Below, piece after piece: positions 1-64,000 of a stretch of 64,000 bases of DNA; the stretch's first letter is position 1; each line of letters starts with the position of its first letter. The notes under the pieces were generated by a model. The model was not told the origin of the DNA, ran no database searches, and worked only from the letters and a program-made list of their open reading frames with translations. A program made the position numbers and the translations under genes. This stretch comes from Thiohalorhabdus denitrificans (GTDB lineage: Bacteria > Pseudomonadota > Gammaproteobacteria > Thiohalorhabdales > Thiohalorhabdaceae), in assembly GCF_001399755.1 (NCBI RefSeq), contig NZ_LJCP01000011.1, positions 62,001-126,000 on the forward strand, given 5' to 3'.

Positions 1-668
1 ATGGAGCCCTTGGTGCGCCCCACCCCCGCCAAGTGGTTGTTGGCCTCCAGCACCCGCCGCACGTCGGCGGGGCTCACCCCCACCGCGGCCATCCGGTCCG
101 GTTTGAGCCAGGCGCGCAGGGCGAAGGGCCGCCCGCCCAGCAGCTCCGCCTCCTGCACGCCGAGCACGGTGTTCAGCTCCGGCTGCACCACCCGGTTCAG
201 GTAGTCGGTGACCTGGTTGGTCTCCAGCTCCTCGCTGTGGAAGTTGATGTACATGGTGGCGGTGGTTTCGCCCACCTCCACGTTCAGGGTGGGCTCCTCG
301 CTGGCCTCGGGCAGCTCCGAGCGCACCTGGTCCACCTTGGAGGAGATCTGGGTCAGGGCCTTGTAGGGGTCGTAGTTGAGCTCGATGTGGGCCTGGATCT
401 GGCTGGTGCCCTGGACGGAGGTGGACTCCAGGTAATCGATGCCGTCCGCTGTGGCGATGGCCTCCTCCAGCGGCGCGGTGATAAAGCCCTTGATGAGCTC
501 GGCGTCGGCGCCGGGGTAGGCGGTGCTGACCGTGACCACCGCGTTGGTGGTCTCGGGGTACTCGCGCACGTTCAGCAGCTGGAAGGAGCGCACGCCGAGC
601 AGGACGATCAGCAGGCTGACCACCGTGGCCAGCACCGGGCGCCGGATGAAGATGTCGGTGACGTTCAT
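1..668 (-). CDS. RND multidrug efflux pump, inner-membrane subunit (N-terminal part)
   Basis: This is the first 222 residues of an AcrB/MexB-type proton-driven exporter; the rest lies beyond the window. The start MNVTDIFIRRPVLATVV is the classic RND N-terminus, with a cytoplasmic amphipathic helix followed by TM1 at about residues 13-30. The periplasmic porter domain follows and carries the family pattern YPGADAELI. The gene sits 9 bases after the adaptor gene in the same direction, so pump and adaptor form one operon. No outer-membrane factor is visible; it may lie beyond the edge or be supplied in trans. The substrate cannot be read from this fragment. Confidence 0.93.
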   Translation of the reverse strand, partial: MNVTDIFIRRPVLATVVSLLIVLLGVRSFQLLNVREYPETTNAVVTVSTAYPGADAELIKGFITAPLEEAIATADGIDYLESTSVQGTSQIQAHIELNYDPYKALTQISSKVDQVRSELPEASEEPTLNVEVGETTATMYINFHSEELETNQVTDYLNRVVQPELNTVLGVQEAELLGGRPFALRAWLKPDRMAAVGVSPADVRRVLEANNHLAGVGRTKGS

Positions 669-677
669 GCCCCGGCC

Positions 678-1799
678 CTACTTGTTCGCCGGTTGGGGAT
701 CGGGATCGTTGGCGGGCTGGACGCTGTTGTCCACCCGGATGCGGGCCCCCTCTTCCAGCTTGAGCTGGCCGCTGGTGACCACCGTCTCGCCGGGCTCCAC
801 GCCGTCCTCGATGGCCACCTGGTCGCCACGGCGCTCGCCGGTGCGCACGAAGCGCTTTGTGACGGTTGGGGCGTCCTCCTCGCCCTCGGCCTCCTCCACG
901 ATGAACACCGATTCGCCGTAGGGGTCGGTGGAGACGGCGGTCTGCGGCAGGGTGATCACGTCCCGCTGCTCGGGAAGCTGCACCGCCGCCTGGGCGAACA
1001 TGCCCGGGCGCAGGGCCCTGTCCTCGTTGGGCAAGGTGGCGCGCACGGGGAAGTTGCGGGTCTCCTGGGCCACCTCGGGCTCGATGGCCGTGACCTCGCC
1101 CTCGAAGGTCCGGTCCGGGAAGGTGTCCACGGTGAGGCGCACCGGCATACCCACGCGCACCCGGCCCAGGCTCTGCTGCGGCAGGTCGAAATCCGCATGC
1201 AGGGGCTCCAGCGCCTGAATGGTCACCAGGTCCTGCCCCGGGGAAACGAACTGGCCGCGGTCCACGTGCCGGATGCCCAGCACCCCGGCGAAGGGGGCCC
1301 GGATGTGCTTCTTGGCGATGAGGGCGCGCTGCCCCTCGATCTGGGCTTCCAGGCTCTGCAGCTCGGCCGCCGCCTCGTCCACCGCCTCCTGGGAGGTCTG
1401 GTTCTGCTGGACCAGCTTGCGCTGGCGACGCAGCCGGGCCTCGGCGAGATCCCGGCGGGCCCGCAGCCGCTCCAGCTCAGCCTCCTCGGTGGCGGTGCTC
1501 TGGGCCACCAGAAGATCGCCCTCATCCACCTCCTGGCCGGAATCGAAGGCGATCTCCGCCACCCGCCCATCCAGCTCCGGGCTCACGGCCACCCCGTTAT
1601 CCGCCCGCAGGCTCGCCACCGCCTTCAGCTCCGGCTGCCAGGTCTCCGCTTTCGCCTCCTCGGTGGTCACCGTCACCGGAGGCGGCTTTTGGGAGGCCAT
1701 GTACTCCTGCATGAGCATGCCCTGGTAGAACTTCCAGCCGAAGATGCCCCCGAAGACGACGGCGAGGGCAAGCACCATAAGGATCATGCGCTTGATCAT
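678..1799 (-). CDS. RND efflux periplasmic adaptor (membrane fusion protein)
   Basis: A 373-residue HlyD/AcrA-family adaptor that links the RND pump to an outer-membrane channel. One N-terminal membrane anchor spans about residues 4-22, and there is no lipobox. A lipoyl-like half domain follows (about 60-100), then a short alpha hairpin rich in Glu, Arg and Gln (about 105-165), the second lipoyl half and beta-barrel domains. The C-terminus is polar. It is the promoter-proximal gene of the operon, with the pump 9 bases downstream. A TetR-like palindrome lies about 60 bases upstream of its start, suggesting repressor control. Confidence 0.92.
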   Translation of the reverse strand: MIKRMILMVLALAVVFGGIFGWKFYQGMLMQEYMASQKPPPVTVTTEEAKAETWQPELKAVASLRADNGVAVSPELDGRVAEIAFDSGQEVDEGDLLVAQSTATEEAELERLRARRDLAEARLRRQRKLVQQNQTSQEAVDEAAAELQSLEAQIEGQRALIAKKHIRAPFAGVLGIRHVDRGQFVSPGQDLVTIQALEPLHADFDLPQQSLGRVRVGMPVRLTVDTFPDRTFEGEVTAIEPEVAQETRNFPVRATLPNEDRALRPGMFAQAAVQLPEQRDVITLPQTAVSTDPYGESVFIVEEAEGEEDAPTVTKRFVRTGERRGDQVAIEDGVEPGETVVTSGQLKLEEGARIRVDNSVQPANDPDPQPANK

Positions 1800-1857
1800 G
1801 GCTCGGGGTTCCCTTGCAAGAGCTTGCGGATGACGGGGGCCGGGCTTCGGAACGGGG

Positions 1858-1873
1858 CTGACCGGTCGGTCAG
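1858..1873. promoter_or_regulatory. TetR-type operator candidate
   Basis: CTGACCGGTCGGTCAG has two perfect 7-base inverted arms (CTGACCG/CGGTCAG) around a 2-base centre. It lies between the divergent efflux operon and nhaC, 59 bases upstream of the adaptor start. The ACCG-CGGT core resembles known operators of TetR-family regulators of RND pumps. The repressor gene is not in the window. Confidence 0.5.
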
Positions 1874-1923
1874 CGCGGAGGCCTGAGCATGGACCAGCAG
1901 TGGGGCGGCGTCAAGACGGACCC

Positions 1924-1951
1924 GGGACATGCGCGGACGGGACGTTATAAT
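1924..1951 (+). promoter_or_regulatory. sigma-70 type promoter candidate for nhaC
   Basis: A perfect -10 box TATAAT (1946-1951) lies 16 bases after GGGACA (1924-1929), a 4/6 match to the -35 consensus. Transcription would start near 1958 and give a leader of about 28 bases before the ATG at 1986. This also argues against an upstream ATG at 1929. Confidence 0.5.
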
Positions 1952-1985
1952 CCGGCGAGCCCCGACCAACCCGGAAAGGGAGCCC

Positions 1986-3512
1986 ATGACCCCGGAACCC
2001 CCCGCGCCCGGCGGCGAGCTGCCCAAGCCGAGCCCGCCCATGGCCCTGCTGCCCCTGGTGGTGACCATGGTCCTCATGCTGGTGCAGCTCGCGGTCTTCG
2101 AGGAATTCGCCCCCCAGATCCCCCTGGCCCTGGGCATCGCCTTTACCGGACTGCTCGCCTGGACCTGGGGCTACCGCTGGCGGGACATGGAGACCGGACT
2201 CTACCACGTGGTCCACGTGGGGCTGCCCTCGGTGGCCATCCTCATGACGGTGGGCATGATCATCGGCACCTGGATCCTGTCCGGCACCGTGCCCCTGCTC
2301 ATCTACTACGGGCTGCAGCTCATCACCCCGGAGTACTTCCTGCTCGCCGCCATGGTCCTGCCGGCGTTGGTCTCGGTGGCCATCGGCACCTCCTGGGGAA
2401 CGGTGGGCACGGTGGGCCTGGCCCTGGTGGGCATCGGCGAGGGGCTGGGCATCCCCGCCCACCTCACCGGCGGCGCCATCGTCTCGGGGGCCTTCTTCGG
2501 CGACAAGATGTCGCCCCTCTCGGACACCACCAACCTTGCCCCGGCGGTCACCTCCACCGACCTGTTCAGCCACATCCGCAACATGATGGCCACCGCCGTC
2601 CCCGCCATGCTTACGGCGGCGGCCCTCTTCTGGCTCCTGGGGCAGAGCTACGCCGGCCAGGCCCTGCACGCCGAGCGGGTGGAGGCCATCATGGCGGCCC
2701 TGGAGGGGCAGTTCGCCTTCCACCCCCTGCTGCTGCTCCCGGCCCTCTTGGTGCTGGTGCTGGCGGTGCGGCGCTTCCCCGCCCTGCCCACCCTGTTCTT
2801 CGGTGTCCTCGCCGGGGCGGTCACCGCCTACCTGGGCCAGGGGGCCAGCGTCCCGGAGATCTCCGCCGCCATGCAGGACGGCTTCTCCAGCGCCACCGGG
2901 GTGGAGGCGGTGGACGAGCTGCTGTCCAAGGGCGGCATCCAGTCCATGATGTGGACCATCTCCCTGGTGCTCATCGCCCTCGGCTTCGGCGGCATCCTGG
3001 AACAGACCCGCTGCCTGGAGGTGCTCCTGAACGCCATCGTTCGGCGCGTGCGCGGCCGCCTGTCGCTGGTGGCGGCCAGCACCGGTGGCTCCGTGGGCAC
3101 CAACCTGGTCACCGGCGACCCCTACCTGGCGGTGGCCCTGCCCGGCCGCATGTTCGGCCCGGTCTACCGGGGCCGGGGGCTGTCCATGCTCAACCTGTCG
3201 CGCTCCATCGAGGAGGGCGGCACCCTGATCAATCCGCTCGTGCCGTGGAGCGCCGGCGGCGCCTTCACCGCCGGCGCCCTGGGCATCCCCACCCTGGCCT
3301 ACGCGCCCTTCGCCGTGGCCTGCTGGCTGTCCCCCCTGATCGGCTTGCTGTACGCCGGGCTGGGCTGGTTCTCCCCGCGGGCCTCGGCCGCCGAGCGCGA
3401 CCGCTGGCGGGCGGAGGGGGAGCCCGTACTCCTGGCCGGCGAGATGGTCAACGCGGCACAGCTCGATCCCGAGGAGCTGGAGCGGGACTTCGATACCTAT
3501 CGTCGGCGCTGA
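1986..3512 (+). CDS. nhaC: Na+/H+ antiporter, NhaC family
   Basis: A 508-residue polytopic inner-membrane antiporter that would exchange internal Na+ for external H+. It has about a dozen hydrophobic segments. The conserved NhaC core GTSWGTVGTVG is followed by GDKMSPLSDTTNLAP, which carries the Asp and Ser/Thr residues typical of the ion-coupling region. The ATG at 1986 was chosen because GGAAAGGG precedes it and the predicted promoter lies just upstream. Its 3' end overlaps the convergent phosphatase-fold gene by 65 bases. It diverges from the efflux operon. The function fits a sodium-rich or alkaline habitat, which is inference. Confidence 0.9.
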   Translation: MTPEPPAPGGELPKPSPPMALLPLVVTMVLMLVQLAVFEEFAPQIPLALGIAFTGLLAWTWGYRWRDMETGLYHVVHVGLPSVAILMTVGMIIGTWILSGTVPLLIYYGLQLITPEYFLLAAMVLPALVSVAIGTSWGTVGTVGLALVGIGEGLGIPAHLTGGAIVSGAFFGDKMSPLSDTTNLAPAVTSTDLFSHIRNMMATAVPAMLTAAALFWLLGQSYAGQALHAERVEAIMAALEGQFAFHPLLLLPALLVLVLAVRRFPALPTLFFGVLAGAVTAYLGQGASVPEISAAMQDGFSSATGVEAVDELLSKGGIQSMMWTISLVLIALGFGGILEQTRCLEVLLNAIVRRVRGRLSLVAASTGGSVGTNLVTGDPYLAVALPGRMFGPVYRGRGLSMLNLSRSIEEGGTLINPLVPWSAGGAFTAGALGIPTLAYAPFAVACWLSPLIGLLYAGLGWFSPRASAAERDRWRAEGEPVLLAGEMVNAAQLDPEELERDFDTYRRR

Positions 3513-4209
3513 CCCCGGCCCGGGAGAACTCGAAATGGGCGGTCACCGGGAGGTGGTCGGAGGCACCGCGGGCGTGGGGAGTGTTCCAGGCGCGTACGTC
3601 CTCCAGCCCCTCCCTGGGATGGGCCCAGATGCGGTCCAGGGCCAGGACGGGGAAGGCGGCCGGGAAGCTCGGGGGCCCGGGGGACCGGCCGAACACCCGG
3701 TGCAGCAGCCGCAGGGAACGCGCCCAGGGCAGCCATTCGTTGAGGTCGCCCAGGAGCACGGTGGGCTCCGCCGGGACCCCGCCGAGGTGCTCCAGGAGCC
3801 AGCGCACTTGGCGCAGGCGCTCGCCGGGGTACAGGCCGAGATGGGTGGCCACCACCCGCAGGGGCGTACCGTGCACCTGCAGCTCCAATTCCAGGGCGCC
3901 GCGCGGCTCCCGGCGGTAGATGCTCAAATCCACATGGCGCACCGCGCTCACGGGGTGGGCGGACAGGACCACGTTGCCGAAGTGGTAGTCGTAACGGGTG
4001 TGGGTAGGCCCGACCACCGCCGTGTAGCCGGAGGTCTCCGCCAGGTAGTCCATCTCGTGGACCCATGGCAGATGGCCCTGGCGGGTATCCACCTCCTGGA
4101 GGGCCAAGACCCCCGCCCCCAGGTTGCGGATCACCGCGGCGATGCGCCCGGGGTCCCGCCGGCGGTCCCGGCCCACGCCCTTGTGGATGTTGTAGGTGGC
4201 CACGCGCAC
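3448..4209 (-). CDS. endonuclease/exonuclease/phosphatase (EEP) fold protein, YbhP-like
   Basis: A 253-residue EEP-superfamily hydrolase. The metal-dependent core is complete: ATYNIHKG (Asn), LALQEVD (Glu), VATHLG, LLGDLNEW (Asp, Asn) and GASDHLPV (Asp-His). The GTG at 4209 starts directly in the first beta strand. Longer reading frames upstream run into the phospholipase gene and are not needed. It follows the phospholipase D gene by 31 bases in the same direction. In E. coli the EEP gene ybhP likewise sits beside clsB, a phospholipase D-type cardiolipin synthase, so a role in phospholipid turnover is plausible. A nuclease role cannot be excluded. Confidence 0.85.
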   Translation of the reverse strand: MRVATYNIHKGVGRDRRRDPGRIAAVIRNLGAGVLALQEVDTRQGHLPWVHEMDYLAETSGYTAVVGPTHTRYDYHFGNVVLSAHPVSAVRHVDLSIYRREPRGALELELQVHGTPLRVVATHLGLYPGERLRQVRWLLEHLGGVPAEPTVLLGDLNEWLPWARSLRLLHRVFGRSPGPPSFPAAFPVLALDRIWAHPREGLEDVRAWNTPHARGASDHLPVTAHFEFSRAGVSADDRYRSPAPAPRDRAVPR

Positions 4210-4240
4210 CCCGACCCGGTCGTCCCCCGGCCTTCCCCCC

Positions 4241-6394
4241 TCAGCCAAGGGTTGCCCCCCCTTCCCCGGAGCGGGCCGCGCGGCCACGCATCCAGCGGCG
4301 CACCAGCAGCGTGCCCGCCACCACGCCGGCCGTGACGCCCGCCAGGACACCGATCCCGGTCCAGTTGGGGTCGACGAGCACCGCCAGGAGGCTGTCGGCG
4401 AACACCGAGATGGCAAGCGTCCCCGGGATCATGCCGATGGCCGAGCCCCAGAAGTAACTGCGGAAGCGGATGTGCACCGCCCCCGCCACCAGGTTGACGA
4501 TGACGAAGGGCGCCACCGGCAGCACCCGCAGGGTGGCCACACCGAGGACGCCGCGGTCGGCCAGCCACTGGCTGATGCGGTTGAGGCGGGCCCCGGCCAG
4601 GTTGGCCACAGACTGCCGGCCGAGCGCGGCCCCCACCCCGTAGGTGAGCACGGCGGTGAGCAGGGCGGCCACCATGGCGTAGGCGAACCCCAGCCAGGGG
4701 CCGAAGGCGATGGCCGTTCCCACGATCATCACCGCCAGGGGCAGGGTCAGCAGGGACGCCACCACGTACACCCCGATGACCACCGGCAGGGCCAGGGGGC
4801 TGTAGCGGATGTGCTCGAGCCAGCGGGCCACCCGCTCCGCCTGGAACCACTCATCCAGGGGGGTCACCTGCCAGAGGACGGCGAGGATCACTAGGCCCAG
4901 GAGCAGGCCCGCAAAGAGCAAAGCCTGGCGCCGGCCGGTCTTGCGGTCCTCGGGAGGCACGTAGACCTCCACGAACTCGTCGGGGTCCATGGGCCGCTCG
5001 GGGTCGATGACCGCCGCATCCGGCAGCACCCGCTCCGAGGAGGGGCTCACCGTGCCGTTCAGGGGCCGCAGGCTCCGGCCCTCCAGGGTGCGCAGGCCCT
5101 CCACCGCCGCCACTGGCGAGGGGGCCTCCTCCAGGGCACGGGCCACCTCCGCCTCGCTCACCCCCAGGTGCTCGGCCAGCAGTCGGTTGCGGGCCCCGGC
5201 GATGAACGCCCGCACCTCGGTGTCGTCGGGCCCCGCCTCCAGGGCGAGGTCGCATTCCGTATCCAATCCCATGGAACGGTTGCTCATGTTGGCGGACCCC
5301 GCCCGGATGAGCCGGTTATCCACCACCAGCACCTTGGCGTGAACGCTCACCCAATCCGGCTCCAGACCGGGGATGTGCGGATAGTAGACCCGCAGGCGGC
5401 CGTGGCGATCCGCCGCGCGCAGCCGGCGCAGCAGTCGGCTGCGCAGGACATCCATGGTCTGCCGCTCCAGCCAGCCGTCCTTGCGCAGGGGCAGCACGAT
5501 GACCACGTCGGGGCCGTCGGTCTCCGCCAGGCGCGCCTCCAGGGCCTCGCCCACGGCGTGGCTGGTGAGGTACTGGTTCTCGATGTAGAGGAAGCGCCGG
5601 GCCGCGGCGATGGCGTCCAGGTGCAGGGCCTCGATCTCGCGGGCCTCGGGGCGGTCGCCGTAGGCGGGATGGGTGCGCGCGACCGCCACCCGCACCCCGC
5701 GCAGATCCGGCTCCACCCCCGCCGGCCACGGGTCGCCCTCCGGGCGGGGCACCGCCGGGCTCCGCCCCCCGGCCCGACCCCAGCGGTCCCGGCACAGCTC
5801 CCCCAGGGCACGGGCCGCCTCGCCGTCCACCACCCACTGCACGTCGTGGAAAGGCGGATAGGGATTTCCCTCGGGATCCGTGCGGACGGGATCGCCGGCG
5901 CGGTGGGCGGGGGTGTCCCAGCGCCATTTGCTCAGATCGAAGCCGCCCGTATAGGCCACCGCGTCGTCCACCACCACCACCTTCTGGTGATGGCAGGCCC
6001 CCACGGGATGGGCGCCGTCCATGCGGAAGTGGACCCGCCGATGGGTGCGCCAGCCGAGGTTCATGCTGGGAAAGGGCTCCCGCTCCAGGGTGTAGATCAT
6101 GGAGTAGTCCCAGAGCAGGACATGCACGTGGAGCCCCTCGCGCCGCTCGCACAGGGCGTCCAGGTACCGCGCCAGGGTGGGGGGCAGGTCGTCGGGTACC
6201 GGGCCGCGGTCCAGGCGCATCCGGCCGTCGATGTCCCAGGCCAGGATCCAGGCGGCATGGCGCGCCTGGGCCAGGCTGTCCACCACGGCGGGGTAATAGC
6301 GCTGGCCGTCCACCAGGAGGGCCAGCCGGTCCGCCCGGCACAGCCGCCAGCAGTTGCGGCCCTCGCGCAGGATGGGCGATCGGGGTGCGTTCAT
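4241..6394 (-). CDS. phospholipase D / cardiolipin synthase-like protein fused to a VTT (DedA/TVP38) membrane domain
   Basis: A 717-residue two-part protein. Residues 1-480 hold two HKD motifs, HHQKVVVVDD (about 135) and VHAKVLVVDN (about 352), each followed by the expected Gly/Ser-rich strand (GGFD; GSANMSNRS). This is a complete phospholipase D/transphosphatidylase active site. From about residue 490 a hydrophobic VTT domain follows, with several membrane segments and the family pattern GxxxxRxxPVAPFVIVNLVAG. VTT proteins are linked to lipid scrambling or undecaprenyl phosphate recycling. The ATG at 6394 was chosen; AAAGGAGG lies 14 bases before it, which is rather far. It is probably cotranscribed with the EEP gene. 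Confidence 0.9.
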   Translation of the reverse strand: MNAPRSPILREGRNCWRLCRADRLALLVDGQRYYPAVVDSLAQARHAAWILAWDIDGRMRLDRGPVPDDLPPTLARYLDALCERREGLHVHVLLWDYSMIYTLEREPFPSMNLGWRTHRRVHFRMDGAHPVGACHHQKVVVVDDAVAYTGGFDLSKWRWDTPAHRAGDPVRTDPEGNPYPPFHDVQWVVDGEAARALGELCRDRWGRAGGRSPAVPRPEGDPWPAGVEPDLRGVRVAVARTHPAYGDRPEAREIEALHLDAIAAARRFLYIENQYLTSHAVGEALEARLAETDGPDVVIVLPLRKDGWLERQTMDVLRSRLLRRLRAADRHGRLRVYYPHIPGLEPDWVSVHAKVLVVDNRLIRAGSANMSNRSMGLDTECDLALEAGPDDTEVRAFIAGARNRLLAEHLGVSEAEVARALEEAPSPVAAVEGLRTLEGRSLRPLNGTVSPSSERVLPDAAVIDPERPMDPDEFVEVYVPPEDRKTGRRQALLFAGLLLGLVILAVLWQVTPLDEWFQAERVARWLEHIRYSPLALPVVIGVYVVASLLTLPLAVMIVGTAIAFGPWLGFAYAMVAALLTAVLTYGVGAALGRQSVANLAGARLNRISQWLADRGVLGVATLRVLPVAPFVIVNLVAGAVHIRFRSYFWGSAIGMIPGTLAISVFADSLLAVLVDPNWTGIGVLAGVTAGVVAGTLLVRRWMRGRAARSGEGGATLG

Positions 6395-6517
6395 AGGGTC
6401 GGGATCGACCTCCTTTCCCTCACCCTGCCCCATTGGCTGGGGCGCTTCCACACCCTAGGTAGGAGCCTTCAGCTTCCCAGGCCTGCCTCGGGAGCAGCCT
6501 CCCGACGGGTACGACCC

Positions 6518-7159
6518 TCAGGGGCGGTCCATGCGGGAAAGGGCCAGCAGCACCAGCAGGGCGGCGAGCAGGAGCAGCTCCGGGCCGAACAGCCACAGGG
6601 CCAGGGGCACCGCCAGGTAGTAGGCGCGCATGCCGAGGGTGTAGTGGAGGCCACCGCGGTTCAGGCCGCGGGCCACCAGCGCCGGGGACAGGCGGGGCTC
6701 CCGGTCGGGGGGCAGGGCCAGCTGGTAACCGGCGTGGTTGTAGTAGCGGATGGCGAGGGTGAAGCTGAAGAAGGCGAACAGGAAGACCCCCGCCAGCACC
6801 ATGAGCTTGACCAGGGTGAGGCGCGGGGTGGCCCCCTCCAGGAAGGTCAGAAGCCGGGACACCTCCACGATCCGTTGACTGGTGGCGGCGACGCTCAGGA
6901 TGCCGAGGGCGATGAGCATGGCCGTGGAGGCCAGGAAGGTGGCGGCCATGGTCCAGTTGCGCAGGGTTTGCACCGCCAGGATGTCACGGCGCTCGGTCAT
7001 CACCATCTCCACCCAGCGGTCGCGGACGCGATCCGCCAGTCCGAGGGCGGTGGACTCGGGGCGCCGCCGCACGCGGCGGAGCAGACGCAGGTGGTAGGCG
7101 GCCAGCAGCAGGAAGGCAAGCGCCGCCAGGCCCCCCTCCAGGAGCAGGCTGGAAGCCAA
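6518..7159 (-). CDS. DUF599 family membrane protein
   Basis: A 213-residue protein matching the uncharacterised DUF599 family: an N-terminal TM (about 8-24), a basic loop with RDRWVEMVM, then LRNWTMAATFLASTAMLIALG and two further hydrophobic regions ending near the C-terminus. No catalytic motif is visible. The assigned start is a TTG with a weak ribosome site, so the start is uncertain by a few codons. It runs in the same direction as the signalling operon upstream and the phospholipase gene downstream, separated by 137 and 123 bases, so it may be its own unit. Confidence 0.75.
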   Translation of the reverse strand: MASSLLLEGGLAALAFLLLAAYHLRLLRRVRRRPESTALGLADRVRDRWVEMVMTERRDILAVQTLRNWTMAATFLASTAMLIALGILSVAATSQRIVEVSRLLTFLEGATPRLTLVKLMVLAGVFLFAFFSFTLAIRYYNHAGYQLALPPDREPRLSPALVARGLNRGGLHYTLGMRAYYLAVPLALWLFGPELLLLAALLVLLALSRMDRP

Positions 7160-7296
7160 GGTAACGGCCTATGGTCCCGGCGGGCCGCTACCGGCGGCCC
7201 GACCGACGGGGAAGATCGCCAACGGGCCCTCCCGGGCTGCGCGGGTGTCCGTACCCCCCAACCTAGCGAGACGAGCGGGCTCCGGGAAGAGGTTGA

Positions 7297-7416
7297 TCAG
7301 TCCTCCCGGTCGCGGCGGTCCAGGCGGTGGAGCAGGTACAGCCCCGCCGCCACCAGCAGCGGGACGAGCAGCACCCCCAGGGCGGAGAGCTGGATGCCGT
7401 CGGTGATGGGCAGCAT
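7297..7416 (-). CDS. 39-residue single-pass membrane peptide
   Basis: A short frame starting MLPITDGIQLSALG, with one hydrophobic helix of about 20 residues (ALGVLLVPLLVAAGLYLL) and a charged tail LHRLDRRDRED. AAGGAA stands 7-8 bases before the ATG. It begins 14 bases after the stop of the histidine kinase gene, so it is probably the third gene of that operon. The basic then acidic tail predicts a cytoplasmic C-terminus by the positive-inside rule. Not recognised. It could modulate the kinase or be an unrelated small membrane protein. Confidence 0.6.
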   Translation of the reverse strand: MLPITDGIQLSALGVLLVPLLVAAGLYLLHRLDRRDRED

Positions 7417-7430
7417 GGGGCTCGTTCCTT

Positions 7431-8699
7431 TTAACGGCCGGGCAGCCAGACGCGGAATGTGGAGCCCTGCCCTTCGCCCGGGCTGCGGGCCTCGACCTGT
7501 CCCTCGTGCAGCTCCACCAGGCGACGCACCAGGGAGAGCCCCAGCCCCAGTCCGCCGGAATCCTGGTCCTGGTAGGGCTTATGGCCGATGTCGTGGAAGA
7601 TCCCGGACAGATGCTCGGACGGGATCCCCGTGCCCGTATCGCTGACAGTGAACAGCACCCATTCCCCTTCGCGGGTCCCCGACAGGCTGATGGTCCCCCC
7701 GGCAGGGGTGAACTTGCAGGCGTTGCGGAGGAGGTTGCTCAGGATCTGCTCCAGGCGGGTGGGGTCGGCGAAGGTGGTCAGGGGGGATTCGGGCAGCGCC
7801 ACCTCCAGCACCTGCCGCTGCTCCTCGAGCCGGGGGGAAACGGCATCCAGGGCCTGCCGGGCGATCTCGCGGGCATCCACCTCCGTCTTGCGTAGGATGA
7901 GGCGCCCCTGCTTGATCCGGCTCAGATCCAGCAGCTCCTCCACCATGCGGGCGAGGTGGTGGCTTTGCTGGCGGATGATCAGCACCGCCTCCCGCACCCG
8001 CTCGGCATCGATCTGGTCCCAGTTCTCCAGCAGATGCTCGCTCAGGGAGGTGATGGGGGTCAGGGGGTTGGAAAGCTCGTGGCCGAGCAGGGCCAGGAAC
8101 TCGTCCTTGCGCCGTTCCCCCTCCAGGATCGCCTCCTCGTCCTCCTTGCTCTGGGTGATGTCGATGAGGGCGCTGCGGTAGCGCGGCTCCTCCGCATCGA
8201 GGCCCGCTTCAGGGACCGTCTCCACCCGCACGATCCGCGGCTGGTCACCGACGGGGGCCAGGACCAGCTCGGTCCGCTGGCGCCCCCCCTCCCGGGCCAG
8301 GGCCCGCCGGTGGAGGAACCAGGCGTCCTGGGAGTCGGGGCTCACATACCCTGAGAAGGGGCGCCCCTCCGCCTCGCTGCGGTTGGCGCCCAGCAGCTCC
8401 GTGGCCTGCCAGTTGGCCGCCAGGATGTGCCCGTGGGTGTCCAGGATGAGGTAGCCCACCGGGGCGTGCTGGAAGAGGTCCCGATAGCGGTCCCGGGCCC
8501 GCTCCAGGGCCTCCCGGATCTCCTGGAGCTCCTCGTTCTGGATGGCCAGCTCCTCCTGGTGGACCTGGAGCTCCTCCACCAGCGCCTGGGTGTCCGCCAG
8601 CGACATCACGGAAACGTCGGTGCCCCGCGCGCCCAGGCGCTCGCGCGCCCGCTGTCGCAGGCTATTCTCCTTGCCGGAGGGGGATTCCTCATCGGCCAT
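7431..8699 (-). CDS. PAS-domain sensor histidine kinase (soluble)
   Basis: A 422-residue kinase without membrane segments. Residues 30-70 form a coiled coil rich in EEL/QNEEL repeats, followed by a PAS domain (YRDLFQHAPVGYLILD, about 75-190). Next come the HisKA box FLALLGHELSNPLTP, with the phospho-accepting His, and the HATPase domain with N box NLLRNACKF and G boxes DTGTGIP and GGLGLGLS. The ATG at 8699 has GGAGGAAGGAG upstream. Its N-terminal coil repeats the pattern at the end of the CheB-CheR-PAS protein encoded 17 bases upstream. The pair looks like a one-piece hybrid sensor split into two genes. No receiver domain or response regulator is adjacent. Confidence 0.9.
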   Translation of the reverse strand: MADEESPSGKENSLRQRARERLGARGTDVSVMSLADTQALVEELQVHQEELAIQNEELQEIREALERARDRYRDLFQHAPVGYLILDTHGHILAANWQATELLGANRSEAEGRPFSGYVSPDSQDAWFLHRRALAREGGRQRTELVLAPVGDQPRIVRVETVPEAGLDAEEPRYRSALIDITQSKEDEEAILEGERRKDEFLALLGHELSNPLTPITSLSEHLLENWDQIDAERVREAVLIIRQQSHHLARMVEELLDLSRIKQGRLILRKTEVDAREIARQALDAVSPRLEEQRQVLEVALPESPLTTFADPTRLEQILSNLLRNACKFTPAGGTISLSGTREGEWVLFTVSDTGTGIPSEHLSGIFHDIGHKPYQDQDSGGLGLGLSLVRRLVELHEGQVEARSPGEGQGSTFRVWLPGR

Positions 8700-8716
8700 T
8701 GGGCACTCCTTCCTCC

Positions 8717-11686
8717 CTAGGGAGAGGGCGCGTTCGCCGTCGCCATGGTAAGCAGGATCAGCTCGGGCTCGCCGGTATCCCGCTGGAGCTGCCGGCCGTT
8801 CAGCCAGACCCGCTCCGGCCCCTGGTCCCCGAAATCGGCCGTCAGCTCGAAGTCCTGGAAGCTCTCGTCGGTGGGCAGCACCTCCTCCAGCAGCGCCCGC
8901 AGCTCGGGGTGATCCCATTGCCCCCCGCCCATCTCGAACAGGTGGCGGCCCTCCACCTCCTGGGGCCGGAGCCCGAACACCCGGTAGAAGCCGTCGTTGG
9001 CGGACTGGACCCGGAGCTCCGGGTCCAGCACCAGCAGGGGCTCCCGCACCGTCTGCACGATGGCCCGGAAGTAGGCTTCCCGGAATTCCATGCGCTTGGT
9101 GGTCTGGATGTCCCGGAAGGTGCAGACCAGCCCGCCGATCTGGTTCTGGGTGGTCCGGTAGGGCCGCAGCCGCGCCTGGAACCAGTGGCCGCTGGTGCTC
9201 TGCACCTCCACCTCCTTGGGGACCAGCGTGCTCAGCACCTCCTCGGCGTCCTCGGTCAGGGCCTCGTACTGGAGCTCCGTGGTCAGCTCCTGAATGGGCC
9301 GCCCCACGTCCATGGGCCGCAGGGAGATCAGCTGGCGCGCCGCCTCCGTGAACCGCTTGATCTGCAGGTCCTCGTCCAGGAACACGATGGCCAGCTCCGT
9401 GCTGTCCAGCAGGTTCTTCAGGTCGTCGTTGACGCCGGAAAGCTCCTGGACGCGCGACTCGAGCTCGGCGTTGACGCTGCGCAGCTCCTCGTTGAGGGAC
9501 TCCACCTCCTCCTTGGAGACCTCGAGCTCCTCGTTGCTGCTCTGCAGCTCCTCGTTCATGGACTGGAGCTCCTCATTGAGGGACTGGAGCTCCTCGTTGG
9601 AGGCCTGCAGCTCCTCCACGGTCACCTGCTTGTCCTGCCGGGCCGCCTCCAGCTCCCGCTCCAGCTGGACGACCCGGTCCTCGGGGGCCCGCTCGGCCGG
9701 CTCCGGGGCTTCCCGCGGCGCCTCCTCCGGGCCTTCGGGCTCCGCGGCCGCCGGGGTCCGGAAGGTCACCAGGCGGAATCCGCGCAGGGCGCGGGGGGCG
9801 CGAACCAGCCGGACTTCCAGAAGGACCTCCTCGGCCTCCCCGTCGGCCTGGAGGTGGACCCTCTGCCCCGCCTCCTCGGCCCCGGCGCTGGTGACATCGC
9901 GCAGCGCCTTGCTCAACGGGGCGCGCAGGCCCGGGCGCGCCATCTCCAGGAGCTGGTTCTGGATGGGGCCACGGGCAGGCTCCAGGAAGCGGCCCGTGCG
10001 GCCGTGGAAGAACAGGGCCTCCCCGCGGTCGTTCACCAAAACGCTCGGGGGGCCGAACTGGTTGGCGAGGAGCTGCTCCATATTCCGGGTCAGGTCCACG
10101 GAGGGCTCTCCCCCCTGCCCCTCCGCCGGGCCGGGGTGGCCCGTGCGCGGAAGCTCGGGCCGCTGGCCCGGCTTCATGGGCAGCGGATGGCGCTCCTCCT
10201 CCGGGCCGGCGCGATAGATCCGCCAGCGCTTGTTCTGCACCGTGAACATCTCGCCGAAGTCGTCCACGGACTCCGAGGCGCCCAGGAACAACAGGCCCAA
10301 CGGCCGAAGGGCGTGGCGGAACAGGGGGAGGAGCTCCCTTTGCAGGTCCCGCTCCAGGTAGATCAGCAGGTTGCGGCAGCTGACCAGGTCCAGGCGGGTG
10401 AAGGGCGGATCGCGCAGGGCGTTGTGCTCGGCGAACACCACCATGTCCCGGATCTCCTTGCTGACCCGGTAGGCATCCTGCTCGGCGACGAAAAACCGGG
10501 CCAGCCGCTCCTCGGTGAGGTCCTCGGCGATCCCGGCCGCATACCGCCCCCCCCGTGCGGTGTCGATGGCCATGGAGTCCACGTCCGTGGCGAAGATCTG
10601 CACCGGGGGCCTCCGCTCGAGGCGCTCCATACACTCGGTGACGAGGATGGCCAAAGTATAGGCCTCCTCGCCGGTGGCGCAGCCGATCACCCAGGCCCGG
10701 AACTCGCGCTCCTCGTCCGCGGCCGCCCGGAGCTGATCGGGGAGGAACCCATCGGCGAGGGCCTCCCAAGCCTCCGGGTCCCGGAAGAAGTTGGTAACGC
10801 TGATGATGACCTCCCGGAACAGGAGGTCCGTTTCCGCGGGATTGCGCGCGAGGTAGTCGGCGTATTCCTCCGGATCCTCGATCCGGTGCACATGCATGCG
10901 CCGCTCGAGGCGCCGGAGGAGGGTACTCTGCTTGTAGCCGGAGAAATCGTTGCCGGTGCGCTCGCGGAGGCTCTCCAGGATCCGGTCCAGGGTCTTCTCG
11001 GGAACGTCCAGCAGCTCCTTGGTGGCCGTGGACTTGCGGTCGACGAGCCCCTGCAGATAGGGAAGCAGCGTGGCGCCCATGTCGCCCGGGGACAGCACGT
11101 AATCCACCAGATTGGTGTTGATGGCGCTGGTGGGCATGCCCCCGAACTCCGCGGAGGCGGGGTCCTGGGCCATCACCATGCCGCCCTCGGCCTTGATGGC
11201 CTTGATCCCCAGGGTGCCGTCCGTCCCCGTTCCGGAGAGCACGATGGCCGCGGCTTGGCGCCCCCGCTCCGCCGCCAGGGAGCGGAAGAAGGTATCCACC
11301 GCGTGGGGCAGGCTCTTGCGGCGCGCGCCACCGGGGGCCGAATCCTCCGGCTCCCCGGTACCCGCCTCCTCCCGCACCAGGAAACCGTCCGCCAGCCTCC
11401 ATTCCCCCGCATCGGGGATGGCGATATAGACGTGGTCGGCCTCCAGCGGGGTACTCCCTGTCGCCTCCACCACCGGCAAGTCGCAGCTCTGCTCGAGGAT
11501 CTCGGGCAGCATGCTGCGGTGGCCCGATGGGTGGTGGGTCACGACGACGAACGCCACGCCGGACTTCTCGGGGAGGGTTTCGAGCAGCTCCTGCAGGGCC
11601 TTGAGAGACCCCGCCGAGCCACCGATGCCTACCACGGGAAAGGACGCGGGGGTGGGACCGGCCTCTTCCGGCGGTGACTGGCTCAT
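8717..11686 (-). CDS. CheB-CheR-PAS fusion chemosensory protein
   Basis: A 989-residue soluble fusion. Residues about 17-200 are a CheB methylesterase domain without its receiver (GIGGSAGS with the Ser, VTHHPSGH with the His, SGTGTDGTLG with the Asp). Residues about 210-470 are a CheR methyltransferase: NFFRDPEAWEAL, then GCATGEEAYTLA for S-adenosylmethionine binding, then CRNLLIYLE. A long EELQSLNEEL-type coiled coil spans about 665-755 and two PAS domains follow. In related proteins a histidine kinase closes the chain; here it is a separate gene 17 bases downstream. The ATG at 11686 follows GAAGG. No receptor gene lies nearby, so chemotaxis proper is not implied; cross-talk signalling is likelier. 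Confidence 0.92.
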   Translation of the reverse strand: MSQSPPEEAGPTPASFPVVGIGGSAGSLKALQELLETLPEKSGVAFVVVTHHPSGHRSMLPEILEQSCDLPVVEATGSTPLEADHVYIAIPDAGEWRLADGFLVREEAGTGEPEDSAPGGARRKSLPHAVDTFFRSLAAERGRQAAAIVLSGTGTDGTLGIKAIKAEGGMVMAQDPASAEFGGMPTSAINTNLVDYVLSPGDMGATLLPYLQGLVDRKSTATKELLDVPEKTLDRILESLRERTGNDFSGYKQSTLLRRLERRMHVHRIEDPEEYADYLARNPAETDLLFREVIISVTNFFRDPEAWEALADGFLPDQLRAAADEEREFRAWVIGCATGEEAYTLAILVTECMERLERRPPVQIFATDVDSMAIDTARGGRYAAGIAEDLTEERLARFFVAEQDAYRVSKEIRDMVVFAEHNALRDPPFTRLDLVSCRNLLIYLERDLQRELLPLFRHALRPLGLLFLGASESVDDFGEMFTVQNKRWRIYRAGPEEERHPLPMKPGQRPELPRTGHPGPAEGQGGEPSVDLTRNMEQLLANQFGPPSVLVNDRGEALFFHGRTGRFLEPARGPIQNQLLEMARPGLRAPLSKALRDVTSAGAEEAGQRVHLQADGEAEEVLLEVRLVRAPRALRGFRLVTFRTPAAAEPEGPEEAPREAPEPAERAPEDRVVQLERELEAARQDKQVTVEELQASNEELQSLNEELQSMNEELQSSNEELEVSKEEVESLNEELRSVNAELESRVQELSGVNDDLKNLLDSTELAIVFLDEDLQIKRFTEAARQLISLRPMDVGRPIQELTTELQYEALTEDAEEVLSTLVPKEVEVQSTSGHWFQARLRPYRTTQNQIGGLVCTFRDIQTTKRMEFREAYFRAIVQTVREPLLVLDPELRVQSANDGFYRVFGLRPQEVEGRHLFEMGGGQWDHPELRALLEEVLPTDESFQDFELTADFGDQGPERVWLNGRQLQRDTGEPELILLTMATANAPSP

Positions 11687-11880
11687 GCCTTCATCCGGCC
11701 TTTTATGATCATTCGGGCCATTGTCTGCTTGCAATCTCCATTGGTCTACCGGGGAATTAGGGTGTTCCCCTCCATCCCCTGCATGAGGGGCGCCCCTATC
11801 CACGAAGGGGCATTCCCGTAGTCCCCTCGGACGGGGGGCAGACCTCCATCCCTTTCCGGATACCAGAGGACCTGCCGAAC

Positions 11881-11916
11881 AAAAAAGGGGGGCCTAGGCA
11901 TTCGCCTAGGCCCCCC
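11881..11916 (-). terminator. rho-independent terminator after tRNA-Arg
   Basis: A perfect 13-bp stem GGGGGGCCTAGGC / GCCTAGGCCCCCC (11887-11899 and 11904-11916) with a 4-base loop is followed on the minus strand by six T. It lies 18 bases beyond the tRNA 3' end. Confidence 0.92.
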
Positions 11917-11934
11917 TGGGTCCAGCGCATCGGT

Positions 11935-12011
11935 TGGTGCGCGATGCAGGATTCGAACCTGCGACCTTCGGCTCCGGAGGCCGACGCTCTATCCAGCTGA
12001 GCTAATCGCGC
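11935..12011 (-). tRNA. tRNA-Arg (anticodon CCG)
   Basis: A 77-nt cloverleaf: acceptor GCGCGAT/ATCGCGC, D arm GCTCAGCTGGATAGAGC, anticodon arm TCGGC-CTCCGGA-GCCGA with anticodon CCG, T arm GCAGG-TTCGAAT-CCTGC, and an encoded CCA end. It reads CGG codons, which are common in these GC-rich genes. Confidence 0.97.
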
Positions 12012-12026
12012 TTGGTCAAGGGCGGA

Positions 12027-12056
12027 ATAATACCCGGATCCGGGCCTTACTGTCCA
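12027..12056 (-). promoter_or_regulatory. promoter of tRNA-Arg
   Basis: On the minus strand, TGGACA (12056-12051) and TATTAT (12032-12027) are separated by 18 bases. The -10 box ends 15 bases before the mature tRNA 5' end. It sits in the short gap after ymdB. Confidence 0.6.
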
Positions 12057-12067
12057 GCCTGGGCGGG

Positions 12068-12850
12068 CTAGTCCTCCTCGCTAACCCGGATGCGGCGGAT
12101 GCTGGTGCAGGCGCCGGTTTCCTCGTCCACCTGGACCAGCACGGAGTTCAGCTCCGCCGGGCCGCTGGCGGCCTCGAAGCGCTCGGGCAGCTTGTGGACC
12201 ATGCGCTTGAGGACGTTCTCCTTCTTCACGCCGATCACGGAGTCGTAGGTGCCGGTCATGCCCACGTCGGAGATGAAGCCGGTGTGGCCCTTGAGGATGC
12301 GCTCGTCGGCGGTGGGCACGTGGGTGTGGGTACCCACCACCACGGAGACGCGCCTCGCCAGGTGCCAGCCCATGGCCCACTTCTCGCTGGTGGTCTCACA
12401 GTGCATGTCCACGAACACGGTCTTCACGTGGTCCGGCTTCTCGGCCAGGATGCGGTCGGCGGTCTGGAAGGGGCAGTCCACGGGGTCCATGAAGACCCGG
12501 CCCATGAGGTTGAGGATGCCCACCGGCTCGCCGGACGCGCTCTCGTAGATGTACCAGCCCCGCCCCGGCGTCGTCGGGGGGTAGTTCTGCGGGCGCAGCA
12601 GCCGCCGCTGGCGGCCGATGTAGGGCTGGGTCTCCTTCTTGTCCCAGATGTGGTTGCCGGAGGTGATCACATCGGCCTTGGCCAGGATCTCCTCGCCCAT
12701 CTCCTCGGTGATGCCGAAGCCGCCGGCGGCGTTCTCGCCGTTGACGATCAACAGGTCCACCTCCAGGCGCTGCTTGAGGTTGTCGATCTCGTCCCGGAAG
12801 ATCCGGCGGCCGGGCTTGCCGAAAATGTCGCCCACAAAAAGAATATTCAT
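12068..12850 (-). CDS. ymdB: YmdB-family metallophosphoesterase (TIGR00282)
   Basis: A 260-residue calcineurin-like phosphodiesterase. The metal ligands are visible in family order: FVGDIFGK (Asp), NGENAAGG (Glu-Asn), TSGNHIWD (Asn-His), VDMHCETTSEK (His) and GTHTHVPTAD (His-x-His). In Bacillus and Deinococcus, YmdB-type enzymes act on 2',3'- or 3',5'-cyclic nucleotides and influence RNA-related regulation. The gene lies 286 bases downstream of rny in the same direction, with REP-like repeats between them. The rny-ymdB neighbourhood is typical of Firmicutes. The length matches the family. Confidence 0.93.
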   Translation of the reverse strand: MNILFVGDIFGKPGRRIFRDEIDNLKQRLEVDLLIVNGENAAGGFGITEEMGEEILAKADVITSGNHIWDKKETQPYIGRQRRLLRPQNYPPTTPGRGWYIYESASGEPVGILNLMGRVFMDPVDCPFQTADRILAEKPDHVKTVFVDMHCETTSEKWAMGWHLARRVSVVVGTHTHVPTADERILKGHTGFISDVGMTGTYDSVIGVKKENVLKRMVHKLPERFEAASGPAELNSVLVQVDEETGACTSIRRIRVSEED

Positions 12851-12916
12851 CGTTGTTCTGCGTCCTGGTTCCAGAAAAAATCGCTACCGTCGGCCACCTG
12901 GGGCCGGTACGGCCCA

Positions 12917-12987
12917 TTGTGGGAGCGGCCAGTGGCCGCGACGCCGTTGGCAAAAGAAGCCTGTCGCAGCCACTGGCTGCTCCCACA
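12917..12987. repeat. REP-like inverted pair 1 (BIME-like)
   Basis: Two convergent copies of a GTGGGAGCGGCCAGTGGCCG-type element (12917-12942 and 12963-12987). Each has its own small hairpin and together they form a larger imperfect stem. They lie in the rny-ymdB gap and share the GGGAGCGG head and CCGCGAC tail with repeats near 13030 and 25340. Confidence 0.8.
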
Positions 12988-13025
12988 GAAGCCGGGCAAA
13001 GGTGCCCCTGGGGTCGAAACGGGCC

Positions 13026-13097
13026 GTTGTGGGAGCGGTCCGTGACCGCGACGCCGTTGGACCAACGTGCCGGTCGCGGCGTGGACGCCGCTCCTAC
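13026..13097. repeat. REP-like inverted pair 2 (BIME-like)
   Basis: A GTGGGAGCGGTCCGTGACCG element (13026-13052) faces a copy with GTAGGAGCGG and CCGCGAC ends but a different inner hairpin (13072-13097). With pair 1 it makes a four-element cluster downstream of rny. Confidence 0.8.
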
Positions 13098-13136
13098 ATG
13101 GGACCGCAACCGGCTTTCATCGTCCCGGCCTGCCCC

Positions 13137-14702
13137 CTAATGGGCCACCTCGGTGGCCCGGGTCTCCCGGATCACCGTCACCTTGATCTCGCCGGGATAG
13201 GTGAGCTCGTCCTCGATCTCGTGGGCGATCTTGCGCGAGAGCAGGAACGCGCCCTGGTCGTCCATCTCGTCCTGGCGGGCGATCACCCGCAGCTCCCGCC
13301 CCGCCTGCAGGGCGTAGGCCTGGGCCACGCCGGGGAAGCGGCCGGCGATCTCCTCCAGTTCCTCCAGGCGCTTGATGTAGCTGGTCATCTGCTCCCGGCG
13401 CGCGCCCGGGCGGGCGGCGGACAGGGCGTCGGCGGCGTGGATGAGCGGCGTGTAGGGGGAGATGGCGTCCACGTCGAAATGGTGGCCCTCGATGGCGTTG
13501 ACCACCTCGGCCTTCTCCTTGTACTTGCGCCCCAGGTCGCCGCCGATGGCCGCGTGGCCGCCCTCGTGCTCGTGGTCCACCGCCTTGCCGATGTCGTGGA
13601 GCAGGCCCGCGCGCCGGGCCAGGACCGGGTCCAGCCCCAGCTCGCCGGCCATGATGCCGGCGAAATGGGCCACCTCCACGGAATGGTGCAGCACGTTCTG
13701 GGTGTAGCTGGTGCGGAACTTGAGCTGGCCGACGATGTTCACCAGGTCCTCGGGCACCCCGTGGACGTCGGCGTCCATGAGGGCGTTCTCCCCGGCCTCC
13801 TTGACCTCGGCGTCCATGGTCTCCTGCTGCTTCTTCACCGCCTTTTCGATGCGCTCCGGGTGGATGCGGCCGTCCTCCACCAGCTCCTCCAGGACGCGCA
13901 CGGCGATGGTGCGGCGCATGGGGTTGAAGCAGGAGACCACCACCGCCCCGGGGGTGTCGTCGACGATGATGTCCACGCCCAGCTCGCGCTCCAGGGCGCG
14001 GATGTTGCGGCCCTCGCGGCCGATGATGCGGCCCTTCATCTCGTCGCCGGGCAGGTTGACCACCGATACCGTGCGCTCGGCCACGTACTCCCCTGCCCAG
14101 CGCTGGATGGCCGTGGCCATGACCTCGATGGCCTTGGCCTGGGCGCGCGACTTGGCGTCGGCCTCCACCTCGCGGACGTAGCTCTCGGCCTCGCGGCGGG
14201 CGTCGTCCTTCAGGACGGAAACCAGCTCCTTGCGGGCGTCCTCCAGGCTGTAGCCGCTCACCTCCTCCAGGCGCTTCTTGCGCTCCTCCTCGAGCTGGTC
14301 CACCTCCCGGCGCCGGTTCTCCAGGTCCTTCTTCTCCTGCTCCAGGCGGTTCTCCCGCTCGACCAGGTGGGTTTCCTTCTCGTCGAGGGCCTCCAGCTTG
14401 CGGATGACCTTCTCCTCGCGCTCCCGGCTCTCCCGCTCGCGCTCGCTCACCTCTTCCAGGCGCTTGCTGGCCTCCGCCTCCCGGGCCTCGGCCCGCTCCT
14501 CGGCCTTGCGCTCCGCCTCCTCACGGATCTCCTGCTCCCGCCGCAGGAGGTTGCGCTCAAGGTCCTCCTCCAGGCGCTGCCGCTCCTCGGCGAGGCGGTC
14601 CTCCAGCGCCCGGCGGGACCGGCGGGAGCGTATATACATCCCTGCGCCCGTCGACGCCGCTCCCAGGAGCAGGCCGACGGCCAGTCCGATCAAGGTTTCC
14701 AC
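13137..14702 (-). CDS. rny: ribonuclease Y
   Basis: A 521-residue membrane-anchored endoribonuclease that would initiate mRNA decay. An N-terminal TM lies at about 4-22. A very long Glu/Arg-rich coiled coil follows (about 25-200), then a KH domain with [12 protein letters not shown] (about 215-230) and an HD domain with [12 protein letters not shown] and [12 protein letters not shown] (about 335-380). The architecture and length match the family exactly. RNase Y is chiefly a Firmicutes enzyme but is known in some Gammaproteobacteria. It is followed by ymdB after a repeat-filled gap, and fau lies 75 bases upstream in the same direction. Confidence 0.96.
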
Positions 14703-14777
14703 CGTGTATCCTCCGCATCATTGGTCACCAACCCGGCGGCGGGGCCGCCGGCACGACCTCCATTTCTGCAATCGTCA

Positions 14778-15398
14778 TCAACGAAAACTGCTCCATCCCG
14801 GGTACAGGCCCGCCTCGCTGGCGACCCCGTCCACCGGGATGTCCCACGGCTCCTCGGGGAGCCATTCCCGTTTCTGCAGCTCCAGGGCCAGGCCGAACAC
14901 CCGCGGCCGCCGCCACAGCGTCAGGTGGCGGCGGTGGGCCAGGGTGCGGTCGTAGAAGCCGCCGCCCATGCCGAGCCGGCCGCCCTCCGGGGTGAAGGCC
15001 ACCAGGGGGGCGTAGATCACGTCGAGCCGCCGCGGGCCCACCCAGAAGGCGCGGGGCACGGCGGGCTCGGGGATGCCGAACCGGTTGGGCTGCAGGGGGG
15101 TGTCGGGCGTGTAGGGGGCGAAGGCCAGCCGGCCCCCGAGCTTGGTGTCGATCACCGGCAGGAAGCAGTGCTTGCCCAGCTTCCGGGCGCGCTCCACCAG
15201 GTAGCGGGGATCCAGCTCCCCGTCGGCGGCCAGGTAGAAGGCCACCCGTTCCGCCCGGTGGAAGGCCCCCGTGCGGGCCACGAACCGAGCCGCCGCCTGG
15301 CTCTTGCGGCGAACCTCGCGGCGGGACAAGGCCCGGCGGGCCTTGCGCACCTCCTTGCGGATCCGCCGCTTCTTGGTGGCGCTCGATTCGTTATGCAT
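14778..15398 (-). CDS. fau: 5-formyltetrahydrofolate cyclo-ligase
   Basis: A 206-residue cytosolic enzyme that converts 5-formyl-THF to 5,10-methenyl-THF with ATP. It carries the basic N-terminal RKEVRKARRALS region, FYLAADGELDP, the central DVIYAPLVAFTPEGGRLG and the signature GGGFYDRTL. The ATG at 15398 was chosen, with GGGGGA 9 bases upstream; that ribosome site overlaps the 3' end of 6S RNA. The zapA-ssrS-fau order is standard in Gammaproteobacteria, where fau can be cotranscribed with 6S RNA. Confidence 0.93.
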   Translation of the reverse strand: MHNESSATKKRRIRKEVRKARRALSRREVRRKSQAAARFVARTGAFHRAERVAFYLAADGELDPRYLVERARKLGKHCFLPVIDTKLGGRLAFAPYTPDTPLQPNRFGIPEPAVPRAFWVGPRRLDVIYAPLVAFTPEGGRLGMGGGFYDRTLAHRRHLTLWRRPRVFGLALELQKREWLPEEPWDIPVDGVASEAGLYPGWSSFR

Positions 15399-15404
15399 AA
15401 AAAA

Positions 15405-15582
15405 ACATCCCCCGCTGGTGCCGCTACGCCGCGTATTTGAACCCACGCTCAACAAGTGGGTGCCCCGTTAACGCTTCCGGAACCCGGCGTCCGGGCTCTC
15501 TTCCACGCCAAGTGAGGGCTCCCTGGGTTCAAAAGTGTTGGTTCAAGTTACGCTTCGGCTTTTGCGAACACCGCAGGGGATG
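15405..15582 (-). ncRNA. ssrS: 6S RNA
   Basis: The gap between zapA and fau holds about 175 nt that can fold as 6S RNA. The 5' end CCCCTGCGGTG pairs with the 3' end CACCAGCGGGG. The 5' strand has the typical GTGTTCGC, and the middle contains TTGAACCC and GAGCCC stretches around a large internal bubble. In the related E. coli locus 6S RNA sits in the same place between zapA and ygfA. A T7 run (15399-15405) ends the transcript just before the fau start. 6S RNA binds sigma-70 RNA polymerase in stationary phase. The ends are approximate. Confidence 0.85.
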
Positions 15583-15591
15583 TCAAATCGG

Positions 15592-15930
15592 CTATTCGGC
15601 TGTTCGGTCGGCGAGCCCGTCCTCGTCGCTCTCCTCGTCCAAGAGGCGCTGGACCGTCTCCAGCATCCGGGAAGTCCGGGCTCCTACCTCTTCCGCCTCC
15701 TCGCGTCGCCTGTCCTGTACCTCGAACAGCTCGTTGGCGATATTCAGCGCGGTCACCACCGCGACCCGGTCGGTGCCCAGGGCGGCCCCGGAATCGCGCA
15801 CCTCCCGCATCTTCTCGTCCACGAACCGGGCCAGCCGCTCCAGGCGGTCCCGCTCGTTGGCCGGACACCGGACCGGATACTCCTTGCCCAGGATCACGAC
15901 CGGTACGGTTTCGGTGCCGTCCTTTTTCAT
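15592..15930 (-). CDS. zapA: cell division protein ZapA
   Basis: A 112-residue FtsZ-ring stabiliser. The N-terminal domain has the conserved VVILGKEYPVRCPANERDRL start and the middle carries VAVVTALNIANELFE. The C-terminal half is a coiled coil (DRRREEAEE to LLDEES) that mediates tetramerisation. Its ATG overlaps the upstream coiled-coil gene stop in ATGA, indicating translational coupling. 6S RNA begins about 10 bases beyond its stop. Confidence 0.92.
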   Translation of the reverse strand: MKKDGTETVPVVILGKEYPVRCPANERDRLERLARFVDEKMREVRDSGAALGTDRVAVVTALNIANELFEVQDRRREEAEEVGARTSRMLETVQRLLDEESDEDGLADRTAE

Positions 15931-16166
15931 TCGCCGCCCGCGATCGCCCCGTCCACCCGGCGGAGGAGGGCCGCCAACCGCTCGCGCAGCCGGCCGCGCT
16001 CCGCCTCCAGGTCCTGGTTGCGTTGCCGCAGTCCCTCCACCTGCCCGCGGAGGGCCTCGCCCGACTCCAGCTCGCGCTTCAAGCGATCCCGTTCCGCCCG
16101 CAGGTCTTGGACTTCCGCCGCCAATCGGGCCAGCTCGGCCTCGAGCTGCGCCAGCCTATCACGCAC
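15927..16166 (-). CDS. small coiled-coil protein upstream of zapA (TIGR02449/ZapB-like)
   Basis: A 79-residue protein that is almost entirely heptad coiled coil (LAQLEAELARLAAEVQDLRAE onward), rich in Leu, Glu and Arg. Small coiled-coil proteins of the TIGR02449 group are regularly encoded directly before zapA in Gammaproteobacteria, and a division role like that of ZapB is inferred. It starts with GTG at 16166 behind AGGGGA and overlaps zapA by 4 bases. Confidence 0.8.
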   Translation of the reverse strand: MRDRLAQLEAELARLAAEVQDLRAERDRLKRELESGEALRGQVEGLRQRNQDLEAERGRLRERLAALLRRVDGAIAGGE

Positions 16167-16283
16167 GAACTCCCCTTACAGGAAACGGTGCTCGTTCGAC
16201 GTGGCCCTATTGTGGCCTATCTGCAAGCGGCAATAAAGCTGACACTAATGATGTCCGCACCGTGGGACCGCGGAGGCGGAGAT

Positions 16284-18293
16284 TTAGTTCAGCAGATTGC
16301 GCATCTGATCGAGGCTGGCGGCGCCCAGGGCCTGGTTCTCCTCGGGGTCCTCGGCCTCCAGGCGGTCGAAGCGCAGCTCCTCGGCGGGGAGCTCGTCGAG
16401 GAACCGGGACGGCTCGCACTCCAGGGTCTCGCCGTAGCGCCGGCGGCTGCGCGCCCAGGAGAGCGTGAGGCCATATTGTGCACGGGTGAGGCCCACGTAG
16501 GCCAGCCGCCTCTCCTCCTCCAGCGAGCCCGCCTCCAGGCTGTTGCGGTGCGGCAGGATCTCCTCCTCCATGCCCACCAGGAAGACGTAGGGGAACTCCA
16601 GGCCCTTGGCGGTGTGCAGGGTCATCAGGTGCACGCCGTCGGCCTCCTCCGCGTCCTCCTGGCGGTCCAGGGCGGACAGCAAAGTGAGGCGGCGCACGAA
16701 CCCGCCCATGACGTCGTCCTCGGTGTCCTCGTTGTCCTCGCGGAAGCGGTCCAGCCAGTTGAGGAGATTGTCCACGTTGCCCGCGCGGCGCTCGGCGCCC
16801 TTGTCGCTCTCGGCGCGCTCGGCGATGAAGTCCTTGTAGGCGATCTCCTCCACCAGATCGCGGGCCGCCTGGCCCGGATCCTCGTTGTCGCAGCGGGCGC
16901 CGTAGTTGTCGATGAGGCCGGCGAACTCCGCCAGCCCGGCGGCCGCCCGCTTGGGCAGCTGGTCGCGCAGGGCCGGGTCGCCGGCGGCGGCGCACAGGCT
17001 CGCCCCCGCCTCGCTGGCCAGCCCGGCCAGGCGCTCCAGGCTCTCCGCCCCCACGCCGCGCCGCGGGGTGTTCACCGCCCGCAGGAAGGCCATGTCGTCG
17101 TCGGGGTTGGCCAGCAGCCGCAGGTAGGCCACCACGTCGCGGATCTCGGCGCGGTCGAAGAAGGACATGCCGCCGTAGAGCTGGTAGGGGATGCCCTGGT
17201 CGCGCAGGGCCCGCTCCAGCTCGCGGGACTGGTGGTTGGAGCGGTAGAGGATGGCGTAGTCGCCGTAGCGGCTGGCGTTCTGGAAACGGTGGCGCAGCAG
17301 CGCGGAGATCACCCGCTCCGCCTCGTGCTCGGCGTCCTTGGCCTCCAGCACCTGGATGGCCTCGCCCCCGCCGCGGTCCGACCACAGCCGCTTCTCGAAC
17401 AGGTGGGGGTTGTTGGCGATCAGGCAGTTGGCGGCGTTCAGGATGCGCCCGCTGCAGCGGTAGTTCTGCTCCAGCTTGACCACCTGCAGGCCCGGGTAGT
17501 CCCCCTGCAGGTGATTAAGCAGCTCCGGCGAGGCGCCGCGCCAGGCGTAGATGGACTGGTCGTCGTCGCCCACCACCGTGAAGCTGCCGTTCTCCCCCGC
17601 CAGCTTGCGCATGAGGGCGTACTGGGCGCCGTTGATGTCCTGGAACTCGTCCACCAGCAGGTGGCGGCAGCGCTCCCGCCAGCGGTCGGCCACGTCGGGG
17701 TGCTCCTCGAACAGCCGCACCGGCAGGCCGATGAGGTCGTCGAAGTCCACGGCGTTGTGGGCGTGCAGGGATTCCTGGTAGCGGGCGTAGACCCGCGCTG
17801 CGCGGAGGTCGTCGTCGTTGGCCGCCTGCTCCAGGGCGGCCTCCGGGCCCACCAGGTCGTTCTTCCACGCCGAGATGCGCCCGCGCACCTCGTCGGGCTG
17901 GGTGGCGCCGAAGTTGCCCGTCTCCTGCATGAGCCCGCGCACCAGGCCGATCTGGTCCTCGGTGTCGAAGATGGAGAAGGGCTCGCGGTAGCCAAGCCGC
18001 TTGATCTCCCGCTGCAGGATCTTCATGCCCAGGCGGTGGAAGGTGGACACGGTGAGCCCGCGCGCCGAGCCGCCCGCCAGGCGCTCGCGGACGCGGCCCT
18101 CCATCTCCCGGGCGGCCTTGTTGGTGAAGGTGACGGCGATGATGGAGCGCGCCGGCAGGCCCTCGTTCTCCACCAAGTGGGCGATCTTGGCGGTGATGAC
18201 TCGGGTCTTGCCCGAGCCCGCCCCCGCCAGCACCAGCAGGGGCCCGGAGGTGGTGAGCACGGCGCTGCGCTGCTGCGGATTGAGCCCCTCCAT
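16284..18293 (-). CDS. rep: ATP-dependent DNA helicase Rep
   Basis: A 669-residue superfamily 1A 3'-5' helicase. The motifs are in order: Walker A VLAGAGSGKTRVITAKIAHL, AVTFTNKAAREM, TFHRLG, DEFQDIN (Walker B), GDDDQSIYAWRGA, KLEQNYRCS, TLHTAKGLEFPYVF and VGLTRAQ. The start MEGLNPQQ and the length match Rep better than UvrD. It would help the replisome pass protein barriers. It begins 5 bases after the stop of a small unknown gene, so the two form an operon. Longer in-frame extensions upstream merely read through that gene and were discarded. Confidence 0.93.
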   Translation of the reverse strand: MEGLNPQQRSAVLTTSGPLLVLAGAGSGKTRVITAKIAHLVENEGLPARSIIAVTFTNKAAREMEGRVRERLAGGSARGLTVSTFHRLGMKILQREIKRLGYREPFSIFDTEDQIGLVRGLMQETGNFGATQPDEVRGRISAWKNDLVGPEAALEQAANDDDLRAARVYARYQESLHAHNAVDFDDLIGLPVRLFEEHPDVADRWRERCRHLLVDEFQDINGAQYALMRKLAGENGSFTVVGDDDQSIYAWRGASPELLNHLQGDYPGLQVVKLEQNYRCSGRILNAANCLIANNPHLFEKRLWSDRGGGEAIQVLEAKDAEHEAERVISALLRHRFQNASRYGDYAILYRSNHQSRELERALRDQGIPYQLYGGMSFFDRAEIRDVVAYLRLLANPDDDMAFLRAVNTPRRGVGAESLERLAGLASEAGASLCAAAGDPALRDQLPKRAAAGLAEFAGLIDNYGARCDNEDPGQAARDLVEEIAYKDFIAERAESDKGAERRAGNVDNLLNWLDRFREDNEDTEDDVMGGFVRRLTLLSALDRQEDAEEADGVHLMTLHTAKGLEFPYVFLVGMEEEILPHRNSLEAGSLEEERRLAYVGLTRAQYGLTLSWARSRRRYGETLECEPSRFLDELPAEELRFDRLEAEDPEENQALGAASLDQMRNLLN

Positions 18294-18298
18294 GCCGC

Positions 18299-18742
18299 TC
18301 AATCCGGGGAGCCGATGCGGATCATGCGCTGCCACCACGACCCCTGGGGCTCCTCGCGGGCGGGGGCGAAGACGGCGGGGTCCACCGGGTAGCGGCTCAG
18401 CACCACCCACGGCGGGATGGGGTCGCCGCCTACCCGGCAGGCGTCCCCCGCGCGCTTGGGGTGGAAGAGCTTGATCAAGCGGGGATCCTCGGCGTCGTCC
18501 ACGAAGGCGAGGTTGCAGTAGGGGCCCTTCTTGAGCCGCTGCATCTCGGCGAGGTGGCCGCCCAGGCGCTCGGCGGCCTCGGTCGGGGCGAGCTCCTCCA
18601 CGGCCGCCGCCGCGCCCTCCTCCGGCGAAACCACATACCAGGGGCCCTCCGTGGCCGCCAGCCGCTCGGCCACGGCCTCCGCCTGCTCCCAACGGATGCA
18701 GCCGGTGAAGCTGCCCCAATAGCGCTCCGCGAACTCGCTCAT
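18299..18742 (-). CDS. conserved hypothetical protein upstream of rep
   Basis: A 147-residue soluble acidic protein starting MSEFAERYWGSFTGC. Visible features are a WEQAEAVAERLAATEGPWYVV stretch, GPYCNLAFVDDAEDP, the basic LFHPKRAGDACRVGGDPIPPWVVLSRYP and a Trp-rich end SWWQRMIRIG. No family or catalytic site is recognised. AGGGAG precedes the ATG by 6 bases. It is the first gene of a two-gene operon with rep, so it may be linked to DNA metabolism, but that is context only. Confidence 0.7.
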   Translation of the reverse strand: MSEFAERYWGSFTGCIRWEQAEAVAERLAATEGPWYVVSPEEGAAAAVEELAPTEAAERLGGHLAEMQRLKKGPYCNLAFVDDAEDPRLIKLFHPKRAGDACRVGGDPIPPWVVLSRYPVDPAVFAPAREEPQGSWWQRMIRIGSPD

Positions 18743-19124
18743 CCCGTACTCCCTCGCACCGCCAAAGGGAGGATTGTAGCCGAGTCCCGCCGCTCCCGCG
18801 CAACCACCCGGTGTCCCCCGCCCGCCTGGACACCGCCGCCCTCCGGGACTATCGTCCGAATTCAAAGGGTTAGCCCCAACCCTCCTCCGGGATTTCCCTT
18901 TCCAGAAGGCCGGCACGCAGGGAACACCCCCGCACCGCCTCCGGCCCCCCGGAGGCGCTGATTACCCGAAAGGGGCCCGGCCATGAGCCAGACCGGTGCG
19001 TTCCGGCATGTGCAACGACCAGCCAGAATCCACGGGTCGTCCTGGTAGGCTTGGTAGAGGGTTCCCCTAAGGGTGAAGGAACACTTCCCTGTATTCGAGG
19101 CTGGCTCTCCCCCGGGAGGATTCC
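18743..19124. other. 382-base divergent intergenic region
   Basis: The region separates the rep operon (minus) from the lipoprotein gene (plus). It should hold both promoters, but no clear -35/-10 pair was seen. CCGGGAGGATTCC ahead of the ATG at 19125 is the ribosome site of the lipoprotein. No RNA or riboswitch fold was recognised. Confidence 0.5.
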
Positions 19125-19904
19125 ATGCGGGCAGGTTCGGTAATCCTCGGCCTTCTGGCAATCACCACCCTCACCTCCGGCTGCAAGCTGGAAAACGGCT
19201 GGGGGGTGGCGTTCTCCCAGTCTTCCGGCGAGGAGGAGGACGGCACGGGCGCAGGCTCGATGGACGGCATCTGGACGGGCACCCTCACCCTGGAAGGGGC
19301 CGCCGCGGGGGATTCGGCCACGGCGGTGCTCTGGGAAGGCGAGCTGGTGGTGGTGAGCGCGGGGGCGGATGCAGCCTACGCCGGCGGGCTGTCGCGGACG
19401 GCGGACTCCGGGGAGGATCCGGTGGCGCTGGAGGGGGACTTCCGCGCCTACTCGGCGGTCGGGGAGGCGCAGGGGGCCGGCTCGGTGTCCGCCACGGTGG
19501 CCCCGGAGGAGGAGCTCACGGCGACGGTCACCGGCACGGAGCGCGACGGGGACCTGGACCTGGGCCCTGCGGACGCCTTCGAAGAGTCCGTCTCCCTGGA
19601 GGATCTGACGGGAACCTGGTCCCAGACCCGCGACGGCGGGACGCTCTCCCTCTCCGTGAACAGCCTTGGCTCGGTCACCGGCAGCGGCGCGGACGGCTGC
19701 AGCTACCAGGGCGACCTCGAAGCGCTTTCGGACGCCCCCAACCTCTTCCGCCTGGCCCTTACCGTGGAGCTCTGCAACGCGGATAACGGGGACTACGCGG
19801 GCTACGCCTACCTGGATGCCGCCACCTCCCCGGACACCCTGCGCCTGCTGACCGAACGGGAGGAGCGGGACCGCTTCCTGGGGCTGGCGCCGACGCGGGA
19901 TTAG
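19125..19904 (+). CDS. putative lipoprotein, unknown function
   Basis: A 259-residue exported protein. The type II signal peptide is MRAGSVILGLLAITTLTSGC with the lipobox LTSGC, so Cys20 would be lipidated. The residue after Cys is Lys rather than Asp, consistent with outer-membrane sorting. The mature part is acidic and Gly/Ser/Thr-rich, with repeated beta-strand patterns (GIWTGTLTL; LTGTWSQTRDGGTLSLSV; GCSYQGDLEAL), suggesting a small beta-barrel or lipocalin-like fold. Two further Cys near the C-terminus could form a disulfide. No family is recognised. The gene ends in a 4-base convergent overlap with the kinase gene on the other strand. Confidence 0.75.
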   Translation: MRAGSVILGLLAITTLTSGCKLENGWGVAFSQSSGEEEDGTGAGSMDGIWTGTLTLEGAAAGDSATAVLWEGELVVVSAGADAAYAGGLSRTADSGEDPVALEGDFRAYSAVGEAQGAGSVSATVAPEEELTATVTGTERDGDLDLGPADAFEESVSLEDLTGTWSQTRDGGTLSLSVNSLGSVTGSGADGCSYQGDLEALSDAPNLFRLALTVELCNADNGDYAGYAYLDAATSPDTLRLLTEREERDRFLGLAPTRD

Positions 19905-21421
19905 GGCTCGACGGGCAGGCGAACGCGGAAGGTGGCCCCGGGGCCGTCGGGGTTGTCGAAGGCCTCCAGCCGGCCCTTGTGGCCCTCCAGGATGGTGTAG
20001 GCCACCCAGAGCCCCAGGCCGATGCCGCCCTTCTTGGTGGTGTAGAAGGGGCGGACGAGCACGTCGGTGCCCATCTCCGGGGGCAGCCCGGGGCCGGCGT
20101 CCACCACGTCCACCTGGGCCTCCCCGCCCTGCCGCCGGGTGCGGAGGACCACGGGGTCCGGGTCACTCGGGCTCCGCTCGCGATTGGCCTCCCGGGCGTT
20201 GTGGACGAGGTTGTGCAGGACCTCCTGGAGCTGCAGGTGGTCGCCCACAACCGTAACCGGCCCCTTCGCCAGCTGGAGGCGGACGGGCACGCGGCCCGAG
20301 GCGGTGCCTTCCTGGAGGAAGGGCGGCAACCGCCGCACCAGGTCGTTCAGGTCCAGGGCGTGGAAGTCCGGCCCCTCCCCCTTCAGGAATTTGCGCACCT
20401 GCACCAGGGTATCGCTGGCCTTGCGGGTTTCCCGCTGCATGTTGTCCAGCAGGTCCCGGAGGCGCGTGGATTCGGGGCATTCCTGGGGCACCAGCCGCTG
20501 GCCGGCTACCGCGTAGTTGCCCAGCGCCGCCAGGGGCTGGTTGAGCTGGTGGGCGAGCAGGGAGGTGAGCCCTTCCAGGGAGATGAGCCGGCTGATGCTG
20601 CGCAGCTGCTCGGCGTAGCGATGCCTCCTCTCCTCGGCGAGGTTCTGCACGGACTGGTCGATGCCTACCAGGGAATAGCGCCGCACCTCCCCGGCGCGGT
20701 CGTGGTGCGCCACCACCGTGACCAGGAAGGGAACCTCCCGGCCGGTCTTGTCCAGAAGGGCGCTATCGCCCACCCAATACCCCTCGTTGGCCGCCGTGGG
20801 GAAGGCCTCCTCCCGCATGACGCGGAAGGCCCATTCGGGGTGGGTTCCCCGCATGGTGACGCCCTCCGCCCGGTCGGCGCCCAGCAACTCCTTGGCGTAG
20901 GCGTTGTGGTAGAGGAAGTTCAGGTGGCCGTCGCACATGCCGATTAGGCCGGGGAAGGCCTCCAGGACGTGCATGAGCTGCTCGGAAAGCTCCTCAGTGC
21001 GCTTGAGGCGGGTGAGGTCGGTGACGAAGACGAGGGACATAGCCGGCCCCTCCGGCCCGGCGGACCAGGTGCTGGCGTTGGCCAGCACGGGCACGCGGGT
21101 GCCGTCCCGGGCCACCAGGCGCGCCTCGTACTGGCGGCTGTCCTCTTCGCCCCGGCGCACCGCCGTTTTCCAGAAGGGCTCCCGGTCCTCGGGGGCCAGC
21201 CAGGCGTCGGGCCGTTCGCCGATCAGCTCCGCCCGGGAGCGCCCCAGCATCCGGCAGAAGGCGTCGTTGACCTCCACGGTCTCCAGGGTCCGGAAATCGA
21301 GGGCCAGGAACCCCTCGGTGGAATGGTGGAAGAGGTGCTGGAGCAGCCCTCCGTCCTCGAACAGCTGCGCGAGGGACCCCCGCCCCTCGGGGCCGGGCGC
21401 CGCGCTCCGGTCTTCCTCCAT
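19901..21421 (-). CDS. double-PAS sensor histidine kinase, NtrB/FixL-like
   Basis: A 506-residue soluble kinase. PAS 1 (about 25-145, FHHSTEGFLALD) and PAS 2 (about 150-270, DGHLNFLYHNAYAKELL) precede an H box LAHQLNQPLAALGNY of the HxxNQPL type found in NtrB/FixL/DctB kinases. The HATPase domain has NLVHNAREAN (N box), DAGPGLPPE and KKGGIGLGLW. There is no TM segment, so the signal is cytoplasmic. No haem-binding His pattern was confirmed in either PAS. No response regulator is adjacent, so this is an orphan kinase. NtrB-type kinases often act through sigma-54 activators. Confidence 0.9.
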   Translation of the reverse strand: MEEDRSAAPGPEGRGSLAQLFEDGGLLQHLFHHSTEGFLALDFRTLETVEVNDAFCRMLGRSRAELIGERPDAWLAPEDREPFWKTAVRRGEEDSRQYEARLVARDGTRVPVLANASTWSAGPEGPAMSLVFVTDLTRLKRTEELSEQLMHVLEAFPGLIGMCDGHLNFLYHNAYAKELLGADRAEGVTMRGTHPEWAFRVMREEAFPTAANEGYWVGDSALLDKTGREVPFLVTVVAHHDRAGEVRRYSLVGIDQSVQNLAEERRHRYAEQLRSISRLISLEGLTSLLAHQLNQPLAALGNYAVAGQRLVPQECPESTRLRDLLDNMQRETRKASDTLVQVRKFLKGEGPDFHALDLNDLVRRLPPFLQEGTASGRVPVRLQLAKGPVTVVGDHLQLQEVLHNLVHNAREANRERSPSDPDPVVLRTRRQGGEAQVDVVDAGPGLPPEMGTDVLVRPFYTTKKGGIGLGLWVAYTILEGHKGRLEAFDNPDGPGATFRVRLPVEP

Positions 21422-21526
21422 CAGCTCCCCCCGGCTCGGTGATGGCTGGCTCCCTACCGGCGTATCAGAACGCCGCGGCGGCGACCATCGGGGGAAGCCG
21501 CGGGCGGGGGGAGGGGTCCGGTGCGG

Positions 21527-22507
21527 TCAGCCGGAGGCGGCGTGGCGGGCGGCGCCGAGGAGGGCGGCGCGGTCGTTGTGGATCAGGCGCACGGGGATGC
21601 GCTCCAGGAGGGAGGTCATAGCGCCCTTGGCGCGGAAGGCCTCCAGGAAGGCGGGCTCGCGGAGGCGGGCGGCGATGCGCGGGGCGATGCCGCCGCCCAG
21701 GTAGACGCCGCCCGTGGCCATGAGCTTCAGGGCGAGGTTGCCGGCCTCGGCGCCGTAGTAGCGCACGAACCGCTCCATGGCCTCCGTGCACACGGGGCAG
21801 GAGCCGTCCTCGGCGGCGGCCGCGATGGCGGCGGCCGGGTCGCCCTCCGCCATGGCCGCCTCCAGCCGGTCGGGAACGGCCCGGCCGCGATGGGCGGTGA
21901 GGAAGGCGTGGATGTTCACCAGGCCCGGCCCGGACACCACCCGCTCCCAGCTCACGTGGCCGTGGCGCTCTGCCAGGTACCGGTGCAGGGCGCGGTCCCT
22001 CTCGTCGGCGGGGGCGAAGTCGGCGTGGCCGCCCTCGGTGGCGAAGGGGCGGTGGCGGGCCCCGTCCCAGAACAGGCCGGCCTCGCCCAGGCCGGTGCCG
22101 GCGGCGATCAGGGCCCGGTTGCTGCCGGGGACGGGTTCGCCCGCGGCGAGGGTCTCCACGTCCTCCGTCGCCAGCTCGGCGATGCCGCGGGCGGTGGCCT
22201 CCAGGTCGTTGAGCAGCCGCACGCGGGCCGTTCCCAGCACCAGGCCGAGGGAGCCGGCCTCCACCTCCCACGGCAGGTTGGTGGTCCGCACCCGGTCGCC
22301 CAGCACGGGCCCCGGCAGGCCGAAGGCCGCGGCCTCCACGGCGGGGCCGCCGTGGCGGTCCAGGAAGGCGCGCAGGAGGTCCTCCAGCCCGCGGTAGTCC
22401 GCGCTCGGCAGCCACTCCTCCGCGGTCACGCGCAGGGCCCCCGCCCCTGCCTCCACTAGCGCCAGGCGCGCGTTGGTGCCGCCCACGTCTCCGGCCAGGA
22501 CCCGCAT
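21527..22507 (-). CDS. glk: glucokinase
   Basis: A 326-residue ROK-unrelated, E. coli-type glucokinase that phosphorylates glucose to glucose-6-phosphate. Phosphate 1 motif GDVGGTNARLAL is at residues 6-17. FGLPGPV and NLPWEV are followed by the LLNDLEA catalytic Asp. GTGLGEAGL, EGGHADFAP and GGVYLGGGIAPRI complete the fold. It diverges from the PfkB sugar kinase gene, with 121 bases between starts. With pgi at 26030 it suggests internal hexose handling, such as glycogen or sucrose turnover. Confidence 0.95.
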   Translation of the reverse strand: MRVLAGDVGGTNARLALVEAGAGALRVTAEEWLPSADYRGLEDLLRAFLDRHGGPAVEAAAFGLPGPVLGDRVRTTNLPWEVEAGSLGLVLGTARVRLLNDLEATARGIAELATEDVETLAAGEPVPGSNRALIAAGTGLGEAGLFWDGARHRPFATEGGHADFAPADERDRALHRYLAERHGHVSWERVVSGPGLVNIHAFLTAHRGRAVPDRLEAAMAEGDPAAAIAAAAEDGSCPVCTEAMERFVRYYGAEAGNLALKLMATGGVYLGGGIAPRIAARLREPAFLEAFRAKGAMTSLLERIPVRLIHNDRAALLGAARHAASG

Positions 22508-22581
22508 AATAGGCGCTCCCTTCGCTGGGTTTCCCGTCCCTCATGATAACCGGCCGGTGTCGGGGCCGGGAGGCTCTGCGC

Positions 22582-22610
22582 TTGACACGCCCCGGCTTCC
22601 GGGGCATTAG
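22582..22610 (+). promoter_or_regulatory. promoter with operator-like palindrome in the spacer
   Basis: TTGACA (22582-22587) is a perfect -35 box; 17 bases later CATTAG (22605-22610) may be a weak -10. The spacer is filled by GCCCCGGCTTCCGGGGC (22589-22605), a perfect 7-base inverted repeat with a 3-base centre. A protein bound there would block the promoter of the downstream PfkB gene. Confidence 0.5.
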
Positions 22611-22628
22611 GGGAGGCAAGGAGGTGCC

Positions 22629-23552
22629 ATGCCGGAACTGATCAGCTGTGGCGAATGCCTGGTGGATATGGTCCCCGACGAGCGGGGCTGCTTCTGTCCG
22701 CACCCCGGGGGTGCCCCGGCCAACGTGGCGGTGGCCGCGGCCCGGCTGGGGGTGTCCGCCGCCTTCGTGGGCAAGCGGGGACAGGACCCCTTCGGGGAGC
22801 TCCTCCAGCAGCACCTGGGCGACGGGGGCGTGGACACGAGCGGCTTCACCAGCACCCGGGAGGCCCTCACCGCCCTGGCCTTCATCCAGTACGGTGAAGG
22901 CAAGGTCCCCGACTTCCGCTTCTACCGCAACCCCGGGGCGGACGAGCTGCTCCGGCCGCAGGACATCCCCGCCGGGCTGCTCGACGCGGCCCGGGTCTTC
23001 CACTTCGGCAGCATCTCCCTGTACAGCGAGCCGGCGGCGGGCGCCACCCGCGCGGCGGCGGACAAGGTCCGCGCCCACGGCGGCCTGGTGAGCTACGACC
23101 CCAACCTGCGCCCGGCCCTCATGGAGACCCGCCCCGGCGCCCTGGAGGGGGCGCGCTCGGCCATCGAGCGGGCCCACCTCCTCAAGGCCAGCGCGGAGGA
23201 GCTGCTCCAGCTCACCGGCGCCCAGCAGGAGGACCGGGCCCTGGCGCACCTGTTCGACCACGGCGTCCGGCTGGTTGCGGTCACCCGCGGGGCCGACGGC
23301 GCCACCATGGCCACCCCGTCCAGCCGGGTGGACCTTTCGGGGGAGTCCGTGACGGTGGTGGACACCACCGGCGCGGGGGACGCCTTCACCGCGGCGCTGC
23401 TCACCGGGGTCATCGAGCGACAGCTGGGGCCGGACGATCTGGCCGGTCTGCACGAGGACACGGTGCGCGCCCTGGGCGCCTGGGCCAACCGCGTGGCCGC
23501 CCAGTCCACCACGCAGACCGGGGCCACCCAGGGGGTCCGGCGGCCCACCTGA
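22629..23552 (+). CDS. PfkB-family carbohydrate kinase (fructokinase-like)
   Basis: A 307-residue ribokinase-superfamily sugar kinase. Signature 1 HPGGAPANVAVAAARLG is at about 26-42 and signature 2 DTTGAGDAFTAALL at about 241-254, with catalytic Asp in GAGD. ISYDPNLRP-like LVSYDPNLRPALM is typical of fructokinases, so fructose is the likely substrate. AAGGAGG precedes the ATG. It diverges from glk; together with pgi these enzymes connect free hexoses to fructose-6-phosphate. The exact sugar is inferred. Confidence 0.88.
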   Translation: MPELISCGECLVDMVPDERGCFCPHPGGAPANVAVAAARLGVSAAFVGKRGQDPFGELLQQHLGDGGVDTSGFTSTREALTALAFIQYGEGKVPDFRFYRNPGADELLRPQDIPAGLLDAARVFHFGSISLYSEPAAGATRAAADKVRAHGGLVSYDPNLRPALMETRPGALEGARSAIERAHLLKASAEELLQLTGAQQEDRALAHLFDHGVRLVAVTRGADGATMATPSSRVDLSGESVTVVDTTGAGDAFTAALLTGVIERQLGPDDLAGLHEDTVRALGAWANRVAAQSTTQTGATQGVRRPT

Positions 23553-23778
23553 TTCGTTTTTCCCATACCCCTTCGGGGTAACACCCCTCCTTTGCCCTTC
23601 CCGGCCCCTTTCGTTCTTCCGTTTTCCCGCGTATTTTCTCGGTGCGCCCACACAGTTTGCGCGCTTTGTCGAATCCCGGATCGGTTTTTCTTTTTGGGCA
23701 TAGATGATTCTTTTTTGACATAGCCTGGCGGCCCGGTTCCCGGCGCCCAGGCCCACCTTCGCCACGGGAGGGAACTGC

Positions 23779-24786
23779 ATGCAGAAGCTTGTCAAAAGGG
23801 TTCCCGAGCTCTCGCTGCTGATCGGGCTCGGCATCCTGGCCTATTTCGTGATGGGCGCCTTCAACCAGCTCTCCGGGACGGAGGTGCTGGACGCCAACGC
23901 GGCCTTCCTGCTGGTGCTGGCCTCCTTCATCCTCAGCACCCTGATCGCCATCGTCGCGGTGATCGCAGGGGTGGGCGGCGGCGTCCTGTTCACGCCCATC
24001 ATGCTCGCCTTCACCACCATCGATACCCTGATCATCCGCTCCACCGGCCTGGTGGTGGCGATGTTCAGCGGTCTGGTGTCCTCCGGGCCCTTCATGCGCA
24101 AGGGCCTGGCGGACGTGAAGATCGTCTTCTACTGCGCCATCCCCATCATCCTGGGCGCCATGCTCGGCTCCTACGCCGCCATCGCCCTGTCCGAGACCAT
24201 GGGGGCCACGGGCGACGGCATCGTGCGCCTGCTGCTCGGCCTGATCCTGGTGTTCATCGCCGCCATGTTCATCGTCGGCGGCGCGAACACCGAGTACCCG
24301 CAGCCGGGCAAGGTGAGCCGCTTCAGCGAGTGGGTGGGCCTCAAGGGCTCCTACTACGAGGAATCCCTGGGCCGGGTGGTGCACTACCAGTCCACCCGCG
24401 TGGGTCTCGGCGGCATCCTGTTCCTGCTGGTGGGCTTCACCGGCGGCTTCTTCGGCCTCGGTGGCGGCTGGGCGGTGGTCCCGGTGCTCAACCTGGTGAT
24501 GACCACGCCCCTGAAGATCTCCGCTGCGGGCAGCGGCGTGCTGCTGGCCATGGGCAACAGCGCCGCCATCTGGCCGTACATCAAGGCCGGCGCGCTGATC
24601 GCCGCCCTGGCGGTGCCCTGGATGCTGGGCCAGGTCATCGGCGGAATCATGGGCGCCCACATCCTCGCCCGGGTCAAGGCCAACTTCATCCGCTACATCC
24701 TGATCGTGCTTCTGTTCCTCACCAGCCTGAAGCTGATCTCGCGCGGCCTTGAGACCCTGATGGGCATCGACATCCCGGTTCTCTAG
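23779..24786 (+). CDS. TauE/SafE-family anion exporter
   Basis: A 335-residue inner-membrane protein with about eight to nine hydrophobic segments and two related halves. The first half carries AGVGGGVLFTPIM and the second GFTGGFFGLGGGWAVVPVL, the Gly-rich repeat typical of TauE/SafE proteins, which export sulfite, sulfoacetate or similar organosulfur anions. A soluble loop (about 170-205) between halves is longer than usual. GGGAGGG precedes the ATG. A small membrane protein follows 14 bases downstream and is likely its partner. Confidence 0.88.
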   Translation: MQKLVKRVPELSLLIGLGILAYFVMGAFNQLSGTEVLDANAAFLLVLASFILSTLIAIVAVIAGVGGGVLFTPIMLAFTTIDTLIIRSTGLVVAMFSGLVSSGPFMRKGLADVKIVFYCAIPIILGAMLGSYAAIALSETMGATGDGIVRLLLGLILVFIAAMFIVGGANTEYPQPGKVSRFSEWVGLKGSYYEESLGRVVHYQSTRVGLGGILFLLVGFTGGFFGLGGGWAVVPVLNLVMTTPLKISAAGSGVLLAMGNSAAIWPYIKAGALIAALAVPWMLGQVIGGIMGAHILARVKANFIRYILIVLLFLTSLKLISRGLETLMGIDIPVL

Positions 24787-24800
24787 AAGGAGGGGCACCA

Positions 24801-25253
24801 ATGAGCCAGGAAAAGCAGAGCAACGAGCAGCGCCCCGAGATTCCCTTTGCCGGGGTGGTCTACGGCGACACCATCTACTGGGGTACCATCCTCTCGGCGG
24901 TGGTCGCCGTGATCGGGCAGGTGATCAGCTTCCTCACCCCGGACAGCAAGATCTCCCCGGCCATTCTGCTGTCCCGCATCTGGGAGGGCGAGAAGGTGGC
25001 CGGGGTGTGGCAGGGCACCGGCATCGACCGGCCTTCGGGGGACCACTGGTACCTGTCCTACCTGACCACCGGCGAGGGGCTGGCCATGTTCGGCATGGCC
25101 CTGGGGGTCTTCGTGGTGATCCCCGCCATCCTCGCCAGCGCCTGGGTGATGTTCACCCGTGAGAAGTGGCCCTTCTTCGGGGTGCTCGCCGTAATCGCGG
25201 CGCTGATCACCGTGGGCTCGTTCCTGGGCGTGATCCCCATGCCCGTGGGCTGA
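24801..25253 (+). CDS. small membrane protein paired with TauE/SafE exporter
   Basis: A 150-residue protein with a short polar N-terminus (MSQEKQSNEQRPEIPF) and three hydrophobic segments: about 28-45, 94-116 and 126-145. Between TM1 and TM2 is a polar stretch of about 45 residues, probably periplasmic, with WEGEKVAGVW and DHWYLSYL. AAGGAGGGG lies before the ATG, 14 bases after the tauE stop, and a terminator follows. DUF1634 proteins often accompany TauE-type exporters and this resembles them in size and topology, but the family match is unproven. Confidence 0.75.
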   Translation: MSQEKQSNEQRPEIPFAGVVYGDTIYWGTILSAVVAVIGQVISFLTPDSKISPAILLSRIWEGEKVAGVWQGTGIDRPSGDHWYLSYLTTGEGLAMFGMALGVFVVIPAILASAWVMFTREKWPFFGVLAVIAALITVGSFLGVIPMPVG

Positions 25254-25271
25254 ACCCGGCGCCGTGGACGC

Positions 25272-25307
25272 AGAAAGGCCCGCCCCTCCGGGGGCGGGCC
25301 TTTTTTT
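25272..25307 (+). terminator. rho-independent terminator of the tauE operon
   Basis: GGCCCGCCC (25277-25285) pairs with GGGCGGGCC (25292-25300) and is followed by seven T (25301-25307), about 25 bases after the stop of the second gene. Confidence 0.93.
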
Positions 25308-25331
25308 GCTTTGCCATCGAGCAAATAAGGC

Positions 25332-25420
25332 GCTGTGGGAGCGGTCCGTGACCGCGACCAAATTTTGGCCAGATCCAGCCATGGACTCGCTGAAGGTCGC
25401 GGTCACGGACCGCTCCCACA
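25332..25420. repeat. REP-like inverted pair 3 (BIME-like)
   Basis: TGTGGGAGCGGTCCGTGACC (from 25334) faces an inverted copy (25395-25420) across about 35 bases. The arms are about 26 bases and nearly perfect. The element is the same as that at 13026-13052 and sits between the tauE terminator and the HIT gene. Confidence 0.85.
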
Positions 25421-25450
25421 ATAGCCTCTTGGCCAGGAGTCCGGTCGGGT

Positions 25451-25840
25451 CTACAGCTCCGTCCGGATGCGGGCCGCCATCTCCGCCAGCTCGTCGGCGG
25501 TGGCGTCCTTGGCCTTGCCGAAGTCCAGGTCGCTGATGCGGTCCATGGGCACCAGATGGACGTGGCAGTGCGGGACCTCCAGCCCGGCCACCATGATTCC
25601 CACGCGGTTGCAGCCCGTGGCCCGCTGGATGGGATCGGCGAGCTGCTTGGCGAAGGGCAGCAGACCGCCGAGGGTGTCGTCGTCCAGGTCGAAGATGTAG
25701 TCCGTCTCCTGCTTGGTCACCACCAGCGTGTGGCCGGGGCGGATGGGACGGACATCCAGAAAGGACAGGAAGCGGTCGTCCTCCGCGAGCTTTTCCGCGG
25801 GGACTTCGCCGTTGATGATCTTGGTGAAGATGGTCGCCAT
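25451..25840 (-). CDS. HIT family nucleotide hydrolase (HinT-like)
   Basis: A 129-residue HIT protein that would hydrolyse AMP-linked phosphoramidates or related nucleotides. The N-terminus CIFCKI-like start is replaced by MATIFTKIINGEVPAE, so the zinc Cys pair is absent. DVRPIRPGHTLVV and the catalytic triad VPHCHVHLVP are present, although the second position is Cys, giving His-Cys-His-Val-His. AGGAGGCAGC precedes the ATG at 25840. REP-like repeats flank it on both sides, and no operon partner is evident. Confidence 0.9.
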   Translation of the reverse strand: MATIFTKIINGEVPAEKLAEDDRFLSFLDVRPIRPGHTLVVTKQETDYIFDLDDDTLGGLLPFAKQLADPIQRATGCNRVGIMVAGLEVPHCHVHLVPMDRISDLDFGKAKDATADELAEMAARIRTEL

Positions 25841-25888
25841 GCTGCCTCCTGGGCGGTTGGATGCGTGCCATGGGGCGCGCCGTCGGCC

Positions 25889-25967
25889 GTAGGAGCCCGC
25901 TTTAGCGGGCGATCTACCGACAGGACGCGGCATCCTAACGGGATCGCGCACTAAAGTGCGCTCCTAC
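25889..25967. repeat. REP-like inverted pair, second subfamily
   Basis: GTAGGAGCCCGCTTTAGCGG (from 25889) faces an inverted relative with GCGCACTTTAGTGCGCGATC ends (25942-25967). The outer GTAGGAGC and inner GCGATC blocks are shared and the central hairpins differ, a compensatory pattern typical of REP elements. Confidence 0.82.
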
Positions 25968-26029
25968 GAAGGGCCTCGCGCCCTACCGGGCATTTTCCCA
26001 CAGGAACGGGGCGGGGGCGCGAGCCCCCC

Positions 26030-27355
26030 TCACAGGGACAGCTGTCCTTCCATCTGGGCCAGGTACTCGCGGGTGAGGACTTTGCCCTCCTCCACCGCCG
26101 GCTGGTCGAAGGGATCCACCCCCAGCAGCTCGGCCACCACCACCGTCTCCATCTCCAGCAGCATGATCAGCTCGCCCAGGGTGAAGGCGTCCAGGGCCGG
26201 CATGCGGATGGTGCGGTTCGGGCGGCCGTTGCGGGTGAGGGTCTCGCGGGTGGCCATGAACTCCGCCGCCAGCAGCTCGCCCACGGAGTGGCCCGCCAGG
26301 GGGGAAACGGCGGGGATGTCCTTGAAGCGGGCCGGGATGCGGTCGCCGTAGTAGATCATCTCGTCGGCGATGAAGAGGGTGAACTGCTTGTCCGCGGGGC
26401 CCTGCAGGTAGAGCTGGAGCTGGGAATGCTGATCGGTGGCGCCGATGGCCCGGGAAGGCGTCAGGCCGCGGTTCTCCCCCTCGGCGTCCAGCTTGCCGAG
26501 GCTCTCGGCCCACAGCTGGCGGAACCAGGAGCCCACCTTGTTGAGGCGCTCGAAGTAGGGCATGAGCACGGTGAGGCTCTTGCCCTGCTCGGCGAGGAGG
26601 TACTGGGTGGCGCCGCCCCAGAAGGCGGGGTTCTCGCGGATGTCGGCGCTCAGGCAGCGCTCGGCCATGCTCGCCGCGCCGTCGATGATGCCCTCCACGT
26701 CCACGCCGGCCACGTAGCCCGGCAGCAGCCCCACCGGGGAGAGCACCGAGTAGCGCCCGCCCACCGGCGGGTGGGGCACCATGGGCGCGCGGAGGGTGCG
26801 CCCCACCTCGGCGAGGCCGCCGCCTTCGTCCTCGGTGATGATGAGGAGGTGGTCCTTCACCGCGCGGGCGCCGATGGCCCGCTCCATGTGGGGCAGCAGG
26901 GTGAGGAGCTGGGCCAGGGTCTCCGCCGTATTCCCGGACTTGGAGATGGCGAGGACCATGGTATCGCTCCACTCCACGCCCTCCAGAGTCTCCTCGATGC
27001 GCACGGGGTCCACGTTGTCGATGAACAGGACGTCGCTGAACTCCTCGGAGCCCCCCAAACAGTGCACCAGCATCTCGCCGCCGAGGCTGGAGCCGCCCAT
27101 GCCGAGGACGAGCAGCTGCTCGAAGCCGGCGGTGATCTCCTGGCCCCATTCGTAGACGGTCTCCAGGTGCTCCGGCTCGAAGGGCAGGTGGAAGAAGCTG
27201 GGCTCCTTCCCGGCGCGCCACCCCTGGAGGCGCTCCCGGAGACCCTCCAAACGGGGGCTCAGGGCCTCCACCTCCGAGGCCTCCACGCCGCTCTCGCCCA
27301 CGGCGTCGGCGAAAAAGTTGGTCATGTCGATCATGAGGCGATTGGCTGCGGTCAC
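26030..27355 (-). CDS. pgi: glucose-6-phosphate isomerase
   Basis: A 441-residue cytosolic isomerase interconverting glucose-6-phosphate and fructose-6-phosphate. LVLGMGGSSLGGEML and SKSGNTAETL form the phosphate-binding SIS domains. GATDQHSQLQLYLQGP holds the active-site Gln/His segment. At about 440 residues it belongs to the shorter bacterial type rather than the 550-residue E. coli form. The GTG at 27355 behind GGGAGAGG was chosen; an in-frame ATG seven codons later has no ribosome site. It stands alone, 139 bases downstream of a terminator. Confidence 0.92.
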   Translation of the reverse strand: MTAANRLMIDMTNFFADAVGESGVEASEVEALSPRLEGLRERLQGWRAGKEPSFFHLPFEPEHLETVYEWGQEITAGFEQLLVLGMGGSSLGGEMLVHCLGGSEEFSDVLFIDNVDPVRIEETLEGVEWSDTMVLAISKSGNTAETLAQLLTLLPHMERAIGARAVKDHLLIITEDEGGGLAEVGRTLRAPMVPHPPVGGRYSVLSPVGLLPGYVAGVDVEGIIDGAASMAERCLSADIRENPAFWGGATQYLLAEQGKSLTVLMPYFERLNKVGSWFRQLWAESLGKLDAEGENRGLTPSRAIGATDQHSQLQLYLQGPADKQFTLFIADEMIYYGDRIPARFKDIPAVSPLAGHSVGELLAAEFMATRETLTRNGRPNRTIRMPALDAFTLGELIMLLEMETVVVAELLGVDPFDQPAVEEGKVLTREYLAQMEGQLSL

Positions 27356-27493
27356 CCTCTCCCACCCCCTTGCTTGGGCTGCATTGGACGCTGAAACGGA
27401 GAGAGGCCGCGAGTGCGGCCCGTAAGGATCAATGTATCCTACGGGACAGGCGGGAAGCTACCGAGGCGGACGCGCCGCGGCGGCCTTTGGACA

Positions 27494-27520
27494 TAAAAAA
27501 AGCCCTCCCGAAGGAGGGCT
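27494..27520 (-). terminator. rho-independent terminator of the sigma-54 mini-gene
   Basis: On the minus strand, AGCCCTCC (27520-27513), loop TTCG, and GGAGGGCT (27508-27501) are followed by a T run ending near 27495. It closes the transcription unit that begins near 27790 and insulates pgi. The 143 bases between the small ORF stop and this hairpin hold only a weak extra frame (a 14-codon ATG frame at 27614-27570) with no good ribosome site. Confidence 0.9.
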
Positions 27521-27663
27521 GTCCCCCACACCCCGGATCACGGGGATTCCCATGGAACCAGGTGCATTCTTAGGGGCCCTGGGGGTGGGCCCGCCGGCTG
27601 TGCTCCCCCCACATTTCCCGGCCCAGCTTGAAGTCGGTATCTATGCCCCGAGGGGGGGGCGGG

Positions 27664-27732
27664 CTACATGAGCTTGGGCAGACCCCAGGCCATGGCCACG
27701 AAGATCAGGAGAAAAAGCAGTCGCCCCGTCAT
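27664..27732 (-). CDS. 22-residue membrane peptide under sigma-54 control
   Basis: The frame starts MTGRLLFLLIF and ends GLPKLM: one Arg, about 15 hydrophobic residues, then a Lys, enough for one short membrane helix. AAGGAGG lies 6 bases before the ATG, one of the best ribosome sites in the window. The unit is complete by itself, with a sigma-54 promoter 69 bases upstream, a leader that can form two exclusive hairpins and a terminator 144 bases downstream. No known small protein is recognised. The chance that it is only a leader ORF for a regulatory RNA remains. Confidence 0.6.
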   Translation of the reverse strand: MTGRLLFLLIFVAMAWGLPKLM

Positions 27733-27800
27733 GGCAGGCCTCCTTAAGCGTTTGAGCTTCGGTCCCGATAACCGCCTGCGGAGCGGTTCACCCCCTATAT

Positions 27801-27816
27801 AGCAACCCCCGTGCCA
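27801..27816 (-). promoter_or_regulatory. sigma-54 (RpoN) promoter
   Basis: On the minus strand TGGCACGGGGGTTGCT matches the -24/-12 consensus TGGCACG-N4-TTGCW at every defined base, with exact GG-to-GC spacing. Transcription would start near 27790, giving a 58-base leader before the 22-residue ORF. Confidence 0.85.
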
Positions 27817-28280
27817 AAACAAAAAAACCATTAATTTCAAAAACATAAAAAAGGGCCTATAACTCAACCCTGCCAACGCCTCCAAAACGGGTCTTACCCT
27901 GTCCCCACTTGGCAACGCCCCTTCACCAGCACCCCTTTCTATACTCTGTTTTTAAAGGATTTTTTCTTTGTCGTTGGGCAACGACATCCGGGGGGTCCGT
28001 TGTACATTCGGGCCAACGGCACGGACCCGCTGGACGTACCGCCGCGCCCCTCCCCGACCTCCGCAGCCCGCCCAATCGGCCCGCAGCCCCCGCGGACAGG
28101 GGGTTGGGGGGTATCCCCCTTCCCGGATGCCCTCCCGCGGCAGACGGACCGTTCTTGTCTTCCTTGGAATATTAAAGTTTTCTTAATAACTTAATTTTTT
28201 CAGTGGTTTGAACTTATTTATTCCCTGGCGCCACTTTAACCTAAGTATAAACCTGGAAGGTTGTACGAGGAGGGAGCGCA
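27817..28280. other. AT-rich intergenic region with enhancer and remnant promoter
   Basis: This 464-base stretch is clearly poorer in GC than its surroundings at 27817-27960 and 28160-28260. It contains the 18-bp palindrome at 27969-27986. AAGTATAAACC near 28240-28255 could be a -10 element for the truncated peroxidase gene. No convincing further gene was seen. Confidence 0.5.
27969..27986. promoter_or_regulatory. enhancer-like palindrome upstream of the sigma-54 promoter
   Basis: TGTCGTTGGGCAACGACA is a perfect inverted repeat with 8-base arms and a 2-base centre. It lies about 155-185 bases upstream of the sigma-54 promoter, the usual distance for a bacterial enhancer-binding protein dimer acting by DNA looping. 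Confidence 0.55.
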
Positions 28281-28568
28281 ATGTGTCGCCTCATACCGAT
28301 GGTCCTGGGCGGTGCCCTGCTGCTGGCCGGACCATCTGCCTGGGCGCAGAATCCCGATCCCGGGGATCCCTCCCTCGGCCTGCCGCCGGTGCCGGTGCCC
28401 GAGGACAACCCGGTCACCGAAGCCAAGGTCGCACTCGGAGAACGCCTGTTCAACGAACAGCGCTTCAGCGGTGACGGTACCATCAGCTGCGCCAGCTGCC
28501 ACGAGCCGGACCGGGCCTTCACCGACGGCCTTGCCCTTGCCATGGGCAGAGACGGGCTGAAGGCCTAG
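28281..28568 (+). pseudogene. truncated diheme cytochrome c peroxidase (N-terminal remnant)
   Basis: A 95-codon frame with a signal peptide (MCRLIPMVLGGALLLAGPSAWA), then EDNPVTEAKVALGERLFNEQ and the first haem motif CASCH followed by FTDGLALAMGRDG. This equals the first quarter of a MauG/CcpA-type peroxidase, which should be about 340 residues with a second CxxCH. It stops at 28568 soon after haem 1. Its start has a good GGAGGG site, so it may still be expressed. The intact paralogue lies at 28913-30028 on the other strand. Confidence 0.8.
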
Positions 28569-28570
28569 GG

Positions 28571-28804
28571 GTTCTAGCCCTTGCCGTCCAGCCGGCGGCG
28601 GCGGACGAGTTCATGGAGGAGGAACTGAAGGACTGGCGGCAGCAGATGGGGGAGGTGGTGGAGCTGCGGGACATGATCAACTGGTGCGTCGACAACACCC
28701 TGGACGGCGAGGAGCTCGCGCTGGACTCGGCCGAGATGCTCCAGCTGGAGGCCTACATCAACTGGGACCGTCGGGGCGTGGCCCTGGAGCCCGGCAAGCA
28801 CTGA
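28571..28804 (+). pseudogene. start-less remnant of a small exported protein
   Basis: In another frame from the peroxidase remnant, codons for VLALAVQPAAADEF look like the end of a signal peptide with an AAA/D cleavage site. A 66-residue acidic mature part follows, with NWCV, a single Cys and the end RRGVALEPGKH. No ATG, GTG or TTG start lies upstream in frame before the junction. An ATG at 28613 would give 63 residues without a signal. The end resembles the C-terminal part of Sox/Tsd-type cytochromes, but no haem motif is present. Deletion between two exported-protein genes would explain both remnants. Confidence 0.55.
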
Positions 28805-28861
28805 GGCCCGTACCGGCCGGCGGCCTCCCCCGGGAGCACCCGAAAGCTGGAAAGGTTCCAT

Positions 28862-28893
28862 AAAAAAGCGCCCGCCGGGTAGGCGGGCGCTTT
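28862..28893 (-). terminator. rho-independent terminator of the peroxidase gene
   Basis: GCGCCCGCC and GGCGGGCGC form a 9-bp stem (28868-28876, 28882-28890), followed on the minus strand by six T (28867-28862). It begins about 20 bases after the peroxidase stop. Confidence 0.9.
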
Positions 28894-28912
28894 CAGGATC
28901 GAGGGGATCGGC

Positions 28913-30028
28913 TTAGTGGCCGCCGCCGTCCCCCTCGTATTCGTCCGCGGCGGTGGCCGGGACGATGCTCTCGCCAGACTTGGAGGGCAGGCGAGGCATG
29001 GTCATCTCCGGGAACTCCCCGGTGAGACCCTCGAGGAAGGCCACGATGTCGGCCACCTGCTGCTCGGTCAGGTCGCGGTTGAGCTGGGTCTTGGCCATCA
29101 CCCGTACCGCCTCGGGCAGGGTCTCCACCAGCCCGTTGTGGAAGTAGGGCGCGGTCAGGGCCACGTTGCGCAGGGTGGGCACCTTGTACATGTGGGCGTC
29201 CGCCTCATCACCGGTGGCCTTGGCCCGGCCCTTGTCGTCCGTCAGATGGTACTTCTCCACGTACTCGTTGTCGCTGAACGCGGGGAACTTCTGATAGACG
29301 CCCTCGCCCTTCTCCTGCTTCAGCTGGTTGCCGCTGAAGTTGGGCCCGCTGTGGCAGGAGGTGCAGCCCACCTCGTTGAAGGTCTTCATACCGCGGACCT
29401 GCTGCTCGGTGAGCGCGTCTGTGTCGCCCTGCACGTAGCGGTCGTAGGGGCTGTTGGGCGTGATCAGGGTGCGCTCGAAAGCGGCCACGGCCTTGGCGGC
29501 GTTCTCCACCGAGACGGGCTCTTCGTCGTCGGCGAAGGCCTCCTTGAACATATCGCGGTAGCCGGGGATGGACGCCACCCGCTCCAGGGCCACCTCCAGG
29601 GCCTCCACGCCCATCTCCACCTCGGCGAGCACCGGGCCCTTGGCCTGCTCCTCCAGGGTGGCGGCGCGGCCGTCCCAGAACTGAGAGGCATGGAAGGCGC
29701 TGTTCCAGACCGTGGGGGCGTTGCGCGGGCCGGTCTTGCCGTGCACGCCCATGGAGGTGGGCCGGCCGTCGTCACCGCCTTCCATCACGTTGTGGCAGGT
29801 GTTGCAGGAGACCGTGCCCGTCGCGGAATAGCGGGGATCGAAGAACAGCTTCTTGCCCAGCTCCACCTTCTCCTCGGTGGTGGGGTTGTCCTCCGGGGAG
29901 GGCGCCTCCTCGGGCAGGGTCTGCCAGTCGTAGGCCGCGGCGTTGCCGGCCATGAACAGCGCGCCGGCCGCCGCTAACAGGGAGCCTCCCCGCCGTCCCC
30001 AGGAATGCAACCGTTCAGTCGCCTTCAT
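28913..30028 (-). CDS. diheme cytochrome c peroxidase
   Basis: A 371-residue periplasmic enzyme reducing H2O2 with electrons from cytochrome c. A signal peptide spans about 1-33 (SLLAAAGALFMAGNAAAYD). Haem 1 motif CNTCH is at about 77 and haem 2 motif CTSCH at about 219. Conserved family patterns GKKLFFDPRYSATGTVSC, GVHGKTGPRNAPTVWN, FWDGRAATLEEQA and MYKVPTLRNVALTAPYFHNG are all present, including the region of the distal Met/His. Start ATG 30028 follows AAGGAGAGGGG. It stands alone between its own promoter and terminator. Electron donors in the same locus are not visible. Confidence 0.95.
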   Translation of the reverse strand: MKATERLHSWGRRGGSLLAAAGALFMAGNAAAYDWQTLPEEAPSPEDNPTTEEKVELGKKLFFDPRYSATGTVSCNTCHNVMEGGDDGRPTSMGVHGKTGPRNAPTVWNSAFHASQFWDGRAATLEEQAKGPVLAEVEMGVEALEVALERVASIPGYRDMFKEAFADDEEPVSVENAAKAVAAFERTLITPNSPYDRYVQGDTDALTEQQVRGMKTFNEVGCTSCHSGPNFSGNQLKQEKGEGVYQKFPAFSDNEYVEKYHLTDDKGRAKATGDEADAHMYKVPTLRNVALTAPYFHNGLVETLPEAVRVMAKTQLNRDLTEQQVADIVAFLEGLTGEFPEMTMPRLPSKSGESIVPATAADEYEGDGGGH

Positions 30029-30074
30029 ACCCCTCTCCTTGTCCAAGCGTTTAGCGATCAAGAATGTAAGCGTA

Positions 30075-30103
30075 TTATTATCATCCACGAAAAATTTAGA
30101 CAA
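30075..30103 (-). promoter_or_regulatory. promoter of the peroxidase gene
   Basis: On the minus strand TTGTCT (30103-30098) and TAATAA (30080-30075) are separated by 17 bases. The -10 region is AT-rich (GATGATAATAATACG). The predicted start near 30068 gives a leader of about 40 bases. Confidence 0.55.
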
Positions 30104-30111
30104 GGTCTAAA
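30095..30111. promoter_or_regulatory. operator palindrome over the peroxidase -35 box
   Basis: TTTAGACAAGGTCTAAA has perfect 7-base arms around a 3-base centre and covers the predicted -35 box. A repressor bound here would exclude RNA polymerase. The sequence does not match FNR, OxyR or Fur consensus sites. Confidence 0.55.
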
Positions 30112-30242
30112 AAACAGGCCCAGCCTTTTTGCGGGAATTGAGTATGGCCCCCGCGCCGACCGCCTGCAACCCTGCCGGGCGGCCTGTCTTCCGATAAAAT
30201 GGGGACAACGAACCCCTGTCCCAAGAGCAAGACGACACCGCC

Positions 30243-30833
30243 ATGGAAGACACCATCGACCTCCTCCGCCACGGCGAGCCCGAGGGAGGCAAAAAATACC
30301 GCGGCCAGACCGACGATCCGCTCACCGAGCGGGGCTGGGAGCAGATGTGGGACGCCGTCGGCTCCCACCGCCCCTGGCGGCGCATCGTCACCTCGCCCCT
30401 GCTGCGCTGCTCCGCCTTCGCCGAGGCCCTGGCCGGGGCCATGGGCCTGGAAACGGTCAGCGACCCGCGCCTGATGGAGGTGGACTACGGGCCCTGGTCC
30501 GGCCGGACCCTGGACGAGCTCCGCGCGGAGGAGCCCGAGGCCCTGGAGGCCTTCCTGCGCGACCCCTGGCGCAACCGTCCCGCGGGCACGGAGCCCATGG
30601 AGGACTTTACGCGGCGGGTGCTGGCCGCCTACGAGGAGCACCTTCCCGGTGACGGCCCCCTGCTTATCGTCGGCCATGCCGGGGTGCTGCGCACCATCAT
30701 CGCCCACAACCTGGGGATGCCCCTGGAGAACCTCTTCCAGCTCCAGATCCCCTACGCCGGGCGGGCCCGCTTCCAGTCCCCCTACGGCCGGCCCCGGCTC
30801 GGCCATCTGGCTCCCCGGCCGCCGGAAGGCTGA
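30243..30833 (+). CDS. histidine phosphatase family protein (alpha-ribazole phosphatase CobC-like)
   Basis: A 196-residue phosphohistidine-type phosphatase. LLRHGEPEGG holds the nucleophilic His in the RHG motif, TSPLLRCSAFAEAL the second Arg, EVDYGPWSG the acid region and IVGHAGVLR the second His. Size and patterns suit CobC, which removes the 5' phosphate of alpha-ribazole phosphate. It is followed at once by a CobS-like gene, supporting a cobalamin-tail role, but no other cob genes are nearby. Confidence 0.85.
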   Translation: MEDTIDLLRHGEPEGGKKYRGQTDDPLTERGWEQMWDAVGSHRPWRRIVTSPLLRCSAFAEALAGAMGLETVSDPRLMEVDYGPWSGRTLDELRAEEPEALEAFLRDPWRNRPAGTEPMEDFTRRVLAAYEEHLPGDGPLLIVGHAGVLRTIIAHNLGMPLENLFQLQIPYAGRARFQSPYGRPRLGHLAPRPPEG

Positions 30834-30834
30834 C

Positions 30835-31581
30835 TTGCACCCGGCGCTGCTGGCCGTCGCCGACCTGACCCTGATCCCCGTGCCGGGCACCGCCCGGGCC
30901 ACCCTTGCCGAGCATGCCCGGGCCGCGCCCTGGTACCCCCTGGCGGGGCTGGTGGCGGGGGCGGGGCTGGTGGCGGCCGCCCTCCTCCTCCAGGGCCTAC
31001 CCACCGTCCTGGCGGCCCTGCTCGTCACGGCGCTGTGGGTGGGGCTCACGGGGGCCAGCCACCTGCGGGGGTTGGCCGAAACCCTCGGCGCCTTCGTCGC
31101 CGGCGGCGGGGACCGGCGGCGCACCTTGCGGATCATGCGCGCCGACCGGCCCCGGGCCGGGGCCGTGGGCGCGGTGGTGCTGGTGACGGCCGCCAAGGCG
31201 GCGGCGGTGGGCTGCCTGATCCACCATCAGCTCTGGGCGAGCCTGCTGGCGGCCCCCGTGGCCGGCCGCGTGCTGCTGACGACCCTCCTGGCCACCACGC
31301 CCCACGCCGCCGAGCCCGGCGACCTGCCCTGGATCCCCCGCATGGACCGGGCGGCGGTGCTGGTGGGGACCCTGGCCGGTGCCATCCTCGTGGCCCTGGC
31401 CGCCTCCGGCCCCCTGGCGGCCCTCGGCGCCCTGGCCCTGCTCGCCGCGCTCCTGCGCTGGGTTGCCAAGCGCGTGCTGGGCGGCTTCAACACCCCGGTC
31501 CTGGACACCGCCTGCGAGCTGGGGGAGGTCGCCGTGCTGGCGGCGGCCCTACTGGGCGCCGGCGGCTGCCTCTCCCCCTAA
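30835..31581 (+). CDS. CobS-like (adenosylcobinamide-GDP ribazoletransferase-like) membrane protein
   Basis: A 248-residue polytopic membrane protein with the CobS layout: LTLIPVPG at the N-terminus, [13 protein letters not shown], a central [23 protein letters not shown] and several hydrophobic helices. The catalytic metal motif of CobS (HLDGLADxxDG) reads [11 protein letters not shown] here, so the acidic residues are gone except one Glu. The TTG start at 30835, one base after the cobC-like stop and behind GAAGG, was chosen because no ATG fits. It may be a divergent or inactive cobalamin synthase. The pairing with CobC supports the family call. Confidence 0.7.
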
Positions 31582-31606
31582 CCCCCTACCCCGAGGATAC
31601 GTAACC

Positions 31607-32425
31607 GTGCCCGAGCTGCCGGAAGTGGAGGTCACCCGCCGCGGCATCGCTCCCCACGTGGAGGGCCGGCGGCTGGAAGGCGCCCGGGTCCGGGAGCCCC
31701 GCCTGCGCTGGCCGGTTCCGGAGGATCTGGACGCGATCCTGCGTGGCCGCCGCGTGGCGGCCGTGGAGCGGCGCGCCAAATACCTCCTGCTGCGCCTGGA
31801 ATCCTCGGGAACCCTCCTCCTCCACCTGGGGATGTCGGGGAGCCTGCGCGTGGTGCCCGCGGAAACCCCGCCCACCGCCCACGACCACGTGGACCTGCTG
31901 CTGGAGGGCGGAATGGTTCTGCGCCTGCGCGATCCCCGCCGCTTCGGGGCCGTCCTCTGGACCCCGGAGCCGCCGGAGCGCCACCCCCGCCTGGCCGGCT
32001 TGGGCCCGGAGCCCCTCTCCCCCGAGCTGACCGGCGACTACCTGTACCGTCGCAGCCGGGGCCGGCGCCTGGCGGTGAAGAACTTCCTCATGGACGCCCA
32101 GGTGGTGGTGGGGGTGGGCAACATCTACGCCAGCGAGGCGCTGTACCGGGCGGGCATCCATCCCGGCCGGGAGGCGGGCCGCGTCGGACGGGACCGTTAC
32201 GTCCTGCTGGCGGCGGCCGTGGCGGCGGTCCTGGAGGAGGCCATCGCGGCGGGCGGGACCACCCTGCGGGACTTTACCAGCGGCGAGGGCGCCCCGGGCT
32301 ATTTCCGGCAGGAGCTCGCGGTCTACGGTCGGGAGGGGGAGGCCTGCCCCGTCTGCGGGCGGGGCATCCGCAAGGTGGTCATCGGCCAGCGGTCGAGCTT
32401 CTTCTGCCCGGGCTGCCAGCGGTAG
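31607..32425 (+). CDS. mutM: formamidopyrimidine-DNA glycosylase
   Basis: A 272-residue base-excision repair enzyme removing 8-oxoguanine and formamidopyrimidines. The GTG start gives the mature N-terminus [13 protein letters not shown], where Pro1 is the nucleophile and Glu2 catalytic. LLLHLGMSG and DPRRFG follow. [19 protein letters not shown] is the H2TH region, and the zinc finger CPVC...FFCPGCQR ends the protein. A 25-base gap separates it from the CobS-like gene. Confidence 0.97.
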
Positions 32426-32553
32426 ACCGGAGCGATTTCCCCCTCGAAAACCTGGATAAGGGATGCCCGCAGGGAGCCCGGTTGGGAGGATTCTGGCCCG
32501 CGCGGAGTGTCCAACGGGTAGGACCTCCCCACCAACCGCGAAAGGAGCATCCT

Positions 32554-33183
32554 ATGGCACTTCACCTCGGCGACACCGCACCGGACTTCGAGATCGAGAC
32601 CACCAAGGGCACCATCAAATTCCACGACTGGATCGGCGACTCCTGGTGCTTCTTCTTCAGCCACCCGGCGGATTTCACCCCCGTATGCACCACCGAGATG
32701 GGGCGTACCGCCCAACTGGCCAAGGAATTCGAGGCCCGCAACGTCAAGCCGCTGGGGCTTTCCACCGATACCGTGGAAGAGCACGTCAAGTGGATCGAGG
32801 ACGTGAACGAGACCCAGAACACCACCCTAGAATTCCCCATCGTGGCCGATGCGGACCTCAAGATCTCCAAGCTCTACGAAATGATCCATCCGGAGGAGAG
32901 CAGCACCGCCGCGGTGCGCTCGGTCTTCATCATCGACCCCAAGAAGAAGATCCGCCTGACCATGACCTACCCCATGTCGGTGGGCCGCAACTTCGACGAG
33001 ATCCTCCGGGTGATCGACGCCCTGCAGGTGGGGGACGCCCACGGGATCGCCACCCCGGCGGACTGGACGAAGGGCGACAGGGTCATCATCCCGCCCACGG
33101 TGAGCAACGAGGAGGCGGAGAAGCGATTCCCGCAGGGCTTCGAGGAGCTCAAGCCCTACCTGCGCCTCACCAAGGTAAGCTGA
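32554..33183 (+). CDS. 1-Cys peroxiredoxin (Prx6 type)
   Basis: A 209-residue thiol peroxidase. The peroxidatic Cys lies in HPADFTPVCTTEM (about 39-51). The C-terminal 1-cysPrx extension with VIIPPTVSNEEAEKRFP is present and no resolving Cys is conserved, as in Prx6. It detoxifies H2O2 and lipid peroxides. AAAGGAG precedes the ATG at 32554. The neighbour mutM repairs oxidised DNA, so the context is oxidative stress. Confidence 0.95.
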   Translation: MALHLGDTAPDFEIETTKGTIKFHDWIGDSWCFFFSHPADFTPVCTTEMGRTAQLAKEFEARNVKPLGLSTDTVEEHVKWIEDVNETQNTTLEFPIVADADLKISKLYEMIHPEESSTAAVRSVFIIDPKKKIRLTMTYPMSVGRNFDEILRVIDALQVGDAHGIATPADWTKGDRVIIPPTVSNEEAEKRFPQGFEELKPYLRLTKVS

Positions 33184-33205
33184 GCCACCTGCCGTGCGGT
33201 TCATG

Positions 33206-33228
33206 GGCCCCGCCTCCCCGGCGGGGCC
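33206..33228 (+). terminator. terminator-like hairpin after peroxiredoxin gene
   Basis: GGCCCCGCC (33206-33214) pairs perfectly with GGCGGGGCC (33220-33228) across a TCCCC loop, 22 bases after the stop. Only TCTTC follows, so the U-tract is weak. Confidence 0.6.
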
Positions 33229-33349
33229 TCTTCATGGTCCATACGGGTGCCGGTGGGGGAACAGAGGGCAGGCGGGGAGGCTGGTGCGGTTCGAAGGTGA
33301 AGCCCCCGGCCCCTGAGAAGCGCGCGGACCGGGGGCAATGGGGAGGCCG

Positions 33350-35062
33350 CTAGGGGGCCGTGGGGCTCAGCACCTTCGCCTCTCCCTCGCCCCGGGGGTC
33401 CGCTGCGGCCTTCAAACTTCCGCTCTCGCGGTTCCACAGGATCGCCTGCATGTCCCCGTAGGTGCGGTCCATCTCCGCCAGGGTGTGGCCCATCTCCTCC
33501 AGGGCGGCGCGCCCCCCTTCGGGAAAGGCCCCGGGCTCGTGCTGGACCTCGTCGGGCAGGTACTGGTGGTGGTAGCGGGGCCGCTCCACCCAGTGCCCCA
33601 GGGCTTCGGGGCCGCCCTCGTCGTAGACGAAGCCCGCCACCGCCCGCGCCACCATGGTGATGATGCGGGAACCGCCGGGGGTGCCCACGACCAGGGTCCG
33701 CTCGGGGCCCTCCACGAAGGTGGGGCTCATGGACGACAGCGGCCGCTTGCCGGGCTCGATGGCGTTGGCCGTCCCGCCCACCAGCCCATAGACGTTGGGC
33801 TCTCCGGGCTTGGCCACGAAGTCGTCCATCTCGTCGTTCAGCACCACGCCCGTGTCCCCGGCCACAAAACCGCTGCCGAAGGGGTAGTTGATCGACAGGG
33901 TGGCGGCCACCCGGTTGCCCTCCCCGTCCAGGATGGAGAAGTGGGTGGTGTTCCGTCCCCCCATGGCCGCCGGGGGGCCGGGCAGGTGCGCGCTGGGCAG
34001 GGCCTTTTCGGGATGGATGGTGGCCGCCAGGCCGGCGTTGTAGTCCCGGCTGGTCAGACGGTCCAGGGGCACGTCCACGAAGTCGGTGTCGCCGAGGTGG
34101 ACCGCCCGGTCGCGGTAGGCCCGGCGCATGGCCTCGATGAACAGGTGGGTCCGGGTGGCCCCCTTGCGCCCGGCGTAGTCCTTGGCCTCCAGCATGCGCA
34201 GGATCTGAGCCAGGGCCACCCCCCCGGAGGACGGCGGTGGGGCGGAGACCACGCGGTGGCCAGCCACGTCGAAGGCGACGGGCTCCCGCTCCACCACCGC
34301 GTAGCCCTCCAGGTCCTCCCGGGTGATGAGGCCCCCGGCGGCCTGGTTGCTCTCCGCCAGCTCCCGGGCCACCGGGCCGGTGTAGAAACCGTCCCGGCCT
34401 TCGGCGGCGAGCCGCTCCAGGGTTCGGGCCAGGTCCGGCTGGCGGATCGCCGTGCCGACCTCGGGCACCTCGCCCTCGGCGAGGAACACCTCCGCGGCGC
34501 GCGGATGGCGGCGCAGGACCTCCTGGCGGAATTCCGCCAGGGTGCGGTAGTGCTCGGTGACGGCGAAGCCTTCCTGGGCGTAGCGGATGGCCGGGGCCAG
34601 GCTCTCGGCCAGGGGCAGGGCGCCGTATTTCTCGGCCAGGTGCGCCAGGGCCGCAGGCTCGCCGGGCACCCCGGCCGCCTTGGGGCCGTTGATGGAGGCC
34701 CCCTCGATCACCTGGCCCTCGGCGTCCTGGTACATGTCCGGGGTGGCCGCCGCCGGCGCCTCCTCGCGGCCGTCCACCATGACCTCCCGGCCGTCCGCGG
34801 TGCGCAGCAGCCAGAAGCCGCCCCCGCCCAGGCCCGAGCCGTAGGGCTCCACCACCGCCAGGGCGGCGGAGACGGCCACCGCCGCGTCGAAGGCGTTGCC
34901 GCCGGCCTCCAGGACCTCCAGCCCCGCTTCGGTGGCCTTGGGGTGGGCGCTTACCACGGCTGCCTTCCCCGGCGTTCCATCCCCCAGGACGGGTAGCGGG
35001 AGGAGCAGGAGGATCATCAGGAAGGGGAAGAAGCGCCGGAGGCTTGGCGTGGGCCGGAACAT
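33350..35062 (-). CDS. ggt: gamma-glutamyltranspeptidase
   Basis: A 570-residue exported Ntn-hydrolase cleaving the gamma-glutamyl bond of glutathione. The signal peptide is MFRPTPSLRRFFPFLMILLLLP. LEAGGNAFDAAVAVSAALAVVEP and GSGLGGGGFWL mark the large subunit. Self-cleavage should occur before the first Thr of NTTHFSI (about 366-372). LSSMSPTFV and GTPGGSRIITMV are in the small subunit. ATG 35062 follows AGGAGCACC. A longer frame upstream overlaps the ferredoxin gene and lacks a signal peptide, so it was rejected. Confidence 0.95.
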   Translation of the reverse strand: MFRPTPSLRRFFPFLMILLLLPLPVLGDGTPGKAAVVSAHPKATEAGLEVLEAGGNAFDAAVAVSAALAVVEPYGSGLGGGGFWLLRTADGREVMVDGREEAPAAATPDMYQDAEGQVIEGASINGPKAAGVPGEPAALAHLAEKYGALPLAESLAPAIRYAQEGFAVTEHYRTLAEFRQEVLRRHPRAAEVFLAEGEVPEVGTAIRQPDLARTLERLAAEGRDGFYTGPVARELAESNQAAGGLITREDLEGYAVVEREPVAFDVAGHRVVSAPPPSSGGVALAQILRMLEAKDYAGRKGATRTHLFIEAMRRAYRDRAVHLGDTDFVDVPLDRLTSRDYNAGLAATIHPEKALPSAHLPGPPAAMGGRNTTHFSILDGEGNRVAATLSINYPFGSGFVAGDTGVVLNDEMDDFVAKPGEPNVYGLVGGTANAIEPGKRPLSSMSPTFVEGPERTLVVGTPGGSRIITMVARAVAGFVYDEGGPEALGHWVERPRYHHQYLPDEVQHEPGAFPEGGRAALEEMGHTLAEMDRTYGDMQAILWNRESGSLKAAADPRGEGEAKVLSPTAP

Positions 35063-35103
35063 GGGTGCTCCTGGAACGGTGCCGCGCGGGAGTCGGGGCC
35101 GGC

Positions 35104-36467
<1,364 letters not shown>

Positions 36468-36503
36468 GGCGCGTTCCTCATCCGGACCGGGGCGGCCCGG
36501 CGC

Positions 36504-37361
36504 TCACCACTTCCGCTCGAGCCCCACTCCGCAGTGCTCCAGCAGGGCGCTGGTGCCGCCGTCCTCCGGATAGGTGGCGGTGATGGCGGTGGCGGTCAGG
36601 TCCAGCTCGCGCCCGCCCTGGGGGGTGGTGTAGCGCTGGCCGGCGATGCGGTCCTTCCAGATGGCCCCGGCGTCCTGGGCGTCCTGGGCGCCGGCCTCGG
36701 GGAGCAGGACGGTGAAATGGTCCATCCCGGAACGGCTGATCTGGTTGTACTTGCGCATGTTCTGGCCCAGCAGCTTGCCCACCTGCTCCAGGAAGGCGTC
36801 GGCGGTGAAATCGCCGAACTCCTTGCGATAGCTGGAGAGCTGGTCGAGCTTGAGGGTGAGCACGCTGAACTGCCGTCCGAAGCGCTCGGCCCGCGACTCC
36901 TCGGCCATCACCTGCTCCCGGAAGGGCTCCGGCATCATCATGCCCGTGACGGGGTCGCGCTGGTAGACCTGGAAGAACCGCTCGGTACGCTTGAGGGCGG
37001 TGCGGATCCGGGCCAGCAGCTCCTCGGCCTCGATGGGCTTGGTGATGTAGTCGTCCGCGCCGAGGGACAGGCCGTAGACCTGATCCTGAACCTCCTCCTT
37101 GGCGGTGAGGAACAGGAACGGCACCAGGGCGTACCGGCCCTGGCTGCGCACCTCGCGGTAAAACTCGTAGCCGTCCATCTCCGGCATCATGATGTCGGAG
37201 ACGATGGCGTCCGGGCGCCGCAGCTGCAGGCTTTCCAGCGCCTCCTGCCCGTTCTCGGCGGAGATCACATCGAACCCGCCGGAACGCAGGATATGCTCCA
37301 GCATTTGCCGGGAGGAAGCGGAATCCTCCACCAGCAGCACCCGCTGTACGACATCGGCCAT
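36504..37361 (-). CDS. response regulator with degenerate GGDEF-like output domain
   Basis: A 285-residue protein. Residues 5-125 are a receiver: LLVEDSASSR, the phospho-acceptor in VSDIMMPEMDGYE, LTAKE and the Lys in DYITKPIE. Residues about 145-270 have the length and strand pattern of a diguanylate cyclase domain (ERFGRQFSVLTLKLDQL), but the signature RYGGDEF reads RSGMDHF, so no cyclase activity is expected. It may sense or bind instead. The ATG at 37361 with GGAGGGAAG was chosen. No kinase is adjacent; it could serve either orphan kinase in this window. Confidence 0.85.
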   Translation of the reverse strand: MADVVQRVLLVEDSASSRQMLEHILRSGGFDVISAENGQEALESLQLRRPDAIVSDIMMPEMDGYEFYREVRSQGRYALVPFLFLTAKEEVQDQVYGLSLGADDYITKPIEAEELLARIRTALKRTERFFQVYQRDPVTGMMMPEPFREQVMAEESRAERFGRQFSVLTLKLDQLSSYRKEFGDFTADAFLEQVGKLLGQNMRKYNQISRSGMDHFTVLLPEAGAQDAQDAGAIWKDRIAGQRYTTPQGGRELDLTATAITATYPEDGGTSALLEHCGVGLERKW

Positions 37362-37516
37362 GTTTCTTCCCTCCGGCTGTGGCCCATTACGGGGGCGAGC
37401 CATGCCACTCGTACGGGGAACCCCGCCCCGGACAACGCCCCTGCCTCAACTGGGACAGTTCGGGCTATAGGTTCCCACAACATGCCTTGTCATGGAAACC
37501 TATCGGCTTTTCCCCC

Positions 37517-38932
37517 TCACTGCCCCGTTTCGAGCTCCTCGAAGCCCTCGGGACGCTTGGCCCCCACCACCACCGTGACCATACGCGCCGGGTCGAGGCG
37601 GCCGCCCATGGCGGCCTGGATGGCCTGTCCGTCCACCGCGCGGACCCGGGGGATGTAGCGCTCCAGGTAGTTCTCGCCAAGGCCGTAGAAGCCCATGGTG
37701 GCCAGGTTGCTCACGATGTCCTTGTTGCCGGCGATATCCAGCGGGAAGGAGCCGGTGAGGTAGCGCTGGGCGGCTCCCACCTCCTCCTCGGTGGGCCCGT
37801 TCTCGATGAACTCCGTTACCTCGCCCTGCAGCACCTCCAGGGCCTTTTCGAGGTTCTCGTTGGCCGTCTGCAGCCCGGCGACGAAGGGACCCCGGCGCTG
37901 CAGGCCGCGGAAGGTGCTGAACACGCTGTAGGACAGGCCGCGCTCCTCGCGCACCGCCCCCATCAGGCGGGAGGCGAAGCCGCCGCCGCCCAGGCTGTAG
38001 TTGCCCACCAGGAGGGGGAAGTAGTCCTCCCCGCCGCGTCGGATGGCGGGCTGGCCCATGAGCACGTGGGACTGCGTGACGTCGCGCTCCAGGAAAACCT
38101 GCCGGGGACCGTCGAGCTCGGGGACCTCGGGCAGGGGTTCGGGACGGGAGCCCTCGGGAAGCCCGCCCAGGGAGTCCGCCAGAAGCTGCCGCGCCTCCTT
38201 CCGCTCCAGATCCCCCACCACGGCGATGGTGGCATTGGCCCCCACGAAGTGGCGCTCCGCGAAGTCCCGCAGGTCCTCGCGGCCGATGCCCCGGAGGTGC
38301 TCCGGGATGCCCTTGCCGGGGTGGGCGTAGGGGTGGTCGCCGTAGACGGCCCGGAAGAAGGCCTTTACCCCTTCGGTCTGGGGATCCTCCCGGTCGCGGC
38401 GGATGGAGATGATCTGGCGCTGGCGCTCGCGCTGCAGGGCCGCCTCGGGGAAGGCCGGATCCCGCAGGGCCCGGGCCATGAGGTCCAGGGCCTGCTCTTC
38501 CGTGTCCTCGCTGGTGAGGCTGGTGACCTGCACCGAGAAGGTGTCGCGGCTGCTCGAGGCCCCGAAGTCCATGCCCAGCCCGTCCACCTCGCGGGCGAAG
38601 GCGTCGGGGGATAGGTCGCCGACGCCCTCGTCCAGCATGCGCGCCACCAGGGCGGACAGGCCGTGGCGTCCCTCGGGATCCCGCGCGCTGCCTGCGTCGA
38701 AGGTGGCCCGGACGCTGACCATGGGCAGCGAGGGGCGGTGCACGAAATAGACCCGCGCCCCGTTGTCCATCCGCCAGGTCTCGATGGGGACGGAATATTC
38801 GCCCTCCCCCGCCCCGTCCTCCCGGGGCTCCGCCGGGGCGTTCCCCGGCCCGAGGGCCAGGCCCAGTCCGGCCGCCAGCACCAGGGCGCGCGCGCCCTTC
38901 CGGAGCATCCCCGTCGCCGTTCCTGTGCTCAC
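37517..38932 (-). CDS. M16 family peptidase-like protein, non-catalytic partner
   Basis: A 471-residue exported protein with the two-domain M16 fold. The zinc motif HxxEH of M16 enzymes is replaced in GRHGLSALVARMLDEG, so it is probably the inactive half of a heterodimer. A signal-like segment (about 12-35, ARALVLAAGLGLALG) follows the start. The GTG at 38932 overlaps the upstream M16 stop in GTGA and has AGGAGGAA upstream. GREDLRDFAERHFVGANATIAVVGD is conserved. It works with the active partner, probably in the periplasm. Confidence 0.88.
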   Translation of the reverse strand: MSTGTATGMLRKGARALVLAAGLGLALGPGNAPAEPREDGAGEGEYSVPIETWRMDNGARVYFVHRPSLPMVSVRATFDAGSARDPEGRHGLSALVARMLDEGVGDLSPDAFAREVDGLGMDFGASSSRDTFSVQVTSLTSEDTEEQALDLMARALRDPAFPEAALQRERQRQIISIRRDREDPQTEGVKAFFRAVYGDHPYAHPGKGIPEHLRGIGREDLRDFAERHFVGANATIAVVGDLERKEARQLLADSLGGLPEGSRPEPLPEVPELDGPRQVFLERDVTQSHVLMGQPAIRRGGEDYFPLLVGNYSLGGGGFASRLMGAVREERGLSYSVFSTFRGLQRRGPFVAGLQTANENLEKALEVLQGEVTEFIENGPTEEEVGAAQRYLTGSFPLDIAGNKDIVSNLATMGFYGLGENYLERYIPRVRAVDGQAIQAAMGGRLDPARMVTVVVGAKRPEGFEELETGQ

Positions 38933-40290
38933 GATTCCTCCTCCGCGGATTGGGGCTTTTCGGGGTGGAGCCGCACCACCGTGCGGCGCCCGGGCTGGAG
39001 GTACTTGCGGGCCACCTCCCGGACCTGCTCGGGGGTCACCGCGCGGATACGGTCCACGTAGGTGTCCAGGTACTCGTGGCCGTAGCCGATGGTCTCCAGC
39101 ATGCCGATCTGCATGGCCTGGTAGAACACCGAGTCGCGCTCGAACACCTCGGCCGCCTCGATCTGGCGCTTGACCCGGTCCAGCTCCTCCCCGGACACCA
39201 GCTCCTCCCGCAGGGCGCGGACCTCCGCCAACAGGGCTTCCTCCAGGTCCGCCAGGGAGGTGCCGCGGGCGGGTACGCCGTCCACGTAGAACAGCCCGGA
39301 GTCCCGGCTGGCGGGGTCGTAGTAGGTGTCCGCCGCGGCGGCCACGCCCCGCTCCCGCACCAGCCGCGCCGGGAAGCGGGCGGACCGCCCCTCGCTCAGG
39401 ATCCCGGCCAGGACCCGCAGGGCGTAGGGCTCCCACTCCTCCTCGGACGCGGGCAGGTTGGGCACGCGGTAGCCGGCCACCAGGTACGGCACCCGGGCCC
39501 GGCCGGTGATGTCCGCCTGGCGCTCGCCCCCCGGCTCCGCCCCGTAGTCGGGCCGCTGCGGCCCTTCCTCGCCGCCCTTCAGGGCGCCGAAGTGCTCCTC
39601 GGCCTTGGCAAAGACCTCCTCGGGCTCCACATCGCCCACCACCACCAGGCGAGCGTTGGCGGGGGCGTAGTACTCGCGGTACCAGGCCTCGGTCTGCTCC
39701 ACGGTGAGGGCCTTGAGGTCGGGCATCCAGCCGATGATGGGGTCGCCGTAGCCGCTGGCGTCGAAGGCCACCGAGGACAGCACCTCCCGGGCCTTGGCCT
39801 GCGGGTTGTCCTCCACGCGCAGGCGGCGCTCCTCCATGACCACCTGGACCTCCTTTTCGAACTCCTCGGGAGGCAGCAGGAGGTTGACCATGCGGTCCGC
39901 CTCCAGGCGCAGGGCCACCTCCAAGCGATCGGCGGCGAGCTGCTCGAAATAGGCGGTGTAGTCCTGGCCGGTGAAGGCGTTCTCCTGGCCGCCGTTGCGG
40001 GCGATGATCTCGGAGAACTCGCCGGGGCCCACCTCCTCCGTGCCCTTGAACATCATGTGCTCGAGCACGTGGGAGATGCCCGTCCGGCCACGGGGCTCGT
40101 CGAGCCCGCCGACCCGATACCAGACCATGGAGGTGACCACCGGCGCGCGGTGGTCGGACTTCACCAGCACCTCCATGCCGTTGGACAGGGTGCGGGAGAC
40201 CACCTCCTCCTGGGCCTGGGCGGGCGCGGCCGCCAGTACCAGGGCGCCCAGGGCGGAGAACAGGCGCACGGCAGCTGGACCTTTGAGCAT
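38929..40290 (-). CDS. M16 family zinc metalloprotease, catalytic
   Basis: A 453-residue exported protease. The signal peptide is about 1-26 (LFSALGALVLAAAPAQA). GISHVLEHMMFKGT holds the inverted zinc motif HxxEH, and ENAFTGQDYTAYF plus the third ligand Glu in RMVNLLLPPEEFEKEVQVVMEE follow. It ends in a 4-base overlap with the second M16 gene, so active and inactive subunits are translated together, like mitochondrial processing peptidase and bacterial YmxG/PqqL-type pairs. ATG 40290 behind AGGAGAAG was chosen. It diverges from ftsY by 96 bases. The substrate is unknown. Confidence 0.92.
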   Translation of the reverse strand: MLKGPAAVRLFSALGALVLAAAPAQAQEEVVSRTLSNGMEVLVKSDHRAPVVTSMVWYRVGGLDEPRGRTGISHVLEHMMFKGTEEVGPGEFSEIIARNGGQENAFTGQDYTAYFEQLAADRLEVALRLEADRMVNLLLPPEEFEKEVQVVMEERRLRVEDNPQAKAREVLSSVAFDASGYGDPIIGWMPDLKALTVEQTEAWYREYYAPANARLVVVGDVEPEEVFAKAEEHFGALKGGEEGPQRPDYGAEPGGERQADITGRARVPYLVAGYRVPNLPASEEEWEPYALRVLAGILSEGRSARFPARLVRERGVAAAADTYYDPASRDSGLFYVDGVPARGTSLADLEEALLAEVRALREELVSGEELDRVKRQIEAAEVFERDSVFYQAMQIGMLETIGYGHEYLDTYVDRIRAVTPEQVREVARKYLQPGRRTVVRLHPEKPQSAEEES

Positions 40291-40386
40291 GTCTTCTCCT
40301 AGGTTAAGGATCCTGCGCATCCGGGGCCTTCCAGGTTATCATGGGGCGGCGATTCGCCCGCCGCACCCCCAACGCAGTGAGAGCGC

Positions 40387-41371
40387 ATGTTCAAGCGTAA
40401 GAACCAATCGCAGGAGCCCGCCGACAACGGCAACGGCCGGCGGGGACTCTTCGCCCGCATGAAGCAGGGCCTGGCCAAGACCCGCGGCAGCTTCACCGAG
40501 GGTCTGGCCCGGCTGGTAGCGGGCAAGAAGCAGATCGACGACGAGCTCATCGAGGAGCTGGAGACCCTCCTGATCACCGCCGACGTCGGTGTGGAGGCCA
40601 CCACCGAGATCATCGAGGCCATCACCGAGCGGGTCAAACGCCGCGACCTCGACGACCCCGAGGCGCTGGTGCAGGCGCTGCGCGAGCACCTGGTGGAGGC
40701 CGTGTCCGCCCCCGCCGACCCCCTGGATTGGCAGCCCGGGGCCGACCAGCGCGTGGTGCTGGTGGTGGGGGTCAACGGCGTGGGCAAGACCACCACCATC
40801 GGCAAGCTGGCCGCCCGGTACCAGGAGGAGGGCCTGTCGGTGATGCTGGCCGCCGGCGATACCTTCCGGGCGGCGGCGGTGGAGCAGCTCCAGCAGTGGG
40901 GCGGGCGCTGCGGCTGCCCGGTGGTGGCCCAGGACACCGGGGCGGACTCGGCCTCGGTGATCCACGACGCCGTGCAGGCCGCCGCCAGCCGGGAAGCGGA
41001 CGTCCTCCTCGCCGACACGGCGGGCCGGCTGCACACCAAGACCAACCTCATGGAAGAGCTTGCCAAGGTCCGGCGGGTGGTGAACCGCCTGGACGAGGAC
41101 GCCCCGCACGAGACCTGGCTGGTGGTGGACGCCACCACCGGCCAGAACGCCATTGCCCAGGCCGAGAAGTTCCACGAGTCGGTGCCCCTTACCGGCCTGG
41201 TGGTGACCAAGCTGGACGGCACCGCCAAGGGCGGCATCGCGGTCTCCCTGGTGCGGCGTCTGGGCCTGCCCATCCGCTACATCGGCATCGGCGAGGGGGT
41301 GGAGGACCTGCGCCCCTTCGACCCGGAGGCCTACGTGGACGCCCTTCTCGACACCGGAACGGATGCGGGCG

Positions 41372-41385
<14 letters not shown>
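40387..41385 (+). CDS. ftsY: signal recognition particle receptor FtsY
   Basis: A 332-residue SRP GTPase that docks ribosome-nascent chains at the membrane. The acidic/basic N-terminal A region is short (about 40 residues). The NG domain shows GVNGVGKTTTIGKLAA, DTFRAAAVEQL, LADTAGRLHT and TKLDGTAKGG. It starts the ftsY-ftsE-ftsX-rpoH block typical of Gammaproteobacteria and overlaps ftsE by 14 bases. Confidence 0.97.
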
Positions 41386-42024
<639 letters not shown>

Positions 42025-42028
<4 letters not shown>

Positions 42029-42942
42029 ACCCCCGCATCCGGCTCCACCAACACCGCGAGGCCCTGGACGACGCCCTGGCCCAGCTCGGGCGGGCCCCGG
42101 GCAGCACCCTGCTAACCACCCTGGTCCTGGCCCTCGCCCTGGCCCTGCCCGCCACCCTCCTGGTGACCACCGATAACCTGGAGCGCCTCACGGAGCGCTT
42201 CGACGCCCCGGGGACCCTCAACGTCTTCCTCGTCCCCAACGATCCCCCGGACCGTGAGGCCCTGGAGGAGCGGCTCCGCGGTCTCGACGGCGTCCGGGCG
42301 GTGGCGTTCACGCCCCCCGATGAGGCCCTGGAGGAGGCCGCCGACCTACTGGGGCTCGGCGACGCCCTGGCGGGAATGCCGGACAACCCCCTGCCGGGCA
42401 GCTTCCGGGTCACCGTCGCCCCGGCCCAGCGCGCCCCCGAACGTATGTCCGGTCTGGCCGAGGACATCGGCGGCTGGTCGGGGGTGGATCAGGTGCAGTA
42501 CGAGCGCCAGTGGGTGGAGCGCTTCCAGGCGGTGGTGGACTTCCTGGGCAGCCTCGGCGGGGGCATCGCCCTGGTCCTGGGCGGGGTGGTGATCCTGGTC
42601 ATCGGCAACACCATCCGCCTGGCCGTGGCCGCGCGGCGTCGGGAGATCGAGGTGGTGAAGATGATCGGCGGCACCGACGCCTTCGTGCGCCGGCCCTTCC
42701 TGTACGCGGGCCTGATTCAGGGCCTCCTGGCGGCGGTGGGGGCGGGGGTGCTGGTGGCGGTTGCCCTGGCCTTTCTGGACGCGGCCGTGGCCGACCTCGC
42801 CGCCCGCTACGGGGCGCGCCTGGGCCTGGAAGGACCCGGCGCGGGCTTCTACGGCTACCTGCTGCTGGCAGGCGGCGCCCTCGGCTGGCTGGGCTCGCGG
42901 GTGGCGGTCCGCCGCCACCTGCGGGAGATCGAGCCCGCCTGA
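42025..42942 (+). CDS. ftsX: cell division protein FtsX
   Basis: A 305-residue polytopic partner of FtsE. TM1 is at about 30-50. A periplasmic loop of about 110 residues carries the residues that would recruit EnvC-type activators, followed by three TM helices near 170-290 (GGGIALVLGGVVILVIGN). RRREIEVVKMIGGTDAFVRRPFLYAG is the FtsE coupling loop. The start overlaps the ftsE stop by 4 bases. The M23 protein at 49371 could be a downstream effector; that is inference. Confidence 0.95.
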
Positions 42943-43156
42943 AGGGGACCGCCCTTCCGGGCGACCCCTTGAAATCCTTCGGGCTGGCCCCCACCTTAGG
43001 AGGGAGACCGGGCCACGCCCCCGGAACTTCGGATGGGAAACGGCCTCTAAGGAATAACGGCGACGGCGTAACGACTTACGTCCCCCGGCAAGGCATCGGG
43101 GCGCTTCGTCGCCAGCCGAGTCCGGAACCCTTTTGCAACCAGGGGAGGTCCAGCCC

Positions 43157-44022
<866 letters not shown>

Positions 44023-44026
<4 letters not shown>

Positions 44027-44627
44027 GGCTCCCCCCCTCCTCCTGATCACCGATCGCAACCGCACCGGCGGCCGACCCCTGTCCCAGGTGGTGGAAAGGG
44101 CGTTGGATGCGGGCCTTCCAGCCGTTCAGCTCCGCGACCGCGACCTGCCCGAGGACGAGGCCCTGGTCCTCGGCACCGCCCTGCGCGAGGCAACCCGCGC
44201 GCGCGGCGCGCGCCTCCTCGTCAACGGCCGGCCCGGGCTGGCCCGGGCGGTGGCGGCCGACGGCCTCCACCTGCCCGAGGGGCTCCCCCGCCCGGCCGCC
44301 GACCAATGGGACGGGCCCCTGAGCGTGGCCGCCCACGACCGCGCCGGGCTGGAGCGCGCCCGGCAAGTAGGCGCGTCCTTCGCCCTGCTCTCCCCCCTGT
44401 TCGAGACCCGCAGCCACCCCGAAGCCCGCCCCCTTGGGCCCGAGCGGTTCGCCGCCCTGGCCGCGGGTAGCCCCGTTCCCGTGGTTGCGCTGGGCGGCAT
44501 CAGCCCCGCCAACGCCGCCACGGCCCGGCAGGCCGGTGCCCAGGGCGTGGCCTGCATGGACGCCATTCTGGCCGCCCCGGACGTCTCCTGGGCAGTACGG
44601 AGCCTGCTGGCTGTGCTGGAAGGGTAA
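44023..44627 (+). CDS. ThiE/TenI-family thiamine phosphate synthase-like protein, start apparently frameshifted
   Basis: The body is a TIM-barrel ThiE/TenI protein: LLLITDRN, VQLRDRDLP, LLVNGRPGLARAVAADGLHLPEG, ALLSPLFETRSHPEARPLG and VVALGGISPANAATARQAGAQGVACM. The Gly-Gln and Asp ligands of true ThiE are altered, so it is closer to the TenI-like domain fused to MutT in other Gammaproteobacteria. A TTG at 44023 with GGAGG 10 bases upstream overlaps the rpoH stop, but its frame meets a stop after the C7 run at 44031-44037. One extra C would join it perfectly. As written, no start precedes the first strand; GTG 44088 would lose it. Confidence 0.7.
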
Positions 44628-44662
44628 ACGCGGGAAGCCTTCCGGATCGGAAGGCGCGGGGG

Positions 44663-45082
44663 TTAGCGGGGACCGAACAGGCCGCATTCGGCCAGGTGGT
44701 GGAGCAGGGGGGCGTTGGCGCCGGGCATGGCGTCGGCCTCCGCCCACAGCTCCGCTTCCGCCACCCAGCGCACGGCTTGGCCCTCCAGCCCCCTGGGCCT
44801 GCCGCGGAATTCCATCACCAGGAAGGGATACAGGCGCACGGCGTAGTCCCGCTGACGGTGGTCGTAGGCCGGGTAGGTGTGGGCCGAGTGAACGTGAATG
44901 CCCACTTCCTCGGCCAGCTCCCGATGCAGGGCCGCCTCCGCCGTCTCACCGGCTTCCAGCTTGCCGCCCGGGAATTCCCAGATCCCGCCTCCCGGCCTGT
45001 CGGGGTCCCGGCTTCCGAGGAGGAAACACCCCTCCCGCCGAACCAATCCCACCGCCACATGGAGCTCAGGGTCGACGGCCAC
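44663..45082 (-). CDS. mutT: NUDIX hydrolase MutT (8-oxo-dGTP diphosphatase)
   Basis: A 139-residue sanitising hydrolase of oxidised nucleotides. The Nudix box GGKLEAGETAEAALHRELAEEVGI matches GX5EX7REUXEEXGU; the preceding GGIWEFPGG is typical of MutT. GTG start. It stands between argJ and the ThiE-like gene, the latter convergent with 35 bases between stops. In many relatives MutT carries a C-terminal TenI-like domain in one protein, here separated. Confidence 0.92.
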   Translation of the reverse strand: MAVDPELHVAVGLVRREGCFLLGSRDPDRPGGGIWEFPGGKLEAGETAEAALHRELAEEVGIHVHSAHTYPAYDHRQRDYAVRLYPFLVMEFRGRPRGLEGQAVRWVAEAELWAEADAMPGANAPLLHHLAECGLFGPR

Positions 45083-45109
45083 GGTTGCCCCTGTTCGATG
45101 CTGGATTAA

Positions 45110-45255
45110 CCGCTGAGGTCACGGAGAAGGAAACGAGAATGGGGAAAAGGGAATCCAGAGGGAAAGGGGATCCTTCCTCCGGGCAAAGGGTCCTGCCGGC
45201 CTTTGCGGGGCTTTTCTCGGCGCCCTCCGCGTCTCTGCGGTCCCCACAGCCGCGG
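45110..45255. repeat. dispersed intergenic repeat-like sequence
   Basis: The gap between mutT and argJ begins with CCGCTGAGGTCACGGAGAAG and ends with CCTCCGCGTCTCTGCGGT, imperfect inverted ends around a purine-rich centre. Similar CGCAGAGACGCGGAGG-type intergenic repeats are common in many proteobacterial genomes. Only one copy is present here. Confidence 0.4.
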
Positions 45256-45259
45256 GTAC

Positions 45260-46486
45260 CTAGGTGCGGTACTCGGCGTTGATGGTCACGTACTCGTGGG
45301 AGAAGTCGCAGGTCCAGCGGAGGGCGGATCCGCGGCCCCGGCCCAGGTCGAGGTGCACGGTCACCTCCTCGGGCGCCATGGCCGCCTGTCCGGCCGCCTC
45401 GGTGTAATCGTCCGCCCGCACCCCGCCGCGTACCACGCATACCTCGCCGAGGTGCAGGGTCACCCGGCTCCAGTCCAGGTCCTCCGGCGCCCCGGCGCCC
45501 GCAGCCGCGAGGAGCCGCCCCCAGTTGGGGTCGCTGGCGTAGGCCGCGGTCTTCACCAGGGGCGATCGGGCGATCCGGTCGGCGACAGCCTCGGCCTCGG
45601 CGTCTGCGGCGGCGCCGGACACTCGGATGGTGAGGAGCTTGGTGGCCCCCTCGCCGTCGCGCACGATGGCCAGGGCGAGGTCCCGGCAGACCCCCGTCAC
45701 CGCCTCGGCGAGCTCGTTGTACCTGGGGTCCGTGACGGAATCCACCGGAGCCATGGCGGCCTGTCCGGTGGCGGAGAGGGTCAGGGCATCGTTGGTGGAG
45801 GTGTCCCCGTCCACGCTGATGCGGTTGAAGCTCTCTGCCACGGCCGTCTCTAGCATAACCCGCAGGGGCTCGTCCGCCACCGGGGCGTCCATGGCCACGA
45901 AGGCGAGCATGGTGGCCATGTTGGGGTGGATCATGCCGGACCCCTTGGCGATTCCGGTGATGTGGACCGGGGTCCCCGCCACCTCCAGGGTACGGCTCGC
46001 CCCCTTCAGTCGGGTGTCGGTGGTGCCGATGGCCTCGACGGCCGCCCACCAGGCCTCCGGCTCCTCCCGGAGCCGGCTGACGCATACCGGCAGGGCCCCG
46101 TCGAAGGGCTCCAGGGGGAGGGGCTCCCCGATAACGCCCGTGGAAAACGGCAGCACCGTGTCGGCATCCACCTCAAGGGCTTCGGCCACCAGGCGGCAGC
46201 TCTCCCGGGCCACCTCCATGCCGGGCTGCCCGGTGGCGGCGTTGGCGTTGCCCGAATTCACCAGCAGGGCGCGGGGTGCGGCGGTGGCCAGGTTCTCCTC
46301 GGCCACCAGCACCGGTGCGGCACGCAGGCGGTTGCGCGTGAACACCGCTGCGGTCCGGCTACCGGGGGCCAGGGCAACCAGCAGTAGGTCCTCCCGGTCG
46401 GGATCCTTGAAGCCGGCCGCGGCCGTCCCCAGCCGGACCCCGGAAACCGATGCCAGCTCGGGCCGGTTGTCCGGACCCACCGCCAT
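45260..46486 (-). CDS. argJ: bifunctional ornithine acetyltransferase / N-acetylglutamate synthase
   Basis: A 408-residue Ntn-type enzyme of the cyclic arginine pathway. LLVNSGNANAATG and FSTGVIGEPLP precede the autocleavage site GIAKGSGMIHPNMATMLAF, where Thr becomes the N-terminal nucleophile of the beta chain. SFNRISVDGDTSTND and AAYASDPNWGR follow. ATG 46486 lies 2 bases after the secA stop. The secA-argJ-mutT order is a frequent gammaproteobacterial arrangement. Confidence 0.96.
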   Translation of the reverse strand: MAVGPDNRPELASVSGVRLGTAAAGFKDPDREDLLLVALAPGSRTAAVFTRNRLRAAPVLVAEENLATAAPRALLVNSGNANAATGQPGMEVARESCRLVAEALEVDADTVLPFSTGVIGEPLPLEPFDGALPVCVSRLREEPEAWWAAVEAIGTTDTRLKGASRTLEVAGTPVHITGIAKGSGMIHPNMATMLAFVAMDAPVADEPLRVMLETAVAESFNRISVDGDTSTNDALTLSATGQAAMAPVDSVTDPRYNELAEAVTGVCRDLALAIVRDGEGATKLLTIRVSGAAADAEAEAVADRIARSPLVKTAAYASDPNWGRLLAAAGAGAPEDLDWSRVTLHLGEVCVVRGGVRADDYTEAAGQAAMAPEEVTVHLDLGRGRGSALRWTCDFSHEYVTINAEYRT

Positions 46487-46488
46487 GG

Positions 46489-49224
<2,736 letters not shown>

Positions 49225-49267
49225 GCTTGGTCCGTTTGGCTGGCGATTGGGGAAGGGCCGCGATACG

Positions 49268-49295
49268 CCCGCTTTCCGGGGCTCCGGAAAGCGGG
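49268..49295 (-). promoter_or_regulatory. perfect hairpin in the secA leader
   Basis: CCCGCTTTCCGG (49268-49279) and CCGGAAAGCGGG (49284-49295) form a perfect 12-bp stem with a 4-base loop, 44 bases before the secA start. No U-tract follows on either strand, so it is not a standard terminator. It may stabilise or attenuate the secA message. Confidence 0.6.
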
Positions 49296-49370
49296 GCTAT
49301 CCCTTGGTCACGTATTCGGGCGAATGGTTCTCTGGGCGAGATAGCGGGGGTACGATAGCGGAACGGCGGA

Positions 49371-50357
49371 CTACCGGTCCAGGAATTTGCGCGGATCGAT
49401 GGCCTTTCCCTCGCGCAGCACCTCCAGGTGGATATGCGGACCCGTGGAGCGCCCCGTGTTGCCCACCGAAGCGACCTGCTGCCCCTTCTCCACGGATTCC
49501 CCCAGTTCTACCGCCACCTCCTGGTTGTGCCCGTAGCGGGTGCGGTAGCCGTTGCCGTGGTCAATCTCCACCAGCTTGCCGTAGCCGTATCGGTCCCCGG
49601 CCCAGGTCACGACCCCCGGCGCGATGGCCTTGACCTCGGCGCCTTCCTTGTTGGCGATGTCCACGCCGTCGTGGTAGCTCGGATTGCCGGAGAAGGGGTC
49701 GATACGGCGCCCGAAGTGCGAAGAGAGCCAGCCGCCGTCGGTGGGCCAGCCGTCGGGACGCATCTGCTGCCGGACGTTGCGCCGGTCGATCATGCCCCGC
49801 AGCAGCTCCATTTGCCCCTGACGGTTGGCGATCCGCTCCGACAGCCGCTCCACCTCCCGGGCCAGCTCGGTGAGGTCCTGTCCGCCCAGCTTCACCGGTC
49901 CGCCCTGCCCCTCTAGGGTTTCCTCGGGGCCGCCCACCGCCGGATCCGGGGCGAAATCGAACTCGCCATCGTCCAGGCCGGCCACCTTGACCACCTGCTC
50001 GCCCAGGGAGTCCAGCCGGGTCACGCGGGCCTGCATGGTGCCTATCTGCTGACCCAGGGCCTGCATGGCCGCTTCCATTCCCTCGCGGGTTTCCCGGAAC
50101 CGCTTGATATCCTCCTGCAGGTCCACCCGCTCGGCCTCGACCCGTGCCAGCCGCTGTTCGTATTTCTTCTTCAGCGTGGAGGCGTCGGGGGGGGTGAGGA
50201 GGAACTGGGAGGCGAGATAGGCGAACGCGGCCATGAAGCTCAGAAACGATACAATCCCCCCGAAGAGGGTGGTGCGACTGAAACTGACATGGAGGGGCCG
50301 CCCGGTGGATCCCCGTGTCAGCACCAGGCAGTAACTCTCTTTACAGTTCCGTGCCAC
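49371..50357 (-). CDS. M23 family peptidase with membrane anchor and coiled coil
   Basis: A 328-residue LytM-type protein. The N-terminal TM is at about 27-50 (TLFGGIVSFLSFMAAFAYLAS). A periplasmic coiled coil spans about 60-120 and 160-190. The LytM domain has the zinc ligands in SYHDGVDIAN (HxxxD) and GPHIHLEV (HxH), so it should be an active endopeptidase cutting peptide cross-links. GTG 50357 with GAGGAAG was chosen over a TTG 13 codons upstream. It precedes secA and may be exported with a NlpD/MepM-like role. Confidence 0.9.
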   Translation of the reverse strand: MARNCKESYCLVLTRGSTGRPLHVSFSRTTLFGGIVSFLSFMAAFAYLASQFLLTPPDASTLKKKYEQRLARVEAERVDLQEDIKRFRETREGMEAAMQALGQQIGTMQARVTRLDSLGEQVVKVAGLDDGEFDFAPDPAVGGPEETLEGQGGPVKLGGQDLTELAREVERLSERIANRQGQMELLRGMIDRRNVRQQMRPDGWPTDGGWLSSHFGRRIDPFSGNPSYHDGVDIANKEGAEVKAIAPGVVTWAGDRYGYGKLVEIDHGNGYRTRYGHNQEVAVELGESVEKGQQVASVGNTGRSTGPHIHLEVLREGKAIDPRKFLDR

Positions 50358-50453
50358 TTTTTCTTCCTCTGCGACGGCGGGATTTTTCTTCCTCAAGCAC
50401 CATAAAAACTAGCAAACCTGCCCCCGCAAGGGAAGCTGCCTCCGCAGGACATT

Positions 50454-50921
50454 ATGCGCTACACCAAATTTCGTCCAGATTCTGTCGCCGGCACCATACG
50501 GGCCCTGCTGCGCAAGCAGGGCATGACCGAGGAATTTGAGCGGCTTGCGGCCGTTACCCGGATCTGGGACGGCGTGGCGGGCCCGAATTGGCGGGAACAC
50601 GCCTGGGTGGAAGGCTGGGACGGCACCGTCCTGACCATCGGCGTCGCCAACCCAGGGAACGCCACCCGGCTGCGCTTCGAGGCGGACGAGCTCGCCGGGC
50701 GGCTGCGCGCCCAAGGTCTGGCCGGCCTGCAGGAGCTGCGCCCCGTGGTCCGGCCCGTGGGACAGCGGACACCGCCGCCCCGCCACCGGCGGTACAGTCC
50801 CGAGGCGGCGGCCCGGGTGGCCGACAGCGCCGCCGAGGTGGCCGATCCGGACCTGCGGGCCGCCCTGCTGCGCCTGGCGGACCACCTGCACACCCCGCCC
50901 GGGGAGGACGGCGGGGCGTAG
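50454..50921 (+). CDS. dciA: DciA (DUF721) replicative helicase loader-type protein
   Basis: A 155-residue protein of the DciA family, the ancestral helper that loads DnaB helicase in bacteria lacking DnaC. The N-terminal domain shows the KH-like pattern: WDGVAGPNWREHAWVEGWDGTVLTIGVANPGNATRLRFEADEL. The C-terminal part is basic then acidic and probably disordered. It is the only plus-strand gene between rpoH/ThiE and the window end, diverging from the M23 gene by 96 bases. The lpxC-dciA-M23-secA neighbourhood is conserved in this class. Confidence 0.9.
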   Translation: MRYTKFRPDSVAGTIRALLRKQGMTEEFERLAAVTRIWDGVAGPNWREHAWVEGWDGTVLTIGVANPGNATRLRFEADELAGRLRAQGLAGLQELRPVVRPVGQRTPPPRHRRYSPEAAARVADSAAEVADPDLRAALLRLADHLHTPPGEDGGA

Positions 50922-51012
50922 TAGGCCGTGGGGACGATGGCTCCCCTGCGCCTCCACGGGAGAGTGGGCGCAGGGTCCCCTGGCGCGGTCGGGGCCTGCG
51001 GTCAGGTCGCGG

Positions 51013-51198
51013 CTAAAGGCCCGCGTACAACCGGCCTCCGAACAAGTAGCCGAGGGCGATGAGGAGGAGGATCAGTACCACCTGCAGGATGCGGACGAAC
51101 CCGCGCAGGAAGGCCCGCTTCCGGGTGACCACCCAGAGCAGGAGGGAGGCAAGGGCGGCGAGGCCGCCCAGGAACAGCGTCAGACGGAGGACGAACAA
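51013..51198 (-). CDS. small two-helix membrane protein after lpxC
   Basis: A 61-residue frame (TTG start, start uncertain) with two hydrophobic helices, about 4-25 (LTLFLGGLAALASLLLWVV) and 34-52 (ILQVVLILLLIALGYLF), joined by a basic turn TRKRAFLRGFVR. The arrangement predicts a hairpin with a cytoplasmic loop. It begins 18 bases after lpxC. No family is recognised. The open frame and membrane pattern are convincing, but ribosome site strength is poor. Confidence 0.55.
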   Translation of the reverse strand: MFVLRLTLFLGGLAALASLLLWVVTRKRAFLRGFVRILQVVLILLLIALGYLFGGRLYAGL

Positions 51199-51216
51199 CG
51201 CGCCCGTTCCCGCGCT

Positions 51217-52125
51217 TCAGTGGGAGGGGAGCGGGTCCAGGTAGGGGCGGGGCTCCAGGGAGCACTCCTCCCGCTCGACCATCTCCCAGGCGGTGGAATC
51301 GGCCAGCAGGGCCCGCAGCAGGCGGTTGTTGAGGGCGTGGCCGGACTTGTAGCCGCGGAAGCAGCCCAGCACCGGGTGCCCCATGAGGTACAGGTCCCCG
51401 ATGGAGTCCAGCACCTTGTGGCGGACGAACTCGTCGTGGTAGCGGAGCCCCTCCTCGTTCAGGAGCCTGTGGTCGTCCACCACGATGGCGTTGTCCAGGT
51501 TGCCGCCGAGGGCCACCCCCTGCTCCTGCAGACGCTCCACGTCCCGGGCGAAGCCGAAGGTGCGGGCCCGGCTGATCTCCCGGGTGAAGGCGGTCTCCGA
51601 GAAGTCCAGCTCCACCTCGTTGTTATCCCGCATCAGGGGATGGTCGAAGTCGATCTGGAAGTGGATGCGCAAGGCGTTACAGGGCTCGAAACTGACCTTG
51701 CGGTCCTCGTCGGACACCTGGATGCGGCGCTTGATGCGGATGAACCGCTTGGCCGCCTCCTGCTCCCGCACCCCGGCGCACTGGAGGAGGAAGACGAAGG
51801 GAGCGGCCGACCCGTCCATGATGGGGACCTCGGCACCGTCGAGGTCCACGTAGGCGTTGTCGATCCCCAAGCCGGCGAACGCGGCCATCAGGTGCTCGAC
51901 CGTGGCCACCCGGATGCCGTTGACGCCGAGGGTGGTGCAGAGGGTGGTCTCCACCACGTTCTCCACCCAGGCGGGGATCTCCGGGCACTCGGGAAGGTCG
52001 GCGCGCCGGAAGACGATGCCGGTGTCCTCGGGAGCGGGATGGAGGGTCACCGCCACCTTCTCGCCGGAATGGAGACCGATCCCGGTCCCTTGAATGGAGT
52101 TTCGCAGTGTCCGTTGAGCGACCAT
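51217..52125 (-). CDS. lpxC: UDP-3-O-acyl-N-acetylglucosamine deacetylase
   Basis: A 302-residue zinc enzyme catalysing the committed step of lipid A synthesis. [15 protein letters not shown], the substrate region and [18 protein letters not shown] with GHALNN (zinc His and Asp ligands) are complete. Length and position directly after ftsZ are standard. It is the last dcw-linked gene, and its product level is usually set by FtsH degradation. Confidence 0.97.
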
Positions 52126-52253
52126 GGCCTATGCACCTGTGGAGGGGACCGGACCCACCCTCCTGGACGCCGCGTGGGCGTCCGCCTGTGGACCGGACGG
52201 GTTCCTTGTAAACGGTTATCCTACCGCAAATCCGTCCTTATAGAAACGGTCCG

Positions 52254-53393
52254 TCAGTCGGCCTGCTTGCGCAGGAACGCGGGAATGTCCAGATCGTCCT
52301 GATCGAGCTGGCTCCCCTGCCCCTGCTCCCGCTGACGCCGCAGGTAGGTGGGGGTATCCAGCGATTCGGTGCTCTCCTTCTTGGGCCGCACCGCCGCCTG
52401 GGGCTCCGGCGCCATGGGCTTGGGCCGGGATTTGGCCTCGCCCAGACCGGTGGCCACCACGGTCACCCGCAGCTCGTCGCTCAGCTCAGGGTCGAGCACC
52501 GTGCCCATGACCACGTTGGCGTCCTCGGAGGCGAACTCCCGCATGACGTTGCCCACCGACTCGAACTCGCTGATGGCCATGTCCATGCCGGCGGTGACGT
52601 TCACCAGCACGCCCCGGGCCCCGGAGAGGTCCATGTCCTCCAGCAGAGGGCTGGAGATGGCGTGATTGGCCGCCTCCTCGGCCCGGTCGTCGCCGGAGGC
52701 CGCCGCGGACCCCATCACCGCCATGCCCATCTCCGACATCACCGTGCGGACATCGGCGAAGTCCACGTTGATCAGGCCCGGGCGCGTGATCAGCTCGGAA
52801 ATGCCCTGCACCGCGTTCAGGAGGACGTCGTCCGCCCGCTTGAACGCGTCCAGCAGGCTGGCCTTGCGCCCCATCACGTGGAGGAGCTTCTCGTTGGGGA
52901 TGGTAATCACCGAGTCCACGTGCTTGGACAGGGCCTCGATGCCCGCTTCCGCCTGCTGCTGGCGCTTCTTGCCCTCGAACTCGAAGGGCTTGGTAACCAC
53001 CGCCACCGTCAGGATGCCCTGCTCCTTGGCCTCCTGGGCGAACACCGCCGCGGCGCCGGTCCCCGTGCCGCCACCCATGCCGGCGGTGATGAACACCATG
53101 TCCGAGCCGGCCTGGACCTCCCGGATGCGGTCACGGTCCTCCTCGGCGGACTGGCGGCCCACCTCCGGCGACGCACCCGCACCCAGGCCCTTGGTGATGT
53201 TGGCCCCGAGCTGGATCTTGTTCTCCACGTTGATGCGACGCAGCGCCTGGGCATCGGTGTTGGCGACGATGAACTCCACCCCGTCCAGGTTGGAGGCCAC
53301 CATGTTGGAGATGGCGTTGCCACCACCGCCGCCAACCCCGACCACCTTTATGGTGGCGCTGTCCTGACCCACCGTATCTTCCAGTTCGAACAT
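52254..53393 (-). CDS. ftsZ: cell division GTPase FtsZ
   Basis: A 379-residue tubulin homologue forming the Z ring. VVGVGGGGGNAISNMV at the start, the GTP loop GMGGGTGTGAAAVFA at about 105-119, the T7 region and the linker rich in Pro and Lys are present. The C-terminal peptide LDIPAFLRKQAD binds FtsA/ZipA. ATG 53393 behind GGAGGGG was chosen. A 260-base leader separates it from ftsA. Confidence 0.98.
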   Translation of the reverse strand: MFELEDTVGQDSATIKVVGVGGGGGNAISNMVASNLDGVEFIVANTDAQALRRINVENKIQLGANITKGLGAGASPEVGRQSAEEDRDRIREVQAGSDMVFITAGMGGGTGTGAAAVFAQEAKEQGILTVAVVTKPFEFEGKKRQQQAEAGIEALSKHVDSVITIPNEKLLHVMGRKASLLDAFKRADDVLLNAVQGISELITRPGLINVDFADVRTVMSEMGMAVMGSAAASGDDRAEEAANHAISSPLLEDMDLSGARGVLVNVTAGMDMAISEFESVGNVMREFASEDANVVMGTVLDPELSDELRVTVVATGLGEAKSRPKPMAPEPQAAVRPKKESTESLDTPTYLRRQREQGQGSQLDQDDLDIPAFLRKQAD

Positions 53394-53440
53394 CGCTCCC
53401 CTCCTCCTGACGCTAGCCTTGGCCCGCTTCCTCGACACAG

Positions 53441-53520
53441 CCGGCGGATGCGGTACCGGCCCGCAAGCCCGCTCCGGTGCGCCCGGTCACTCCCCGGCGC
53501 ACCGGTATCCCAGCCGCCGG
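53441..53520 (-). promoter_or_regulatory. competing inverted repeats in the ftsA-ftsZ gap
   Basis: CCGGTGCGCC (53474-53483) and GGCGCACCGG (53496-53505) form a perfect 10-bp stem. An outer pair, CCGGCGG (53441-53447) with CCGCCGG (53514-53520) plus TACCGG with CCGGTA, competes for bases 53502-53505. The structures would lie in the ftsZ leader of a transcript from ftsA or from a local promoter. Confidence 0.5.
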
Positions 53521-53653
53521 CAGCGGCGAGGACGCGCGGCAACAGCTGCAACGAGCGCGGCTCGCTTTGCCGTTCCTTGGATCGAAACCGTCTGCTCTCA
53601 TCCGCGCCCATCCCTTCCCGCCCGGGCCCGTGCCCGCGGCCCGGAAATGACGG

Positions 53654-54889
53654 TTAGAAATTCTCGCGGAACCACGCCCGCATGCGCTTCACGATGGTCT
53701 TCCAACCGGAGCCGCTCCAGTCCCGGATGGAGGGATCCCGGCCGTGCTCGCGACCGAACTCCACCAGCCCCACCCCGGTGGCGTACATGGGGTTGCGGAC
53801 CACGTCGTTGAGCCCGCCCACTCCTTCCGGAAAGCCCATCCGCACCGGCGCGTGGAAGATCTCCTCCGCTAGCTCCTGCATGCCCTCCATCTGGCTGGAG
53901 CCGCCGGTAAGGACGATCCCCGAGGCCACCACCTCCTCGAGGCCGGAGCGCCGCAGCTCCTCCTGTACCAGGTTGAACAGCTCCTCCACCCGCGGCTGGA
54001 TGATCTCCGTGAGGGTCTGGCGGGCCAGCTTGCGCGGCTCCCGCCCGCCCACGCTGGGCACGTCGATCTCCTCGTCCTCCTGGATCAGATCCGTGAGGGC
54101 GCAGCCGTAGCTCTGTTTGATCTCCTCGGCGGCCCAGGTGGGGGTGCGCAGCGCGAAGGCGATGTCGCTGGTGATCTGGTCACCCCCCACCGGCAGGACC
54201 GCCGTGTGGCGCAGGCTGCCCTGGGTGTACACGGCGATGTCCGAGGTGCCGCCGCCGATGTCCACCATGCACACCCCGAGCTCCCGCTCGTCGTCGGAGA
54301 GGACCGCCGCGCTGGAGGCCACCTGCTCCAGGACCACGTCGTTCACCTCCAGGTCGCAGCGCCGCACGCACTTGATGATGTTCTGCACCGCCGACACCGC
54401 CCCGGTGATCACGTGGATCTTGGCCTCCAGGCGCACCCCGGACATACCGATGGGCTCGCGGACACCCTCCTGGTTGTCGATGATGAACTCCTGGGGCAGC
54501 ACATGGAGGATCTTCTGGTCCGTGGGCAGGGCGAAGGCCCGGCCGTTCTCCATGACCCGCTGGACGTCGGCCTCGTCCACCTCCTGGTTCTTGATGGCCA
54601 CCACCCCCTGGGAGTTGTGCCCGCGGATGTGGCTGCCGGCGATGCCCGCCCAAACCGACTCGATGGTACAGCCGGCCATGAGCTCGGCCTCCTCCACCGC
54701 CGCCCGGATGGAGGCCACCGTGGACTCGATGTTGACCACCACCCCCTTGCGGAGCCCGCGGCTGGGGTGGCGCCCGATACCGATAATCTCCAGGCCGCCG
54801 TCCGCGGTGCGCGTGCCCACCACGGCACAGACCTTGGAGGTGCCGATATCGAGGCCGACGATCAGGTTGTTGTCCGTGTTCCTGGTCAT
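53654..54889 (-). CDS. ftsA: cell division protein FtsA
   Basis: A 411-residue actin-like membrane tether of the Z ring. VGLDIGTSKVCAVVG is the phosphate 1 loop, VDIGGGTSDIAVY phosphate 2, and VLTGGSSQMEG the adenosine motif. The C-terminal RMRAWFRENF is the amphipathic membrane-targeting helix. ATG 54889 with GGGTGGAA was preferred over a GTG two codons upstream that would sit within the ribosome site. It follows ftsQ by 12 bases. Confidence 0.97.
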   Translation of the reverse strand: MTRNTDNNLIVGLDIGTSKVCAVVGTRTADGGLEIIGIGRHPSRGLRKGVVVNIESTVASIRAAVEEAELMAGCTIESVWAGIAGSHIRGHNSQGVVAIKNQEVDEADVQRVMENGRAFALPTDQKILHVLPQEFIIDNQEGVREPIGMSGVRLEAKIHVITGAVSAVQNIIKCVRRCDLEVNDVVLEQVASSAAVLSDDERELGVCMVDIGGGTSDIAVYTQGSLRHTAVLPVGGDQITSDIAFALRTPTWAAEEIKQSYGCALTDLIQEDEEIDVPSVGGREPRKLARQTLTEIIQPRVEELFNLVQEELRRSGLEEVVASGIVLTGGSSQMEGMQELAEEIFHAPVRMGFPEGVGGLNDVVRNPMYATGVGLVEFGREHGRDPSIRDWSGSGWKTIVKRMRAWFRENF

Positions 54890-54901
54890 TTCCACCCTAT
54901 G

Positions 54902-55693
54902 TCACCCTTGGTTCGGGGGGTGTTTGGTCGCCGCCCGGTCCCCTTGCCCCGCCTCCGCCTCGGGGGCCACGGCCAGGCCGTCGGGGTACCGCAGATCGAT
55001 CCGGCTGACGGTACGTTCCAGGAGCTCCCACTCCCGCTCCACCCGGAGGAAACGGTTCAGGCGTCGCTCCCAGTTCCTGCGCCCGAAGCGGAGGAGGACC
55101 CGGCCGTCCACCTCCGCCGACCAGGCCCCGCGGGCATCCACCCGGAGCCGGCTCACCCGGTGATCCTCCAGGCGGGCCCGGAGGGTCGCCAGGCGTTCCA
55201 GCAGGGCTCCCAGCCGGTCGCGGGGGCCGGCCAGCCGCGGCAGACCCGCCTCATCGTCGAGGTCCCGGGGCTTGAACACCGTCCCCTCCCGGCTCACCAG
55301 GAACCAGGGGCCGCCGTCGGACCACAGGGCCCGCGGGCTATGCTCCGCCACCCGCACCCGAAGGGTATCGGGCCACTGGCGCCCGATGCGCGCCGACCGT
55401 ACCCAGGGGCGGGCCTCCAACTGCCGTTTCAGGCGCCTCAGGTCCACGGTGAAGAAGCCTCCTTGCAGCCGGTCGCCCAGCCAGCGGGCCAGGGCCTCCG
55501 GATCCGTGTGCCGCAGGTCGCCGCCAATGGCCACCTTGCGCACCGGGCTCTGGCGGTCGAGCCAGGCCCTGGCGTCGTCCAGCATCCCCGCCACCCAGAC
55601 GGCGGCGGCCAGGGCCCCCGCCCCGAGGAACAGGTACCGCAGGCGCGGTATCGGAAGGCCCCTCCTCCCGCCTTCACGGCGCCGCTGCGGCAA
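54902..55693 (-). CDS. ftsQ: cell division protein FtsQ
   Basis: A 263-residue bitopic protein, the hub of the FtsQLB complex. The short basic cytoplasmic tail is followed by one TM (about 18-37, LRYLFLGAGALAAAVWVAG). The POTRA domain begins at VRKVAIGGDLRHTD and the FtsQ beta domain follows (RVAEHSPRALWSDGG, VSREGTVF). The tail is rich in Ala/Lys/Pro. The TTG start overlaps ddlB by 20 bases; no ATG is available near it. Confidence 0.93.
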   Translation of the reverse strand: MPQRRREGGRRGLPIPRLRYLFLGAGALAAAVWVAGMLDDARAWLDRQSPVRKVAIGGDLRHTDPEALARWLGDRLQGGFFTVDLRRLKRQLEARPWVRSARIGRQWPDTLRVRVAEHSPRALWSDGGPWFLVSREGTVFKPRDLDDEAGLPRLAGPRDRLGALLERLATLRARLEDHRVSRLRVDARGAWSAEVDGRVLLRFGRRNWERRLNRFLRVEREWELLERTVSRIDLRYPDGLAVAPEAEAGQGDRAATKHPPNQG

Positions 55694-56573
55694 GGATGCG
55701 CTCCACGAGGTCGTCGAAGCCGATCCCCGCGTGGGCGGCGGCCTTGGGCACCAGGCTGTGCTCGGTCATGCCGGGTACGGTGTTCACCTCGATCACCTGC
55801 ACCCCGCAATCGCCCACCAGCATGTCCACCCGGCCCCAACCGTGGCAGCCCAGGGTGTCGAAGGCGTCCAGGGCCAGTCGCTGGCAGTGCTCCTCCACCT
55901 CGGCGCCGAGCCCGGTGGGGTGCAGGTACTGGGTCCCGGCGCCGTGCTCGTACTTGGCCGCGTAGTCGTAGAAGCCGCGCTCGACCTCGAGCCGCAGCAC
56001 CGGCAGGGGCGCGCCGTCGAGGATCCCCACCGTCACCTCGGCGCCGTCCACCCAGGCCTCGGCGAAGACGGTATCGTCGTAGGCGGCCGCCGCCTCCCGC
56101 GCGGCCTCCAGCTCCTCGGTCCCCTCGGCGCGGGCCATGCCCAGGGAGCTGCCGCTGCAGGCGGGCTTGACCATCACCGGCCAGCCCAGGCGCGCGGGCA
56201 CCGTCTCCAGGGGCTCCCGGCCCAGGTCCACCACCGGCGGAGTGGGCAACTCCGCCGCTTGCCAGACCCGCTTGGAGCGCAGCTTGTCCATGGCCAGGGC
56301 GGAGCCCAGCACCCCCGAGCCGGTGTAGGGCACGCCCATGGTCTCCAGGCAGCCCTGCACCACCCCGTCCTCCCCGAAGGGGCCGTGCAGGGCGATCCAG
56401 GCCCGCTCCGCGCCGACCTCCCGGAGGCGCTCCGGGAGGTCGCGCCCGGCATCGATGCGGGCCACCGGATACCCCTTGCGCTCCAGCGCGGCGGCCACCG
56501 CCTCGCCGCTGGCGAGGCTGATGGCGCGCTCGGCGCTGGGGCCGCCGTAGAGCACCGCCACCGGACCGCTCAT
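55674..56573 (-). CDS. ddlB: D-alanine--D-alanine ligase
   Basis: A 299-residue ATP-grasp ligase making the terminal dipeptide of the peptidoglycan stem. VLYGGPSAERAISLASG at the start, ALHGPFGEDGVVQG, VMVKPACSGSSLGM and GWGRVDMLVGDCGVQVIEVNTVPGMTEHSLVP are family motifs with Mg and ATP ligands. ATG 56573 overlaps the murB stop in ATGA. Confidence 0.97.
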   Translation of the reverse strand: MSGPVAVLYGGPSAERAISLASGEAVAAALERKGYPVARIDAGRDLPERLREVGAERAWIALHGPFGEDGVVQGCLETMGVPYTGSGVLGSALAMDKLRSKRVWQAAELPTPPVVDLGREPLETVPARLGWPVMVKPACSGSSLGMARAEGTEELEAAREAAAAYDDTVFAEAWVDGAEVTVGILDGAPLPVLRLEVERGFYDYAAKYEHGAGTQYLHPTGLGAEVEEHCQRLALDAFDTLGCHGWGRVDMLVGDCGVQVIEVNTVPGMTEHSLVPKAAAHAGIGFDDLVERILAAAAP

Positions 56574-57457
56574 GGCTCGCGCCCCACGATGCGCACCTCC
56601 GGCTCCAGGGTAACCCCGGCGTCCTCCGCCACCCGTTCCTGCACCAGCCGGATCAGGCCCTCGATGTCCGCCGCCGAGGCCTGGCCCCGGTTGACGATGA
56701 AGTTGGCGTGGCGCTCGGAGACCTCCGCCCCGCCCAGACGGGTGCCCTTCAGGCCCGCCGCCTCGATCAGGCGGGCGGCGTGGTCGCCGGGCGGGTTGCG
56801 GAACACCGAGCCCGCGTTGGCCAGGTTCACCGGCTGGGTGCGGCCGCGGTGATCCAGCAGCTCGTCGGTCCGCTCCCGGATGGCCTCCGGGTCGCCCGGC
56901 TCCAACCGGAGGTGAGCGGCCACGAACCACTCCCCCTCGGGCAGGCGGGAGTGGCGGTAGCTGAAGGCGAACTCCGCCGGATCCGCGGTGCGCACTGCAC
57001 CCCGGCGGTCGATCACCTCCACCGCCGCCAGGATGTCGGCCAGCTCGGCGCCGTAGGCCCCGGCGTTCATGGCCAGGGCGCCACCGATGGCCCCCGGGAT
57101 GCCCGCCAGGAACTCCGCCCCCGCCAGCCCCTGCTCGGCGCAGAACCGGGCCACCCGCGCGGAGCTGACCCCCGCCTCCGCGCGCACCCGGTCGTCCGCC
57201 AGGCGCTCCAGGGCCTTGGGCCCGCCGCGGGTGCAGATCACCGTCCCGCCCACGCCGCCGTCGCGCACCAGGAGGTTGGAGCCGTGCCCCACCCACAGCA
57301 GCGGCTCCACCGCCTCCCCGGAGGCCAGGAACGCCTGCAGCTCCTCCAGGGTACGGGGGGAGAACAGCCGCTCCGCCGCGCCGCCCACCCGCCAGGTAGT
57401 GCGCGGCGCCATGGGCACGTCGCGCCGGAGCCGGGAGCGCTGGGCGGGGGCGCTCAC
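56570..57457 (-). CDS. murB: UDP-N-acetylenolpyruvoylglucosamine reductase
   Basis: A 295-residue FAD enzyme reducing the enolpyruvyl group to give UDP-MurNAc. TTWRVGGAAERLF, VGHGSNLLVRDGGVGGTVI, GIPGAIGGALAMNAGAYG and the catalytic Ser in NAGSVFRNPPGDHAARLIE are present, and SYRHSRL indicates the type I-like loop. The GTG at 57457 overlaps the murC stop as GTGA and was preferred to an ATG 16 codons later. Confidence 0.96.
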   Translation of the reverse strand: MSAPAQRSRLRRDVPMAPRTTWRVGGAAERLFSPRTLEELQAFLASGEAVEPLLWVGHGSNLLVRDGGVGGTVICTRGGPKALERLADDRVRAEAGVSSARVARFCAEQGLAGAEFLAGIPGAIGGALAMNAGAYGAELADILAAVEVIDRRGAVRTADPAEFAFSYRHSRLPEGEWFVAAHLRLEPGDPEAIRERTDELLDHRGRTQPVNLANAGSVFRNPPGDHAARLIEAAGLKGTRLGGAEVSERHANFIVNRGQASAADIEGLIRLVQERVAEDAGVTLEPEVRIVGREP

Positions 57458-58884
57458 GGGCCCGCCTCCTCCCCGGGGCACAGCTCCCGGGCCAGGGCGC
57501 CGATGTCCCCGGCGCCGAGGGTCAGCACCACGTCGCCGGGCCGGGCGGTCTCGCCCAGGGCTTCCGCCATCCCCGACAGCGGGCCGACGAAACGGGCACG
57601 GGGATGGCCATGGCGCACCACCGCATCGTGGAGGTCCGGGCCCTCCGCCCCGGGAATGGGCTCCTCGCCGGCCGGATAGACCTCGGCGAGCAGGAGCTCG
57701 TCCGCCTCGCCAAAGGCCCCGCCGAACTCCTCCAGCAGATCCCGGGTTCGGGTGTAGCGGTGGGGCTGGAAGGCCACCACCAGGCGGCGTTCCGGCCAGG
57801 CCTCGCGCACCGCCGCCAGGGTGAGCCGCACCTCCTCGGGGTGGTGGCCGTAGTCGTCCACGTACAGGATGCCGTCGCGCTCGCCGCGCACCTCCGTGCG
57901 CCGCCCCACACCCGAAAAGCCCTCCAGCCCCCGGCGGATGGCCTCGGGGGCCACCCCCAGGCGGTCGGCCACGGCGATGGCGGCCAGGGCGTTGGCGATG
58001 TTGTGCCGCCCCGGCAGGTTGAGCGCCACCTCCACCAGCGGCGCCTCCTCGCCGTAACGCCAGCACTCGAAGGTCATGCGGCTCCCACGCGCGGCCACGT
58101 TGCGGGCCTGGTAATGGGCCTCCGAATCGTAGCCGTAGGTGACCCAGGGCTTGGTGAGCCGCGGCAGCATCTCCCGCACCCGCGGGTGGTCGCGGCACAG
58201 CACCGCCAGGCCGTAGAAGGGCACCTGCTGCAGGAACTGCAGGAAGGCGGCCTCCAGGCGCTCCGGGTCGCCGCCGTAGGTGTCCATGTGGTCCGGGTCC
58301 ATGCCGGTGACCACCGCCATCTGGGGATGGAGGTAGAGGAAGGAGGCGTCGCTCTCGTCCGCCTCCGCCACCAGGTAGTCCCCCTCGCCGAGCATGCCGT
58401 TGCCGGTGATGCTGTTGAGGCGGCCGCCGATGACCATGGTGGGGTCCAGGCCGCCCTCGTGGAGCAGCGTGGCCACCAGCGAGGTGGTGGTGGTCTTACC
58501 GTGGGTGCCCGCCACCGCCACCCCGCGCTTGAAGCGCATTAGCTCGGCCAGCATCTCCGCGCGCGGGATCACCGGGATGGCGGCGTCCAGGGCGGCGGCC
58601 ACCTCGGGGTTGGTGCGCTTCACCGCCGAGGAGGTGACCACCACGTCCACCCCCGCCACGTTCTCCGGGTCGTGGCCGATATGCACCCTGGCGCCCAGCT
58701 CCCGCAGGTGGGCCACCGTGGCCGACTCCTTGAGGTCCGAGCCGCTTACCGGGAAGCCCAGAGCCAGCAGCACCTCGGCGATGCCGCTCATCCCCGCGCC
58801 CCCGATCCCCACGAAATGGATCCGGTGGTGGCGCTCCGGCCCGGCCGGCCGCTCCGCCGCCTCAAAGGGCCTGTTATCCGGCAT
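57454..58884 (-). CDS. murC: UDP-N-acetylmuramate--L-alanine ligase
   Basis: A 476-residue Mur ligase adding L-Ala to UDP-MurNAc. IHFVGIGGAGMSGIAEVLL binds UDP, AVAGTHGKTTTTSLVA is the ATP loop, EADESDASFL and DDYGHHPEEV are catalytic or Mg sites. ATG 58884 with GGAGGGAAGGG overlaps the murG end by 11 bases. Confidence 0.98.
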   Translation of the reverse strand: MPDNRPFEAAERPAGPERHHRIHFVGIGGAGMSGIAEVLLALGFPVSGSDLKESATVAHLRELGARVHIGHDPENVAGVDVVVTSSAVKRTNPEVAAALDAAIPVIPRAEMLAELMRFKRGVAVAGTHGKTTTTSLVATLLHEGGLDPTMVIGGRLNSITGNGMLGEGDYLVAEADESDASFLYLHPQMAVVTGMDPDHMDTYGGDPERLEAAFLQFLQQVPFYGLAVLCRDHPRVREMLPRLTKPWVTYGYDSEAHYQARNVAARGSRMTFECWRYGEEAPLVEVALNLPGRHNIANALAAIAVADRLGVAPEAIRRGLEGFSGVGRRTEVRGERDGILYVDDYGHHPEEVRLTLAAVREAWPERRLVVAFQPHRYTRTRDLLEEFGGAFGEADELLLAEVYPAGEEPIPGAEGPDLHDAVVRHGHPRARFVGPLSGMAEALGETARPGDVVLTLGAGDIGALARELCPGEEAGP

Positions 58885-60013
58885 GTTCCCTTCCCTCCAG
58901 GCAGCTATCCGCCACCGCTTTGGCCGCCTCGGGGCGGGCGAGGCCACGGGCCGCCTCGCCCATGGCCGCCAGCGCCTCCCGATCGGCTAGCCGATTCCTC
59001 AACAGACCGATGACCTCCCGGCCCTCCCATTCCTCCTGGGTCAGGCACACCGCTGCGCCGCGGTCCACCAGGGCCTCCGCGTTCTTGCGCTGGTGATCGT
59101 CCACCGCGTGGGGGAAGGGCACCAGCACGGCGGGCACGCCGGCCGCCTCCAGCTCGGCCACCGTGGCCGCCCCGGCGCGGCAGAACACCAGGTCGCACCA
59201 GGCGTAGGCGGCGGCCATGTCCTCGATGAAGGGCGTGACCGTGGCCTCCAGCCCGGCGTCGGCATAGGCCCGCTCCACGGCCTCCCCCTCGTCCCGCCCG
59301 GCCTGGTGCCAGACGGTGACCGGCCGCTCCTCCGCCAGGCCGGCCAGGCACGGGGGCACCTCGCGGTTCAGGAAGCGTGCCCCCTGGCTGCCGCCGAACA
59401 CCAGCACCCGCAAGGGGCCGCCGCGCTCGGCGTACCGCCTTGCCGGCTCCTCCAGGCCCAGCAGCTCCGTCCGCACCGGCGTGCCCACCCAGCGGGCCCG
59501 GGGACCCAGACGCTCGGCCGCCTCCGGGAACCCGGTCAGGATGCGGGTCGCCAGGCGGCGCAGCAAACGGATGGCGAGCCCGGGCACGGCGTTCTGCTCG
59601 TGCAGCACCAGGGGGCGCCGCGTCACCCAGGCCCCCAGGCCCGCCGGCGCGGCCACGTAGCCGCCCATGGCCAGCACCGCCGCCGGGCGCAGGCGCAGCA
59701 GGGTGCGCCCCGCCGCCGCCACGGCCCGGCCCAGGGCCCAGGGAAGCGCCGCCCAGCGCCGCCAACCGCTGCCCCGCAGGCCACGCATCTCCAGGCGGTG
59801 CAAGGGGTAGCCGGCGGCGGGAACGGCGCGGGCCTCCACCCCGGCGCCGGTCCCCACGAAATGGACCTCCACGCCCCGTCGGCTCAGCTCATCGGCCACC
59901 GCCAGGGCCGGGAAGACGTGGCCGCCGGTGCCGCCCGCGGCGATGACCACGCGCACCGGGCCCTGCCCCCTGCGGGCCTTCTCGGGCCGGAGGTCGCCGC
60001 GCGGCCCCGTCAC
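58874..60013 (-). CDS. murG: UDP-GlcNAc:lipid I N-acetylglucosaminyltransferase
   Basis: A 379-residue peripheral GT-B enzyme making lipid II. RVVIAAGGTGGHVFPALAVA is G loop 1, VLAMGGYVAAPAG follows, and VFGGSQGARFLN plus RAGAATVAELEAAGVPAVLVPFPHAVDDHQRKNAEAL are the donor-site motifs. GTG 60013 overlaps the ftsW stop in GTGA. About 20 extra N-terminal residues precede the first strand. Confidence 0.97.
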   Translation of the reverse strand: MTGPRGDLRPEKARRGQGPVRVVIAAGGTGGHVFPALAVADELSRRGVEVHFVGTGAGVEARAVPAAGYPLHRLEMRGLRGSGWRRWAALPWALGRAVAAAGRTLLRLRPAAVLAMGGYVAAPAGLGAWVTRRPLVLHEQNAVPGLAIRLLRRLATRILTGFPEAAERLGPRARWVGTPVRTELLGLEEPARRYAERGGPLRVLVFGGSQGARFLNREVPPCLAGLAEERPVTVWHQAGRDEGEAVERAYADAGLEATVTPFIEDMAAAYAWCDLVFCRAGAATVAELEAAGVPAVLVPFPHAVDDHQRKNAEALVDRGAAVCLTQEEWEGREVIGLLRNRLADREALAAMGEAARGLARPEAAKAVADSCLEGREHAG

Positions 60014-61182
60014 GCCGCCGCCCCCGCCAGCTGCCGGGGAGCGGCCCGGCCGCCTCCCGTTCCCCGGCCCGGCCGGTGGAGATCAATGGAGGCCAGGATG
60101 CCGAGGGCGGCCAGGGTGGTCACCAGGCTGGAGCCGCCGTAGCTCATCAGCGGCAGGGTCAGCCCCTTGGTGGGGAGCAGGCCCAGATTGACCCCCATGT
60201 GGGCGAGCGCCTGGAAGCCCAGGAGGAAGGTGATCCCCTGGGCCACCAGGCGGCCGTAGGCATCCCCGGCCCGCTCGGCGATGACGAAGCCGCGCCGGAC
60301 CACCACGCCATAGAGGACCAGCACCGCCAGCGTCCCTACCAGCCCCAGCTCTTCGCCCACCACGGCGAACATGAAATCGGTATGGGGCTCGGGGAGGTAG
60401 AACAGCTTCTGGATGCCGTCCCCCAGACCCACCCCGCCGTACTCGCCGCGCCCGAAGGCGATCAGGGACTGGCGCAGCTGGAACCCCGAATCCAGGGGAT
60501 CGGCCCAGGGGTCCAGAAAGGCCACCACCCGCTGGTAGCGGTAGTCGCTGCCGAACACCGCCCAGGCAGCGAAGGGCAGGACGCCCAGGGCGGCCGCCAG
60601 CAGGTGGCGCAGGCGGATGCCGCCGAGGAAGCCCATCACCAGCCCCGTGCCCACCACCAGGGCGGCGGCGCCGAAGTCCGGCTCCAGCAGCAACAGGGCC
60701 GCCGACAGCCCCGCGATCACCAGGATGGGCAGGAGGCCGTGGACGAAGGTGCCGAGCTGCGCCTCCCCCTTGCGCACCAGATAGCTGCCCAGGTAGAGAA
60801 TGAACGCCACCTTGAACGGCTCCGAGACCTGGACCCGGGCCACCCCCAGGTCCAGCCAACGGGCGGCCCCCGCCACCCGCTCCCCCACCCCGGGGATCAG
60901 CACCAGCACCAGGGCGATCAGCCCCGCCAGCAGCACGAAGGGGGCTAGGCGCCGCCACACCTCCGGCGGAGTCAGGGTGCAGGCGGCTCCCACCGCCAGG
61001 CCCAGCAGGATATAGACCAGCTGCCTGCCCACCACGTAAAAGGAGCTGCCCACCTGTTCCGTGGCCAGGGGCGCCGAGGCGGAATAGACCATCACCAGCC
61101 CCAGGCCGAGCAGGGCCGCCACCGCCCCCAGCAGGGGCGGGTCCGGGAGGACGCGCCGCCACTGGATATCAGCGGAAGGCAT
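60010..61182 (-). CDS. ftsW: peptidoglycan glycosyltransferase FtsW
   Basis: A 390-residue SEDS-family polymerase with ten hydrophobic segments. LLGLGLVMVYSAS at TM1, the conserved loop PHTDFMFAVVGEELGLVG with the catalytic Asp region, and GLLPTKGLTLPLMSYGGSSLV at the end are signatures. Its start overlaps murD by 14 bases. It polymerises lipid II at the septum together with FtsI, which lies outside the window. Confidence 0.97.
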   Translation of the reverse strand: MPSADIQWRRVLPDPPLLGAVAALLGLGLVMVYSASAPLATEQVGSSFYVVGRQLVYILLGLAVGAACTLTPPEVWRRLAPFVLLAGLIALVLVLIPGVGERVAGAARWLDLGVARVQVSEPFKVAFILYLGSYLVRKGEAQLGTFVHGLLPILVIAGLSAALLLLEPDFGAAALVVGTGLVMGFLGGIRLRHLLAAALGVLPFAAWAVFGSDYRYQRVVAFLDPWADPLDSGFQLRQSLIAFGRGEYGGVGLGDGIQKLFYLPEPHTDFMFAVVGEELGLVGTLAVLVLYGVVVRRGFVIAERAGDAYGRLVAQGITFLLGFQALAHMGVNLGLLPTKGLTLPLMSYGGSSLVTTLAALGILASIDLHRPGRGTGGGRAAPRQLAGAAA

Positions 61183-62590
61183 GGTTCTCCTCCAGGGCCG
61201 TCACCGCCCGCCGGAAGTCCTCCCCGCGGGCCGCGAAGCCGGGATACTGGTCGAAGCTGGTGCAGCCCGGCGAGAGCACCACCGTGTCCCCCGCCTCCGC
61301 CACCGCGGCGGCCCGGCACACGGCGGCGTGCAGGTCGCCGGCCTGGTGGACCGGGGTCGCCCCGTCGATGGCGGCGGCGATCTCCCCGGCGGCCTCGCCG
61401 ATCAGCACCGCCTCCCGGCAGCGCTCCGCCAGCAGGGGGCGCAGGACCGTGAAATCCCCGCCCTTGTTGATGCCGCCGGCGATCCACACCCAGCGTCCCG
61501 GCAGCCCCTCCAGGGCGGAGGCCACGGCCCCCACGTTGGTGCCCTTGGAATCGTTCACATACCGCACTCCGCCCACGGTGGCCACCAGCTCCATGCGGTG
61601 GGGGAGCCCACGGAATCCCCGCATGGCGTCCGCCAGGGCCTCAGGCTCCAGGCCGGCGGCCCGTCCGGCGGCCAGGGCAGCCAGGGCGTTCTGGCGGTTG
61701 GGGATCCCCACCAGGGGCCACTCGGCCTCCGGCAGCACCGGCTCGGGGCCCTCCGGACCCCCCAGGGCCAGCCACGGGCCGTCCGCCCGCTCCACTCGCC
61801 CGGCCCCGCCGGCCGCCGGGGCGCCGGCGCCAAACCAGGCCCGCCGCACCTCCGCCGGCACCGCCTGCGCCCGCTCCCGCACCTCCGGATCGTCGGCGTT
61901 CAGCACCGCGGTGTCGCCCTCACCCATGTTGCGGAACAGGGCCAGCTTGGCGTCGAAGTACGCCACCTCGTCCGGATAACGGTCCAGGTGATCGGCGCTC
62001 AGGTTCAGCAGCACGGCCACTCCGGGCCGGAAGCGGTCCAGGCCCTCGGCCTGGAAGCTGGAGACCTCCAGCACGTAGGCGTCGGGAGCGGCACCGTCCA
62101 GGAGGTCCAGGGCAGGGGTCCCCAGGTTGCCGCCCACGCGCACCGAGCGGCCCGCCGCCTCGAACATGGCACCGACCAGGGTAGTCACGGTGCTCTTGCC
62201 GTTGGAGCCGGTGATGGCCACCACCGGGGCCCCGGCGTAGCGACCGAACAGCTCCACGTCGCCGATCACAGGCACCCCCGCCGCCCGGGCCCGCTGCAGG
62301 GCCGCCTCCGTCGGCGGGACGCCGGGGCTGGCCACCACCAGGTCCTGGGCCGCCAGAAGGTCGCCGTCGAGGCCGCCCAGGGACAGCCCCCCAGCCAAAA
62401 CCTCGTTGCGGTCCAGACCCTCCAGCCCCGGGGGATCCTGACGGCTGTCGGTGAGCGCCACGCGAGCGCCCGCCGCCTGCAGGAAGCGCACGGCGCTCCG
62501 GCCCGTGCTGCCCGCCCCCACCACGGCCACGCGCCACCCGGCCAGGTCGGCGCGGGCGGCGGCGGGAATCCGGGGGGCTTCGGCGGTCAT
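61169..62590 (-). CDS. murD: UDP-N-acetylmuramoylalanine--D-glutamate ligase
   Basis: A 473-residue Mur ligase adding D-Glu. VAVVGAGSTGRSAVRFLQ binds UDP, AITGSNGKSTVTTLVG is the ATP loop, NLSADHLDRY and RYVNDSKGTNVGAVASALEGL are family regions and SPGCTSFDQYPGFAARGEDF the conserved C-terminal motif. It lies 16 bases after mraY. Confidence 0.97.
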   Translation of the reverse strand: MTAEAPRIPAAARADLAGWRVAVVGAGSTGRSAVRFLQAAGARVALTDSRQDPPGLEGLDRNEVLAGGLSLGGLDGDLLAAQDLVVASPGVPPTEAALQRARAAGVPVIGDVELFGRYAGAPVVAITGSNGKSTVTTLVGAMFEAAGRSVRVGGNLGTPALDLLDGAAPDAYVLEVSSFQAEGLDRFRPGVAVLLNLSADHLDRYPDEVAYFDAKLALFRNMGEGDTAVLNADDPEVRERAQAVPAEVRRAWFGAGAPAAGGAGRVERADGPWLALGGPEGPEPVLPEAEWPLVGIPNRQNALAALAAGRAAGLEPEALADAMRGFRGLPHRMELVATVGGVRYVNDSKGTNVGAVASALEGLPGRWVWIAGGINKGGDFTVLRPLLAERCREAVLIGEAAGEIAAAIDGATPVHQAGDLHAAVCRAAAVAEAGDTVVLSPGCTSFDQYPGFAARGEDFRRAVTALEENHAFR

Positions 62591-62606
62591 GACGATCTCG
62601 CGCTCC

Positions 62607-63689
62607 CTAGCGGATCTTCAGCGTGGACAAGGCCACCAGGACGAGGATCACCGTGATGATCCAGAACCGCACCACGATGCGCGGCTCCGGCCAGCCCTGC
62701 AGCTCAAAGTGGTGGTGCAACGGCGCCATGCGGAACACCCGCCGGCCGGTGAGCTTGTAGGAGGCCACCTGGATCATCACCGACAGGGTTTCCACCACGA
62801 AGATGCCGGCCATGATGACCAGCTCGATCTCCTGGCGGGCGACCACGGCCATCAGCCCCAGCGCGGCGCCCAGGGCCAGGGCCCCCACGTCGCCCATGAA
62901 CACCTGGGCCGGGTAGGCGTTGAACCACAGAAAGCCCAGCCCGCCGCCGATCAGCGCCCCGCAGATCACCGCCATCTCCCCCGCGCCGTCCACATGGGGG
63001 ATCTGCAGGTATTCGGCGAATCCCAGGTGGCCCGTGACGTAGGCGAAGATCCCCAGGCCGAAGGCGATCATCAGGGCCGGGAAGATGGCCAGCCCGTCCA
63101 GACCGTCGGTGAGGTTTACCGCGTTGGAGGTCCCCACCACCACGAGCACGGTTAGCGGGATGTAGACGATCCCCAGCGGGATCAGGGCGTCCTTGATGAA
63201 GGGCAGCGCCAGGGCCGTGTCCACGGGGGCGTCGGCCAGGCTGTACATGTACACGGCGGCCGCCGTGGCCACCAGGAGCTGCCCCCCCATCTTGTTGGCC
63301 GCCCCGATGCCCCGAGGGTCCTGCTTGGCCAGCTTGAGGTAGTCGTCCACCAGGCCGATCACCCCGTAGGCCGCGGTGGCCAGCAGCACCACCCACACAT
63401 AGCGGTTGCTGAGGTCCGCCCACAGCAGCGTGGGCACCACCAGCGCCACCAGGATCAGGGTCCCTCCCATGGTGGGCGTTCCCGCCTTGGGCAGGTGGCT
63501 CTCGGGGCCTTCCTCCCGCACGGTCTGGCCGATGTTGTAGCGGCTCAGCCGCGCGATCATCCACGGCCCCACCAGGAAGGACAGGATCAGCGCCGTGAGC
63601 GTCGCCGCGATGGTGCGGAAGGTGATGAACTGGAACAGGGAGAAGCCGGGCAAGTCCCCCCATTGTTCGAATAGCAGGTGATACAGCAC
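62607..63689 (-). CDS. mraY: phospho-N-acetylmuramoyl-pentapeptide transferase
   Basis: A 360-residue polytopic enzyme forming lipid I from UDP-MurNAc-pentapeptide and undecaprenyl phosphate. [20 protein letters not shown] (Mg-binding Asp pair), [28 protein letters not shown] and [14 protein letters not shown] are all present. GTG start at 63689, directly after the murF stop. Confidence 0.98.
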
Positions 63690-64000
63690 CTAGTCGTCTC
63701 CCCTAAGGCGGGCCACCAGCCTCTCCAGCCGCATGGTCCGCGACCCCTTTACCAGCACCCGGTCCCCGCTCGCCGCCTCGGTCTCCAGGATGTCCGCGGC
63801 CTCCTCCCAGTCGGCGACGCTCCGCGCGGCCGCGCCGAAGCCCCGGGCGGCCTCGCCGGCGAGGGCGCCGACCCCGATGAGCGCGTCCACGCCGAGGGCC
63901 CGGGCCTGCTCCCCCGCCCGGTGGTGGTGCTCGGCCCCGGAGGGTCCGAGCTCCCCCATGTCCCCCAGGACCAGCCAGGTACGGCCCGGGCCCTCGGCGA
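63690..64000 (-). CDS. murF: UDP-N-acetylmuramoyl-tripeptide--D-Ala-D-Ala ligase (C-terminal part)
   Basis: About the last 103 residues of MurF; the start lies beyond the window. TWLVLGDMGELG with the following His-rich helix and VLVKGSRTMRLERLV are typical of the MurF C-terminal domain. Stop TAG at 63692-63690 abuts the mraY start without a gap. The usual partners murE, ftsI, ftsL, rsmH and mraZ are expected outside. Confidence 0.96.
   Translation of the reverse strand, partial: AEGPGRTWLVLGDMGELGPSGAEHHHRAGEQARALGVDALIGVGALAGEAARGFGAAARSVADWEEAADILETEAASGDRVLVKGSRTMRLERLVARLRGDD

Follow-up and report, generated by a model that had tools for sequence, protein, structure and literature searches.

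The 64-kb stretch of Thiohalorhabdus denitrificans DNA analysed here (the window) carries on its minus strand a predicted monocistronic transcription unit of about 300 nt, hereafter the mini-gene, whose terminator lies ahead of pgi. The unit is headed by a sigma-54 (-24/-12) promoter, TGGCACGGGGGTTGCT (27801..27816), and the transcription start would fall at 27790, 12 nt past the C of the -12 element, judging from the geometry of such promoters. Counted from this expected start, the leader is 58 nt long and contains a hairpin, AACCGC...GCGGTT (27770..27788), in the individual fold of the window sequence. A Shine-Dalgarno sequence, AAGGAGG (27739..27745), stands 6 nt ahead of the ATG at 27732, which opens a 22-codon ORF (27664..27732 including the stop, TAG at 27666-27664). 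The encoded peptide, MTGRLLFLLIFVAMAWGLPKLM, is hydrophobic and probably has a single membrane span. Downstream, the 3'UTR is predicted to form two hairpins, one with a G-rich loop, GCCGG gaaa TGTG GGGGGAG CACA g CCGGC (27593..27622), obtained in isolated 3'UTR folds of the window and of a relative (G001, see below), and one with a C-rich loop, GGGCCC-ACCCCCA-GGGCCC (27574..27592). The unit closes with an intrinsic terminator, AGCCCTCCTTCGGGAGGGCT followed by seven T (27494..27520; 8-bp stem at 27520-27501). The original prediction had described the leader, AAGGAGG, the hydrophobic ORF and the terminator within about 300 nt, and all of them were found in place.

The neighbourhood holds other features. 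An ORF of 95 aa on the plus strand (28281-28568) matches the di-haem peroxidase domain PF03150 over its initial 46 positions only and ends early, and is possibly a truncated gene; a full MauG-like gene lies nearby on the minus strand (28913-30103). Between the terminator and pgi there is an imperfect inverted repeat, CCCGTAAGGAT-caatgt-ATCCTACGGG (27420-27446), which has a similar counterpart in G001 and is a possible pgi operator. Further away, a 6S RNA is encoded on the minus strand at 15405-15582 (Rfam RF00013, 77.5 bits).

The sigma-54 promoter

When the window was scanned with TGGCACGNNNNTTGCW allowing up to two mismatches, the only match was TGGCACGGGGGTTGCT, with none; the shuffled-sequence expectation at this tolerance is 8.0 matches. 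Genome-wide, the -24/-12 pattern family (up to one mismatch) occurred 39 times vs 31 for the reversed control. Since this enrichment is weak, the promoter string alone is no proof of function, and conservation is the real test of the mini-gene. RpoN is encoded in the window's genome.

Perfect promoter matches in this genome number five, two of them clearly ahead of sensible genes, one for a pilin (L079) and the other for a predicted exported protein of 219 aa (L076). Strong sigma-54 promoters were seen before the pilin gene and before the genes of two predicted exported proteins (L076 and L091). A second string identical to the mini-gene promoter (C9:156203) was considered as a copy of the mini-gene and rejected, the downstream ORF looking by eye like an excisionase-type DNA-binding protein. 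The mini-gene was found as a single copy.

Conservation of the mini-gene

The order to which the window belongs is represented in our collection by three genomes of one genus: that of the window (G000), G001 and G002. In all three the mini-gene was found ahead of pgi, in the same direction. The promoter is kept as TGGCACGTGGGTTGCC in G001 and as AGGCATGGGTCTTGCT in G002, with its spacing retained. The -24/-12 element claimed at the outset, whose GG and GC are correctly spaced and whose flanks are near consensus, is a perfect match in the window and is conserved in the three genomes. The G001 unit shares 88% DNA identity with that of the window. G002 is far more diverged: its identity to the window is highest in the terminator segment (0.89), followed by the ORF (0.65) and the 3'UTR (0.58), and falls to 0.32-0.47 in the flanks and leader. 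The best conserved stretch is the last 35 nt, including the terminator (35/35 identical in G001, 32/36 in G002); the gap of about 140 nt between terminator and pgi is poorly conserved (identity ~0.65 and ~0.47). The Shine-Dalgarno sequence reads AGGAGG in G001 and a weaker GGGGG in G002. Lack of conservation in close relatives had been named beforehand as a possible refutation; promoter, ORF and terminator are retained in both. That two relatives, one of them far diverged, retain the spacing of the promoter, the frame and length of the ORF, and the terminator places the mini-gene beyond chance.

Outside the three congeners, a peptide profile run against 369 genomes of the class gave nothing more than weak matches to part of the peptide (best E 0.002), and at none of them were stop, promoter and Shine-Dalgarno sequence in place. 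A degenerate-codon scan of 84,980 species, which may omit records very near the window's own, returned 23 matches, the unit being present solely at the known G002 locus.

The 22-residue peptide

The hydrophobic core of MTGRLLFLLIFVAMAWGLPKLM comprises 14 residues, and core hydropathy ranges from 2.7 to 3.7 across the three genomes. With fewer than 50 residues and one hydrophobic span, the peptide falls among the small single-span membrane proteins, its membrane location being a prediction. The N-terminal MTGRLLF is invariant in the three genomes. The G002 peptide, MTGRLLFFLVLVVMILVVSRLM, is 55% identical to that of the window and has exactly 22 codons with no indel. A bias towards synonymous substitution had been proposed as a check. 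Over codons 1-7 it was seen in full, the five differences between the window and G002 being all at third positions and all synonymous; over the whole ORF, random-substitution tests with three sequences gave p=0.03-0.11, which is suggestive. The ORF is thus likely to be coding, with support from few sequences. A Pfam search with the peptide returned no family, and the only NCBIfam match, to PetM, was weak (E 0.02, below cut-off) and was discarded, in line with the earlier remark that no described family was recognised.

Features of the transcript

At the place of the window's leader hairpin, G002 has one of different sequence, GCCCTT...AAGGGGC; G001 retains the hairpin sequence of the window, which its full-length fold pairs otherwise. 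In the 3'UTR, the GTGGGGGG run of the G-rich hairpin is conserved in the three genomes, and both GGGCCC arms of the C-rich hairpin are invariant, leaving no substitutions from which covariation could be read. The RNAalifold consensus showed almost no covariation (0.26 kcal). Rfam matches to isrB, anti-hemB and STnc100 were weak, below cut-offs and mainly overlapping the terminator, and were rejected.

The small RNA glmY is a target of GlrR and sigma-54 in Escherichia coli (PMC6075780). A search with the GlmY model (RF00128) gave no match above cut-off, and the Rfam scans of the locus list neither GlmY nor GlmZ. RapZ, in contrast to GlmY, was found in each of the three genomes.

Upstream sites and the candidate activator

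At 27969..27986 (minus strand), 152 bp upstream of the -24 element, lies a perfect 8+8 palindrome, TGTCGTTGCCCAACGACA (also given as TGTCGTTGGGCAACGACA), of the GlrR/QseF enhancer type (UAS1). The published QseF/GlrR site is TGTCN10GACA (PMC8745638) or TGTN12ACA (PMC6075780). The interval of the original prediction ended at the end of this palindrome, 27986, and its text did not mention it. A degenerate second site, CGTTGCCAAGTGGGGACA (UAS2, 27900..27917, minus strand), has 6/8 of the defined bases. The start-to-start spacing of the two is 69 bp, the same as in G001, where two perfect sites, TGTCGTTGCGGAGCGACA and TGTCGTTCATCGGGGACA (the UAS2 counterpart), occupy the same position; G002 has two 7-of-8 sites spaced 79 bp. 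A perfect IHF consensus was present between the two sites in G001 only, and no convincing IHF match was found between the window's enhancer and promoter.

The 2.87-Mb genome contains only 28 copies of TGTCN10GACA. About ten loci with other such sites were inspected in the three genomes; they were mostly intragenic or had no credible sigma-54 promoter, the exceptions being the unit L132 described below and a G002 candidate (L133; G002:C136, 873-982), in which TGTCCCGTCAGCGGGACA stands 76 bp ahead of TGGCACAAGGGTTGCT. Two genomes also share a conserved palindrome of this kind ahead of a hemA-like gene (G000:C6:187833, L136; G001:C1:189608, L137), where no good sigma-54 promoter was found.

Each of the three genomes has a gene for an enhancer-binding protein, and the C-terminal recognition stretch of this protein, AARLAKRNRTEFYKLL (GlrR-type HTH), is identical among them. 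The proteins of the window's genome and of G001 scored 666 bits (next model 438) and 668 bits, respectively, with the GlrR model NF011695, below the strict NCBIfam equivalog cut-off of 763 bits, which among 14 control genomes E. coli alone passes. In the window's genome, glrR comes after a gene for a histidine kinase and a lipoprotein-like ORF of 184 aa, that is, the qseE-qseG-qseF order, QseG being assigned by position and lipobox and having no family match. This gene order (qseEGF) is reported to be widespread in Pseudomonadota, including Gamma- and Betaproteobacteria and Acidithiobacillia (PMC12691602).

From motif, conservation and co-occurrence (see below), the activator of the mini-gene promoter is probably GlrR/QseF. 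The window's genome may also encode the PEP-CTERM regulator PrsR, named by eye. PrsR as the activator is weakened because three genes for predicted exported proteins that have sigma-54 promoters (L076, L077 and L091) have no TGTCN10GACA nearby. Some enhancer sites in other genomes precede exosortase-type genes.

GlrR-type units in Gammaproteobacteria

Across the 369 genomes, the enhancer followed by a sigma-54 promoter at 71-131 bp occurred 37 times vs 6 for the reversed pattern. GlrR, called present at E <= 1e-130 to the GlrR model, was found in 20 of the 32 genomes that have a unit and in 7 of the 44 that have none (Fisher p=3.6e-5), the comparison genomes having been taken in list order and not at random. 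In the remaining 12 of the 32 there was no GlrR match; some of these genomes are incomplete, and some hits are chance pattern matches inside genes. In nine genomes (G027, G109, G198, G204, G206, G209, G301, G311 and G344) no more than about 4 kb separates a unit from glrR.

A search for tandem perfect sites spaced 62-72 bp left 22 loci once repeats and coding matches had been excluded; G261, G274 and a few other genomes have tandem short repeats that are unrelated. In the 22 loci the spacing is 65-69 bp (mode 66-67). The extended arms read TGTCGYY-N4-RRCGACA, a consensus that includes G001's own locus (2 of the 44 sites) and that UAS1 fits at every position. Pairs of such sites about 66 bp apart, with sigma-54 promoters, were observed before small genes at L174-L200 and L143-L168. 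Downstream there is in most cases one small gene, and many of these genes encode exported or membrane proteins; among them are EF-hand proteins that are exported, lysine/histidine-rich repeats, a BON-domain protein, some exosortase-associated-type GNAT acyltransferases and a 61-codon hydrophobic ORF. No paper linking GlrR to EF-hand proteins was found in the literature searched. Together, these units possibly represent a general GlrR regulon of Gammaproteobacteria, and the mini-gene resembles this wider set of GlrR-type single-gene units.

The window's genome contains a second unit of this type (L132; G000:C10:512.5-513.1 kb, minus strand), made of TGTCGCTGCAGGAAGACA, a 152-bp gap identical to the enhancer-promoter gap of the mini-gene, TGGCGCGCTCCTTGCA, a Shine-Dalgarno sequence and a hydrophobic ORF of 94 codons, MWSFLLPGPLARSESLRAFAVAGFSAFFLFAAVAMGG..., located between lexA-like and moaA-like genes (named by eye from sequence). 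When the 28 genomic sites were ranked with the tandem-site matrix, L132 came first and the window site third. This unit is a lead and not a test, because its proximity to a promoter with one mismatch is what drew attention to it.

Discussion

The elements of the mini-gene, their conservation, the enhancer match, the presence of GlrR and the class-wide co-occurrence of enhancer and promoter with GlrR lead us to favour, with fair confidence, an mRNA that is switched on by GlrR and sigma-54 and encodes a single-span membrane peptide. Its transcription and translation, the binding of GlrR, and the membrane insertion and action of the peptide are predictions from sequence. The envelope-sensing QseE-QseG-GlrR(QseF) system would switch the mini-gene on. 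Phosphorylated GlrR would bind TGTCN10GACA about 150-170 bp upstream and remodel the sigma-54 polymerase at -24/-12, and the short mRNA would be translated from its strong ribosome site into the 22-residue peptide. The peptide might then insert in the inner membrane and modulate a membrane partner or the membrane state, and the intrinsic terminator would stop the transcript before pgi. The original prediction of a dedicated conditional sigma-54 transcript left open whether it makes a tiny membrane protein, a regulatory RNA or both; the protein part is supported by the conserved promoter, frame, length and terminator and by the presence of RpoN, and a regulatory role of the RNA itself may also exist, with almost no covariation and with sub-threshold Rfam matches that cover mainly the terminator.

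If the transcript acted mainly as a regulatory RNA and did the work of GlmY in this group, with the ORF secondary or the RNA dual in function, it would share its activator and sigma factor with glmY, would adjoin a hexose-phosphate gene and would find RapZ in all three genomes; its 3'UTR has alignable blocks, the predicted G-rich and C-rich loop hairpins and, in the terminator, the best conserved stretch. However, it has neither a GlmY family match above cut-off nor covariation support, and the preserved ORF frame, length and N-terminal sequence, together with the strong Shine-Dalgarno sequence in the window and G001, also count against it; we regard this alternative as unlikely. Slightly less credit still is given to a dual-function RNA replacing GlmY, whose 3' hairpins would act on RapZ or an mRNA and whose peptide would act at the membrane, both under GlrR. 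That the unit always lies immediately before a co-oriented pgi, and that a strict scan (which can miss promoters) found no sigma-70-like promoter between terminator and pgi, would suit a leader or attenuator in which peptide and terminator govern read-through into pgi. Such a role is improbable given a strong conserved terminator with no obvious antiterminator, the roughly 140 nt of poorly conserved sequence that follow it and a peptide devoid of regulatory codon runs.

In size and hydrophobicity the peptide also recalls the small membrane toxins Ibs, DinQ and TisB. For a type I toxin, however, the single copy found, a strict scan that detected no sigma-70-like antisense promoter, and a conserved regulated promoter, which belongs to a type that in other places drives the expression of EF-hand and similar exported proteins, make a poor case, and we consider this reading quite improbable. 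Motifs assembled by chance in non-coding DNA hardly deserve credence: strings like -24/-12 are common in these genomes, but enhancer, promoter, ORF and terminator are co-conserved in three of them, one far diverged.

The GlrR/sigma-54-switched mRNA that we favour resembles E. coli glmY and rpoE P2 in having a sigma-54 promoter, upstream TGTCN10GACA (TGTN12ACA) GlrR sites and qseEGF in the genome, and glmY also in being a short stand-alone transcription unit. In contrast to both, it encodes a conserved 22-codon ORF, has no sequence or structure match to GlmY, is not beside qseE and has one good site in the window instead of three. It shares with the GlrR-type units L194, L192 and L175 the tandem TGTCGYY-N4-RRCGACA sites ~66 bp apart, the sigma-54 promoter and a single small gene, whereas the units elsewhere encode mainly exported proteins of 70-120 residues (EF-hand, repeats), BON-domain proteins and GNAT acyltransferases. 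With YohP (27 aa), induced by SDS+EDTA envelope damage (PMC12719787), and the small membrane toxin DinQ (PMC3567139), the peptide shares size class and a hydrophobic span; no sequence relationship was seen, and their regulation is different.

The GlrR targets that we found described in the literature, glmY and rpoE, are enteric. What is new here is the peptide and a view of GlrR targets outside enterics, and not a type of system. The 22-residue membrane peptide adds to a class of proteins missed by annotation, and the mini-gene hints at the targets of this switch in bacteria that lack its classical target GlmY. Furthermore, taken with L132 and with the tandem-site units of other Gammaproteobacteria, the mini-gene suggests that the GlrR system widely drives small envelope proteins, and the role of QseE/GlrR outside enterics becomes directly testable.
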